From Acidobacteria bacterium Ga0077522 (lineage in GTDB: Bacteria > Acidobacteriota > Vicinamibacteria > Vicinamibacterales > Vicinamibacteraceae), in contig LNDN01000018.1 of assembly GCA_001464065.1 (NCBI GenBank), positions 1 through 47,357 of the forward strand: a stretch of 47,357 bases of DNA, in the 5' to 3' direction. The notes beneath the pieces are model-generated. The model saw only the letters and a program-made list of their open reading frames with translations. It ran no database searches and was not told the DNA's origin. The first letter of the stretch is position 1. The number at the start of each line of letters is the position of its first letter. The position numbers and the translations under genes were made by a program. Shown here one piece after another: positions 1-47,357 of the stretch.

Positions 1-1061
1 GACGCGGCCGTCGTGGTCGACGGCCTCGATGGCGTTCTTCAGGATGTTGACCAGCGCCTGCTCCATCAGCGTCCGGTCGATCGACACCGGCGGCGTCGGC
101 ATCAGTTCCATGACGATCGCGATGCGGCGCCGCTCGGCCTCGGCCGTCATGAGTCGACGCAGGTGCTCGAGGAGGTCGTCCAGGTCGCAGGGCGCCAGGC
201 GCGGCTCCGGCAGCCGGACGACATCGGCGAAGGCCTTCATGAACGCCCCGAGCTGGGCGGTGCGGTTCATCACCACGTGCAACGCGCCCTCGAGGTCGGT
301 GCGGCTCTCACCCGGCAACTGCTCGGCGAACACCAGGCAGGAGGTCAGGAGCGAGTTGGACGCCGCGACCGAGTTGTTCACCTCGTGCGACAGCATCCGA
401 ATCAGCTTCTCGTAGGCGGCCTTCTCGGCCTGTCGCAGTTCGTCGGTCAGCTCCTCGATGAGCAGGAACGTGCGGCTGAAGCCGCGGTCCATGAAGGTGC
501 CGCGACTGGCCTTGGCCCGCCGGCCGCCCGGGAGCGTGACGACGGCAGACGGCGCGTCGTGCAGGGCCAGGATCACCTCGTGCAGCGCCGAGCCGGCGTG
601 GGTCGCCGCCACGCCGGTGCGGACGTCCGGTCCCAGCAGCCGCGCGGCGGCCGGATTGACGAAATCGACACGGTCGTCGTGGTCGAGGATCACCGCGCCT
701 GACGGCGACACGTCCAGCAGGCTCTGGAGGAAGTGGTGCTGCTCGCGGACGCGCACGCGCTCGGCTCGCAGCGCATCGGCCATCCGGTTGTAGATCTCGA
801 TCAGGCGATCGATCTCGGCCTGGCCCGTCGGCCTGAACCTGGTGGTGTAGTCGCTCTCCTCGAGGAGCTGGGCGCTCTCCTGCACCAGCGCATGCGCGCG
901 CAGCAGTCGATCGACCAGCCACGCGCCGAGCAGCGCCGACAGGACGAAGCCGGCTTCGAGGGCCAGCAGACCCCAGACCGACTCCCGAACGAGATGCCAG
1001 GCCAGCGCGCCGAGCGCGACGTGCAGCACGAGCAGGTAGGCGTAGAACAGGCGCCGCAGCG

Positions 1062-1065
<4 letters not shown>
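1..1065 (-). CDS. Sensor histidine kinase, NtrY/NtrB-like, C-terminus beyond the window
   Basis: Membrane sensor kinase that should phosphorylate the sigma54 response regulator encoded just upstream. The frame is open for 355 codons to the window edge. Residues about 5-50 form two hydrophobic helices with almost no periplasmic loop. A short HAMP-like linker follows, then a PAS-like domain, then the phospho-acceptor helix with the motif LSHEVNNS and His227 as the likely phosphorylated residue. HEVNN rather than HEIRN is seen in NtrY-like kinases. The last visible residues, around NILKNAIEAV, are the ATPase N-box; the G boxes lie outside the window. The start is GTG at 1065, overlapping the regulator's stop as GTGA, so the two are translationally coupled. 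The small periplasmic part suggests that it senses membrane or cytoplasmic cues. It is the last gene of an exporter operon. Confidence 0.85.
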
Positions 1066-2465
<1,400 letters not shown>

Positions 2466-2468
2466 GAG

Positions 2469-3749
2469 CTACTCGTAGCGTAGCGCCTCGGCCGGCGGGA
2501 TGCGCGTGGCGAGGAGACTCGGGTACCACCCGCAGAACGACGTCAGCACGAAGAGCAGGCTGCCGGCCACCAGCAGGCTCGCAGCGTAGACCGGGCCGGA
2601 GATCGGCCCCAACCAGCCGAGCATCGGCACCTGGGCGAGCAGGAGACCGCCGACCGCCATCGCGATGCCCGTCATCAGGGCGATTTCGAGGAAGATCTGG
2701 CGCTTGATCCGCGCCCGATCGGCGCCCTTGGCCCGACGCAGGCCGAGTTCGCGAATCCGCTGGGTGACGTTCTGCCAGAGCACCCCGCTGAGGCCGAGCG
2801 CCACCATCAGCAGCAGGAAGCCGGCCAGCAGGGCCAGGATCATCAGAGGCGTCAGGTAGTTGTTCCGCAGGTACTCGGCCCGGACGTCCTCGGTCGGCTT
2901 CATGCTGAAACTCCAGTCGGGCGCCTGGGCGTGCAGGGCCTTCACGAGTCGCTCCTCGAACTCGGCGGTCACACCCGGTCGCACACGGATCGCCAGGATG
3001 CCGGGCAACTCGGCTGAGACTGCGCTCGGCGTAGCCGCGCCAGGCACGGGAAGCGGCGCGGCGGCTGCCGAGATGATGTCGTTGCGCGTGATCATGTAGT
3101 TGCCGGGCGTCGAGTACTCGCCGAACTGCCGGAAGTCCTCGATGACGCCGACGACACGCTGCGGACGGTCCGGCGGGCTGTTGCTGGCGCGCCTGGGGTT
3201 CGGGGCCACCGGCAGGATCTGTCCCGCCGCGGGCGCGTCGCCGAACACCTCACGCGCCATCCGACGATTCAGCACGATCGCATCCCAGTGCTGGCCGGTG
3301 TCCTCGCGCGAGAACCAGCGGCCCTCCACGAGCGTGATGGACAGGGTCCGGGCCAGTTCGTCGTCGGCGCGATTGCCGTTGAAGTCGACCTGTCGGCCGT
3401 CCTTCAGCCTGATGTCGCTGTTCCACTGCCAGTTGCGGAACGTGCCCATCTGCAGATGGCCAATCGACTCGACCTCCGGCATCTGGCGCGCCGTCTCGAC
3501 CAGCCGCTGCATCCGGGCGTAACGCTCCCGGTCGACCTCTGGCGTGCTCTCGATGCCGCGAGGCACGCGGACATGCACGTCCCAGATGCGCTCGTACGAG
3601 AACCCCAGCGGCGCCTGGTAGTTGCGCCAGTAGTGGACGGCCACCGTCGTCACCGCGGCAAGCACGAGGAACGACAGCAGGATCTCCGTGATGATGAGGA
3701 AGTTGGCGCGCTTGCGGTTCCAGATCAACTTGAGCAGATGGAGGGCCAT
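2469..3749 (-). CDS. ABC transporter permease, FtsX/MacB type (first of two)
   Basis: Inner-membrane subunit of a MacB-like mechanotransmission ABC exporter, 426 residues. It has one transmembrane helix near residues 17-38 (FLIITEILLSFLVLAAVTTV), a large periplasmic domain, and three C-terminal helices from about residue 300, with the FtsX-family signature around TQRIRELGLRRAKGA. It ends with PPAEALRYE, a typical tail for these permeases. It is separated from the other permease by only 3 bp; the pair presumably makes a heterodimer with the ATPase encoded at 5071-5733. The substrate cannot be told from sequence. Systems of this type export peptides, antibiotics or lipids, or work on the envelope. 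Confidence 0.9.
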   Translation of the reverse strand: MALHLLKLIWNRKRANFLIITEILLSFLVLAAVTTVAVHYWRNYQAPLGFSYERIWDVHVRVPRGIESTPEVDRERYARMQRLVETARQMPEVESIGHLQMGTFRNWQWNSDIRLKDGRQVDFNGNRADDELARTLSITLVEGRWFSREDTGQHWDAIVLNRRMAREVFGDAPAAGQILPVAPNPRRASNSPPDRPQRVVGVIEDFRQFGEYSTPGNYMITRNDIISAAAAPLPVPGAATPSAVSAELPGILAIRVRPGVTAEFEERLVKALHAQAPDWSFSMKPTEDVRAEYLRNNYLTPLMILALLAGFLLLMVALGLSGVLWQNVTQRIRELGLRRAKGADRARIKRQIFLEIALMTGIAMAVGGLLLAQVPMLGWLGPISGPVYAASLLVAGSLLFVLTSFCGWYPSLLATRIPPAEALRYE

Positions 3750-3752
3750 GAC

Positions 3753-4994
3753 TTACCTCGTGCCCTTCAGGGCGACGACGGGGTGCACGCGCGACATGCG
3801 CCATGCCGGATAGACACCGGAGAGCAGCCCGAAGACCACTGCCAGCGCGATGCCCCACAGGAAGATGCGGCTGTTCAGCGTCAGCGCGGCGTAGGGAATG
3901 AGCCCGCTGTCGTTGATGGCGCGCAGCACGAACCCGGCGAGCAGGAAGCCGACCAGGCCGCCGATGATGGTCAGGGCCAGGTTCTCGACGACGAACTGCA
4001 CGACCAGGGTGCGGCTCGAGGCGCCGAAGGCCTTCCGCACGCCAATCTCCGAGGCGCGCTCCATGATGCGGCTCACGTTCAGGTTGACGAGGTTGATGGC
4101 CGGCAGGGCCATGAACATCAGCGCCGCGCCTGCCAGCACCGCCGCCAGGAACCCGCCGTAGGTCCGCGCGAAATCCGTCTCGCCCGGGTAGAGGTTCCGT
4201 CCGACGTTCTCGAACGGCGTCTCGAGATTGGCCGACAGCGTTTTCCAGTTCGAGTCCTTCGGGGACTTCCACGTCGCCATCCGCGAGTGCAGCTCCGCGC
4301 GCACGTCCTCGGGCCGGGCATTGGGCGCCAGCAGGAAGGCTGGCGAGAAGTCGCCGAGGTACTCCTCCTCCCAGCCCTTCGACTTCTGCGTCGTCAGGGG
4401 CGCATACAGGTCGGCCGACGGCGTGCGCAGCGACGGCACGTCGGGGACAACGCCAATGACCTGGAAGCGCTGACCATCGGCGTCGATGAAGCGGCCGAGC
4501 GCCGAGGCGCCGCCGAAGAACCGCTTGCGGCTCGTCTCGTTGATCACCATCACGAGGCGTGCCGACTCGACGTCGGCGGAGCCGTAGGGGCTGCCCTCGA
4601 GGAAGGCGAACTGGTAGACACGCCAGAACTCGGCGTCGGTGTGCTTCAGGGTCGAGTCGATCTTCCGCCCGTCGACGAACGACGTCGCCAGCGTGCCGCC
4701 CGTCTGCACCGTCATCAGCGCGACGCCGGGCAGGTTGCGGGCGTAGTCGTGCACCAGCTTGTAGCCCGGAGGGCTCTGCCAGGTGCTGCCATCGCCCCGT
4801 ATGCGTGCCCGGGTCATGACCAGCGTGCGTCCGAGGTTCACCTCGGGAGCGACCGGCGACAGCGCGTGATCGAACAGCGCCACCGCCACCGTCAGCACGA
4901 CCAGCGTGAAGCTGGTGCCGAACAGGCTGATCGCCGTGAACACCTTGCGGCGCTGCAGCACCTTCCAGGCAAGTGTCAGATAGTTCTTCAGCAT
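3753..4994 (-). CDS. ABC transporter permease, FtsX/MacB type (second of two)
   Basis: Partner permease of the MacB-like exporter, 413 residues from the ATG at 4994; a GTG directly before it could add one residue. One N-terminal helix (FTAISLFGTSFTLVVLTVAV) is followed by a MacB periplasmic core domain and three C-terminal helices. The conserved cytoplasmic element is RASEIGVRKAFGASSRTLV, and the tail is HPVVALKGT. A 73-bp gap containing heptamer repeats separates it from the ATPase gene upstream. Having two different permeases plus a membrane-fusion protein is a common acidobacterial and Bacteroidetes arrangement. Confidence 0.9.
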   Translation of the reverse strand: MLKNYLTLAWKVLQRRKVFTAISLFGTSFTLVVLTVAVALFDHALSPVAPEVNLGRTLVMTRARIRGDGSTWQSPPGYKLVHDYARNLPGVALMTVQTGGTLATSFVDGRKIDSTLKHTDAEFWRVYQFAFLEGSPYGSADVESARLVMVINETSRKRFFGGASALGRFIDADGQRFQVIGVVPDVPSLRTPSADLYAPLTTQKSKGWEEEYLGDFSPAFLLAPNARPEDVRAELHSRMATWKSPKDSNWKTLSANLETPFENVGRNLYPGETDFARTYGGFLAAVLAGAALMFMALPAINLVNLNVSRIMERASEIGVRKAFGASSRTLVVQFVVENLALTIIGGLVGFLLAGFVLRAINDSGLIPYAALTLNSRIFLWGIALAVVFGLLSGVYPAWRMSRVHPVVALKGTR

Positions 4995-5007
4995 CACTGC
5001 ACCACGT

Positions 5008-5038
5008 CGGGAGTCGGGAATCGGGAGTCGGGAATCGC
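5008..5038. repeat. Heptamer micro-repeat island between exporter genes
   Basis: Four tandem copies of a 7-base word alternating GGGAGTC and GGGAATC lie just upstream of the second permease start, inside the operon. The same words recur in the gap at 5737-5810. Confidence 0.8.
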
Positions 5039-5070
5039 GGGTGAGTTCGGAGCCCTGAGCCTTGAGCCCG

Positions 5071-5733
5071 TCATTGCACCTGACGCCCGTCGAACAGCCG
5101 CACGGTCCGATGCGTCTGCTCGGCCTTCTGGGGATCGTGCGTGACCATGACGATGGTCGTGCCGTCCGTGTTGAGGGTCTCGAGGATGCCCATCACCTCG
5201 TCGCCCATCGCGGAGTCCAGGTTGCCGGTCGGCTCGTCGGCGAGCAGCACGATCGGCTTGCCGACGATGGCCCGGGCGATGGCGACGCGCTGCTGCTGGC
5301 CACCCGAGAGCTGCGACGGGAAGTGGTTGACGCGCGAGCTCAGGCCGACGCGGTCGAGGGCCTCGAGCGCGAGCTGGCGGCGCTGTTTCGCCGATCCGGC
5401 GCGATAGAGCAGCGGCAGTTCCACGTTGTCCACGACCTTGAGGTCGGGAATGAGGTGAAAGGTCTGGAAGATGAAGCCGATGTCGCGGTTGCGGATGCGC
5501 GCGAGGTCGCGATCCCGGTACGACTCGACCCACTTGTCGTTCAGGCGGATCTTGCCGTCGCTCGGCTCGTCAAGCAGGCCCATCAGGTTGAGCAGTGTGC
5601 TCTTGCCACAGCCGGACGGGCCCATGATCGAGACGAACTCGCCCTGCTCGATGTGGAGATTGATGTCGGCCAGCGCCACCGTTTCGATACGGTCGGTGCG
5701 GTAGACCTTGTTGATCTGTTCGAGATGAATCAT
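5071..5733 (-). CDS. ABC transporter ATPase, MacB/LolD type
   Basis: Nucleotide-binding subunit that powers the two adjacent permeases, 220 residues, a normal single-domain length for this family. It has Walker A GPSGCGKST, the Q-loop around FIFQTFHLIPDL, the signature LSGGQQQR, Walker B VLLADEPTGNLD and the H-loop in VMVTHD. Glu in ADEPT is the catalytic base. It belongs with the exporter operon that runs from the membrane-fusion protein (7114) to the kinase (1065). The start ATG at 5733 begins MIHLEQINKVYRT, typical of MacB-like ATPases. Confidence 0.95.
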   Translation of the reverse strand: MIHLEQINKVYRTDRIETVALADINLHIEQGEFVSIMGPSGCGKSTLLNLMGLLDEPSDGKIRLNDKWVESYRDRDLARIRNRDIGFIFQTFHLIPDLKVVDNVELPLLYRAGSAKQRRQLALEALDRVGLSSRVNHFPSQLSGGQQQRVAIARAIVGKPIVLLADEPTGNLDSAMGDEVMGILETLNTDGTTIVMVTHDPQKAEQTHRTVRLFDGRQVQ

Positions 5734-5736
5734 GGC

Positions 5737-5840
5737 GGGGAACCGGGAGTCGGGAATCGGAAACCGAAAAACGGGAGTCGGGAGTCGGGAGTCGGGAATC
5801 GGGAATCGTTGGGAGGGCCGGCTCGCCGAGCCGGCCGTCA
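5737..5840. repeat. Heptamer island followed by a GTCA-ended hairpin repeat
   Basis: From 5737 to about 5810 there are many copies of GGGAGTC, GGGAATC and GGGAACC words. At 5811-5840 follows a REP-like element: a 9-bp stem GGCCGGCTC (5816-5824), a 3-base loop, the complement at 5828-5836, then GTCA. Related elements occur near 20.65, 20.71 and 47.15 kb. Confidence 0.85.
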
Positions 5841-5845
5841 GGTCG

Positions 5846-7114
5846 CTACTTCACCCTCAGCTCTGGTGCCGACTCGTAGTCGCGCATGTCCGAGGCGATG
5901 ATTTCGTCGCCGGCGGCCAGGCCCTCCACCACTTCGAACCAGTCGAAGTTGGAGACACCGAGGCGCACCGGGGTGCGGTAGGCGCGATCGTTGCGCAGCA
6001 CGAACACCTGCTGCGCGCCCCCGCCCTGCGCGAACGGGCCGCGAGCCACGCGCAGCACGCGCGGCTTGCGGTCGGTGATGACCTGCACGTCCACGCGCAG
6101 GTTCGACCGCAGCCACGTCGCGTCCGGCTCGTCGAGCGCCACCTCGAACCGCAGCGCCCCGTTCTGCATCTGCGGCTCGACGACGCTGACGCGGCCGGTG
6201 GTGACGAGGGTGTCGAGGCGCACGCTGACCGGCTGACCGGGCAGGATGCGCGAGGCATTCACGTCAGAGGTCGTGGCCTCGACGCGGAACGCGGTGAGGT
6301 CGGCGACGCGGGCGACGACGTCGCCCTTGCGGACCAGCGCCCCCTCTTCGTCGAGGACGAAGGTCAGCACGCCGTCGCGGTCGCTCTTGGTCGTGGTCAG
6401 CTCGAGGAGCCGCCGCTGCTGGGCGTCCTCGGCGCGCAGCGACTGCATCTCCAGCGTCAGGCCGTCGAGCTGGGCGCGGTTGGTCGCTTCGGCGTTGACG
6501 CGGCTCTGCCGGAGGCGCCCGAGGTCCACGGCGGCCTGCGCCGCCTTGAGCTCGGACTCCCGCAGGGCTTCCTGCGACAACAGCCCCTCCTTCGCGAGGG
6601 CCTGGTTGCTCGCCAGCGCCGCCTTGAGGGCCTGCAACTCGAGATCCTTGGACGTGATCTGGCCGTCCAGTTCGATCAACTGGGATTGGAGCGTCAGTCG
6701 CGTGCGTGCCTGCTCGTTGTTCTTCAACGCGATGTTCTGGCGGAGCTTCTCGGCCACCAGCTCGGAGTCACTCGTGTCGAGCCGGACGATCGGGTCCCCG
6801 CCCTTCAGCTGATCGCCGACCCGCCGCAACACGGCCAGCACCCGGGCGTCGATGGGGCTCGAGATGACGTGCTCGATGGCCGGAACGACCGTGCCCGACG
6901 CGGTCAGCGAGGCTTCGAGCGGGCCGCTCTCCACGCGCGTCGTCCGGACGCGGTCGCGCCGGATGGAGGGCCGCAGCAGGTCGGCGCCCCAGACGAGGCC
7001 CGACGCGAGCAGGACGATCACCGCGAGGGCGGGCAGCCAGCGCCTCAGCTGCGCGCGACGACGGACGGACGTTTCGATGGGGCGATCCACGGCCCGGGAG
7101 AAATCGGGCCGCAT
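5846..7114 (-). CDS. Membrane-fusion (HlyD/RND adaptor-type) protein
   Basis: Periplasmic adaptor that should link the MacB-like permeases to an outer-membrane channel, about 422 residues. One N-terminal anchor helix lies near residues 27-46 (LPALAVIVLLASGLVWG). Then come a lipoyl/barrel-sandwich half with GTVVPAIEHVISSPIDARV, a long coiled-coil hairpin (roughly residues 95-210, rich in Leu, Glu and Gln), and a beta-barrel region with GDVVARVADLTAFRVEA. The frame stays open further upstream to 7210, into a repeat island. I chose the ATG at 7114 because the upstream residues are repeat-encoded and do not resemble the family; the ribosome-binding site there is weak. First gene of the exporter operon. 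Confidence 0.88.
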   Translation of the reverse strand: MRPDFSRAVDRPIETSVRRRAQLRRWLPALAVIVLLASGLVWGADLLRPSIRRDRVRTTRVESGPLEASLTASGTVVPAIEHVISSPIDARVLAVLRRVGDQLKGGDPIVRLDTSDSELVAEKLRQNIALKNNEQARTRLTLQSQLIELDGQITSKDLELQALKAALASNQALAKEGLLSQEALRESELKAAQAAVDLGRLRQSRVNAEATNRAQLDGLTLEMQSLRAEDAQQRRLLELTTTKSDRDGVLTFVLDEEGALVRKGDVVARVADLTAFRVEATTSDVNASRILPGQPVSVRLDTLVTTGRVSVVEPQMQNGALRFEVALDEPDATWLRSNLRVDVQVITDRKPRVLRVARGPFAQGGGAQQVFVLRNDRAYRTPVRLGVSNFDWFEVVEGLAAGDEIIASDMRDYESAPELRVK

Positions 7115-7192
7115 TTCCGCGCATGTCACGGCGGCCTCGTCCGCCCCCGGACGAACGGGTGTTCGGAATCGGACAGTCTGGCGACGCCATGG

Positions 7193-7616
7193 CCAAGGGA
7201 GGAGGGACAAGTACGCCAGTCACAAGGGGGTCAAGGGACGAGGGGGCAAGACACAAGGCACACGGGACCGGGGACACAGGCGCCCAATCGATGGCGATTG
7301 GCGCGGCGCCCGCTGCCGCCTTGTCCCATGTCGCTTGGTCCTTGGTCCTTGTCCCTGGCCTCCCTTGTGACTGGCGTACTGGTCCCTTGTCCCCTGGGCC
7401 CGCGCTGTTCGTCGTCCAAGGGAGGAGGGACAAGGGGACAAGTCACAAGGGGGTCAAGGGACGAGGGGGCAAGACACAAGGCACACGGGACCGGGGACAC
7501 AGGCGCCCAACCGATGGCGATTGGCGCGGCGCCCGCTGCCGCCTTGTCCCGTGTCGCTTGGTCCTTGGTCCTTGTCCCTGGCCTCCCTTGTGACTGGCGT
7601 ACTGGTCCCTTGTCCC
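7193..7616. repeat. Two tandem copies (223-bp period) of a long imperfect palindrome
   Basis: Copy 1 spans about 7193-7393 and copy 2 about 7416-7616, nearly identical and exactly 223 bp apart. Within each copy the left arm, rich in GGGACAAG and CACAAGGG words, is the inverse complement of the right arm (CCCTTGTGACTGG, CTTGTCCC). The centre holds a near-perfect hairpin with arms CGCCCAATCG and CGATTGGCG. No gene is supported in this stretch of about 500 bp between 7115 and 7630; the open frames seen there are repeat translations. Confidence 0.92.
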
Positions 7617-7630
7617 TTGAGTCGCGCAGC

Positions 7631-8758
7631 TCACCGCGCCGTCACCGCAATCCCCCGCGCCGCGAGCGCGTCGATCATCGCCGGCGCGTGCCCGTCGAGC
7701 CCGAGGCGCTCCGGCGGATGCACACCGGCGGCTCCGAGACGGCCGTCGTGGAGCCAGCGGGCGACGATGGCGGCAGGGCACCCGGTGGTGCGCGCCATGC
7801 TGCTCAGCGGGCTGTCGTCCGGAGGCCGATCCACCATCTGCCACTGCCAGGCCCGCGGCTCGCCGTCGGCCGTCTCGCCCGCGACGTCCACGAGCAGCAC
7901 GGTCAGGTCGCGTTCGCCTGGCGCGTACTGCCACGTCGGGAACAGCAGCGCGCACGTCACGTCCCGCGGCGAGACCGACTGGCCGCGGACCGTCACCGGC
8001 GCCGTGTCGAACAGCCCGGCGTCCGCCAGCACGCGCATGGCCGTGAGGTGGCCGGGGTAGCGGAGGGTCCGCTCCACCATGGCGTCGGCGCGGACGGTGT
8101 CGACGAGGCTGCGCAGGCCATCGCTGTTGAAGGCCTCGAGGGCGCCGACGCCATCCACGTCGATCGTCTCGGCCTCGCTGAGCGCGGGCCGCGTGATGCC
8201 GACCCCACCGCGGACGAGGCGGGCCGGGCGGGTGTACTCCTCGATGACGTCGGCGGGCGCGAAGGGCGCCTTGTAGAAGAACGGCGGCTCCGGATGGACG
8301 GGCAATCCGCCCACATCGATACGCGCCATCGTCGTCCTGGCGAGCTGGCGGACGCCGTCGCCCACCAGCAGATGACTGAGGCCCGGCGCGACGCCGCAGT
8401 CGTAGACGATGGTGGCGCCCGAGGCGCGCGCGAGGGGGTCGAAGGACCGGGGGTCCTCGGCCAGAAAGCTGACATCGACGTGGCGACGCCCGAGCCGCGC
8501 CATCTGCTCGATGACCCCCAGCGCCAGCGTGCTCGGCAGGGTGCCCACCGTGACGTCCGCGTCCGACACCAGCGCGGCGACTGCCGCGGGATCGCGGAGA
8601 TCCGCCTGGCGCGTGGCCACCCCCAGCCGCCGCCCGAGGGTCTCGAGCCTGGCGCCATCGACGTCCGCGACGGTCACGTCGGCGACCGGGGCCACCCGCG
8701 ACAGGTCCCACGCCACCGCCTCGCCAACGACGCCCCCGCCCAGCACGACGACTCGCAT
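7631..8758 (-). CDS. Saccharopine dehydrogenase-family protein, lysine 6-dehydrogenase-like
   Basis: NAD(P)-dependent oxidoreductase, 375 residues. The start MRVVVLGGGVVGEAVAWDL is a Rossmann GxGxxG fold, and ADVD near residue 33 gives the acidic end of strand 2. The central part DCGVAPGLSHLL and VGGLPVHPEPPFFYK closely recalls the L-lysine 6-dehydrogenase of Geobacillus from memory (DLGVAPGM, VGGIPVRPEPP). The likely reaction is oxidation of the epsilon-amino group of lysine, or a related amino-acid dehydrogenation; substrate specificity is not proven. The ATG at 8758 is 6 bp after a TATGCT box, so the mRNA is probably leaderless. It is divergent from the porin gene. Confidence 0.85.
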   Translation of the reverse strand: MRVVVLGGGVVGEAVAWDLSRVAPVADVTVADVDGARLETLGRRLGVATRQADLRDPAAVAALVSDADVTVGTLPSTLALGVIEQMARLGRRHVDVSFLAEDPRSFDPLARASGATIVYDCGVAPGLSHLLVGDGVRQLARTTMARIDVGGLPVHPEPPFFYKAPFAPADVIEEYTRPARLVRGGVGITRPALSEAETIDVDGVGALEAFNSDGLRSLVDTVRADAMVERTLRYPGHLTAMRVLADAGLFDTAPVTVRGQSVSPRDVTCALLFPTWQYAPGERDLTVLLVDVAGETADGEPRAWQWQMVDRPPDDSPLSSMARTTGCPAAIVARWLHDGRLGAAGVHPPERLGLDGHAPAMIDALAARGIAVTAR

Positions 8759-8764
8759 CGCAGG

Positions 8765-8802
8765 AGCATAGCGAAGAAGCGCGCCGACACCTCGTCTATG
8801 CT
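8765..8802. promoter_or_regulatory. Divergent leaderless promoter pair
   Basis: A 7-bp inverted repeat, AGCATAG (8765-8771) and CTATGCT (8796-8802), provides a TATGCT -10 box on each strand. Each box lies exactly 6 bp from the ATG of its gene (8758 minus, 8809 plus). Transcription would start at or next to the start codon. No Shine-Dalgarno sequence is present for either gene. Confidence 0.6.
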
Positions 8803-8808
8803 TCCCCC

Positions 8809-10023
8809 ATGTCCCGCCTCCTCCGGCTGGCCGCATGGGCGGCGATGGCAGCGGCCGCGCCCTGCGCGGCCCAGGAGGCCTCCCCGCCCCGGGGCAACTG
8901 GTTCCAGGAGCACGTGCGCCTGGCCGGCGAGGCCAGCGCCTCGATGTCGACCACGGAGGCCTCGGCCGAGGGCTGGTTCAACTACTCGGACTACGAGAAC
9001 AGCACCGTACGGTCGCTGCGGCTGTCACTCGTGGGCGAGGTGACCTTCTCGGAACGGGTGGCGCTGATCACGGAGGTGCGGACGCTGCAGTTCGAGCGGC
9101 CCGAGGCGTACGCGCTCTACGTGCGCATTCGCCCCTGGGTGTCGCAGGCACTCGACATCCATGTCGGCCGGATTCCGCCGACGTTCGGGTCGTTCCCGCG
9201 CCGCCTCTATGTGGCCGACAACCCGCTGATCGGCATGCCGCTGGCCTTCCAGTACCTCACCTCCAATCGGGCCGATGCCGTGCCGGCGTCGGCCGACGAG
9301 CTCGTGAGCATGCGGGCCCGCGGCTGGCGCAGTGACTTCTCGATCGGCAACCCGACCGAGGGCCCGGGCCTGCCGATCGCCAACGCGCTGCGGTGGGACA
9401 GCGGACTCCAGGTCCGCTGGCAGCGCGACCCCGTCACCGTGTACGGCGCCGTCACCCAGGGCACGATCGGCGACCCGCGGCTGTCCGACGACAACGGCGG
9501 CCCCCAGCTGTCGGCCCGCGTCGTGGTGGCCCCACACCCGATCATCGCCCTGGGCGCGTCGGTCGCGGACGGTCCGTACCTCGCGCGTGGGCTGGCCGCG
9601 CAGCTTCCCGGGCCCGGCGGGCTCAGGAGCCACCGGCAGCAGGCCGTCGGTGGTGACGTCGAGCTGTCGCGCGACCGCTGGCTGGTGCGGGGGGAGGTCG
9701 TCTGGAATCGGTGGAACCAGCCGGCGTTCGACGGCGCCTCCGTGCGGGACCTCGATGCGCTCGGGTCGATGCTGGAGATGAAGTACCGGCTCTGGCCGGG
9801 CCTGTACGCGGCCGGTCGGGTCGAGCGTCTCGGGTTCTCCGACGTGGCGACCACCCTCGGCCCGCGCGCCTGGGATGCGCCGGTGACGCGCCTCGAGGTC
9901 GGCGGCGGGTGGGCCGTGCGGCGTCAGCTGCTGCTGAAGGCCGTGTGGCAGCGCAATCGCCGCGAGGGCGGGCGCGTGCGCGCCAGCGACCTGGGCGCCG
10001 TGCAGGTGGTGACATGGTTCTGA
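8809..10023 (+). CDS. Outer-membrane beta-barrel (porin-like) protein
   Basis: 404 residues with an N-terminal signal peptide of about 21 residues (hydrophobic core LAAWAAMAAAAPCAAQ). The mature part alternates polar and hydrophobic residues in amphipathic strands and ends in VQVVTWF. A terminal aromatic residue is the usual signal for the barrel-assembly machinery. Glycine, tyrosine, arginine and tryptophan are common, as in porins. No specific family is recognised and the cargo is unknown. It overlaps the cupredoxin gene by 10 bp, so the two are co-translated, which suggests a link to copper or to periplasmic redox proteins. Confidence 0.75.
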   Translation: MSRLLRLAAWAAMAAAAPCAAQEASPPRGNWFQEHVRLAGEASASMSTTEASAEGWFNYSDYENSTVRSLRLSLVGEVTFSERVALITEVRTLQFERPEAYALYVRIRPWVSQALDIHVGRIPPTFGSFPRRLYVADNPLIGMPLAFQYLTSNRADAVPASADELVSMRARGWRSDFSIGNPTEGPGLPIANALRWDSGLQVRWQRDPVTVYGAVTQGTIGDPRLSDDNGGPQLSARVVVAPHPIIALGASVADGPYLARGLAAQLPGPGGLRSHRQQAVGGDVELSRDRWLVRGEVVWNRWNQPAFDGASVRDLDALGSMLEMKYRLWPGLYAAGRVERLGFSDVATTLGPRAWDAPVTRLEVGGGWAVRRQLLLKAVWQRNRREGGRVRASDLGAVQVVTWF

Positions 10024-10685
10024 CGAGGCGTGTGGCCATCGCCGCGCTCGTGACGACCACGCTGGTGGCGGTGATGCAGGCGCCGGCGGGAACACAGGGG
10101 GCCACGGGGACCCTCCGTGGTCGCTTCGCCCTGCCGGCAGCCACCGGCCACGACCATCGTCCCGCACTGATCGAGCCTCGCGTCGCGCCGCGGCCCCGCC
10201 AGACGCGCGTCGGCGTGGTCTACCTGGAGGTCGCCCCGTCGGAGGCCTTCGAGCAGCCGGTGGCGGCGCGCCAGCGGATGGATCAGCGCAACGAGACGTT
10301 CGTGCCGCACGTGCTGGCCATCCGGACCGGGACGACCGTCGACTTTCCCAACAGCGACCGCATCTACCACAACGTGTTCTCGCTGTCGCCGACGCGGAAG
10401 TTCGATCTCGGGCGCTACGCCGTCGGCCGCTCCAAGGCGGTGCGGTTCGATCGCCCCGGCGTCGTGCGCGTGTTCTGCGACATCCACTCGCACATGAGCG
10501 CGTTCATCCTGGTGTTCTCGCACCGCTACTTCGCCGTGACGCAACCCGATGGCACCTTCCAGCTGCCGCCGGTGCCCACCGGCACGTACATGCTCGCCGG
10601 CTGGTACGAGGGCGAGGTGCGTGCCAATCGCCAGGTCGTGGTGCGCAGCGGCGAGACCACCGTCGCCGACCTGCCGGTGCCGTGA
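10014..10685 (+). CDS. Secreted cupredoxin (plastocyanin-like) with a C-terminal carboxypeptidase-regulatory-like fold
   Basis: 223 residues with a signal peptide (RRVAIAALVTTTLVAVMQAPA). The centre is a type-1 copper domain: His119 in RIYHNVFSLS, then Cys155, His158/His160 and Met161 in FCDIHSHM. This order of ligands (His, Cys, His, Met) matches plastocyanin-like domains annotated as methylamine-utilisation-like proteins. The last 55 residues (TQPDGTFQLPPVPTGTYML) look like a carboxypeptidase-regulatory beta-sandwich. Probable periplasmic electron carrier or copper binder. It is coupled to the porin gene upstream and to the kinase gene downstream (stop and start overlap by one base). Confidence 0.85.
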   Translation: MVLTRRVAIAALVTTTLVAVMQAPAGTQGATGTLRGRFALPAATGHDHRPALIEPRVAPRPRQTRVGVVYLEVAPSEAFEQPVAARQRMDQRNETFVPHVLAIRTGTTVDFPNSDRIYHNVFSLSPTRKFDLGRYAVGRSKAVRFDRPGVVRVFCDIHSHMSAFILVFSHRYFAVTQPDGTFQLPPVPTGTYMLAGWYEGEVRANRQVVVRSGETTVADLPVP

Positions 10686-12389
10686 TGCGCGCGCTCGGCT
10701 CCCTCTCCAATCGCCTCTTCCTCATCTGCGTGCTGCTGTCGACGGCGTCCATCGGCGGCGCGATGCTGTTCGTCAGCGCACGCCTCACCCGTGAGCACGA
10801 CCGGGCCATGGCCGTCAGGCTCGACGAGACGATCGCGCTGGTCGAACGCCAGCGCCGCCTGCTGCTCGAGACCTCGACGCGGCTCGCCCGGCTGGTGGCC
10901 GACCTGCCCAAGCTGAAGGCCGCGCTCACCACCGACGCGGCCACCCTGGCGCCCATCGTGGCCAGCTATCGCGAGGAGATCGGGGCCGACCTCCTCATCG
11001 TCAGCGACGCCGACGGGGCTCCGGTGTTCCGGGCCGGCGACGTGCGCGGCGACGTCGCCACCCGTCGCCTGCGCATCGACCGCTCGATGGTCGGTGCGGC
11101 GACGCTGGCCACGATGGCGCATCCCCGAGGGCTGCTGCATCTCGTGAGCGTGCCGATCGTCATCGGCTTCGATCCGGCCGAGCAGCTCGGCCTGCTCAGC
11201 GTCGGCATGCTGTTCGACGACGAGCAGGCGCGCGCCCTGCGGGCCTCGACCGGCAGCGAGCTGGCCTTCGCGCTGGGCGACCACGTACTGGCCTCGTCGA
11301 TCGGACCGGCGGTCGCGCCCGTGCTGGCGCCCGCGCTCGCGGCCGGTCAGGCCGGCACGCTGCTGGTGGCGGATCGACGCTACGCCTGGCATCGTCACGC
11401 CCTGCATCCGATGCCAGGGGAGGTGCAGGGCGATGGCGGCGAACCTCGACTGGTGGTGATGCACTCGACCGAGGACGCCGAAGCCACTCTGCGCAGCGTG
11501 CGCCTCGCGCTGGCCGTCATCGCATTGCTGACGGCGCTGGCGGCCAGCGTGGCCAGCTACGCCGTGGCGCGCACCATCACGCGCCCGCTCTCGGCACTCA
11601 CGGCCTCCATGCGCGAGATGGCGCAGACCGGCATCCTCTCGCCGCCGCCACCTCGCACGCGCACCCATGCGTGGGACGACGAGGATGTCCGCCTGCTGGC
11701 GGGGACCTTCGACGCCATGACCGGGGCCATCGGTCGGTTCCAGCAGCAGGCCTCGGAGCGCGATCGCCTGACGGCCCTGGGACGCCTGTCGACGGTGATC
11801 GCGCACGAGATCCGCAATCCCCTGATGATCGTGCGACCGATGCGGCCGCCGACATCGAGGAGCAGGTCCAGCGCCTGGATCGGGTCGTCAACGACGTGCT
11901 CGACTTCGCACGGCCCGTGCACCTCGAGGTCGCGCCAGCCTCGCTGCACGCGATTTGCCGGGAGGCCGTCGCCGCCTGCCTCGCGGCCGAGACCGACCCG
12001 CCGGTCACGCTCTACCTCGAGGACGCGGCCGATGCCGTGCGAACGGACGCCGATCGGCTCCGGGCCGTCCTGGTCAACCTGATCGCCAACGCGCGCGAAG
12101 CCGTCCGCGCGGCGGGCCGCCTGCCCGACGACAGTGTGGTCACCGTCGGCACGCGACGTGCATCGACGGTGGTCATGATCGAGATTGTCGACACCGGCAC
12201 CGGCATGGAACCCGCCGTGGCCAGTCAGGTGTTCGAGCCCTACTTCACCACCCGACGCACCGGGACCGGACTCGGGCTCGCCATCGCGCGCAACATCATC
12301 GAGGGGCTCGGCGGCACCATCGCGCTCACGAGCACCCCCGGTCATGGCACGAGCGTGTCCATCACCCTGCCGCAAGGGGACACGCACCC

Positions 12390-12393
<4 letters not shown>
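10685..12393 (+). pseudogene. Sensor histidine kinase with a frameshift in the dimerisation helix hairpin
   Basis: Two overlapping frames together encode one kinase. The first frame, from ATG 10685 (or GTG 10682), gives a membrane helix, a periplasmic sensor of about 240 residues, a second helix (LAVIALLTALAASVASYAVA), HAMP, and the phospho-acceptor box VIAHEIRNPLMIV ending near 11833. After that this frame turns into arginine-rich nonsense. The next frame continues with DAAADIEEQVQRLDRVVNDVLDFARP, the N-box NLIANAREA and the G boxes DTGTGM and GTGLGL, ending at 12393. Spacing between the H-box and FARP is about 12-18 residues shorter than usual, so a deletion of 3n+1 bases seems likelier than a single missing base. 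Sequencing or assembly error cannot be excluded. It overlaps the response regulator by ATGA. Confidence 0.85.
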
Positions 12394-13751
<1,358 letters not shown>

Positions 13752-13755
13752 ATGC

Positions 13756-13851
13756 CGCAATGCCGCAATGCCGAAATGCCGCAATGCCGACATGCGGGCA
13801 TGCGGAAGGGCAGAAGGGCGAAGGGCGAAGGGTGAAGGGTGAAAGGGAAGT
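13756..13851. repeat. Octamer micro-repeat island
   Basis: Tandem variants of GCCGCAAT/GCCGAAAT, then AAGGGCGA/AAGGGTGA words, immediately after the regulator gene. It also contains a small CATGC/GCATG hairpin. It separates the regulator gene from the sigma54 control region. Confidence 0.8.
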
Positions 13852-13853
13852 GT

Positions 13854-13868
13854 TTACTTAACTCGTAA
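13854..13868 (+). promoter_or_regulatory. Candidate activator-binding dyad TTAC-N7-GTAA
   Basis: TTAC (13854-13857) and GTAA (13865-13868) form an inverted repeat with a 7-base spacer in an AT-rich pocket. Its centre is about 105 bp before the predicted start of the sigma54 transcript, the usual distance for an NtrC-type enhancer site. The same dyad occurs twice at 15922-15956. Confidence 0.55.
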
Positions 13869-13940
13869 GTGCTTTCGGATCTCGTGCGTCGCCTCAGGCC
13901 TGTGGCGGCCAGATTCCTTTGGAATACCGACACGTCGCGC

Positions 13941-13954
13941 GGCATGCGCCTTGC
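13941..13954 (+). promoter_or_regulatory. Sigma54 (-24/-12) promoter core
   Basis: GGCATG-N4-TTGC with GG and GC exactly 10 bases apart, matching the sigma54 consensus (TGGCAC-N5-TTGC). Predicted start near 13966, then a perfect ribosome-binding site AAGGAGGG (13968-13975) and the GTG of the CuA gene at 13982. The gene directly upstream encodes a sigma54 activator. Confidence 0.7.
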
Positions 13955-13981
13955 CTTGGTTCATGGCAAGGAGGGACGTCC

Positions 13982-14353
13982 GTGTTCCAGAGAGAGTGGC
14001 GCCGCAGTGCGCTGGCCTTGCCGTTCGTGGCACTTGGCCTCGTCGTGTCCTTGGCGGCGCAGCAGGCGCCGCGCGTGATCGAGGTCAAGGCCAAGAAGTA
14101 CGACTTCGACCCGGCAACCATCGAGGTGCAGCAGGGCGAGCGCGTGGTCCTCCGCGTGACGTCGACCGACCGCCTGCACGGCATCGGCATCCGGAAGTTC
14201 GGCGTGAAGGCGGAGGTGCCGAAAGGGGCGACCGTCGACGTGGAGTTCGTCGCCTCGACCGCCGGCACCTACAAGGTGCTCTGCACCGAGGAATGCGGCA
14301 AGGGGCACGACGACATGGTCGGCACCCTGATCGTGAAGGCGGTGGCGCCATGA
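13982..14353 (+). CDS. Small secreted CuA-domain (cytochrome oxidase subunit II-like) cupredoxin
   Basis: 123 residues starting at GTG 13982, chosen because AAGGAGGG sits 6-7 bases upstream. A hydrophobic N-terminus (ALALPFVALGLVVSLAAQQ) acts as signal peptide or anchor. The rest is one cupredoxin domain with the binuclear CuA ligand set: His66 (RLHGIGI), then Cys101, Glu103/Glu104, Cys105, His109 and Met112 in CTEECGKGHDDM. True COX2 has two transmembrane helices before this domain; here they are absent, so this is a stand-alone CuA carrier rather than an oxidase subunit. It is first in an operon with a cytochrome c lipoprotein and a barrel protein, under a predicted sigma54 promoter. Confidence 0.85.
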   Translation: MFQREWRRSALALPFVALGLVVSLAAQQAPRVIEVKAKKYDFDPATIEVQQGERVVLRVTSTDRLHGIGIRKFGVKAEVPKGATVDVEFVASTAGTYKVLCTEECGKGHDDMVGTLIVKAVAP

Positions 14354-14811
14354 GGCGGCGCGTCCTTCGTGCTGCGACGCTCATCGCGAGCGTCAGTCTG
14401 CTCGCCTTCGCCTCCGGGTGCGACGAGAAGCTGTCCGACATCGCTGGCCCGTCGCCCGGCCTGACGCCGACCTACTCGAGCATCGCCCAGAACATCTTCG
14501 CGAGCACCGACGGCTCGGGCCGCACGGCCTGCACGCAGTGCCACACCAATCAGGGGCGCGTGCCTGCGGCCAACCTCAATCTCCTGCCCGAGGCTGGCTA
14601 TGCCCAACTGGTCGGTGTGGCCAGCGTGCAGAAGCCGGGCGCCATTCGGGTCATCCCCGGCGACGCCGACGGCAGCTACCTGGTGCACAAGCTCGACGGG
14701 CGCGCCGACATCGTCGGCCAGCGCATGCCCCGCAACGCCGGCCCGTTCCTCACCGAGGGCCAGATGCTCATCATCCGCCGCTGGATCGACCAGGGCGCGC
14801 AGAACAACTGA
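14350..14811 (+). CDS. Cytochrome c-like lipoprotein (single haem)
   Basis: 153 residues. Signal peptide with lipobox LAFASGC, so Cys24 is the predicted lipid-modified residue. One haem-binding motif C61-T-Q-C64-H65. Towards the C-terminus, QRMPRNAGPFLTEGQMLIIRRWIDQGA resembles the tail of Planctomycete-type cytochrome domains, with a Met as possible distal ligand. It overlaps the CuA gene by 4 bp (ATGA). Probably passes electrons to or from the CuA protein in the periplasm. Confidence 0.85.
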   Translation: MRRRVLRAATLIASVSLLAFASGCDEKLSDIAGPSPGLTPTYSSIAQNIFASTDGSGRTACTQCHTNQGRVPAANLNLLPEAGYAQLVGVASVQKPGAIRVIPGDADGSYLVHKLDGRADIVGQRMPRNAGPFLTEGQMLIIRRWIDQGAQNN

Positions 14812-14818
14812 GGCGCAC

Positions 14819-15757
14819 ATGAAGAACACCATCCTTGCCACGGCGCTGACGTTGATCGCCCTGGGCGCGCTGCCTGCCTCGGCGCAGGATCGCGTCGAGC
14901 CCGCACCCACGCCCAAAGCTCCCGCAGAGACGGATCCGGCCACGCCGGCCCCCGCACCCGCGGCGCCTGCCCCTGCCGGCGCGCCGGCCGACGATGCGGC
15001 GGCCGTCCAGGACGACGAGGACGACCCGGACCTCGACGTCAACCTGTCACAGCCCGATTACACGATCGTCAACCTGCCGACGACGCTGCGCATGCCGAAG
15101 GGCAAGTTCGCGATGCGGGTCACGCACCGCTTCGGGCGCCCGCTCGGCGACGGCGACTTCGGCGATCTGGCGTCGGACCTGTTCGGCCTCGACGCCGGCG
15201 GCCTCATCGGTCTCGAGTTCCGCTATGGCCTTCTGACGGGCACGCAGGTCGGGGTGCTTCGCACGAGCGATCGCACGGTGCAGTTCTTCGCGCAGCAGCA
15301 ACTCGTGGCGCAGGGGGGCTCCCCGGTGGGGCTCGCCCTCAACCTCACGGCCGACGGCACCAACAACTTCCAGGACAGCTATTCGCCGGGCATCGGTCTG
15401 ATCATCTCGCGCGAGATCGGCAAGCGCGGGGCGCTGTATGTCGAGCCGACGTGGGTCAACAACACCAACGTGTTGCCAGGCGAGCTCGTCGACGACAACG
15501 ACTCGTTGCTGATTGGTCTCGGAGCCCGTCTGCGGGTGACGCGCCGCATGTATCTCGTGGCGGAGGCAGCACCGCGGGTCAACGGCTTCGAGCCCGGATC
15601 GACGGCGGCCAGCGTCGGCGTCGAAATGCGAGCCGGTGGGCACGGCTTCCAGCTCAACGTCTCGCGCGGCCTCGGCACGACGATGGCGCAGGTGGCGCGC
15701 GGCGGATCGAGCGACGACTGGTTCATCGGGTTCAACATCGCGCGCAAGTTCTGGTAG
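14819..15757 (+). CDS. DUF5777-like outer-membrane beta-barrel protein
   Basis: 312 residues. Signal peptide ending near ASAQD, then an Ala/Pro-rich linker (about residues 25-65) with an acidic patch (DDEDDPDLD), then a barrel-like domain. The start of that domain, TTLRMPKGKFAMRVTHRFGRP, and the GLDAGGLIGLEFRYGL segment resemble the DUF5777 family. The protein ends in FNIARKFW, with the C-terminal aromatic residue expected of outer-membrane barrels. It lies 7 bp after the cytochrome gene. Function unknown; the operon suggests an outer-membrane partner of a copper/haem electron chain. Confidence 0.8.
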   Translation: MKNTILATALTLIALGALPASAQDRVEPAPTPKAPAETDPATPAPAPAAPAPAGAPADDAAAVQDDEDDPDLDVNLSQPDYTIVNLPTTLRMPKGKFAMRVTHRFGRPLGDGDFGDLASDLFGLDAGGLIGLEFRYGLLTGTQVGVLRTSDRTVQFFAQQQLVAQGGSPVGLALNLTADGTNNFQDSYSPGIGLIISREIGKRGALYVEPTWVNNTNVLPGELVDDNDSLLIGLGARLRVTRRMYLVAEAAPRVNGFEPGSTAASVGVEMRAGGHGFQLNVSRGLGTTMAQVARGGSSDDWFIGFNIARKFW

Positions 15758-15921
15758 CACGCAGGTTGGAGTCGGCGTGACGTGCGCGCGGGCGGCTGGG
15801 TGGGCGCCTGGCTCCGCACCGCGCCGCGCCGATTCCTTCAGCAGCCGGAAGGGTCGGGGTGTCCCCGCATCCTGGGCCTTCCGTGCTGCGTCTTCGTTGG
15901 CGACCCGTCGGCGGGGGCTCG

Positions 15922-15956
15922 TTTACGGGCCGCGTAAGCCGCTTACGTGAAGGGTA
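15922..15956 (+). promoter_or_regulatory. Doubled activator-binding dyad TTAC-N7-GTAA
   Basis: Two dyads, 15922-15936 and 15942-15956, with centres 20 bp apart (two helical turns, same DNA face). Both match the site at 13854-13868. The midpoint is about 96 bp before the predicted start of the next sigma54 promoter. They lie in a region that is otherwise only the gap between convergent genes. Confidence 0.6.
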
Positions 15957-16009
15957 AGGCTCTCGCGATCAGACGGCCGCCGACCCGCGCCAATGGCGCT
16001 GCCGCACAC

Positions 16010-16023
16010 GGCATGTCGTTTGC
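16010..16023 (+). promoter_or_regulatory. Second sigma54 (-24/-12) promoter core
   Basis: GGCATG-N4-TTGC, followed by T, identical in its ten fixed bases to the core at 13941. The predicted start is near 16035. There is no conventional gene downstream on this strand, only the 20-codon frame at 16056 and two hairpins. Confidence 0.65.
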
Positions 16024-16055
16024 TATGGAAAGAAGTGGTTCAAGGGGGCGGCGAG

Positions 16056-16118
16056 ATGGCCAATGGCGGTGGGTTGGGCAGCCGGCAGCCAAGCCGCAAC
16101 GCCGACTTCCTTGTGTAG
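16056..16118 (+). CDS. Orphan 20-residue peptide gene (or small RNA) under sigma54 control
   Basis: The ATG at 16056 has a ribosome-binding site AAGGGGG (16042-16048) 7 bases upstream and a TAG at 16116. The peptide starts MANGGGLGSR and ends NADFLV; it has no signal sequence and I recognise no family. The stop codon lies inside the first of two hairpins. The transcript from about 16035 would be roughly 120 nt, so it could equally be a regulatory RNA with a short frame. Promoter, doubled dyad, ribosome-binding site, frame and hairpin follow each other at normal distances, which is why I list it despite its size. Confidence 0.5.
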   Translation: MANGGGLGSRQPSRNADFLV

Positions 16119-16152
16119 GAAGCGGGAGGTGCCGGGGGTGTTCCCCGGCACC
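16106..16152. terminator. Two adjacent hairpins between convergent genes
   Basis: CTTCCT/AGGAAG with a 5-base loop (16106-16122), then a perfect 10-bp stem GGTGCCGGGG/CCCCGGCACC with a 5-base loop (16128-16152). No long T tract follows, only CTCTTGCCT. It can serve the small sigma54 transcript on plus and grpE on minus. Confidence 0.65.
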
Positions 16153-16160
16153 CTCTTGCC

Positions 16161-16738
16161 TCAGCCCTGCGTATCGCTGGCGACGGCGACCGTCGCGGGG
16201 CGCAGGATGTCGTCGCCAATCAGATAGCCGGGCGCCGCCACACCGGCGACAATCCCCTCGCCGTACTGCTCGGTGATCGGGACCACGGCCACGGCTTCGT
16301 GCTGCTCGGGGTCGAACGGCTCGCCGAGCGGCTCGATGCGGCTGATGCCATACCCCGCGAACTTGTGCAGGAACTGCTGGCGTACCAGCTCGACGCCCTG
16401 CACCAGCGGGTCGGCGCTGCCGCTGGCGCGCGCCGCCGTCAGCGCGCGGTCGAGGTTGTCCACCACCTCCAGCAGATCGGCGAACACCGACCGCCGCGAG
16501 AGCTCGGCGTCGCGGCTCGCTTCCTTGCGCACGCGGGCACGCATCGCCTCGAACTCCCGCTGCGCCTCGTGCACCACCGTGATGTACTCCTGCAGCTGCG
16601 CGTCCTTCTCGGCGAGCTGCTGCTCGAGTTCCTGGACGTAGGACGGCTTCTCGAAGACCGTCGGCTCCTCGGCGGCCGGCGTGTCTTCCGTTCGCGCCCA
16701 CCAGCGGCGATCGACGACCTTCACAGGCTCCTGGTCAC

Positions 16739-16742
<4 letters not shown>
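16161..16742 (-). CDS. grpE: GrpE, nucleotide-exchange factor of DnaK
   Basis: 193 residues. The N-terminal half is a long helix (VQELEQQLAEKDAQLQEY), the dimerisation coil of GrpE. The C-terminal half has the family core LLEVVDNLDRAL, GVELVRQQFLHKF, EPFDPEQHEAV and the beta-wing region GYLIGDDILRPATVAV. It releases ADP from DnaK to speed substrate cycling in the cytoplasm. It overlaps the end of clpA by ATGA and is third in a clpS-clpA-grpE operon, without dnaK or dnaJ in the window. That is an unusual neighbourhood for this gene. Confidence 0.95.
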
Positions 16743-19168
<2,426 letters not shown>

Positions 19169-19173
19169 GCGGA

Positions 19174-19488
19174 TTACTCCTCTTCCAGGCTCGCCCTCAG
19201 CGGGAAGCCGTTCTGCCGCGCGAGATCGTGCACGGCCTCGACCTTCGTCTCGGCCACCTCGAAGGTGTACACGCCGCACAGACCCTTTCCCTGCGTATGC
19301 ACCTGCATCATGATGCGGAACGCCTCGGCAGGGGTCCGGTGGAACACCGTCTCGAGAACCTCGACGACGAAGTCCATCGTCGTGTAGTCGTCATTGATCA
19401 GCAGGACCTTGAAGCGCGCGGGCTCCTTCGTCTGCTTCTCGGTGCGCTCGAGGACGAGGTCGCCCGTCTTCTGTCGTGTGTCGCTCAT
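19174..19488 (-). CDS. clpS: ClpS, N-end-rule adaptor of ClpA
   Basis: 104 residues, normal length. After a flexible 25-residue N-terminus the fold begins with FKVLLINDDYTTMDFVVEVL; the DD and the Thr/Met that follow line the pocket for N-terminal residues in known ClpS proteins. Also present: VHTQGKGLCGVYTFEVAETK, with the conserved His and Gly. It delivers proteins with bulky N-terminal residues to ClpA. The stop is 5 bp before clpA. A TATACT box lies about 65 bp upstream of the ATG. Confidence 0.96.
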   Translation of the reverse strand: MSDTRQKTGDLVLERTEKQTKEPARFKVLLINDDYTTMDFVVEVLETVFHRTPAEAFRIMMQVHTQGKGLCGVYTFEVAETKVEAVHDLARQNGFPLRASLEEE

Positions 19489-19554
19489 CGACGTGCTGAC
19501 CGGCCCCACCGGCGTGCACTGGGCCCGGATCGCGGCTGGCTGATCTCCCCCACC

Positions 19555-19560
19555 AGTATA
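19555..19560 (-). promoter_or_regulatory. Candidate -10 box of the clpS-clpA-grpE operon
   Basis: TATACT on the minus strand, the only strongly AT-rich hexamer in the leader, about 66 bp before the clpS ATG. No convincing -35 or heat-shock (CTTGAA) element is visible. Confidence 0.35.
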
Positions 19561-19606
19561 CGGACGCTGCCGCTGGCCCGCCGGGCGAACGGGCAGGGGG
19601 GAGGAA

Positions 19607-19690
19607 TGCCGAATGCCGAATGCCGAATGCTGAATGGCGAATGGCGGAATACCAGAGCCAGACGGCATTCCCAGCATTCGGCATCGCAGC
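19607..19690. repeat. Palindromic heptamer island between clpS and the hydrolase gene
   Basis: Left part repeats GAATGCC/GAATGGC words. Right part (about 19671-19690) carries their complement (GGCATTC, GCATTCGGCAT), so the island can fold into a long imperfect hairpin. Confidence 0.85.
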
Positions 19691-19695
19691 ATTGA

Positions 19696-19701
19696 CATAA
19701 T
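19696..19701 (+). promoter_or_regulatory. -10 box CATAAT, 6 bp before ATG
   Basis: CATAAT followed by 6 bases and the ATG at 19708; no ribosome-binding site. Predicted leaderless start. Confidence 0.5.
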
Positions 19702-19707
19702 TCAGCC

Positions 19708-20619
19708 ATGCACGTGCTCGCCCACCAGCTTCGCTATGCCGACGGGGTGTTTCGCGGCACCCCGGGGGTGATCGCCACGGCGGTCCTCGAAGGGCCCTCG
19801 GGCATCGCCCTGATCGACCCCGGCCCTTCCAGCGATCTGGCCGCCCTCGAGGCCGACCTGGCCTCCGGGGGCCTGTCGCTGGACGACGTGGAGGCGGTGC
19901 TGCTGACGCACATCCACCTGGACCATGCAGGAGCGACCGGCACGATCGTGCGGCGCCGGCCCGACTGTCGGGTGTTCGTGCACGAGCGCGGCGCGCGGCA
20001 CATGGTGGCGCCCGAGAAGCTGATCGCGAGCGCCACCCAGATCTACGGCGACCAGATGGGCCCGCTGTGGGGGGAGTTCGCCGCCGTGCCCCAGGCCAAC
20101 CTGCAGGTCCTGCACGGCGAGGAGCGCCTGACGGTGGCGGGACACGACCTGGAGGTCGCCTACACCCCCGGGCACGCCCAGCACCACGTGAGCTACTTCC
20201 ATCGCGCCTCGCGCATCGCCTTCGTCGGTGATACCGGTGGCTGCCGTACCCCGGCCATGGCCACCGTGATGCCGCCGACGCCGCCGCCCGACATCGACGT
20301 CGTCCTGTGGCAGGCCAGCGTGGCGCGGATCCTCGCCTGGCAGCCGGAGGCGTTGTTCCTGACCCACTTCGGCCCGGTGACGCCCGTGGCGGCCCATCTG
20401 GGCGCCCTGCTCGACCGGCTCGAGGTCATGCAGCAGATCGCCCGCGGCCTGCTTGGCGAGGCGTCGCTGACGGAGGCGGACCGCGAGGCGCGCTTCGTGG
20501 AGGAACTGCGGCGGATGTTCCGCCAGCAGCTCACGGACGTGGAACTGCGCCGGCTCGAACTCGGCGTCCCCTTCGGCATGTGCTGGGGTGGCTTGGCTCG
20601 CGCCTTGCGGAAGGCGTGA
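19708..20619 (+). CDS. Metallo-beta-lactamase-fold hydrolase
   Basis: 303 residues, no signal peptide. Zinc motif H68-I-H70-L-D72-H73-A-G, second-site His in YTPGHAQHHVSY, Asp in FVGDTGG and a late His in LFLTHFGPV. These are the metal ligands of the glyoxalase II-like hydrolase superfamily. The C-terminal 70 residues are helical and end GMCWGGLARALRK. The substrate cannot be assigned; thioesters, lactones and phosphoesters are all possible for this fold. It stands alone, with its own predicted leaderless promoter and a hairpin repeat after it. Confidence 0.9.
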   Translation: MHVLAHQLRYADGVFRGTPGVIATAVLEGPSGIALIDPGPSSDLAALEADLASGGLSLDDVEAVLLTHIHLDHAGATGTIVRRRPDCRVFVHERGARHMVAPEKLIASATQIYGDQMGPLWGEFAAVPQANLQVLHGEERLTVAGHDLEVAYTPGHAQHHVSYFHRASRIAFVGDTGGCRTPAMATVMPPTPPPDIDVVLWQASVARILAWQPEALFLTHFGPVTPVAAHLGALLDRLEVMQQIARGLLGEASLTEADREARFVEELRRMFRQQLTDVELRRLELGVPFGMCWGGLARALRKA

Positions 20620-20639
20620 GGCCTCCGCCGACCCGGAAG

Positions 20640-20817
20640 GGTAGGGCCCGTTCTCCGAACGGGCCGTCACGATCGCGTCTCCACGGTGACGTCGGTTCTT
20701 GCGGTGACGGCCGGCTCGGAGAGCCGGCCCTACCCAGGAGAGACGGCCCTACCCAGGAGAGCCGGCCCTACCCAGGAGAGCCGGCCCTACCCAGGAGAGC
20801 CGGCCCTGCCCAGCCAG
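20640..20817. repeat. REP-like hairpins and 19-bp tandem repeats
   Basis: One hairpin (stem GGCCCGTTC 20645-20653, complement 20657-20665, then GTCA) faces a second in the opposite orientation (20709-20729). The second continues into four tandem 19-bp units from 20724 to 20799 and a partial fifth. Each unit is half of the hairpin element (CCGGCCCTACCCAGGAGAG). They fill the gap between the hydrolase and PQQ genes. Confidence 0.9.
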
Positions 20818-20852
20818 CCTCTCTCCAGATCGACGCGCTCCCCTGTTTGACA

Positions 20853-20858
20853 TAGATT
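20853..20858 (+). promoter_or_regulatory. -10 box TAGATT, 8 bp before ATG
   Basis: TAGATT at 20853-20858 and the ATG at 20867, with no ribosome-binding site between them. Consistent with a leaderless or near-leaderless transcript. Confidence 0.4.
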
Positions 20859-20866
20859 TCCGGCCG

Positions 20867-22912
20867 ATGCGCCATTTGACACCCCGGCTACCCCCTGCGG
20901 CGTGGCTGCTGGTTCTCGCGTGTGCCAGCTCTTCCAGCGCCCAGGCACCCGATCCCCGTGGCGCGGAGGTCTTCGCGGACCGGTGCGCGCCGTGCCACGG
21001 TGCCGACGGCCGCGGCGGCGAGCGCGGCCCCGACATCGTCTCGACACCGACGGCGCTGCGGCGCGCCCCGGCAGACATCGCGCGGGTCATCCGCGAGGGG
21101 GTGCCCGGTGGAGGCATGCCGCCCGTGGCACTGGCGCCGGCCGACGTTCCGCTCGTCGCCAGCCACGTCCGAGGCCTGGTCGACGCGGGCCGACGACGGC
21201 CGACCTGGCCGCGCGTTCGGGCGACGACACGCGAGGGGGCGTCCGTCGAGGGCCTGGTGCTGGCCGAGGCGGCCGACGACCTGCACCTGCTGACCATGGA
21301 TGGCCGTCTGCGTCGCCTGCGGCGACGGGATGTGACCACGCTCGAGGCGCTGGGACGCGTCGAGATGCCCGTGCTCGCGCCACGATCCGTCGTCTCGCCC
21401 CCCTCACCCGATGACTGGGCCACCTACAACGGCGACCCTGGCGGCAACCGCCACTCGCCGCATCGACAGATCGCCCCCGACAACGTCGCCCGCCTGCAGT
21501 CGGCCTGGACCTTCGCCGTCCCCGGCATCCGCGCGCTGCGCGCCACCCCGCTGGTGGTCGACGGCGTGATGTACGTCGGCGCGCCGAACGAGGTGGTCGC
21601 CCTGGACGCCAGGACCGGACGCTCGCTGTGGCACTACCGGCGTCCGCGCACGCCGGGGGTGATCGGCGATGCCGGGGCCGCCGTCAACAGGGGCGTCGCG
21701 CTGGCCGGCGACTGGCTGTTCATGGTCACCGACGATGCCCGCCTGGTGGCGCTGCATCGGGCTACGGGTCAGGTGCTGTGGGAGGTCGTGATGGCCGACT
21801 TCCGCGCCCACTACGGCGCCACGTCGGCCCCACTGGTCGTCGGCGACCTCGTCGTCTCCGGCATCTCGGGCGGAGACGAGGGGGTGCGCGGCTTCGTCGC
21901 CGCCTACGACGTCGCCACCGGCGCGAGGCGCTGGCAGTTCTGGACCGTCCCGGCCCCGGGCGAGCCGGGGGCCGAGACCTGGAAGGGGCGGGCCATCGAC
22001 CACGGCTGCGCGGCGACGTGGCTCACCGGGTCGTACGACGCCAGGCTCGACACGCTGTACTGGACGGCCGGCAACCCGTGTCCCGACTACAACGGCGACG
22101 AGCGCGAGGGCGACAACCTCTGGTCCAACGCCGTGCTGGCCCTCGATCCGCAGACCGGTGTGCGGCGCTGGCACTTCCAGTTCACGCCGCACGACCTGAA
22201 CGACTGGGATGCCGTGCAGACGGTCGTGGTGGCCGACACCACGTTTCGCGGGCAGTCGCGCCCCCTGCTGCTGCAGGCCAATCGCAACGGGTTCTTCTAC
22301 GTCTTCGACCGATCGTCTGGCGCGCTGCTGCTGGCCGAGCCGTTCATCCGTGGCCTGAACTGGGCCACGGGGGTCGGCCCGGATGGACGTCCGCGTCGGG
22401 TGCCCGGCATGGTGCCCACGGTGGGGGGCACCACGGTCTGCCCCTCGGTGGAGGGGGCGACCAACTGGATGTCGCCGGCCTTCAATCCCGACACCGGGCT
22501 CTTCTACGTGCAGGCCCTCGAGCGCTGCAGCGTGTTCCTGAAGTCGTCGCGGTGGTTCGAGGCGGGGGAGTCGTTCTACGGCGGCAGCACCACGCGGGTC
22601 CCGTCGGAGGTCGGCGGCAAGGTGCTGCGCGCCCTCGACATCCAGACCGGGCGGATCGTCTGGGAACTGCCCCAGATCGGCGCCGGCGACACGTGGGGCG
22701 GGGTGCTCTCCACGGCCTCCGGCCTGGTGTTCGTGGGCGAGGATGACGGCGCGTTCACGGCCGTGGAGGCACGGACGGGCCGACGCCTGTGGCGCTACGC
22801 GGCCAATGCCCCCTGGCGGGGCTCACCGATGACCTACGTCGTCGATGGGCGACAGTACGTGGCGGTGGCCGGCGGCGGCGTCGTGTACGCCTTTGCGCTG
22901 CCGGAAGGGTGA
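20867..22912 (+). CDS. PQQ-dependent dehydrogenase with an N-terminal cytochrome c domain
   Basis: 681 residues. Signal peptide ending near SSAQA. Cytochrome c domain (about residues 28-105) with haem motif C40-A-P-C43-H44 and a downstream GGGMPP Met ligand. A short strand-rich linker comes next, then a PQQ beta-propeller (about 180-680) with tryptophan-docking repeats such as VVALDARTGRSLWHY and LRALDIQTGRIVWEL. The segment TPHDLNDWDAV carries the Asp expected at the active site, and GNPCPDYNGDEREGDNLW resembles quinoprotein alcohol dehydrogenases. It oxidises an alcohol, sugar or aldehyde in the periplasm and feeds electrons to the fused haem. Type II quinohaemoproteins usually have the haem domain at the C-terminus; here it is N-terminal. 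Confidence 0.92.
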   Translation: MRHLTPRLPPAAWLLVLACASSSSAQAPDPRGAEVFADRCAPCHGADGRGGERGPDIVSTPTALRRAPADIARVIREGVPGGGMPPVALAPADVPLVASHVRGLVDAGRRRPTWPRVRATTREGASVEGLVLAEAADDLHLLTMDGRLRRLRRRDVTTLEALGRVEMPVLAPRSVVSPPSPDDWATYNGDPGGNRHSPHRQIAPDNVARLQSAWTFAVPGIRALRATPLVVDGVMYVGAPNEVVALDARTGRSLWHYRRPRTPGVIGDAGAAVNRGVALAGDWLFMVTDDARLVALHRATGQVLWEVVMADFRAHYGATSAPLVVGDLVVSGISGGDEGVRGFVAAYDVATGARRWQFWTVPAPGEPGAETWKGRAIDHGCAATWLTGSYDARLDTLYWTAGNPCPDYNGDEREGDNLWSNAVLALDPQTGVRRWHFQFTPHDLNDWDAVQTVVVADTTFRGQSRPLLLQANRNGFFYVFDRSSGALLLAEPFIRGLNWATGVGPDGRPRRVPGMVPTVGGTTVCPSVEGATNWMSPAFNPDTGLFYVQALERCSVFLKSSRWFEAGESFYGGSTTRVPSEVGGKVLRALDIQTGRIVWELPQIGAGDTWGGVLSTASGLVFVGEDDGAFTAVEARTGRRLWRYAANAPWRGSPMTYVVDGRQYVAVAGGGVVYAFALPEG

Positions 22913-22919
22913 CGCGGTA

Positions 22920-22925
22920 TATCCT
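22920..22925 (+). promoter_or_regulatory. -10 box TATCCT, 7 bp before ATG
   Basis: TATCCT (22920-22925) ends 7 bp before the ATG at 22933; only 20 bp separate the two genes. No ribosome-binding site. Predicted leaderless start. Confidence 0.4.
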
Positions 22926-22932
22926 CTCGCGC

Positions 22933-24225
22933 ATGCGCAGCACCGCGGTCCTCGCCGTCGTCGGCCTCCTCGTGGCGTCGCTCGCCGCGCAGGCGCCGAC
23001 CGAGTACGACTTCCTGATCAAGGGCGGGCGGGTCATCGACCCGCGCAACGCGATCGACGGGGTACGCGACGTGGCCATCAAGGATGGTCGCATCGCCGCC
23101 GTCGCCGCGAACATCGCCGCCTCGCGCGCGATGAAGGCCGTGGACGCCCGCGGCCTCGTCGTGACGCCCGGGCTCATCGACCTGCACGTGCACGTGTTCC
23201 CGGGCGAGAAGCTCCGTGACTACGCCGGAGGCGACTGGAGCGTGTTTCCCGACGGCTTCACGCTGCGCAGCTGCGTGACCACCGTCAACGACGCCGGCAC
23301 GTCCGGGTGGCGCAACTTCCCGGAGTTCAAGCGCCGCATCATCGACCAGTCGAAGACACGCGTCACCGCCTTCCTCAACATCGTCGGCCACGGGATGGGG
23401 TCGGGGGCGATCGAGCAGAACGCCGACGACATGGATGGCGCGATGACGGCCAACATGGCGCTGCAGCACAAGGGCGTGGTGGTGGGCATCAAGAGCGCCC
23501 ACTACAACGGCACCGACTGGAAGCCGTACGAGCAGGCGGTCATCGCCGGCACCAAGGCTGGCATCCCGGTGATGATCGACTTCGGCGGCAACGTGAAGGC
23601 GGGTCGCACGCTGATGGACCTGTTCATGACGCACCTGCGTCCGGGCGACATCTTCACGCACATGTACGGCGGCGTGCGGGGCGAGCAGGATCAGACCACG
23701 AAGGGGCCGAGCGCCGCGATGGTCGCGGGGCGCAAGAAGGGCATCATCTTCGACGTCGGGCACGGCGGCGCGAGCTTCCGCTACTCGGCAGCGATCCCGA
23801 TGATGAAGGCCGGGTTCCTGCCCGACTCGATCTCGACCGACCTGCACACGAGCTCGATGAACTCCGCCATGAAGGACATGCTGAACCTCATGAGCAAGTT
23901 CCTGGCGATGGGCGTCTCGCTGCCCGAGGTGATTCGGCAGTCCACGTGGAACCCGGCGCGGCAGGTGGCGCTCGAGTCGCTCGGGCACCTGTCGGTCGGT
24001 GCGTCGGCCGATGTCGCCGTCCTCCGTGTCGAGAAGGGGCGTTTTGGCTACGCCGATCCCGTCGGCGGTCGCCTGGACGGGACGCAGCGGCTGTCCTGCG
24101 AGCTCACCGTGCGTGACGGCAAGGTCGTGTACGACCTGAACGGCATGATTGCCGACCCGTGGAACACCCTGCCCGCCAATGCGCGTGGCGGGGATCCGAA
24201 ATGGGATCGCACGCGCGGGCACTGA
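22933..24225 (+). CDS. Secreted amidohydrolase/deacetylase-family metallohydrolase
   Basis: 430 residues with a signal peptide (VLAVVGLLVASLAAQAP). Dihydroorotase-like TIM-barrel: GLIDLHVHVFPG with H85 and H87, a likely carboxylated Lys187 in VVVGIKSAHY, IFDVGHGG, and a late metal-binding region in STDLHTSS. Start of the composite domain: YDFLIKGGRVIDPRN. Members of this family hydrolyse cyclic amides or N-acyl amino acids; the exact substrate is unknown. Export to the periplasm is unusual for dihydroorotase relatives but common in these bacteria. It follows the PQQ dehydrogenase closely. Confidence 0.88.
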   Translation: MRSTAVLAVVGLLVASLAAQAPTEYDFLIKGGRVIDPRNAIDGVRDVAIKDGRIAAVAANIAASRAMKAVDARGLVVTPGLIDLHVHVFPGEKLRDYAGGDWSVFPDGFTLRSCVTTVNDAGTSGWRNFPEFKRRIIDQSKTRVTAFLNIVGHGMGSGAIEQNADDMDGAMTANMALQHKGVVVGIKSAHYNGTDWKPYEQAVIAGTKAGIPVMIDFGGNVKAGRTLMDLFMTHLRPGDIFTHMYGGVRGEQDQTTKGPSAAMVAGRKKGIIFDVGHGGASFRYSAAIPMMKAGFLPDSISTDLHTSSMNSAMKDMLNLMSKFLAMGVSLPEVIRQSTWNPARQVALESLGHLSVGASADVAVLRVEKGRFGYADPVGGRLDGTQRLSCELTVRDGKVVYDLNGMIADPWNTLPANARGGDPKWDRTRGH

Positions 24226-24247
24226 CGTGCCCGCGGGGGCGATCGTG

Positions 24248-24368
24248 AAATGCCGGAATGCCGGAATGCCGGAATGCTGAATGTCGAAGGTCGAAGGGTT
24301 CAAGCCCCAAGCCCCAAGCCCCAAGCTCGAAGTTGCGGCATTCCAGCATCCCGGCATCCCGGCATTCG
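24248..24368. repeat. Palindromic octamer island
   Basis: Left arm of CCGGAATG words, a middle of tandem CAAGCCCC words flanked by TTCAAG and CTCGAAG, and a right arm of CGGCATTC/CGGCATCC words complementary to the left. The whole can fold into one long hairpin just before the predicted promoter of the next gene. Confidence 0.88.
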
Positions 24369-24369
24369 T

Positions 24370-24375
24370 TAGACT
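24370..24375 (+). promoter_or_regulatory. -10 box TAGACT, 6 bp before ATG
   Basis: TAGACT followed by GCTCCC and ATG at 24382; no ribosome-binding site. Predicted leaderless start. Confidence 0.5.
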
Positions 24376-24381
24376 GCTCCC

Positions 24382-26028
24382 ATGTCCGATTCTTCCGTCG
24401 CCAGTCTCGGGGCGCGCCGCCGAGTGCCCGTCGCCGTCAACGAGCCGATTCGCAGCTATGCCCCGGGCACGCCCGAGCGGGCCGCGCTGAAGGCCCGGCT
24501 CGCCAGCATGGCGGGTGAGCACGCCGACATCCCGGTCATCGTCAACGGCAAGGAGTACCGCACGGGCGACACCGCCCCGGTGGTCATGCCGCACGCCCAT
24601 CAGCAGGTGCTCGGCACCTGGCACAAGGCGACGCCCGACCTCGTGCAGCAGGCCATCGAAGCCAGCGCCGCCGCCCGGATCGAGTGGAGCCGCTGGGCGT
24701 GGGAGGACCGCGCCGCCGTGTTCCTGCGCGCCGCCGAGCTGCTGTCGACCACCTGGCGCGACACGCTGAATGCCGCGACGATGTTGGGGCAGAGCAAGAC
24801 CGCGTTCCAGTCCGAGATCGACGCGGCGTGCGAGCTGATCGACTTCTTCCGCTTCAACTGCGCCTACGCGCAGGACCTGTACGGCGAGCAGCCGATCAGC
24901 GAGAAGGGCGTCTGGAATCAGACCGACTACCGTCCGCTCGAAGGCTTCATCTACGCGGTCAGCCCGTTCAACTTCACGGCCATCGGCGGCAACCTGTCGG
25001 GGGCGCCGGCGCTGGTCGGCAACACCGTCATCTGGAAGCCGGCGCAGACGGCGATGCTGAGCGCCTACTACGTCATGAAGCTGCTCGAGGCCGCCGGCCT
25101 GCCGCCTGGCGTCATCAACTTCGTGCCTGGCGACCCGGTGCCGATCTCCGACGCGCTGCTCGCGCATCCCGATCTCGGCGGCGTGCACTTCACCGGCAGC
25201 ACGACGGTCTTCAACAGCATGTGGAAGACCATCGGCGGCCGCATGGGCCAGTACCGCTCCTATCCGCGCATCGTCGGCGAGACGGGCGGCAAGGACTTCA
25301 TCATGGCGCACGCGTCGGCCGACGTCGACGCGCTCGCCGTGGCCATCGTCCGCGGCTCGTTCGAGTACCAGGGACAGAAGTGCTCGGCCTGCAGTCGCGT
25401 CTACATCCCGCAGTCGCTGTGGCCCGGGGTGAAGGAGCGGATGGTGGCCATGATGGCCACGATCCAGATGGGGGACGTGCGCGACTTCCGCAACTTCATG
25501 GGCGCGGTCATCGACGAGAAGTCGTTCACGAAGATCAGCGGCTATCTCGACGAGGCGCGCCGGAGCGGCACCATCGTCAGCGGCGGCACGGCGTCGAAGG
25601 ACGTGGGCTACTTCGTCGCCCCGACGCTTGTGCAGGTCGAGGACCCAGGCTCGCGTCTGCTGTGCGAGGAGATCTTCGGTCCCCTCGTGACGGCGTACGT
25701 CTATCCCGACAACCAGTACGTCGAGACGATGCAGATCGTCGACCGGACGTCGCCGTACGCGCTCACCGGCGCGATCTTCGCCGACGACCGGCACGCCGTC
25801 CGCCTGGCGCACACGCACCTGCGCAATGCCGCCGGCAACTTCTACATCAACGACAAGTGCACGGGCGCGGTGGTCGGCCAGCAGCCCTTCGGCGGCGCGC
25901 GCGGATCGGGCACCAACGACAAGGCCGGAAGCAAGCTGAATCTGCAGCGGTGGGTGAGCCCACGCTCGATCAAGGAAACCTTCGTGCCCCCGACCGACTA
26001 TCGCTATCCGTTCATGGGGGACGAATAG
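24382..26028 (+). CDS. pruA: L-glutamate gamma-semialdehyde (1-pyrroline-5-carboxylate) dehydrogenase
   Basis: 548 residues, cytoplasmic. NAD-dependent oxidation of glutamate semialdehyde (from proline or ornithine) to glutamate. Aldehyde dehydrogenase fold with general base Glu300 (VGETGGKDF) and nucleophile Cys334 (QGQKCSACS); further family blocks are SPFNFTAIGGNLSGAPAL and QQPFGGARGSGTNDKAG. Length and the N-terminal MPHAHQQVLG region fit the monofunctional type related to animal ALDH4A1, not the bifunctional PutA. No proline dehydrogenase gene is next to it. Confidence 0.95.
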   Translation: MSDSSVASLGARRRVPVAVNEPIRSYAPGTPERAALKARLASMAGEHADIPVIVNGKEYRTGDTAPVVMPHAHQQVLGTWHKATPDLVQQAIEASAAARIEWSRWAWEDRAAVFLRAAELLSTTWRDTLNAATMLGQSKTAFQSEIDAACELIDFFRFNCAYAQDLYGEQPISEKGVWNQTDYRPLEGFIYAVSPFNFTAIGGNLSGAPALVGNTVIWKPAQTAMLSAYYVMKLLEAAGLPPGVINFVPGDPVPISDALLAHPDLGGVHFTGSTTVFNSMWKTIGGRMGQYRSYPRIVGETGGKDFIMAHASADVDALAVAIVRGSFEYQGQKCSACSRVYIPQSLWPGVKERMVAMMATIQMGDVRDFRNFMGAVIDEKSFTKISGYLDEARRSGTIVSGGTASKDVGYFVAPTLVQVEDPGSRLLCEEIFGPLVTAYVYPDNQYVETMQIVDRTSPYALTGAIFADDRHAVRLAHTHLRNAAGNFYINDKCTGAVVGQQPFGGARGSGTNDKAGSKLNLQRWVSPRSIKETFVPPTDYRYPFMGDE

Positions 26029-26037
26029 CACTCAGCC

Positions 26038-26140
26038 GGCCTTCGGCCTTGGGCCTTAGGCCTTCGTACACCACCCTTACTGGTGGTCGCGGAGAGATTC
26101 GATGATCGTGCCACGGCCCAGGGCCCAGGCCCCAAGGCCC
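26038..26140. repeat. Palindromic GGCCTT/GGCCC island crossing the sulfatase start
   Basis: Left arm 26038-26066 with GGCCTT words; right arm about 26115-26140 with GGCCC/CCAAGGCCC words complementary to it. The right arm lies inside the next coding sequence and encodes its first residues. Confidence 0.65.
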
Positions 26141-27640
26141 ATATTCCAGGTGGTGTGCCTGCTGGCGGCGCTGTGGCTCGCGCCGCTCGCGCACGCGCAG
26201 ACGCCGCCGCGGCCCAACATCGTCCTCATCTACATGGACGACCTGGGCTACGGCGACACCTCGGCGTACGGTTCCACCACGATCCGCACGCCGAACATGG
26301 ACCGCATCGCCCGCGAGGGCGTGCGGTTCACGAGCGGGTACGCGACGTCGGCCACCTGCACGCCGTCGCGATTCTCGCTGCTCACCGGCAAGTACGCGTG
26401 GCGCCAGCAGGGCACGGGCGTGCTGCCGGGCAACGCGTCGCTCATCATCGACCCGGCGCGCCCGACCCTGCCCTCCCTGCTGCAGAAGGCCGGCTATCGC
26501 ACCGGCATCGTCGGCAAGTGGCACCTCGGCCTCGGCGGCCCCGCCGGCCCCGACTGGAACAGCCGCATCACGCCGGGCCCCAACGAGATCGGCTTCGCCT
26601 ACAGCTTCATCATGGCCGCGACCGGGGATCGGGTGCCGACGGTCTACGTGGAGAACGGCCGCGTCGTCGGCCTCGACCCGACCGACCCGATCCGCGTCGA
26701 CTACGAGAAGCCCGTCGGCGACTGGCCCACGGGCAAGGCCAACCCCGAGCTGTTGACGACGCAGCGACCGAGCCATGGGCACGATCAGACGATCGTCAAC
26801 GGCGTCAGCCGCATCGGGTACATGACCGGCGGCAAGGCGGCGTTGTGGCGCGACCAGGACATGGGCGACACGTTCACGCGCAAGGCCATCAGCTACATCG
26901 AGCAGCACCAGCGCGAGCCGTTCTTCCTGTTCTTCGCGACCCACGAACCGCACGTCCCGCGCGTGCCGCACGAGCGCTTCGCTGGCACGTCCGGCATGGG
27001 ACCGCGCGGCGACGCGATCCTGCAGGCGGACTGGTCCATCGGGCAAGTGCTCGAGACGCTCGACCGACTGAAGCTCACCGACAACACGCTGGTCATCTTC
27101 ACGAGCGACAACGGCCCGGTCGTGGATGACGGCTATGTCGACCAGGCGGTGGAGAAGCTCGGGGCGCACAGGCCGGCGGGGCCGTTGCGCGGCGGCAAGT
27201 ACAGCCGCTTCGAGGCCGGCACGCGGGTGCCGTTCGTGGTGCGGTGGCCGTCCCGGATGAAGCCCGGCGTCTCGCAGGCGCTGGTCTCGCAGGTGGATCT
27301 GCTGGCGTCACTGGCGGCGCTGACCGGACAGGCCGTGCCCAGCGGCGAGGCGCCCGACAGCCGCAACCAACTCGCCGCCCTGCTCGGCGAGGACGCCACC
27401 GGTCGTGACCACGTCGTGGAACACGCCGGCGCACTGGCGTTGCGCGAGGGCCGGTGGAAGTACATCGAGCCGACCAGGGGGCCGCGCATGAGCGTGCCGA
27501 CCAACACCGAACTGGCCAACGACCCGTCGCCGCAGCTCTACGACCTCGAACGCGATCTCGGCGAGACGACCAACGTGGCGGCAACGCATCCCGAGATCGT
27601 CAAGGCCATGGCCGATCGCCTGGCGGCCATTCGCCGATAG
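26102..27640 (+). CDS. Secreted type I sulfatase (arylsulfatase family)
   Basis: 512 residues with a signal peptide (FQVVCLLAALWLAPLAHAQ) whose charged front end is encoded by a repeat arm. The sulfatase signature is CTPSR at residues 86-90; Cys86 must become formylglycine. Metal ligands are in IYMDDLGYGD and FTSDNGPV, and other family blocks are GKWHLG and HEPHVPRVPHERF. It hydrolyses sulfate esters in the periplasm or outside the cell. The formylglycine-generating enzyme is not in the window. The ATG has GGAGAG 5 bases upstream. It is followed after 25 bp by the gamma-glutamyltransferase gene. Confidence 0.92.
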   Translation: MIVPRPRAQAPRPIFQVVCLLAALWLAPLAHAQTPPRPNIVLIYMDDLGYGDTSAYGSTTIRTPNMDRIAREGVRFTSGYATSATCTPSRFSLLTGKYAWRQQGTGVLPGNASLIIDPARPTLPSLLQKAGYRTGIVGKWHLGLGGPAGPDWNSRITPGPNEIGFAYSFIMAATGDRVPTVYVENGRVVGLDPTDPIRVDYEKPVGDWPTGKANPELLTTQRPSHGHDQTIVNGVSRIGYMTGGKAALWRDQDMGDTFTRKAISYIEQHQREPFFLFFATHEPHVPRVPHERFAGTSGMGPRGDAILQADWSIGQVLETLDRLKLTDNTLVIFTSDNGPVVDDGYVDQAVEKLGAHRPAGPLRGGKYSRFEAGTRVPFVVRWPSRMKPGVSQALVSQVDLLASLAALTGQAVPSGEAPDSRNQLAALLGEDATGRDHVVEHAGALALREGRWKYIEPTRGPRMSVPTNTELANDPSPQLYDLERDLGETTNVAATHPEIVKAMADRLAAIRR

Positions 27641-27665
27641 ATCACCCACCCCTGGAGCCGCATTC

Positions 27666-29516
27666 ATGAACGGACTGCACCCACCAGCGGCAGCCTGGTC
27701 CCGATTGGTCGCCGCCAGCGTCGTTCTGCTGGCCATCGGCTCCTGGTACGACACCGGTCGTGCGCAATCGCCGACGCCATTCGGCACGCCGACGGCCGCG
27801 GTGCCGCAGCCGGCCACCACCGTGCAGGCCGTACGAGGCAGCCGTGCCCAGGGCTGGCCCGAACAAGGTCGGTCCGAAGTGCTCGCACGGCACGGCATCG
27901 TTGCCACGAGCGATCCGCTGGCCGCGCAAGCGGGCGTCGAAATGCTGCGCCACGGCGGCAATGCCATCGATGCGGCCGTTGCGGCTGCCGCCGTCCTGGA
28001 CGTGACGTCGCAGAACGACACCGGCATCGGCGGTGACCTGTTCGCGCTGGTGTACGTCGCGCGCGAGCGCAAGCTGTATGCGCTCAACTCGGCTGGGTGG
28101 GCGCCGGCAGGGTGGACGCCCCAGTTCTTCACCGACACGCTCGGCGTGAAGGCCGTCCCGCGCAGCGGCGTCAACGCGAGCACGGTGCCCGGCGCGATCT
28201 CCGGCTACGACGCGCTGCTGAAGCGATTCGGGACCCGATCGTTTGCTGACACGTTCGAGCGGGCAGCGCGTCTCGCCGAGGAGGGATGGGGCCAGGCGGA
28301 GCGGCGGCACGCCGACCTGCTGCGGACCGTGCCGCAACTCACGATGGACCCCGACTCGGCCGCGGCCTTCCTCCAGGACGGGCGCGCGCCTGACTTGTAT
28401 CGCATCATCCGCAACCCAGGACTCGCCAAGGCACTGCGCCTGATCCAGAAGCAAGGCCGTGACGCCTTCTATCGTGGCGACATCGCTAGGGCGATCATTG
28501 CCAAGGTGAACGCCGGCGGCGGCGTCATGACCGCGAGCGACCTGGCCGAGTATCGCTCCGAATGGACTGAGCCGATCTCGACCAATTACCACGGCTACGA
28601 TGTGTTCCAGCTGCCGCCCCCAGGGCAGGGGCTGGCGGCCCTGGAGATGCTGAACATCCTCGAGGTCTGCGCGCCCACGCTGGGCGTCGACCTGGCGAAG
28701 CTCGGTCCATCGAGCGCGGACTACTGGCATGTCATGGTCGAAGCCAAGAAACTGGCCTACGCCGACCTGTACGCCCACAACGCCGATCCCGCCTTCGCCG
28801 ACGTACCCGTGGCCCGTCTGCTCTCGAAGACCCATGCCGCCGACCTGTGCGGCCGCATCGACCCGACGCGCGTGTCGCCGGTCGGCGCCCCCGCACGCGT
28901 GGACGGCGGGACCATCTACCTGTCAGCCGCCGATCGCTGGGGCAACATGGTGTCGCTGGTGCACAGCGTGTTCAGCGTCTACGGCAGCCGTGCGACCGTA
29001 TCGCCGTATGGCTTCGTGCTGCAGAACCGCGGCGCCGCATTCTCGCTCGATCCGAAGAGCCCCAACGTGGTCGCGCCACGCAAGCGGCCGTTTCACACCA
29101 TCATCGCCGGCTTCGTGATGAAGGACGGCGAACCGGTGATGGCCTTCGGCAACATGGGCGGCACCGTGCAACCCGAGACGCATGCGCAGCACATGGTCAA
29201 CATGATCGACCATGGGATGAACGTGCAGATGACGACCGATGCCGCACGCTTCACGCATGATCAGGCCACCAACGTCCTGAGCCTTGAATCGCACCTCTTC
29301 GACCTGGTTGGATCGGAACTGCAGCGCAGGGGCCACAAGGTGGAGCGGGTGACCGGAGAGGCCGTCGGCGGCTATCAGGGCATCCTGTTCACGCGTGACG
29401 CGACGCTGCCGCGGCCGACCTTCGGCCGACGATCAGCCGCCGACAACCGGCCGGTCAATGGCGTGTATCGCGCCGGCTCCGATCACCGCAAGGACGGGCA
29501 AGCGGTCGGCTGGTAG
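27666..29516 (+). CDS. Secreted gamma-glutamyltransferase family protein, YwrD-like
   Basis: 616 residues. Signal peptide (LVAASVVLLAIGSW). Ntn-hydrolase that cleaves itself into two chains and transfers or hydrolyses gamma-glutamyl groups such as that of glutathione. The first chain has HGGNAIDAAVAAAAVLDVT and TGIGGDLFALVY. The likely self-cleavage site is before Thr416 in DGGTIYLSAADRWGN; in E. coli GGT the motif is TTHYSVVD, so the catalytic Thr is kept but the second Thr is Ile. This variant resembles the YwrD-type branch. Its product, glutamate, matches the nearby P5C dehydrogenase step, but a functional link is only suggestive. Confidence 0.92.
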   Translation: MNGLHPPAAAWSRLVAASVVLLAIGSWYDTGRAQSPTPFGTPTAAVPQPATTVQAVRGSRAQGWPEQGRSEVLARHGIVATSDPLAAQAGVEMLRHGGNAIDAAVAAAAVLDVTSQNDTGIGGDLFALVYVARERKLYALNSAGWAPAGWTPQFFTDTLGVKAVPRSGVNASTVPGAISGYDALLKRFGTRSFADTFERAARLAEEGWGQAERRHADLLRTVPQLTMDPDSAAAFLQDGRAPDLYRIIRNPGLAKALRLIQKQGRDAFYRGDIARAIIAKVNAGGGVMTASDLAEYRSEWTEPISTNYHGYDVFQLPPPGQGLAALEMLNILEVCAPTLGVDLAKLGPSSADYWHVMVEAKKLAYADLYAHNADPAFADVPVARLLSKTHAADLCGRIDPTRVSPVGAPARVDGGTIYLSAADRWGNMVSLVHSVFSVYGSRATVSPYGFVLQNRGAAFSLDPKSPNVVAPRKRPFHTIIAGFVMKDGEPVMAFGNMGGTVQPETHAQHMVNMIDHGMNVQMTTDAARFTHDQATNVLSLESHLFDLVGSELQRRGHKVERVTGEAVGGYQGILFTRDATLPRPTFGRRSAADNRPVNGVYRAGSDHRKDGQAVGW

Positions 29517-29528
29517 CTGAACGCCGCA

Positions 29529-31394
29529 TCACTTTGCTCGCGACGCCAGCCACCCCGCGCGCAACGCCTCCTGCTGCGGCGTCCGCTCGGGCATCGGGAC
29601 GGCCTCGACCCGATCGTTGCTCTGCACGGTGACGCGGGCCGTCTTCTTCTCGCCGCGCGACTCGAAGACGAGTTCCACCTCGGTGCCCGGCGTCAGCGTG
29701 GAGAGAATCCGTTCCCAGTCGCCCGCCTGGGTCACCGCCGTGCCGTTGAGCGTCAGGATGGTGTCACCGCGCCCGACACCGGCCTTGTAGACCGCGCTCG
29801 TGGCCACGGTGTTGTTGGTCACGACGATGCGCCCCTGCTGTGCGGTCAGGCCGAGCATGCCGAGCGTCGGCGGCGTTTCGCGCTCCCGCAACGTGTAGCC
29901 CGCCGCCGCGAACAGGCGACGGAAGGGCAGCGGTTCGGTGCCCAGCACGTGCCGCCGGAAGAAGTCGGCGGCGAAGGCCGCATCGCCGCTCACCGTCGCC
30001 AGGGCGGCTTCGGCGTCCTTCAGCGTGTACGGCCGCGACACGTAGCCCGGGGCCTTGCCGCCGGGGACGCCGTGGGTCTTCCACAGCGTGCGCATGTAGT
30101 CGTCCAGCGTGACGGTGCCGCCGCTGCGCTCGCGCAGGGTGAGGTCGAGACCCAGGCCGATGGCGGCCCCGTACGTGTAATAGGACACGTACGTGTTCTC
30201 CCAGTTGGTCGGATCGACGGCCTGGGCCGCATCGACGTACGGCGCGAGACGACTCATGTCCACCGCCGACCTGAACTGCGCGCCCGGCGCGCGCATCACC
30301 GACCCGGCGAACATCGCCAGCTGCGCGACGCCCCGATCCTGCGCGACGATGCCGGCCCGGATCATCGCCAGCGAGCCGTAGTAGCTGGTGAAGCCCTCCG
30401 CCAGCCAGAGCTCGCCCGACATGTTGGCCTGCGAGAAGTCGAACGGCTCCAGCGACGCGGGCCGGATGCGCTCGACGTTCCAGGCGTGGAAGAACTCGTG
30501 CGACGCCGTGCCGGCCACTCGCGCCATGCCGTCGGCCAGCGAGGCCGCCGCGGTGCACACCGTGCTGTTGCGGTGTTCCATGCCGTCGCCGTCGGCCCAG
30601 GGCAGGTAGTCCATCAGGAACGTGTACGTGCCGCCGTCGAAGGTCGGCAGCGTCCCGAAGATGGCCGCCTGCTCACGGACGATCGTTTCGACCATCGCCG
30701 CATAGGCGTCGAGCTGGGCATCGGTACCGAGGTGGTGGACGGCCAGCCGGATCCTGGCCGGCGTGCCGCCACCCGGATAGGCCACCGTGAACTCGCGCAC
30801 GGCGTGCGCGCTGAACTCCACGGGGGAGTCCATCAGGTACTGCAGGTTCGGCGCTGTGAAGGCCAGCGGGGCGTCGGTCGGGAACAGCTGCGTCGAGACG
30901 CGCCAGTTCCGGCCCGGCGGCTGGACGAAGCGCACGGTGATCGGGGTCTCCGGCAGGGCCGGTGCCCAGACGAACGTCGCGGGCGCGTTCAGGTGCGCGT
31001 GCGTGCCGTCGACGGCCGAGTACGTGCCGTCGATGTGATCGGCAAACAGGCGGTAGCGCACCCGCACCACGCCGTCCGTCGGGGTGACGCGCCAGTGCGC
31101 GGGGGCGACCTGCTCGAGCGGGAGCACGGCCTCGCCCGCCCCGCGCGCTTCGAAGAGGTAGACGTTCTTGCCGAACTCGTGCGTCGCATAGCGGCCCGGC
31201 GAGGACCGCGCCATCCGGACGTCGAGGGGCGTGCCGGCCCTGGCCGGGAAACGCACGTCCACCTGCAGCCACCGCTGCTCGGGGTGCGGCGCCGAGACCA
31301 CGTAGTCGATGGTCGGCGTCTGGGCGAAGGCCGCCTGCGCCAGCGGCAGCAGGACGACCAGGGCGAACAGGGACACGCGGTGCCGCACGGACAT
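29529..31394 (-). CDS. M61-family glycyl aminopeptidase-like metalloprotease with a PDZ domain
   Basis: 621 residues from ATG 31394. Signal peptide VSLFALVVLLPLAQAAFAQ. N-terminal beta domain, then a thermolysin-like catalytic domain with H299-EFF-H303 in SHEFFHAWNVERIRP and the third ligand Glu in WLAEGFTSYYG. Its C-terminal PDZ domain (about 520-610) has VYKAGVGRGDTILTLNGTAV. Peptidase M61 enzymes remove N-terminal Gly or Ala from peptides. Frames upstream of this ATG are repeat sequence. A TACGCT box sits 7 bp before the ATG, so the transcript is probably leaderless. Confidence 0.93.
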   Translation of the reverse strand: MSVRHRVSLFALVVLLPLAQAAFAQTPTIDYVVSAPHPEQRWLQVDVRFPARAGTPLDVRMARSSPGRYATHEFGKNVYLFEARGAGEAVLPLEQVAPAHWRVTPTDGVVRVRYRLFADHIDGTYSAVDGTHAHLNAPATFVWAPALPETPITVRFVQPPGRNWRVSTQLFPTDAPLAFTAPNLQYLMDSPVEFSAHAVREFTVAYPGGGTPARIRLAVHHLGTDAQLDAYAAMVETIVREQAAIFGTLPTFDGGTYTFLMDYLPWADGDGMEHRNSTVCTAAASLADGMARVAGTASHEFFHAWNVERIRPASLEPFDFSQANMSGELWLAEGFTSYYGSLAMIRAGIVAQDRGVAQLAMFAGSVMRAPGAQFRSAVDMSRLAPYVDAAQAVDPTNWENTYVSYYTYGAAIGLGLDLTLRERSGGTVTLDDYMRTLWKTHGVPGGKAPGYVSRPYTLKDAEAALATVSGDAAFAADFFRRHVLGTEPLPFRRLFAAAGYTLRERETPPTLGMLGLTAQQGRIVVTNNTVATSAVYKAGVGRGDTILTLNGTAVTQAGDWERILSTLTPGTEVELVFESRGEKKTARVTVQSNDRVEAVPMPERTPQQEALRAGWLASRAK

Positions 31395-31401
31395 GGCCGA
31401 T

Positions 31402-31407
31402 AGCGTA
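31402..31407 (-). promoter_or_regulatory. -10 box TACGCT, 7 bp before ATG of the M61 gene
   Basis: On the minus strand, TACGCT, then 7 bases, then ATG at 31394. No ribosome-binding site. It lies next to a heptamer island. Confidence 0.45.
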
Positions 31408-31448
31408 ACCGGGAACCGGGAGCCGGCAACCGGCAACCGGGCCACCGG
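31408..31448. repeat. GGGAACC/GGCAACC heptamer island
   Basis: Tandem words of the type CCGGGAA and CCGGCAA immediately upstream of the M61 promoter. Confidence 0.75.
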
Positions 31449-31481
31449 AAGTCAGACGACAGATGCGTCCGCGGGGCATCA

Positions 31482-31510
31482 CTGACCGTCGACCTGAAGG
31501 TCGACGGCTA
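31482..31510 (-). repeat. GTAG-hairpin-GTCA element at the end of the ABC permease gene
   Basis: On the minus strand: GTAG, a perfect 9-bp stem CCGTCGACC with a 4-base loop (31486-31507), then GTCA. The TAG of this element is the stop codon of the permease gene. Its architecture matches the other hairpin repeats in the window although the stem sequence differs. It may also terminate transcription. Confidence 0.7.
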
Positions 31511-32809
31511 CTTCGCGGTGATCCAGCGCAGCATGTCGCGGTAGTTGGCGGTCTTGCCCTGCATCAGGAGGCCGACGCGGAGCACACGGCCCGCGGCGTA
31601 CACCATGGCGAGCGTCGTCGCCACGGCGCCGACCAGCGAGAGGACGACCTGCCACGCCGGCGGCCCGGGGGGAATCGCGATGCGCAACAGCATCAGGTAG
31701 GGGGTCGCGAACGGGAACAGCGAGAACCCGACCGACATCGCGCTGTCGGGGTTCTGCGCCACCTGCAGCCACAGGAAGATGGGGAACATCGCCAGGATCA
31801 GCGCCGGCATCATCATCCCCTGGGCGTCCTTGACCTCGCTGCATGCGGCGCCGATGGCGATGAACATGGCGCCGTAGAGGAACACGGCGATGATCAGGAA
31901 CAACGCGAACCACGGAATCAGGCTCCACTGGATCAGGCCGAAGTAGTCGGCCTGCGCCGCCGCCAGCAGGCCGCCGCCGATGTAGATCAGGCCCAGCAGC
32001 AGCGTCACCCCCACGCTGCCCAGCAGCTTGCCCAGCATCAGGTGGAAGGCACTGACCGATCCGAGCAGCACCTCGCTGATGCGGCTGGTCTTCTCCTCGA
32101 TGACGCTGTTGAGCAACTGCGGCGCCGAGCTCATGACCAGCCCGAACAGCATGAACATCGTGATCGCCGGCATCGCGAAGGCGCGGACCGCGTCCACCTT
32201 CTCCGCCTCGGACACCTTGCCGTCCGTCGTGCGGACGACGAGGCTCCGGCGGTCCATCGGGACCGGCTCGAGCAGCCGGCGAGCCTCGGTCGGGTCGGCC
32301 CCGAGCTTCGACAGCCGCCGATCCGCCACGGCGCGGCTGACCTCCTGGCGCACCCACTCGGGCAGGGCCTGGTAGGTCGGGTACTCGGTGTAATAGCCGA
32401 GCCGCGGCGCGTCGGCCCCGGTCGCCGTCAGCACTTCGGCCGGGATCTCGACGAAGGCGAACAGCTCGCCGCCGCGCACGCGCTCCGACAGGGCCAGTCG
32501 CGTCGCCTCGGCGGCCTGCCCCTCACCCGACACGATCTCGGGCAGGAACGATGGGCCGGTCTTGCGGCCGGTGGTCGACGTCTGCTCCGCGTTGTGCTGC
32601 CGTGCCGCCTCGACGATCTGCGGCGCGATCGTCCCCGTGCGGTCGACGATGGCGAAGTGACGCTCGGAGGTGTCGCGGCGGGCGGTGAGTGCCTGGATGC
32701 CGAAGGCCAGCGCCATCAGCAGCGGCACGGCCAGCAGCCCGAGGAGGAACGCGCGGCTGCGGACGGCCTGTTCGAACTCCGCGACGGCAATCGTGATCAC
32801 CCTGGACAT
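31508..32809 (-). CDS. ABC-2 type transporter permease, NatB-like
   Basis: 433 residues. One helix at about 20-42 (AFLLGLLAVPLLMALAFGI), a periplasmic domain of about 150 residues, then five or six helices from about residue 225 (AMPAITMFMLFGLVMSS, LGSVGVTLLLGLIYIGGGLL and others). The motif VIEEKTSRISEVLLGSVSAFHLMLGKLLG is diagnostic of NatB/YhaP-like ABC-2 permeases. It works with the ATPase encoded 14 bp upstream. Sodium or drug export is known for NatAB of Bacillus; the substrate here is unknown. Confidence 0.92.
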   Translation of the reverse strand: MSRVITIAVAEFEQAVRSRAFLLGLLAVPLLMALAFGIQALTARRDTSERHFAIVDRTGTIAPQIVEAARQHNAEQTSTTGRKTGPSFLPEIVSGEGQAAEATRLALSERVRGGELFAFVEIPAEVLTATGADAPRLGYYTEYPTYQALPEWVRQEVSRAVADRRLSKLGADPTEARRLLEPVPMDRRSLVVRTTDGKVSEAEKVDAVRAFAMPAITMFMLFGLVMSSAPQLLNSVIEEKTSRISEVLLGSVSAFHLMLGKLLGSVGVTLLLGLIYIGGGLLAAAQADYFGLIQWSLIPWFALFLIIAVFLYGAMFIAIGAACSEVKDAQGMMMPALILAMFPIFLWLQVAQNPDSAMSVGFSLFPFATPYLMLLRIAIPPGPPAWQVVLSLVGAVATTLAMVYAAGRVLRVGLLMQGKTANYRDMLRWITAK

Positions 32810-32823
32810 GGTTCGGTCTCGTC

Positions 32824-33744
32824 TCACGCGGAGGGAAGGATGTCGTCTTCCGGCGCCGGCCGGGCGATCTCGACGAAGATGTCGTGCAGCGACGGACGCG
32901 TGATCTCGAAGCGCTGGACCGTCGCCCGGGCGGCCAGCTGCGCCAGGAACGCCTGCGGATCGATGGACAGCCGCACCTGCTGCGCGTTGCCGTGATCCAC
33001 CACGGCGTCCACGCCGGCCATCGACCGCAGCACCGCGGCACCGCCCTGCACACGGACGTGCACTTCGTCGTGCCCGTAGGTGGACTGGATCTCGTCGAGC
33101 GATCCGTCGAGCACCTTCCGGCCCTTGAAGATCATGAAGATCCGGTCGCACATCAGCTCGGCCATCGACATGTCGTGCGTGCTGAAGACGATGGTCGTGC
33201 CGCGTCGCTTCAGCTCCAGCACCGCGTCGCGCAGCACGTCGCGATTGACCGGATCCAGCCCGGAGAACGGCTCGTCGAGAATCACCAGATCGGGACGGGC
33301 GACGACGGCCGCGATGAACTGCACCTTCTGCGACATGCCCTTGGAGAGCGCCTGCACCTTCTTGTCCGCCACGTTGGGCAGGCCGAGGCGCGTCAGCCAC
33401 CAGTCGGCCTCGCGCTCGACGTCGGCGCGGCGCGCGCCCTTCAGCTCGCCGTAGTAGGTGAGCAGGCGGCGCACGGGCATCTGCTTGTACAGCCCGCGCT
33501 CCTCGGGCAGGTAGCCGACCCGGTCGCGCGCCGCCACCGTGCTGCGGTCGCCGAGCACTTCCACCCAGCCGCTGTCGGCCAGGAGGATGTTCATGATCAT
33601 GCGCAGCGTGGTGGTCTTGCCGGAGCCGTTGGGTCCGATGAAGCCGTAGATCGCGCCCTGTGGCACCTGCAGGGACAGCGCGTCGACGGCCGTCGTCTGG
33701 CCGAACCGCTTGGTGACGGAGTCGAGGATGATGGCTGGGGTCAT
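32824..33744 (-). CDS. ABC transporter ATPase, NatA-like
   Basis: 306 residues. Walker A GPNGSGKTT, signature LSKGMSQK, Walker B LVILDEPFSGLDP and H-loop FSTHDM. The C-terminal extension after about residue 215 is typical for ATPases of ABC-2 exporters. It energises the NatB-like permease. It starts 33 bp after the stop of the Ser/Thr kinase gene on the same strand, so kinase, ATPase and permease may share a transcript. Confidence 0.94.
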   Translation of the reverse strand: MTPAIILDSVTKRFGQTTAVDALSLQVPQGAIYGFIGPNGSGKTTTLRMIMNILLADSGWVEVLGDRSTVAARDRVGYLPEERGLYKQMPVRRLLTYYGELKGARRADVEREADWWLTRLGLPNVADKKVQALSKGMSQKVQFIAAVVARPDLVILDEPFSGLDPVNRDVLRDAVLELKRRGTTIVFSTHDMSMAELMCDRIFMIFKGRKVLDGSLDEIQSTYGHDEVHVRVQGGAAVLRSMAGVDAVVDHGNAQQVRLSIDPQAFLAQLAARATVQRFEITRPSLHDIFVEIARPAPEDDILPSA

Positions 33745-33777
33745 GGAGGCTGCAGCTGCTAGCCTACAGCCTACGGG

Positions 33778-36690
33778 CTACCTGACCCTGATGTTCCCGA
33801 TGACCAGCCGATCGCGTGCCGGCACGAGCGACAGCACCAGGGACCGGCGGCGCTGCTCGCCGCCGGGCAACTGCGTCAGCAGTCGGGCCGTGGCGTTGAA
33901 TTCGTCGCTCGTGCGCACGATCGTCACGTTCTCGAACACGCACACGAGTTCGCCGCTGGTGCTGAAGGCCTCCTTCAGCTCGGTGCGCCACTCGGGCCCC
34001 ATATTGGGCCAGAGCCGGTTCAGGCCACCCATGTCGCGCGCGAGGTAGGCGCCGCAGAACTGCGCAATCGACGCCCGCGCTTCTTCGTTGGACCACGTCG
34101 AGAGATCGACGGTGGATGCGGCCGGGGCCTGCGCTGGCGCAGGTGGCGGCGCCGCGGGTTCGGGCACCGGGGGCGCGGCGACGACCGCGGTCGGGGCGGC
34201 CTTGCCGCTGTCGTTGAAGGCCTGGAGGAAGTGCCCGCGAGCCGCCATGTAGCTCGTGACGGCCGATTTCAGCTGGCCACCGGCACGCTGGCGATCGGCC
34301 GCCTCCTGGCGCGTCACGCCCTGGGCGTACTGCGGACTGCGTGTCAGCCGGAGGTCCTCGGCGCCACGTCGGGCCGCGAGCGTGTAGCGGCGGGCGTTCT
34401 CCACCACCCGACTCCGCTCCTCCTGCATCAGGGCCTCGGGCACTCCCCGCACCTGGTCGATCGCGACGATGGCGCGGTCGTACTTCCCGGCCGCGGCGAA
34501 CTGTCGCACGCTGGCCCAGGGGTCGCCCCGGGGCGCCACCGGGGGTGGTACGACGCCTGGGACCGGGGCCGGGGATGCGTCGCCGGCGACCGGGTCCGGC
34601 GCCGGCGTCTCGATGGACGTTGCGGGCGTCGTGCTGGACGCCGGCGTGGCATCGGCCGGCGTCACCACCGCGGGGCCAGCCGTCGTCGTGGCGCTCGGAC
34701 CGCTCGAGGCGGCAGCGGCTTCGGGCGAACGGCCGAACGTGTAGTACGCGCCCCCGCCCGCCGCCAGCAACGCCAGCACGACCAGGGCGGGGACGAGCGG
34801 GGATCGGCTCGCCTTCGGGGTGTCGTGCGCCGGGGCCCCGTGGCGCGCGTCGCCCTGTGGGTCGGCGGCCACCGGCGGGCGCAGCAGCAGTCCGTCTGCC
34901 GTCGGGCTGTGCGCCTGGGGGCTGGTCGCCCGAACCGGAGCCGCGGCGGGCGTGGCCGGGGCCGGCGCGGCCGGTGGCGCGACGGGGACGGCGGCCTTGC
35001 GCGGCGCGGCGGGCGCGGTGGCGGCAGCGGGCGCCGGGACCGGAGGCGCCGGCGAGGCCACCGGCGGCGGCGCGACGACAGGCACGGGCACGGCTCTGGC
35101 CGGCTGCGCATGCGCATGCGCGTCGTCGGCCTCGGCCCGGACCGCGTGCAGTCGCGCCTGCAGCCGGGCGACGTCACGATGAGACGCGTCGATCTTCACG
35201 AGCGCGTCGATGGCACGGCTGGCCGCCGCGGTGTCGTCCTGATCGAGCGCGCGGCTCGCCTGCGCCACCAGGCGCGCGATGCGCTGCGCCCGCGTGCGAT
35301 CCGACAGCTTCTGCTGGACCGCGAGCGCGTCCGGCGCGTCGGGGGCCAGGGCCAGCGCCTCGGCGATCAGCGACTCGGCCTCGTCCAGCCGATCCTGCTG
35401 CAGCGCCTGGCGGGCGCGCGAGGTCAGCGCGGCGACCTGCCGTTCATCGATGCGCTCCTGGTGGGCGTGACGCAGGCGCTCGAGTGCCGGGTGGCGCGGC
35501 GACAGCTCCGCCAGCGCATTGATGGCGGCTTCGGCCTCCTCGATCGACCCCGTCTGCGAGGCCTCGTCGGCGCGGCCCACGGCCTCGTGGACCCGCAGCT
35601 CGAGCCGGCGACTCTGCAGCCGATGGCGCAGCTGCTGCACATCCGGACTCGGCGACGTGCCGGATTCGAGCTTCTGCAGCAGCCCCGACGCCGTGGTGAG
35701 CTGCCCCTGCTCGATCGCCTCCTGGGCCTCGCGCAGCAGCTCCCGCCGCGAGGTCGTGGCGTCCTTCACCTGCGGCGCCACCATCGTCGGCTCGGCGGGC
35801 AGCACCACCAGGGTGTGTTCCGGATCCAGGCGACGGGCGATCGACAGGAACTCGCGCTCGAGCAGCCGGGCACTCTCGGCGCGCGCGGCCGGTTCCTTCT
35901 GGAGGCATTTCGCGATGGCCTTGACCAGCGCGTGCGGCACGTCGGGGACGATGCTCTCGATCGGCCTCGGCTGCTCGCCGACGATCTGGCGGGAGACGTG
36001 ATACAGGTTGTCGCCGCCGAAGGCCTGACGCCCGGTCAGGAGTTCGTAGGCCACGGCCCCGACCGAGAAGATGTCGCTGCGGGCATCCACGGCCTGCCCG
36101 GTAATCTGCTCGGGCGACATGTACTGCGGCGTGCCGACGATCATGCCGGCCATCGTCATGCCCGAGGCCTCGTTGCCGTGGGCGATGCCGAAATCGAGGA
36201 GGCGCAGCGTGCCGCTGTTCTGGGCGATCAGCAGATTCGAGGGCTTGACGTCCCGGTGGACGATGCCGCTCTCGTGGGCGTGTCCGAGACCGGCGCACAG
36301 CTCCGACAGCCAGTGGACCTTGCGCGCCAGCGGGATGTCGTCCCCGCTCCGAATCACCTGCGCCATCGTCCGCCCGGCGATGAACTCCATCGCCAGGTAC
36401 GGGTTGCCCTCGTGTTCACCGACGGCGTAGATCGAGACGATATGGGGGTGATGGACCCTGGCGGCGAGGCGGGCCTCCCGCAGGAAGCGCCGGCGGGTTT
36501 CCTCGTCGGGGACCTTCAGGACCTTGATGGCGACCGGGCGGTCCAGCATCGGGTCGAACCCGAGATAGACCACGCCCATCCCGCCCTGGCCGAGGCGGTC
36601 CCTGACCTCATAGGGTCCAATATGTCCTGGAAGCTCGTCCACGAAGGTATCCAGCCGTACTTTAAACGATCGGCACGACCCCGACCGCAC
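33778..36690 (-). CDS. Membrane Ser/Thr protein kinase with TPR-like middle and NTF2-like C-terminal domain
   Basis: 970 residues if started at GTG 36690; a second GTG at 36642 (16 codons later) also suits the family. Kinase domain about 25-290: GQGGMGVVYLG, VAIK, HRDVKPSN, LDFGIA, YMSPEQ. Residues about 310-510 are helical repeats of TPR type (EAAINALAEL, EAESLIAEALALAPDAPDA). An Ala/Pro-rich stretch follows, then one membrane helix near 630 (LVPALVVLALLAAGGGAYY) and an outside part. The last 110 residues (QFCGAYLARDMGGLNRLWPNM) look like an NTF2/SnoaL-type fold and recall the end of the divergent kinase. No PASTA repeats. It may regulate the adjacent NatAB-like exporter; that is an inference from position. 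Confidence 0.9.
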   Translation of the reverse strand: MRSGSCRSFKVRLDTFVDELPGHIGPYEVRDRLGQGGMGVVYLGFDPMLDRPVAIKVLKVPDEETRRRFLREARLAARVHHPHIVSIYAVGEHEGNPYLAMEFIAGRTMAQVIRSGDDIPLARKVHWLSELCAGLGHAHESGIVHRDVKPSNLLIAQNSGTLRLLDFGIAHGNEASGMTMAGMIVGTPQYMSPEQITGQAVDARSDIFSVGAVAYELLTGRQAFGGDNLYHVSRQIVGEQPRPIESIVPDVPHALVKAIAKCLQKEPAARAESARLLEREFLSIARRLDPEHTLVVLPAEPTMVAPQVKDATTSRRELLREAQEAIEQGQLTTASGLLQKLESGTSPSPDVQQLRHRLQSRRLELRVHEAVGRADEASQTGSIEEAEAAINALAELSPRHPALERLRHAHQERIDERQVAALTSRARQALQQDRLDEAESLIAEALALAPDAPDALAVQQKLSDRTRAQRIARLVAQASRALDQDDTAAASRAIDALVKIDASHRDVARLQARLHAVRAEADDAHAHAQPARAVPVPVVAPPPVASPAPPVPAPAAATAPAAPRKAAVPVAPPAAPAPATPAAAPVRATSPQAHSPTADGLLLRPPVAADPQGDARHGAPAHDTPKASRSPLVPALVVLALLAAGGGAYYTFGRSPEAAAASSGPSATTTAGPAVVTPADATPASSTTPATSIETPAPDPVAGDASPAPVPGVVPPPVAPRGDPWASVRQFAAAGKYDRAIVAIDQVRGVPEALMQEERSRVVENARRYTLAARRGAEDLRLTRSPQYAQGVTRQEAADRQRAGGQLKSAVTSYMAARGHFLQAFNDSGKAAPTAVVAAPPVPEPAAPPPAPAQAPAASTVDLSTWSNEEARASIAQFCGAYLARDMGGLNRLWPNMGPEWRTELKEAFSTSGELVCVFENVTIVRTSDEFNATARLLTQLPGGEQRRRSLVLSLVPARDRLVIGNIRVR

Positions 36691-36773
36691 CTGAGCGGGG
36701 CAGGATGCCTCTGTCGGAAGGGCGGTCCCTGTTCTTCCCGCACGTCCCGCAGCGTTACACCCTAGGAACGTTC

Positions 36774-39128
36774 ATGAGCCAGGTGCCCTCCATCATCGGC
36801 CGGTACGAAGTCGAACGCCTCCTCGGGGAAGGCGGCATGGGTGTGCTGTACCTGGCTCGCGACCCCGTCATCGATCGGCACGTGGCGCTCAAGCTCCTCC
36901 GGGTCAACGGCGAGGACCTGCGCCGCCGCTTCATGCGTGAGGCCCAGTCGGCGGGCCGCCTCCAGCACCCCAACATCGTCACGGTCTACGACGTCGGCGA
37001 CCACGACGGGCAGCTGTACATCGCCATGGAGTACATCGATGGCGACACGCTCGGCACGCTGATTCGAGACGACGTGCCGTTCTCGATGATCCGGAAGCTG
37101 GACATCGTCGACGAGATCGCCGACGGGCTGGGCTATGCCCACCAGCGCGGCATCATCCATCGCGACATCAAGCCCGCGAACCTGATGATTTCGCGTGCCG
37201 GCCTGGTGAAGGTGCTCGATTTCGGCATCGCCCGGCTGGCTCACCGCGAGTCGCGCGAGATCGACGGGCCGACGCTGATCGGCACACCGGCCTACATGGC
37301 GCCGGAGCAGCTCGAGGGCGCCGAGGTGGACGCCCGCAGCGACATCTACGCCGTCGGGCTGGTCATGTACGAGCTGTTCTCGGGCCGCCGCGCCTTCGCC
37401 GGCGCGACGACCGCCGACGTCCTGCAGCAGGTGCTGGCGGCGCAGCCGACGCCCATCGAGCGGCTGGTGCCCGACATCGATCCCGATCTGGCGAAGGTCA
37501 TCGCCCGGGCCATGGCGCGCGATCCGAAGGACCGGTACCAGGATCTGCAGGCCATGCGGAAGGATCTCGCCCGCGCCCGTCGTCGGGCGATGCAGGCGAG
37601 CGCCGACGACGCGACCATCGTGGTGAGCGTGCCGACGACCCGCCCGATGACCGGGCCGGTGGCGAGCCCTGTGCCGATCACGGTCGTGCCGCCGGCGCCA
37701 ACGCTGGCGCCAACGCCGGCGCCCGCGCCGACGGCGACCCCGGCCTCCCGCCCACCCACGGCGCCAGTCACGCAGGAGGACCGGGCCCTGGCGCACCTGG
37801 CGTCGCAGCGCGACCGGACGGCCAGGCCGCCCGCCGCGCCCGCGCTGTCGGACGAGACCGTGTATGCCCCCGTGGCCGGGACGGTTGGCGCCCCCGTGGG
37901 CGTGCCTGCCGGCCTGCCGGTCGAGGCGTCGGCCCTTTCGATGGCGCCGCCGCCACTCCCGCCGTTGCCGACCGTCGCCGCGGCCGCTGGTGTGGCCACG
38001 CCGCAGACCGAGGACGACCTGGTCCCGGTGCCGCTGCCCGCCGTGCCGTCCAGCGGCGTGTTCCCGCTGCCCTCGGCCGGTCGCGTCACGGTGGATGCTC
38101 CGGTCATCGCGGCAGCGCGGGATCGGGCCGCCGCCGTCCCCGCCGCGCCGGTCGACGTGCCGTCGCAGGAGCCGCGCGCGTCGTCGCCGCCGCGCCTGGC
38201 GGTGCCGGTCGCCCCGCCGCCCGTGGCCTCACACGGGTCGGTGCAGAGCCTGGCGGCGCTTGGCACCAGTGCGGGCCCGCCGCGTCGCAAGGGGCTGTCC
38301 GCCGGCCTGATCGTCGGCGGCATGCTGGCGATGCTGGCCCTCTGCTTCGTCGTCGCCCTCATGGCCGCGCGGTCGTTCGGCCTGCTCGGTGGCACCGTCG
38401 AACCGAAGGTGGCCCCGGCCGTCACGCAGACCGCCGAGGCGACCGATGTGCCGGTGCCGCCCCCCGGCGCCTCGCCGGTGCCTGACGTCGTGCCGCCAGC
38501 TGGCCCTGCCACCGAGTCGGCACCGGTGACCGAGGTTCCGGTCGAGCCCGTGGCGCCGGCCGTCACGACGCCCGCGGCGCCGCTGGCCCCGGTCACGACC
38601 GTGCCGCCGGCGTCGTCACCCGCGGTGCGCGTGCCCGCGCCGGTACGCGAGTCGCCCCGGGCCCGTCCGGCCGAGGTCCCGCCAGCGCGCGTGGCCGTCA
38701 CACCCGAACGCGATGTGCCCAGGGACGTCGAGCCGCCCGTCGTGTCCGAGCCGGCCCCGCGGCCCATCGAACGGCGCGAGCCCGATCCGCCGCCCGTGGA
38801 GACCCCGGAGGACGAGGGCCTCGGTCTGGTGCGCGGCTACGTGGCGGCCAGGAACACGGCGCATGCGTCGGGCATCCGCCGGGTGTGGCCGGGGGTGGAT
38901 GACAACCATCTGAAACGCGTCACCAGTTCGTTCTCGGCTCCGCTGACGTTGACTGGATGCGAGATCACGTCACGCGACGCCTCGCACGCGGTGGCGGCGT
39001 GTCAACTGACACAGCCCGGCACCACTGGCGCGTATGCACCGGGGCAGGGACTCACGATCCGACGGACGTTCGTGTTCGATCTCGTGCGGCAGGGGCGCGG
39101 ATGGGTCATCGCGGCGGTCCGCGAGTGA
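36774..39128 (+). CDS. Membrane Ser/Thr protein kinase with NTF2-like C-terminal domain
   Basis: 784 residues from ATG 36774. Kinase domain about 10-270: [32 protein letters not shown] and YMAPEQ, with activation-loop Ser/Thr in [15 protein letters not shown] Pro/Ala-rich juxtamembrane region of about 220 residues follows, then one membrane helix ([21 protein letters not shown]), then an outside Pro-rich stalk. The C-terminal domain of about 100 residues ([23 protein letters not shown]) resembles that of the divergent kinase. The two genes share an 83-bp control region. The Pro-rich stretches may span or touch the wall. Confidence 0.92.
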
Positions 39129-39184
39129 GCGTGATCGCTGGCGGGTTGATGCAGATGAACGGGCGCAACGGCCCGGCAACGGCA

Positions 39185-39190
39185 TATGAT
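39185..39190 (+). promoter_or_regulatory. Candidate -10 box of the Tad pilus locus
   Basis: TATGAT in the 92-bp gap after the kinase gene, about 30 bp before the first pilin start. No clear -35 element at the right distance. Confidence 0.35.
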
Positions 39191-39220
39191 GCGGGGCATC
39201 GAGCTCATCCGGAAGGTGAT

Positions 39221-39397
39221 GTGACTGAGGACCGCGCACTGCGCAGGGCCGGTGTCTCTGGCCAGGTGGCCGTCGAGTGGCTGATGGTGGCCGGTATCCT
39301 CACGGCCGTCGCCATCGTGCTCACGGGCCTGCTGCAGCCGGTGCTGGTGAGTGCCGTGCGGATGATCGCGCGCAGCGTGCGGACGGTGGGTCTGTGA
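39221..39397 (+). CDS. Flp-type small pilin, class III leader (first)
   Basis: 58 residues from GTG 39221, which has GGAAGG 3-8 bases upstream. A 14-residue charged leader ends in Gly; the mature form would begin QVAVEWLMVAG with Glu at position 5. That residue is required by type IV prepilin peptidases and for subunit docking. The rest is one hydrophobic helix and a short basic tail. Probable minor or major subunit of the Tad/Flp pilus. Confidence 0.75.
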   Translation: MTEDRALRRAGVSGQVAVEWLMVAGILTAVAIVLTGLLQPVLVSAVRMIARSVRTVGL

Positions 39398-39633
39398 CGC
39401 GCGTGCGGAGCGAGCGGGGCCAGACCGCGAACGAGTACCTGATGATCGCCGGGTTGATGACGGCGATGTTGATCGTGCTCACGTCGATCATCGTGCCGAC
39501 GATGAAGACGGTCGGGGTCAAGGTGGTGGAGCACATGGTGCTGCACCTCTCGAGCCCGCCGCGTGACGAAGAAGCCCCTCCGGCCCCGTGTCCGGAGTTC
39601 GTCGAGCCCGAGCCGGGCGTTGAGTGTCAGTAG
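39394..39633 (+). CDS. Flp-type small pilin (second)
   Basis: 79 residues. GTG 39394 overlaps the stop of the first pilin (GTGA). The leader has 9 residues ending RG; the mature protein begins QTANEYLMIAG with Glu5 followed by Tyr6, as in Flp pilins. After the helix it has an acidic, proline-rich tail (SSPPRDEEAPPAPCPEF) with two cysteines that could form a disulfide. Confidence 0.8.
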   Translation: MTRVRSERGQTANEYLMIAGLMTAMLIVLTSIIVPTMKTVGVKVVEHMVLHLSSPPRDEEAPPAPCPEFVEPEPGVECQ

Positions 39634-39660
39634 CGGCCCTCGGGCCCAAGGAGATCGCAA

Positions 39661-39912
39661 ATGGACGTCATGAACGACAGCGGCATCATCCGGACCATCC
39701 GACGCAACATCAGTGCCCGGCGCCTGCGCCGCGAGGACGGCCAGACGCCGACCGAGTACCTGATGATCGTCGGCATCATGGCGGCCGTCATCCTGATCGC
39801 CTTCATCCTGTTCTTCTGGGACAAGGTCAAGCCGGCGGCGGAGAACTGGTCCAACAAGGCAAGCGACGCGGTCGGCGCCTCGAAGGACAAGAAGTCCACC
39901 GTCGATCAGTAG
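39661..39912 (+). CDS. Flp-type pilin (third, probably the major subunit)
   Basis: 83 residues with a strong ribosome-binding site AAGGAG before ATG 39661. The 27-residue Arg-rich leader ends EDG; the mature form starts QTPTEYLMIVG (Glu5). The helix continues into KVKPAAENWSNKASDAV, a hydrophilic surface-exposed tail. The strong translation signal compared with its neighbours suggests the main pilus building block. Confidence 0.8.
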   Translation: MDVMNDSGIIRTIRRNISARRLRREDGQTPTEYLMIVGIMAAVILIAFILFFWDKVKPAAENWSNKASDAVGASKDKKSTVDQ

Positions 39913-39935
39913 CCGCGGATTCCGTCAGGACGTCC

Positions 39936-40370
39936 GTGCGCACTCCAGGCCGGCCGGCCGCCCGCGCTTCGGCGCGGCGCGGCCAGGCCACGCTCGAGTC
40001 GATGATCATGATGGGCTTCCTGCTCCTCCTGATCTTCGGCCTCATGCATCTCGTGATGTTCGCCGTCACGCGGTACATGGTGACGTACGCCGCCTTTGCG
40101 GCGTCGCGGGCGGCTGTCGTCGGCAACAGTCCGCAACTGGCGGCCGAGGCCGTCATGGACAACCTGAACTGGTGGGCCGACGAGGGCGGCGAACAGCCCG
40201 TCGAGGTGAGCTACACGTTCAAGGGCATCACCTTCGGCTACGAGGTGCGGACGCGCGTGCCGTTCGGCGCGCCCATCTACGAGTGGATCGATCCCGACGG
40301 CATCGAGATCGTCGCCTTCGCGCCGTCCCACACCCAGGACGACGCCCCGAGCGGTGGAGACAATGACTAG
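39936..40370 (+). CDS. tadE: TadE-like pseudopilin
   Basis: 144 residues from GTG 39936, with AGGA 6-7 bases upstream. Leader ends ARRG, then QATLESMIMMGFLLLLIFGL with Glu5. The segment VTRYMVTYAAFAASRAAVVG is the conserved TadE part after the helix. TadE is processed by the prepilin peptidase and helps start pilus assembly. It overlaps the next gene by 8 bp. Confidence 0.85.
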   Translation: MRTPGRPAARASARRGQATLESMIMMGFLLLLIFGLMHLVMFAVTRYMVTYAAFAASRAAVVGNSPQLAAEAVMDNLNWWADEGGEQPVEVSYTFKGITFGYEVRTRVPFGAPIYEWIDPDGIEIVAFAPSHTQDDAPSGGDND

Positions 40371-41298
40371 CGAACGCGGCCAGTCCACACCGTTCTTCCT
40401 CTGCTTCCTCGTGCTGATGACCGTGATGGTCGGCACGATGGTCAACGTCGGTCAGGCGATCAACCGCCGCATCGCGCTGCAGATCCTCGCCGACGCCGGC
40501 GCCTGGACCGGCGCCACCAACATGGCCATCGGCCTCAACGGCCTGGCCGAGGTGAACGACTGGCGGCACGACCTCGAACCGGTGGCGAGCATCGGCGTGC
40601 CGGCGGCCGGCTTCATCGGCCTCGACAGCGTGATGCAGACCATCTTCGAGGTCGGCACCACCATCATCAACTTCGTCGACCTCGGCATTCAGCTCGGCTA
40701 CGCCAAGATCCCCTACGACGAAGCGTCGCGCGTCACCTGGTACAACTCGCAGGACCTCTTCCCCGGCGAGCAGCTGCAGTGGTGGGAGGGTTTCCGTCCC
40801 GGGCTGATCTCGAACGGCGAGGACTCGGTCAGCGACGAAGTGCCGTTCACCAAGTCGCGGCCGACGGTCTGCACCGACCAGCCGTTCCTCGACGACACGT
40901 TCTTCCTCCTGCCGTGCCTCGTCGACGAGGAGCCGATCCGCAACACGGTCTACTACGTCGTGCCGTGCTTCCCCTTCGGCTACTGTCCGGCCTCGTACAG
41001 CTACGTGAAGTGGTACGAGAAGAGCGGCGAGACGATCTCGTTCGTGTGGGTCGTGCGGGCGCCCGAGGCCAAGCCGATCTTCAACCCGTTCGACGTGTTC
41101 GGCGACGACGCCATCCCGGCGATGACGGCGGCGGCCCACGCCAAACCGGCCGGCGGCACCATCGAGGACGGCAGCGACGACTACCGCGTCAAGATGGAGC
41201 CGCTGACCACCGCCGCGATGTACCTGGCGCCGATGGCCGCCCTCAACGGCGGCAACTATGACGAGATCTTCGAGAAGTGGCGCCGTGTCGCGTACTGA
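40363..41298 (+). CDS. TadE/TadG-like pilus assembly protein
   Basis: 311 residues from ATG 40363 (GGTGGAG upstream). It starts TSERGQSTPFFLCFLVLMTVM, a helix like that of Flp-assembly TadE/G-like proteins, but without Glu5. The next part, NVGQAINRRIALQILADAGAWTGATNMA, matches the conserved segment after the helix in TadG N-termini. The remaining 230 residues are outside the membrane, with several Cys pairs and many aromatic residues. No von Willebrand domain is evident, unlike full-length TadG. Confidence 0.75.
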   Translation: MTSERGQSTPFFLCFLVLMTVMVGTMVNVGQAINRRIALQILADAGAWTGATNMAIGLNGLAEVNDWRHDLEPVASIGVPAAGFIGLDSVMQTIFEVGTTIINFVDLGIQLGYAKIPYDEASRVTWYNSQDLFPGEQLQWWEGFRPGLISNGEDSVSDEVPFTKSRPTVCTDQPFLDDTFFLLPCLVDEEPIRNTVYYVVPCFPFGYCPASYSYVKWYEKSGETISFVWVVRAPEAKPIFNPFDVFGDDAIPAMTAAAHAKPAGGTIEDGSDDYRVKMEPLTTAAMYLAPMAALNGGNYDEIFEKWRRVAY

Positions 41299-41932
41299 GC
41301 GGCCCCGCACCTCCGAGTCGGGTCAGGCCGCGATCGAGACCATGCTCATCGCCTTCCTGGGCGTGGTGTTCCTGTCGATCGCCTTCCAGTTCTACCTGAC
41401 CAACCGCAGCGTCTCGCGCACCCTGCAGGAGGTGCACGGGGAGATGCTGAGCGGCTTCTGGGAATACAACAACAAGAGCACCAAGTACGACCGCGAGACC
41501 GTCAAGGTGATCTGGGACGCCGACAACGGCATCGCGTCGGCGCGGGAGCTGCCCCGGGTCGGCCTGCTCCAGGACGACCTGCCCGAGGACCTGCGCATCT
41601 ACAGCCACTGGGTCGAGCAGCACGGCGATCCGGACGGCAACTGCACGCCGTCCAGCCCGCCGTGCAAGCGCACCAAGGCGGGAGGGGGCCTCGACGCCGG
41701 CGACCCGTGGGAGCTGGCGTTCGCGGGGATCGAGGAGGTCGGGTCTGGCGACTACTTCGGCTGGCTCTTCTACAACGGCGAGTCGGCCGTGCTCGACATC
41801 ACCGGACTCAAGGAGACCCTCCAGGACGTCCAGGGCGCGGTGCAGACGCTCAACAAGATCGAGGACTGCATGGACGATTTCCTGGGCTGCGCGACCTCGT
41901 GCATCTTCGGCAACTGCCCCTGGGACGACTGA
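41285..41932 (+). CDS. Second TadE-like pseudopilin with a large exported domain
   Basis: 215 residues from GTG 41285, overlapping the previous gene by 14 bp; a start further upstream is possible. The leader ends TSESG, then QAAIETMLIAFLGVVFLSIAF with Glu5. The exported part of about 160 residues has paired cysteines in NCTPSSPPC and CMDDFLGCATSCIFGNC. I recognise no domain in it. Placement among TadE/TadG genes suggests a minor pilin, perhaps at the tip. Confidence 0.75.
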   Translation: MSRTERPRTSESGQAAIETMLIAFLGVVFLSIAFQFYLTNRSVSRTLQEVHGEMLSGFWEYNNKSTKYDRETVKVIWDADNGIASARELPRVGLLQDDLPEDLRIYSHWVEQHGDPDGNCTPSSPPCKRTKAGGGLDAGDPWELAFAGIEEVGSGDYFGWLFYNGESAVLDITGLKETLQDVQGAVQTLNKIEDCMDDFLGCATSCIFGNCPWDD

Positions 41933-41992
41933 GGCCGGTCTGCCGCCCGTTCGGTTGACCACCTCCAACCTGTTCTCTGAATCGACACACCT

Positions 41993-42835
41993 ATGTCCGG
42001 TCGCGCCAAACTCCTCCTCTCCCTCGTCCTCGGTGTCCTGGCCGTGTTCCTCGTCTACGTCTACGTGCGTGGGCTCGAACGCCAGCTCTACGAGGAAGTC
42101 GACATGCAGAACGTGATCGTCACCCGGGCCGCCATTCCGGCCGGGACGGCGATCGATCAGGGCGCCATCCAGCGCGTCTCGGTGCCGCGCAAGTACCGGC
42201 AGCCGCAGACCTTCCCGACCATCGAGGAGGTCGCCGGCCGCGTCGCCGTCGTCCCGATCGCCGCGGGCACCCAGGTCAGCGGCAGCATGCTGGCCGACGC
42301 CGGTGCCGAGGCGCTCTCGTTCGAGGTCCCGCGCGGCCGCCGGGCCGTGGCCATCACGGTCACCGACGACACGGGCGTCGGCGGGCTCATCCGACCGGGC
42401 AACTTCGTCGATATCGTGGGCACCTTCGAGTTCGGCCGGCCGGTGGGCTACCAGAACGGCCGCATGGCGTACGCCGACGAGAAGACCGAGGTCCGCACGA
42501 TGATGCAGAACGTCTTCGTCGTCGCGGTCAACAAGGAGTTGCGGCGCGAGCGGGTGCAGTCGGAGACGGCCGGGTCGGCCGGCGCCGCGCAGCCGCCGTC
42601 GCGCGAGCGCACGCTGCGTACCGTGACGCTGCTGGTCGAGCCGAAGATGGTGCAGGAGCTGATCCTGGCCCAGAACGTCGGCGACCTGACGCTGTCGCTG
42701 CGCTCGTCGCTCGACGACACCGCCGTGCAGTTGCCGTTCCTCGACCCGATGGGCCTGTTGAACGTGCAGATTCCGGTCAAGCCGAAGGCGCGGGCGGTGC
42801 AGAGCTTCCGCGACGTCGGCCGCGGCCTGTTCTAG
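41993..42835 (+). CDS. cpaB: CpaB/RcpC, Flp pilus assembly protein
   Basis: 280 residues with an N-terminal signal anchor (LLLSLVLGVLAVFLVYVYV). An SAF domain follows: VTRAAIPAGTAIDQGAIQRVSVP and then VPIAAGTQVSGSML. The rest is the RcpC-like part, with GLIRPGNFVDIVGTF and TLLVEPKMVQELILAQNVGDLTLSLRS. In known Tad systems CpaB sits in the periplasm beside the secretin. It precedes the secretin gene by 16 bp. Confidence 0.92.
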   Translation: MSGRAKLLLSLVLGVLAVFLVYVYVRGLERQLYEEVDMQNVIVTRAAIPAGTAIDQGAIQRVSVPRKYRQPQTFPTIEEVAGRVAVVPIAAGTQVSGSMLADAGAEALSFEVPRGRRAVAITVTDDTGVGGLIRPGNFVDIVGTFEFGRPVGYQNGRMAYADEKTEVRTMMQNVFVVAVNKELRRERVQSETAGSAGAAQPPSRERTLRTVTLLVEPKMVQELILAQNVGDLTLSLRSSLDDTAVQLPFLDPMGLLNVQIPVKPKARAVQSFRDVGRGLF

Positions 42836-42851
42836 AACTCGAGGAGGCGTC

Positions 42852-44063
42852 ATGTTCTTCCCTCTCACGCGCCCCCTGATCGTCGGGGCCCTGCTCGCCC
42901 TGGGCGTGCTGGCCGCAGGCGCCTCCGCCGAGGCCCAGCCGACCGCCGAGGAACTGACCATCTACGTCAACGAGGTCACGACGTGGAGCCCCGGCTACGC
43001 GATGGGTGACATCGTCCTCGGCTCGCCGACCACGGCCGGGTACGAGCCGGTGGCCGGCCGCAAGCAGCTGATGCTGCGCGGCAAGAAGCCCGGCCGGACG
43101 ACGCTGAACGTGTGGGACCAGAAGAAGGTCCTGCGCCACGAGATCACGCTGGTGGTGACCACGCGTGAGGCGCAGACCGTCGAGGCCGATCTGAAGACGC
43201 TGCTGGCCTCGTATCCCAACGTCGCCATCTCGAAGCTCGGGGGCGAAATGCTCCTGACCGGCACGGTCGCCAGCACCGATGAACTCACCGCCGTGACCCA
43301 GCTCGCGCGGGTAGCCAAAGTGCAGTCGGCGGTGCGTGTCGCCGCCGCGGCGCGTCCCCCGGGATACACGACCGGCCCGTCGACCGGGCCCTCGACTGGG
43401 CCGACGACGACCACCACGATCCCGGGTGGCGGCCCGGGCACCGCCGTCGCGACGGTGGAGGCGCCCGCGCCCAATGCCGTCGAATACGAACTCGAGCTCT
43501 TCGAGGCGAGTTCGCAGTTCAAGACCGGCGAGTACGGACGCGGCGTCGAGCCGTCGGGCCGCAGTCTCTACAAGGGGCGGGTCACCGCCGCCATCGGCGG
43601 TGAAGGCGAGGTCTTCATCGGTGGCCCTGCGGTCGACCCCAAGAACAAGGGCGACAAGGCGCTGAAGGACACCGGCATCCGGCTCACCGTGCGGCCGCGC
43701 CCGGGCAGTCGCGGCCTGATCACCGCCGTCGAGGTCGAGACCAACGTGCCGCTCGAGTACAACCTCTATGACCCCGAGGTGTGGCGCCGGTCGCGCTACT
43801 CGTTCTCGACGGCCGAGGGCGTGCCGTTTGCCGTGTCGGGCAACGACCTGCTGGCGGCGCCGGCGATTGCCGGCGGCATGAGTGCCATGGGCAAGGCGAC
43901 CCGGGGCGCGTCCGCGGCCAGCAGCGTGCCGGGCGCCAGCGGCACCGGCCTGCAGTTCGTGCCGGTGTTCGGCAGCCTGTTCGGATCCAACAACTACAAG
44001 GCGAAGAAGACCCAGATCCTCGTCGTCTTCCGGCCCGCGCTCACGATCGCGGCGCAGCCCTGA
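42852..44063 (+). CDS. cpaC: CpaC/RcpA, outer-membrane secretin of the Tad system (divergent)
   Basis: 403 residues with GAGGAGG before ATG 42852 and a signal peptide (IVGALLALGVLAAGASAEA). The N-terminal domain DIVLGSPTTAGYEPVAGRKQLMLRGKKPGRTTL is the usual pilus-secretin N domain. A BON-like part follows (VEADLKTLLASYPNVAIS). A Gly/Thr/Pro-rich linker leads into a secretin-like end, DTGIRLTVRPRP and FVPVFGSLFGSNNYKAKKTQILVVFRP, which matches the family pattern of a ...LFxS...xxTELxxxxxP ending. The pore region is weakly conserved, so the call rests on ends, size and position. Confidence 0.8.
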   Translation: MFFPLTRPLIVGALLALGVLAAGASAEAQPTAEELTIYVNEVTTWSPGYAMGDIVLGSPTTAGYEPVAGRKQLMLRGKKPGRTTLNVWDQKKVLRHEITLVVTTREAQTVEADLKTLLASYPNVAISKLGGEMLLTGTVASTDELTAVTQLARVAKVQSAVRVAAAARPPGYTTGPSTGPSTGPTTTTTIPGGGPGTAVATVEAPAPNAVEYELELFEASSQFKTGEYGRGVEPSGRSLYKGRVTAAIGGEGEVFIGGPAVDPKNKGDKALKDTGIRLTVRPRPGSRGLITAVEVETNVPLEYNLYDPEVWRRSRYSFSTAEGVPFAVSGNDLLAAPAIAGGMSAMGKATRGASAASSVPGASGTGLQFVPVFGSLFGSNNYKAKKTQILVVFRPALTIAAQP

Positions 44064-44067
44064 CGCG

Positions 44068-46131
44068 ATGGCTCGTCTCAAGGTCATCGGCGTCACGTCG
44101 GGCTCGGGGGGCGCCGGCAAGACCTTCGTCGCGACCAACCTCGCGGTCGGCATCCTCCAGCAGGTCCGCGGCGGCGTGATCTACCTCGACGCCTCGGCCC
44201 CCTGCCCCGGCGACGGCTGCCAGAAGATGGGCCTGCCGCGCACCAAGAGCATCAGCGACCTGCTGCCGCTGCTCGAGCGGCTGACGCCGGAGTTCCTGAC
44301 GTCGTACCTGACGTCGTCGCCGTCGGGCGTGCCCTGCCTGTCGCTGGTCAACGACGTCGTCCAGGCCAACGCGCTCAACCGGAAGGTGCTCGAGCAGGTC
44401 TTCCACGTCATGGACCAGGCCTTCGACTACCTGGTCATGGACCTGTCGCTGCTGACCGGCGATGTCGGCGCCTTCCTGCTCGATCGCACCGACCAGATGT
44501 GTGTGGTCGTCGACCCGTCGCCACAGGGCCTCGCGCGCGCCGGGCACCTGCTCGGCCTGCTGCGCGCGGCGCAGGTGCCGCCGACCGCCGTCGGCATCTG
44601 CGTCAACCGGACGACGGAGGCGCACACCGGCACCGGGGCGTCGAGCCTCGGGTTGCAGGTGCTGAGCTATCTGCCCGAGCAGCACGAGACGGTCAGGTGG
44701 GTGGAGTCGAAGGGGCGCACGCTGATGGAGCTGCGGCCCGACGACGACCTGGCGGCGGGCTTCGCGGACCTCTCGCGCACGTTCATCCAGCGCGCCTTCC
44801 GGCATCGCACCGAAGGGGCGAAGGAGGGCGGCGCCGAGGTGCCGTCCGACGTCCGGCGCGACCTGAAGCTGCGCATCCTTCGCCGCCTCATCGAGGAAAT
44901 CGACCTGCGCAAGGGCGACCTCGGCTACCTCCACGATCCGGTCAAGCGCCAGGAGATGCACGTCCGCGTCGAGGGCAAGCTGGTGGCGCTGGTGCAGGAG
45001 GAGGCCACCGAGGTCACGCGTCAGGATCGGCGACAGCTCGTCAAGGAGCTGATGGACGAGGCACTCGGGCTCGGCCCGCTCGAGGACCTGCTCGAGGACC
45101 CGACCGTCACCGAGATCATGGTCAACCGCATCGACCAGGTGTACGTCGAGCGCAAGGGCCACCTCACGCTGAGCACCGTCAGCTTTCTCAGCAACGATCA
45201 GCTGCGCGGCATCATCGAGCGCATCGTGGCGCCGCTCGGCCGTCGCATCGACGAGAAGGTGCCGATGGTGGATGCCCGGCTGCGCGACGGCAGCCGCGTC
45301 AACGCCATCATCCCGCCGCTGGCGCTCAAGGGCCCGGCGATCACCATCCGCAAGTTCTCGAAGAAGCTGCTCGGCGTCCCCGACCTGATCGGCTTCGGCT
45401 CGATGACGGAACAGATCGCGACGTTCCTCGGCGCGGCGGTTCACGCGCGGCAGAACATCGTCATCTCCGGCGGCACGGGCTCGGGCAAGACCACGCTGCT
45501 CAACGTGCTGTCGTCGTTCATTCCGGACGACGAGCGCATCGTGACCATCGAGGATGCTGCCGAACTGCAGCTGCCGCAGGACCACGTCGTGTCGCTCGAG
45601 TCGCGGCCGCCCAACATCGAGGGGGAGGGCGCCATCACCATCCGCGACCTCGTGCGCAACTCCCTCCGCATGCGCCCCGACCGCATCGTCGTCGGCGAGT
45701 GTCGCGGCGGCGAGGCGCTGGACATGCTGCAGGCGATGAACACCGGCCACGACGGATCGCTGACGACGTTGCACGCCAACACGCCGGTGGATGCGCTCAG
45801 CCGACTCGAGACGCTGTCGTTGATGGCGGGACTCGACCTGCCGGCGCGGGCCATCCGCGATCAGATCTCGTCGGCGGTGCAGCTCGTGGTGCAGCAGTCC
45901 CGCCTGCAGGACGGCAGTCGTCGCATCACCTACGTGACCGAGATCTGCGGGCAGGACGGCGCACAGTTCATCACCCGCGACGTCTTCCGCTTCGAACAGA
46001 CCGGCCTGTCGCCTGACGGCAAGGTCCTGGGCCAGTTCAGGCCCACCGGTCACGTGCCGGCCTTCGTCAAGAACCTGCCGAACTTCGGCATCCAGGTGCC
46101 GGAGGAGATCTTCCTCCACCAGACGCTATGA
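44068..46131 (+). CDS. cpaF: Fusion of a MinD/CpaE(TadZ)-like ATPase and the CpaF/TadA pilus ATPase
   Basis: 687 residues in one uninterrupted frame. Residues 1-245 are MinD/ParA-like: P-loop S13-G-G-A-G-K18-T, in which Ser replaces the signature Lys of deviant Walker A motifs, then VIYLDAS and [13 protein letters not shown]. Residues about 260-687 are a complete CpaF: helical N domain, [16 protein letters not shown], Walker [10 protein letters not shown] with Lys474, the Asp box [10 protein letters not shown] and [29 protein letters not shown]. CpaE/TadZ and CpaF/TadA are normally separate proteins for localisation and for powering assembly. An in-frame GTG at 44839 has AAGGAGGG ten bases upstream, so free CpaF could also be made. 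ATGA overlap with tadB. Confidence 0.92.
44821..44841 (+). promoter_or_regulatory. Possible internal translation start for CpaF alone
   Basis: AAGGAGGG at 44821-44828 and an in-frame GTG at 44839, exactly at the junction between the MinD-like and CpaF parts. The 10-base spacing is slightly long. Initiation here would give a 430-residue stand-alone CpaF. Confidence 0.35.
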
Positions 46132-47006
46132 CGCCGACGATGCTGTTGCTGAAGGTGGTGGGACTGGGCGTGCTGTTCGTGGCCGCGGTGCTGTTCGTGG
46201 CCGGCGGCGGCGAATCGGTCGGCGCCTGGTGGCGCAAGCGCACGCGCACGTACGGCTCCTGGATCGTCGACGAGTTCGACGCGATGTTCGAGGCGATCAC
46301 CATCGAACGCGCCCAGAACTTCATCACCGGCATGACGGTGGGGGGCGCCCTGATCGGCTTCCTGCTGGGCAGCGCGCTGGCCAGCCGGGTGTTCTTCGCG
46401 CTGTTCCTGGCCGGGATGGGCTACTTCATCCCGCGCGTCTTCGTGCTGTGGCGCCGCCACCAGCGGCTCGATCGCATCGACGACCAGCTGGTGGACGCCC
46501 TGCGCCTGATGTCCAACGGTCTCAAGGCCGGCCTGAGCCTGCAGCAGGCGCTCGAACTGGCGGTGCGCGAGACCAAGCCGCCGATCGCCGACGAACTCGC
46601 CCGCGTGGTCAAGGAGATCCACCTCGGGCGGCTGATGGATGATGCGCTGCGGCGCTTCGCGGAGCGGGTGCCACTGGAGGACGTACGCATCGTGGTCGAT
46701 TCGATCCTCACGCTGCGCGAGACGGGTGGCAACCTGAGCGAGACGTTCGACGTGGTGGCCAACACCATCGTCGAGCGGAAGAAGGTGTCGGGCAAGATCA
46801 AGTCGATGACGGCGCAGGGCATGACGCAGGGGTTCATCATGTGCCTGATGCCCCCAGGCATGCTGCTGCTGTTCTCGTTCATCGACCCGACGTACACGGC
46901 GCCGCTGTTCAACACGATCCTCGGCTGGGTGATTCTCGCGATCATCACCGCCCTGGACCTGATGGGGCTCTGGGCCATGCTCAAGCTCGTGAAGATCGAC
47001 GTATGA
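46128..47006 (+). CDS. tadB: TadB-like inner-membrane platform protein (GspF domain)
   Basis: 292 residues. Two N-terminal helices (VVGLGVLFVAAVLFVAGGG and GALIGFLLGSALASRVFFALFL), then a GspF/T2SSF domain: LVDALRLMSNGLKAGLSLQQALELAVRET and ILTLRETGGNLSETFDVVANTI. Two C-terminal helices end the protein. TadB and TadC form the platform on which the ATPase acts; only one is visible here, so tadC may lie beyond the window. The ATG overlaps the stop of the fusion ATPase. Confidence 0.93.
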   Translation: MTPTMLLLKVVGLGVLFVAAVLFVAGGGESVGAWWRKRTRTYGSWIVDEFDAMFEAITIERAQNFITGMTVGGALIGFLLGSALASRVFFALFLAGMGYFIPRVFVLWRRHQRLDRIDDQLVDALRLMSNGLKAGLSLQQALELAVRETKPPIADELARVVKEIHLGRLMDDALRRFAERVPLEDVRIVVDSILTLRETGGNLSETFDVVANTIVERKKVSGKIKSMTAQGMTQGFIMCLMPPGMLLLFSFIDPTYTAPLFNTILGWVILAIITALDLMGLWAMLKLVKIDV

Positions 47007-47335
47007 GGTCGAAGAACGGGAACCGGGAACCGGGAACCGGCAATCGGGCACCGGGCACCGGGCACCGGGCATGGGTAGGGCCGGTTCTCCGACCCGTCCG
47101 CCAAAGCCGAGGCGACGGCGGAACCGGCCGTCACCGTCGCTGGGTAGGGCCGGTTCTCCGAACCGGCCGTCATCGTCAGGGGCAGACGACGACCGAGTAC
47201 CTGATGATCGCGGGGATCATGACCGCCATCGGGTTGCTGATTCTGCTGTGGATGTTCGAGCCGTGGCGCCAGACGGTCGAGGACGTGACCGATTGCGTCC
47301 GCACCGACGACTGCGAGGATGTGGGTGCCCAGTAG
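47003..47335 (+). CDS. Flp-type pilin with a repeat-encoded 60-residue leader (fourth pilin)
   Basis: 110 residues. The only in-frame start is ATG 47003, which overlaps the tadB stop as ATGA. From residue 5 to 58 the frame runs straight through heptamer repeats and two hairpin-repeat copies, giving an Arg/Gly/Pro-rich stretch in which WVGPVLR occurs twice. The pilin then begins after Gly60: QTTTEYLMIAGIMTAIG with Glu5 and Tyr6, one helix, and a 25-residue tail with two Cys (DCVRTDDCED). The mature protein would be a normal 50 residues; only the leader is abnormal. AGGAGG after its stop suggests another gene just beyond the window. Confidence 0.75.
   Translation: MRSKNGNREPGTGNRAPGTGHRAWVGPVLRPVRQSRGDGGTGRHRRWVGPVLRTGRHRQGQTTTEYLMIAGIMTAIGLLILLWMFEPWRQTVEDVTDCVRTDDCEDVGAQ
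47014..47172. repeat. Heptamer island plus REP-like hairpins inside the pilin leader
   Basis: GGGAACC/GGGCACC heptamers (47014-47070), a degenerate hairpin copy (about 47073-47134) and an intact one: stem GGCCGGTTC 47148-47156, complement 47160-47168, then GTCA. Same family as at 5811, 20645 and 20709. Confidence 0.9.
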
Positions 47336-47357
47336 CAGGAGGGCCGGCGCGCCGCGC

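Follow-up and report, generated by a model that had tools for sequence, protein, structure and literature searches.

Several two-component systems built on NtrC-type regulators, among them ZraSR, GlrKR-GlmY and LuxO-Qrr, govern envelope stress or sigma54-dependent small RNAs. The regulator described here differs from these in scoring below the curated cut-offs of the ZraR, GlrR and LuxO models. The best 25 of its 106 matching NCBIfam models, which include the AtoC and NtrC equivalogs, all stay below their cut-offs.

In Pseudomonas, according to passages in PMC8871633, the crcZ gene lies downstream of cbrAB, depends on sigmaN and is activated by CbrB. On the strength of the same passages, CbrA-CbrB with CrcZ (Pseudomonas, Azotobacter) appears to be the nearest precedent for the locus that we present, and the make-up, for which a first-pass annotation of this DNA knew of no described system, thus has a precedent. 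As in CbrA-CbrB/CrcZ, a two-component NtrC-type regulator would have a small RNA gene downstream, here that of a candidate RNA. Unlike that system, the sensor is of the dCache_3 type rather than SLC5 and PAS, the regulator would also drive genes for exported copper and cytochrome-like proteins, and the candidate RNA matches no Rfam family at gathering score and has no known link to Hfq or Crc.

The locus also resembles NtrC at glnA and nifLA in that the proposed activator sites lie about 100 bp 5' of a -24/-12 promoter. The dyad, the targets and the lineage differ, and the helical phasing that we report comes from evolutionary comparison, whereas at nifLA the dependence of NtrC on the face of the helix has been shown experimentally (passages in PMC7408454, citing Minchin 1989).

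The regulon itself was not found described in one open-licence literature collection. A search of this collection returned neither a paper on DUF5777 nor one joining Vicinamibacteria and sigma54, and the dyad sequence was absent under variant spellings. The one match listed for Luteitalea together with cupredoxin was on cable bacteria, and no title on such a regulon stood among the 10 of 176 matches listed for Acidobacteria and sigma54. Term searches did not find Acidobacteri, cytochrome or copper in PMC12316311, nor TTAC or GTAA in the text of PMC4641369. Judged by comparison of genomes, the regulon is very probably real and its kind is already known.

A kinase-regulator pair followed by two matching candidate promoter units

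The window, which is the whole 47,357-nt stretch of DNA that we analysed, carries a histidine kinase gene and a response regulator gene followed by two units, each with dyads 5' of a sigma54-type core (Table 1). We consider it very probable that the pair belongs with the two sigma54 promoters in a single regulon module.

Table 1. Features of the locus, in window coordinates
Feature	Position	Strand	Basis or remark
Histidine kinase gene (dCache_3 sensor, HisKA, HATPase_c), interrupted	10682..12389	+	Pfam; alignment with G001, G002
NtrC-type response regulator, presumed to activate units 1 and 2	12390..13751	+	Pfam; orthologues in relatives
Unit 1 dyad TTAC-N7-GTAA, putative site of the regulator	13854..13868	.	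Motif search, relatives
Unit 1 sigma54-type core GGCATGCGCCTTGC	13941..13954	+	Motif search
Secreted CuA/cupredoxin protein	13982..14353	+	Pfam Cupredoxin_1, COX2
Lipoprotein-like protein, one CxxCH heme motif (by eye)	14350..14811	+	Translation
DUF5777 outer-membrane beta-barrel protein	14819..15757	+	PF19089, E 4.5e-32
Conserved hairpin directly 3' of DUF5777 gene	15841..15889	+	Fold z, consensus fold
Unit 2 distal dyad TTAC-N7-GTAA	15923..15937	.	72 bp from core
Unit 2 proximal dyad TTAC-N7-GTAA	15943..15957	.	52 bp from core
Unit 2 sigma54-type core GGCATGTCGTTTGC	16010..16023	+	Motif search
Candidate small RNA, ~125 nt	16035..16160	+	Fold and conservation in G000, G001, G002
Long hairpin of candidate RNA, invariant 28-nt tip	16041..16113	+	Fold, alignment
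Terminator-like GC-rich hairpin, poor T tail	16122..16159	+	Fold

The kinase gene is split into two frames, 10682-12082 and 11671-12393; aligned with its counterparts in G001 and G002, it shows a 43-nt gap near 11833. The regulator has the Pfam domains Response_reg, Sigma54_activat, AAA lid and HTH_8, and its translation contains GAFTGA, in agreement with the earlier description of the gene upstream as an NtrC-type activator. A receiver, a sigma54 AAA+ domain with GAFTGA and a Fis-type HTH are the features of a group I bacterial enhancer-binding protein. The source genome also has rpoN, found by its DNA-binding domain.

The CuA protein of unit 1 matches the CuA domains of CoxB and NosZ with scores under the family cut-offs. 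The CxxCH protein that follows has no Pfam family and shows a weak diheme cytochrome match (E 0.00094). The hairpin 3' of the DUF5777 gene folds with z of -4.3, -5.8 and -7.8 in three genomes; in a search of 49 sources it gave strong matches nowhere but in the three members of the genus. The gene next after unit 2, on the opposite strand, encodes GrpE.

The same core, GGCATG-N4-TTGC, lies 3' of both dyad groups, as the first-pass annotation had noticed. Both copies carry GG at -24 and, after 10 bp, GC at -12, the arrangement of a sigma54 promoter, and in each unit one dyad (the distal one in unit 2) ends exactly 72 bp short of the core. Transcript starts are predicted near 13966 for unit 1, from the usual -12 spacing, and near 16035 for unit 2.

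Unit 2 and a candidate structured RNA

Unit 2 had been read as the promoter of an orphan 20-codon gene with two hairpins. A 20-codon frame (16056-16118) and the two hairpins do exist; the orphan gene was not supported on comparison, its start being absent in G001 (AAG) and in G002, neither of which has a matching stop. Conversely, a single long hairpin forms from the predicted start in the three genomes of the genus that carry unit 2 (G000, G001 and G002; z -3.5, -5.9 and -3.6), and its 28-nt tip is identical in all of them. Since the start and stop of the frame are lost in relatives while the long hairpin is common to them, unit 2 more likely encodes a structured small RNA. We regard it as a good candidate and the RNA as probable.

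The stem around this tip varies in sequence and shows the common fold: 97.5% of cells are paired, against 22-51% when slid (at most 50.6%). Three pairs are changed on both sides (RNAalifold counts 2), and covariation is not above shuffles (142/500) because there are only three sequences. A hairpin like the terminator-like one is found in G001 and is absent in G002; in the window it has no sharp T tail and a terminator scan did not flag it.

Strong matches to a model of the RNA (6e-20 or better) occur in 3 of 162 genomes, which are the three with unit 2. The hairpin was not found in the two genus members lacking the regulator (G003 and G004). At E <= 0.05 the model matches nine genomes, six of them weakly (1e-4 to 0.04). 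The best weak match (G006) looks, by eye, like the beginning of a protein-coding gene, so none of the six was counted and an occurrence of the RNA outside the genus was rejected. Rfam gave no match at gathering score in the window and, across 13750-16250, nothing relevant even at E up to 1, the curated CrcZ RNA family included. When targets of the RNA were sought, antisense matches to the tip in the three genomes were no more frequent than for the reversed control.

We considered whether unit 2 encodes a small protein, from the 20-codon frame or from a shared frame that opens with MAVGWAAGS, rather than a functional RNA. In the window, AAGGGGG precedes the ATG of position 16056, and a frame with ATG, ATG and TTG starts yields (M/L)AVGWAAGS in all three genomes (LAVGWAAGS in G002). 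A 23-mer of the tip also occurs in Acidobacteriaceae KBS 83, where its score against the model is 24 bits, many pairs are broken and the fold differs, and where it falls, read by eye, in a possible small frame; this match may be chance or such a frame, and the collection that gave it may omit near relatives of the window genome. The 28 nt, however, are identical in three genomes with zero silent changes amid variable flanks, the bases flanking the tip preserve the hairpin, and the 20-codon frame lacks its start and stop in relatives, which makes a small protein improbable.

A decayed operon promoter, with the hairpin as a functionless remnant, would suit the downstream neighbourhood: no protein gene there is common to the three genomes, with a convergent GrpE gene in G000 and G001 and a convergent minus-strand ORF in G002. 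Against such decay, the twin dyads (both exact in G001; one exact and one with 1 mismatch in G002), the core and the tip are kept in three genomes while the neighbouring sequence diverges, and we judge this reading quite unlikely. A structured small RNA is our preferred product of unit 2.

Conservation of the units and tracking of the regulator

TTAC-N7-GTAA occurs three times in the window against 0.01 in dinucleotide shuffles of it, and GGCATG-N4-TTGC twice against 0.10. The three dyads had been recognized in the first-pass annotation, whose range for the unit 2 pair (15922-15956) was one base off. As the exact core was picked post hoc and a looser form, GGCA-N6-TTGC, is seen 3 times where 1.37 would be expected, the core by itself proves nothing and was rejected as evidence. 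Dyad abundance was rejected as well. The whole 5.44-Mb genome has four dyads, three of them in the window, and also four matches to the reversed control, and in most genomes examined the dyad is no commoner than that control. The signal thus lies in clustering and in pairing with the core, not in abundance; the window alone permits luck, and comparison decides.

We therefore searched relatives with a composite pattern consisting of the dyad, 46-76 bp and GGCAY-N5-TTGC, with the reversed pattern as control. Within the order, 46 of 162 genomes contain the composite (68 matches listed) and 0 of 162 the control. An orthologue of the regulator (E <= 1e-130) is present in 78 of the 162; orthologues in relatives are 57-92% identical, and in genomes without one the best match in a protein search is about 49%. 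The unit occurs in 41 of the 78 genomes with the regulator versus 5 of the 84 without (Fisher p 1.4e-11, shared descent ignored), and in one of these five, G067, a fragment of the regulator lies where a contig stops (L105). The strict unit is absent in 37 of the 78. In family f8 the regulator is found in 1 of 28 genomes and the unit only in that same genome. Within the genus, G000, G001 and G002 have the regulator and units; G003 and G004 have neither.

A relaxed unit, allowing 1 dyad mismatch, 1 core mismatch and a gap of 35-125 bp, lies within 900 bp 3' of the regulator gene in 25 of 33 regulator loci (the window and 32 fetched), against a mean of 0.04 and a maximum of 1 in 50 shuffles and 1/33 on the opposite strand. 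Among the eight loci that lack an adjacent relaxed unit, L053 has a dyad at the contig end, and L060 and L062 are extra copies in G026. In G057 (L037) and G058 (L050) the unit precedes CuA, cytochrome or DUF5777 genes on a different contig.

Across the phylum, 26 of 396 genomes match: 13/42 in the order, 3/4 elsewhere in the class and 10/350 outside it. As 7 genomes outside the class have control matches, the 10 are at chance level, and spread beyond the class was rejected. Within the class and outside the order, the layout recurs in another lineage: L148 and L151 both have kinase, regulator, unit and CuA, L148 with DUF5777 as well. The units of L152 and L153 precede a cupredoxin-like and a CHRD-like protein (by eye), and those of L147, L149 and L150 have none of these genes downstream. 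Run in relatives as the first-pass annotation had proposed, the dyad-plus-core search shows that the units are conserved and track the regulator's orthologue; the refuting outcome named there, a lack of conservation where the regulator is kept, did not arise. The search supports the earlier suggestion that a single NtrC-type regulator serves both units, which pair dyads near -100 with sigma54-type cores.

The dyads might instead bind a paralogous activator or another dimeric protein, the adjacent NtrC-type gene being a mere neighbour. Paralogous activators are numerous: many genomes hold 28 or more matches to the regulator. In four or five genomes there are units although no regulator was found, and in G057, G071 and G058 the units sit on contigs separate from the regulator gene. 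Unit presence nevertheless tracks the orthologue of the adjacent regulator, the unit is 3' of its gene in three quarters of the loci, and the phasing described below suits an NtrC-type activator, so that another regulator is very unlikely and the adjacent one remains our preferred activator. Chance motifs in GC-rich DNA, chosen by eye, would account for a core at chance level and a dyad no commoner than its control genome-wide, and are extremely improbable since the 46 genomes against none already refute chance and the pattern falls to chance outside the class, as expected of a working control.

Genes downstream of the units

Of 60 strict units drawn from 74 sequence sources, 42 have a CuA, cytochrome or DUF5777 gene in the same orientation no more than 4 kb downstream. 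The set is not a random sample, because the sources were selected by regulator or unit. The first target match starts 9-229 bp past the core in 41 of the 42 and 573 bp past it in L051. Some target-preceding units sit on contigs separate from the regulator.

The other 18 units comprise the unit 2 set of the genus (3) and 15 that precede other or no clear genes. We scanned 14 downstream proteins from these 15 with Pfam. Cupredoxin or Copper-bind matches, several below the curated cut-off, appear in L052, L108, L111, L115 and L134, alongside YceI in L052, CHRD in L098 and GSDH in L117; the remaining scanned proteins have no Pfam family. By eye, L112 and L114 are similar to cupredoxin lipoproteins and L118 has a CxxCH motif.

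Helical phasing of dyad and core

Distances between exact dyads and cores in the 74 sources cluster at 42-44 bp (4), 50-55 bp (30), 57 and 59 bp (2), 61-66 bp (14) and 71-75 bp (22), with longer ones at 81-85 bp (6), 93-94 bp (3), 102 bp (2) and 121 bp (1). None of the cores in these exact pairs is oriented toward the dyad. Where one unit has twin exact dyads, their starts are 19 bp (14 pairs) or 20 bp (4 pairs) apart.

At a period of 10.5 bp, 73 units from 41 genera give R 0.70, and one unit per genus gives R 0.66 (p 2e-8). Part of these loci had been found through the 46-76 bp window, and the check was repeated on the loci fetched by the regulator alone. These 26 units give R 0.70 (p 3e-6); one per genus (n=17) gives R 0.63 (p 0.001), a value reached in 16 of 20,000 smoothed draws. 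By these measures the distances cluster at whole helical turns, a pattern that fits DNA looping by an activator that needs to face the promoter.

Proposed mechanism and significance

We propose that the kinase, on what would be an envelope signal, phosphorylates the NtrC-type regulator, although the interruption of the kinase gene in this genome counts against the scheme. The regulator would then bind TTAC-N7-GTAA dyads, often as twins 19-20 bp apart, about 100 bp 5' of -24/-12 promoters, and would activate sigma54 polymerase through DNA looping. Transcription from unit 1 would yield the CuA protein, the cytochrome-like lipoprotein and the DUF5777 barrel. Elsewhere, the units would also supply plastocyanin-like lipoproteins, YceI, CHRD and further proteins for export, and in one genus unit 2 would yield a structured small RNA, which may have an action of its own. 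We give even chances to the fuller reading of a class-wide, undescribed sigma54 regulon that governs exported proteins of copper handling and electron transfer, with evolutionary shifts in enhancer-promoter distance by whole turns only, in which one genus has gained a new small regulatory RNA family, marked by an invariant tip, as a second output of the switch.

For the gene set of CuA, cytochrome-like lipoprotein and DUF5777 barrel, the finding gives a candidate regulator and DNA site and a target list in a lineage that is common in soils. The whole-turn spacing of sites over about 40 genera would be nature's own record of looping at sigma54 promoters, against which looping geometry may be tested. 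Should the RNA prove real, it would represent a new family of small RNAs whose activation system is already available.

Additional features of the regulator locus

When aligned with G001 and G002, two genus members that also carry the regulator and both dyad-core units, the dCache_3 histidine kinase gene lacks 43 nt directly past the H-box, and its reading frame is therefore broken. The gap reflects either a genuine lesion or an assembly error; the assembly of this genome (G000) is fragmented into 429 contigs. The two genes 5′ of the kinase gene accompany the pair of kinase and NtrC-type response regulator in most of the regulator loci examined.

The stretch that separates the regulator gene from unit 1 contains short direct repeats of the types TGCCGCAA and GAAGGG, which inspection by eye did not find in G001 or G002. 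Three members of the genus conserve the strong hairpin 3′ of the DUF5777 gene and show paired changes in it; no strong counterpart was found in the 46 other sources searched.

Location of the additional features
Feature	Source	Position	Remark
Barrel-like protein gene	window	within 8809-10685	no Pfam family
Secreted protein gene	window	within 8809-10685	copper-site-like motif, by eye
Kinase gene gap	window	within 11700-12000	
Direct repeats	window	13752-13850	
Hairpin	window	15841-15889	
Fourth dyad	G000, contig C312	L063:1099-1113	
Divergent units	G021	L052:8736-9002	
RNA tip 23-mer	Acidobacteriaceae KBS 83	L137:1216-1238	exact copy

Dyads and RNA tip sequence elsewhere

No sigma54-type core lies near the fourth G000 dyad. 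In G021, a YceI gene and a cupredoxin gene flank two divergent units that have overlapping dyads in common. The 23-mer from the invariant hairpin end of the unit 2 candidate small RNA recurs in KBS 83 inside a possible small frame, 5′ of a gene that we read by eye as 4-hydroxyphenylpyruvate dioxygenase.
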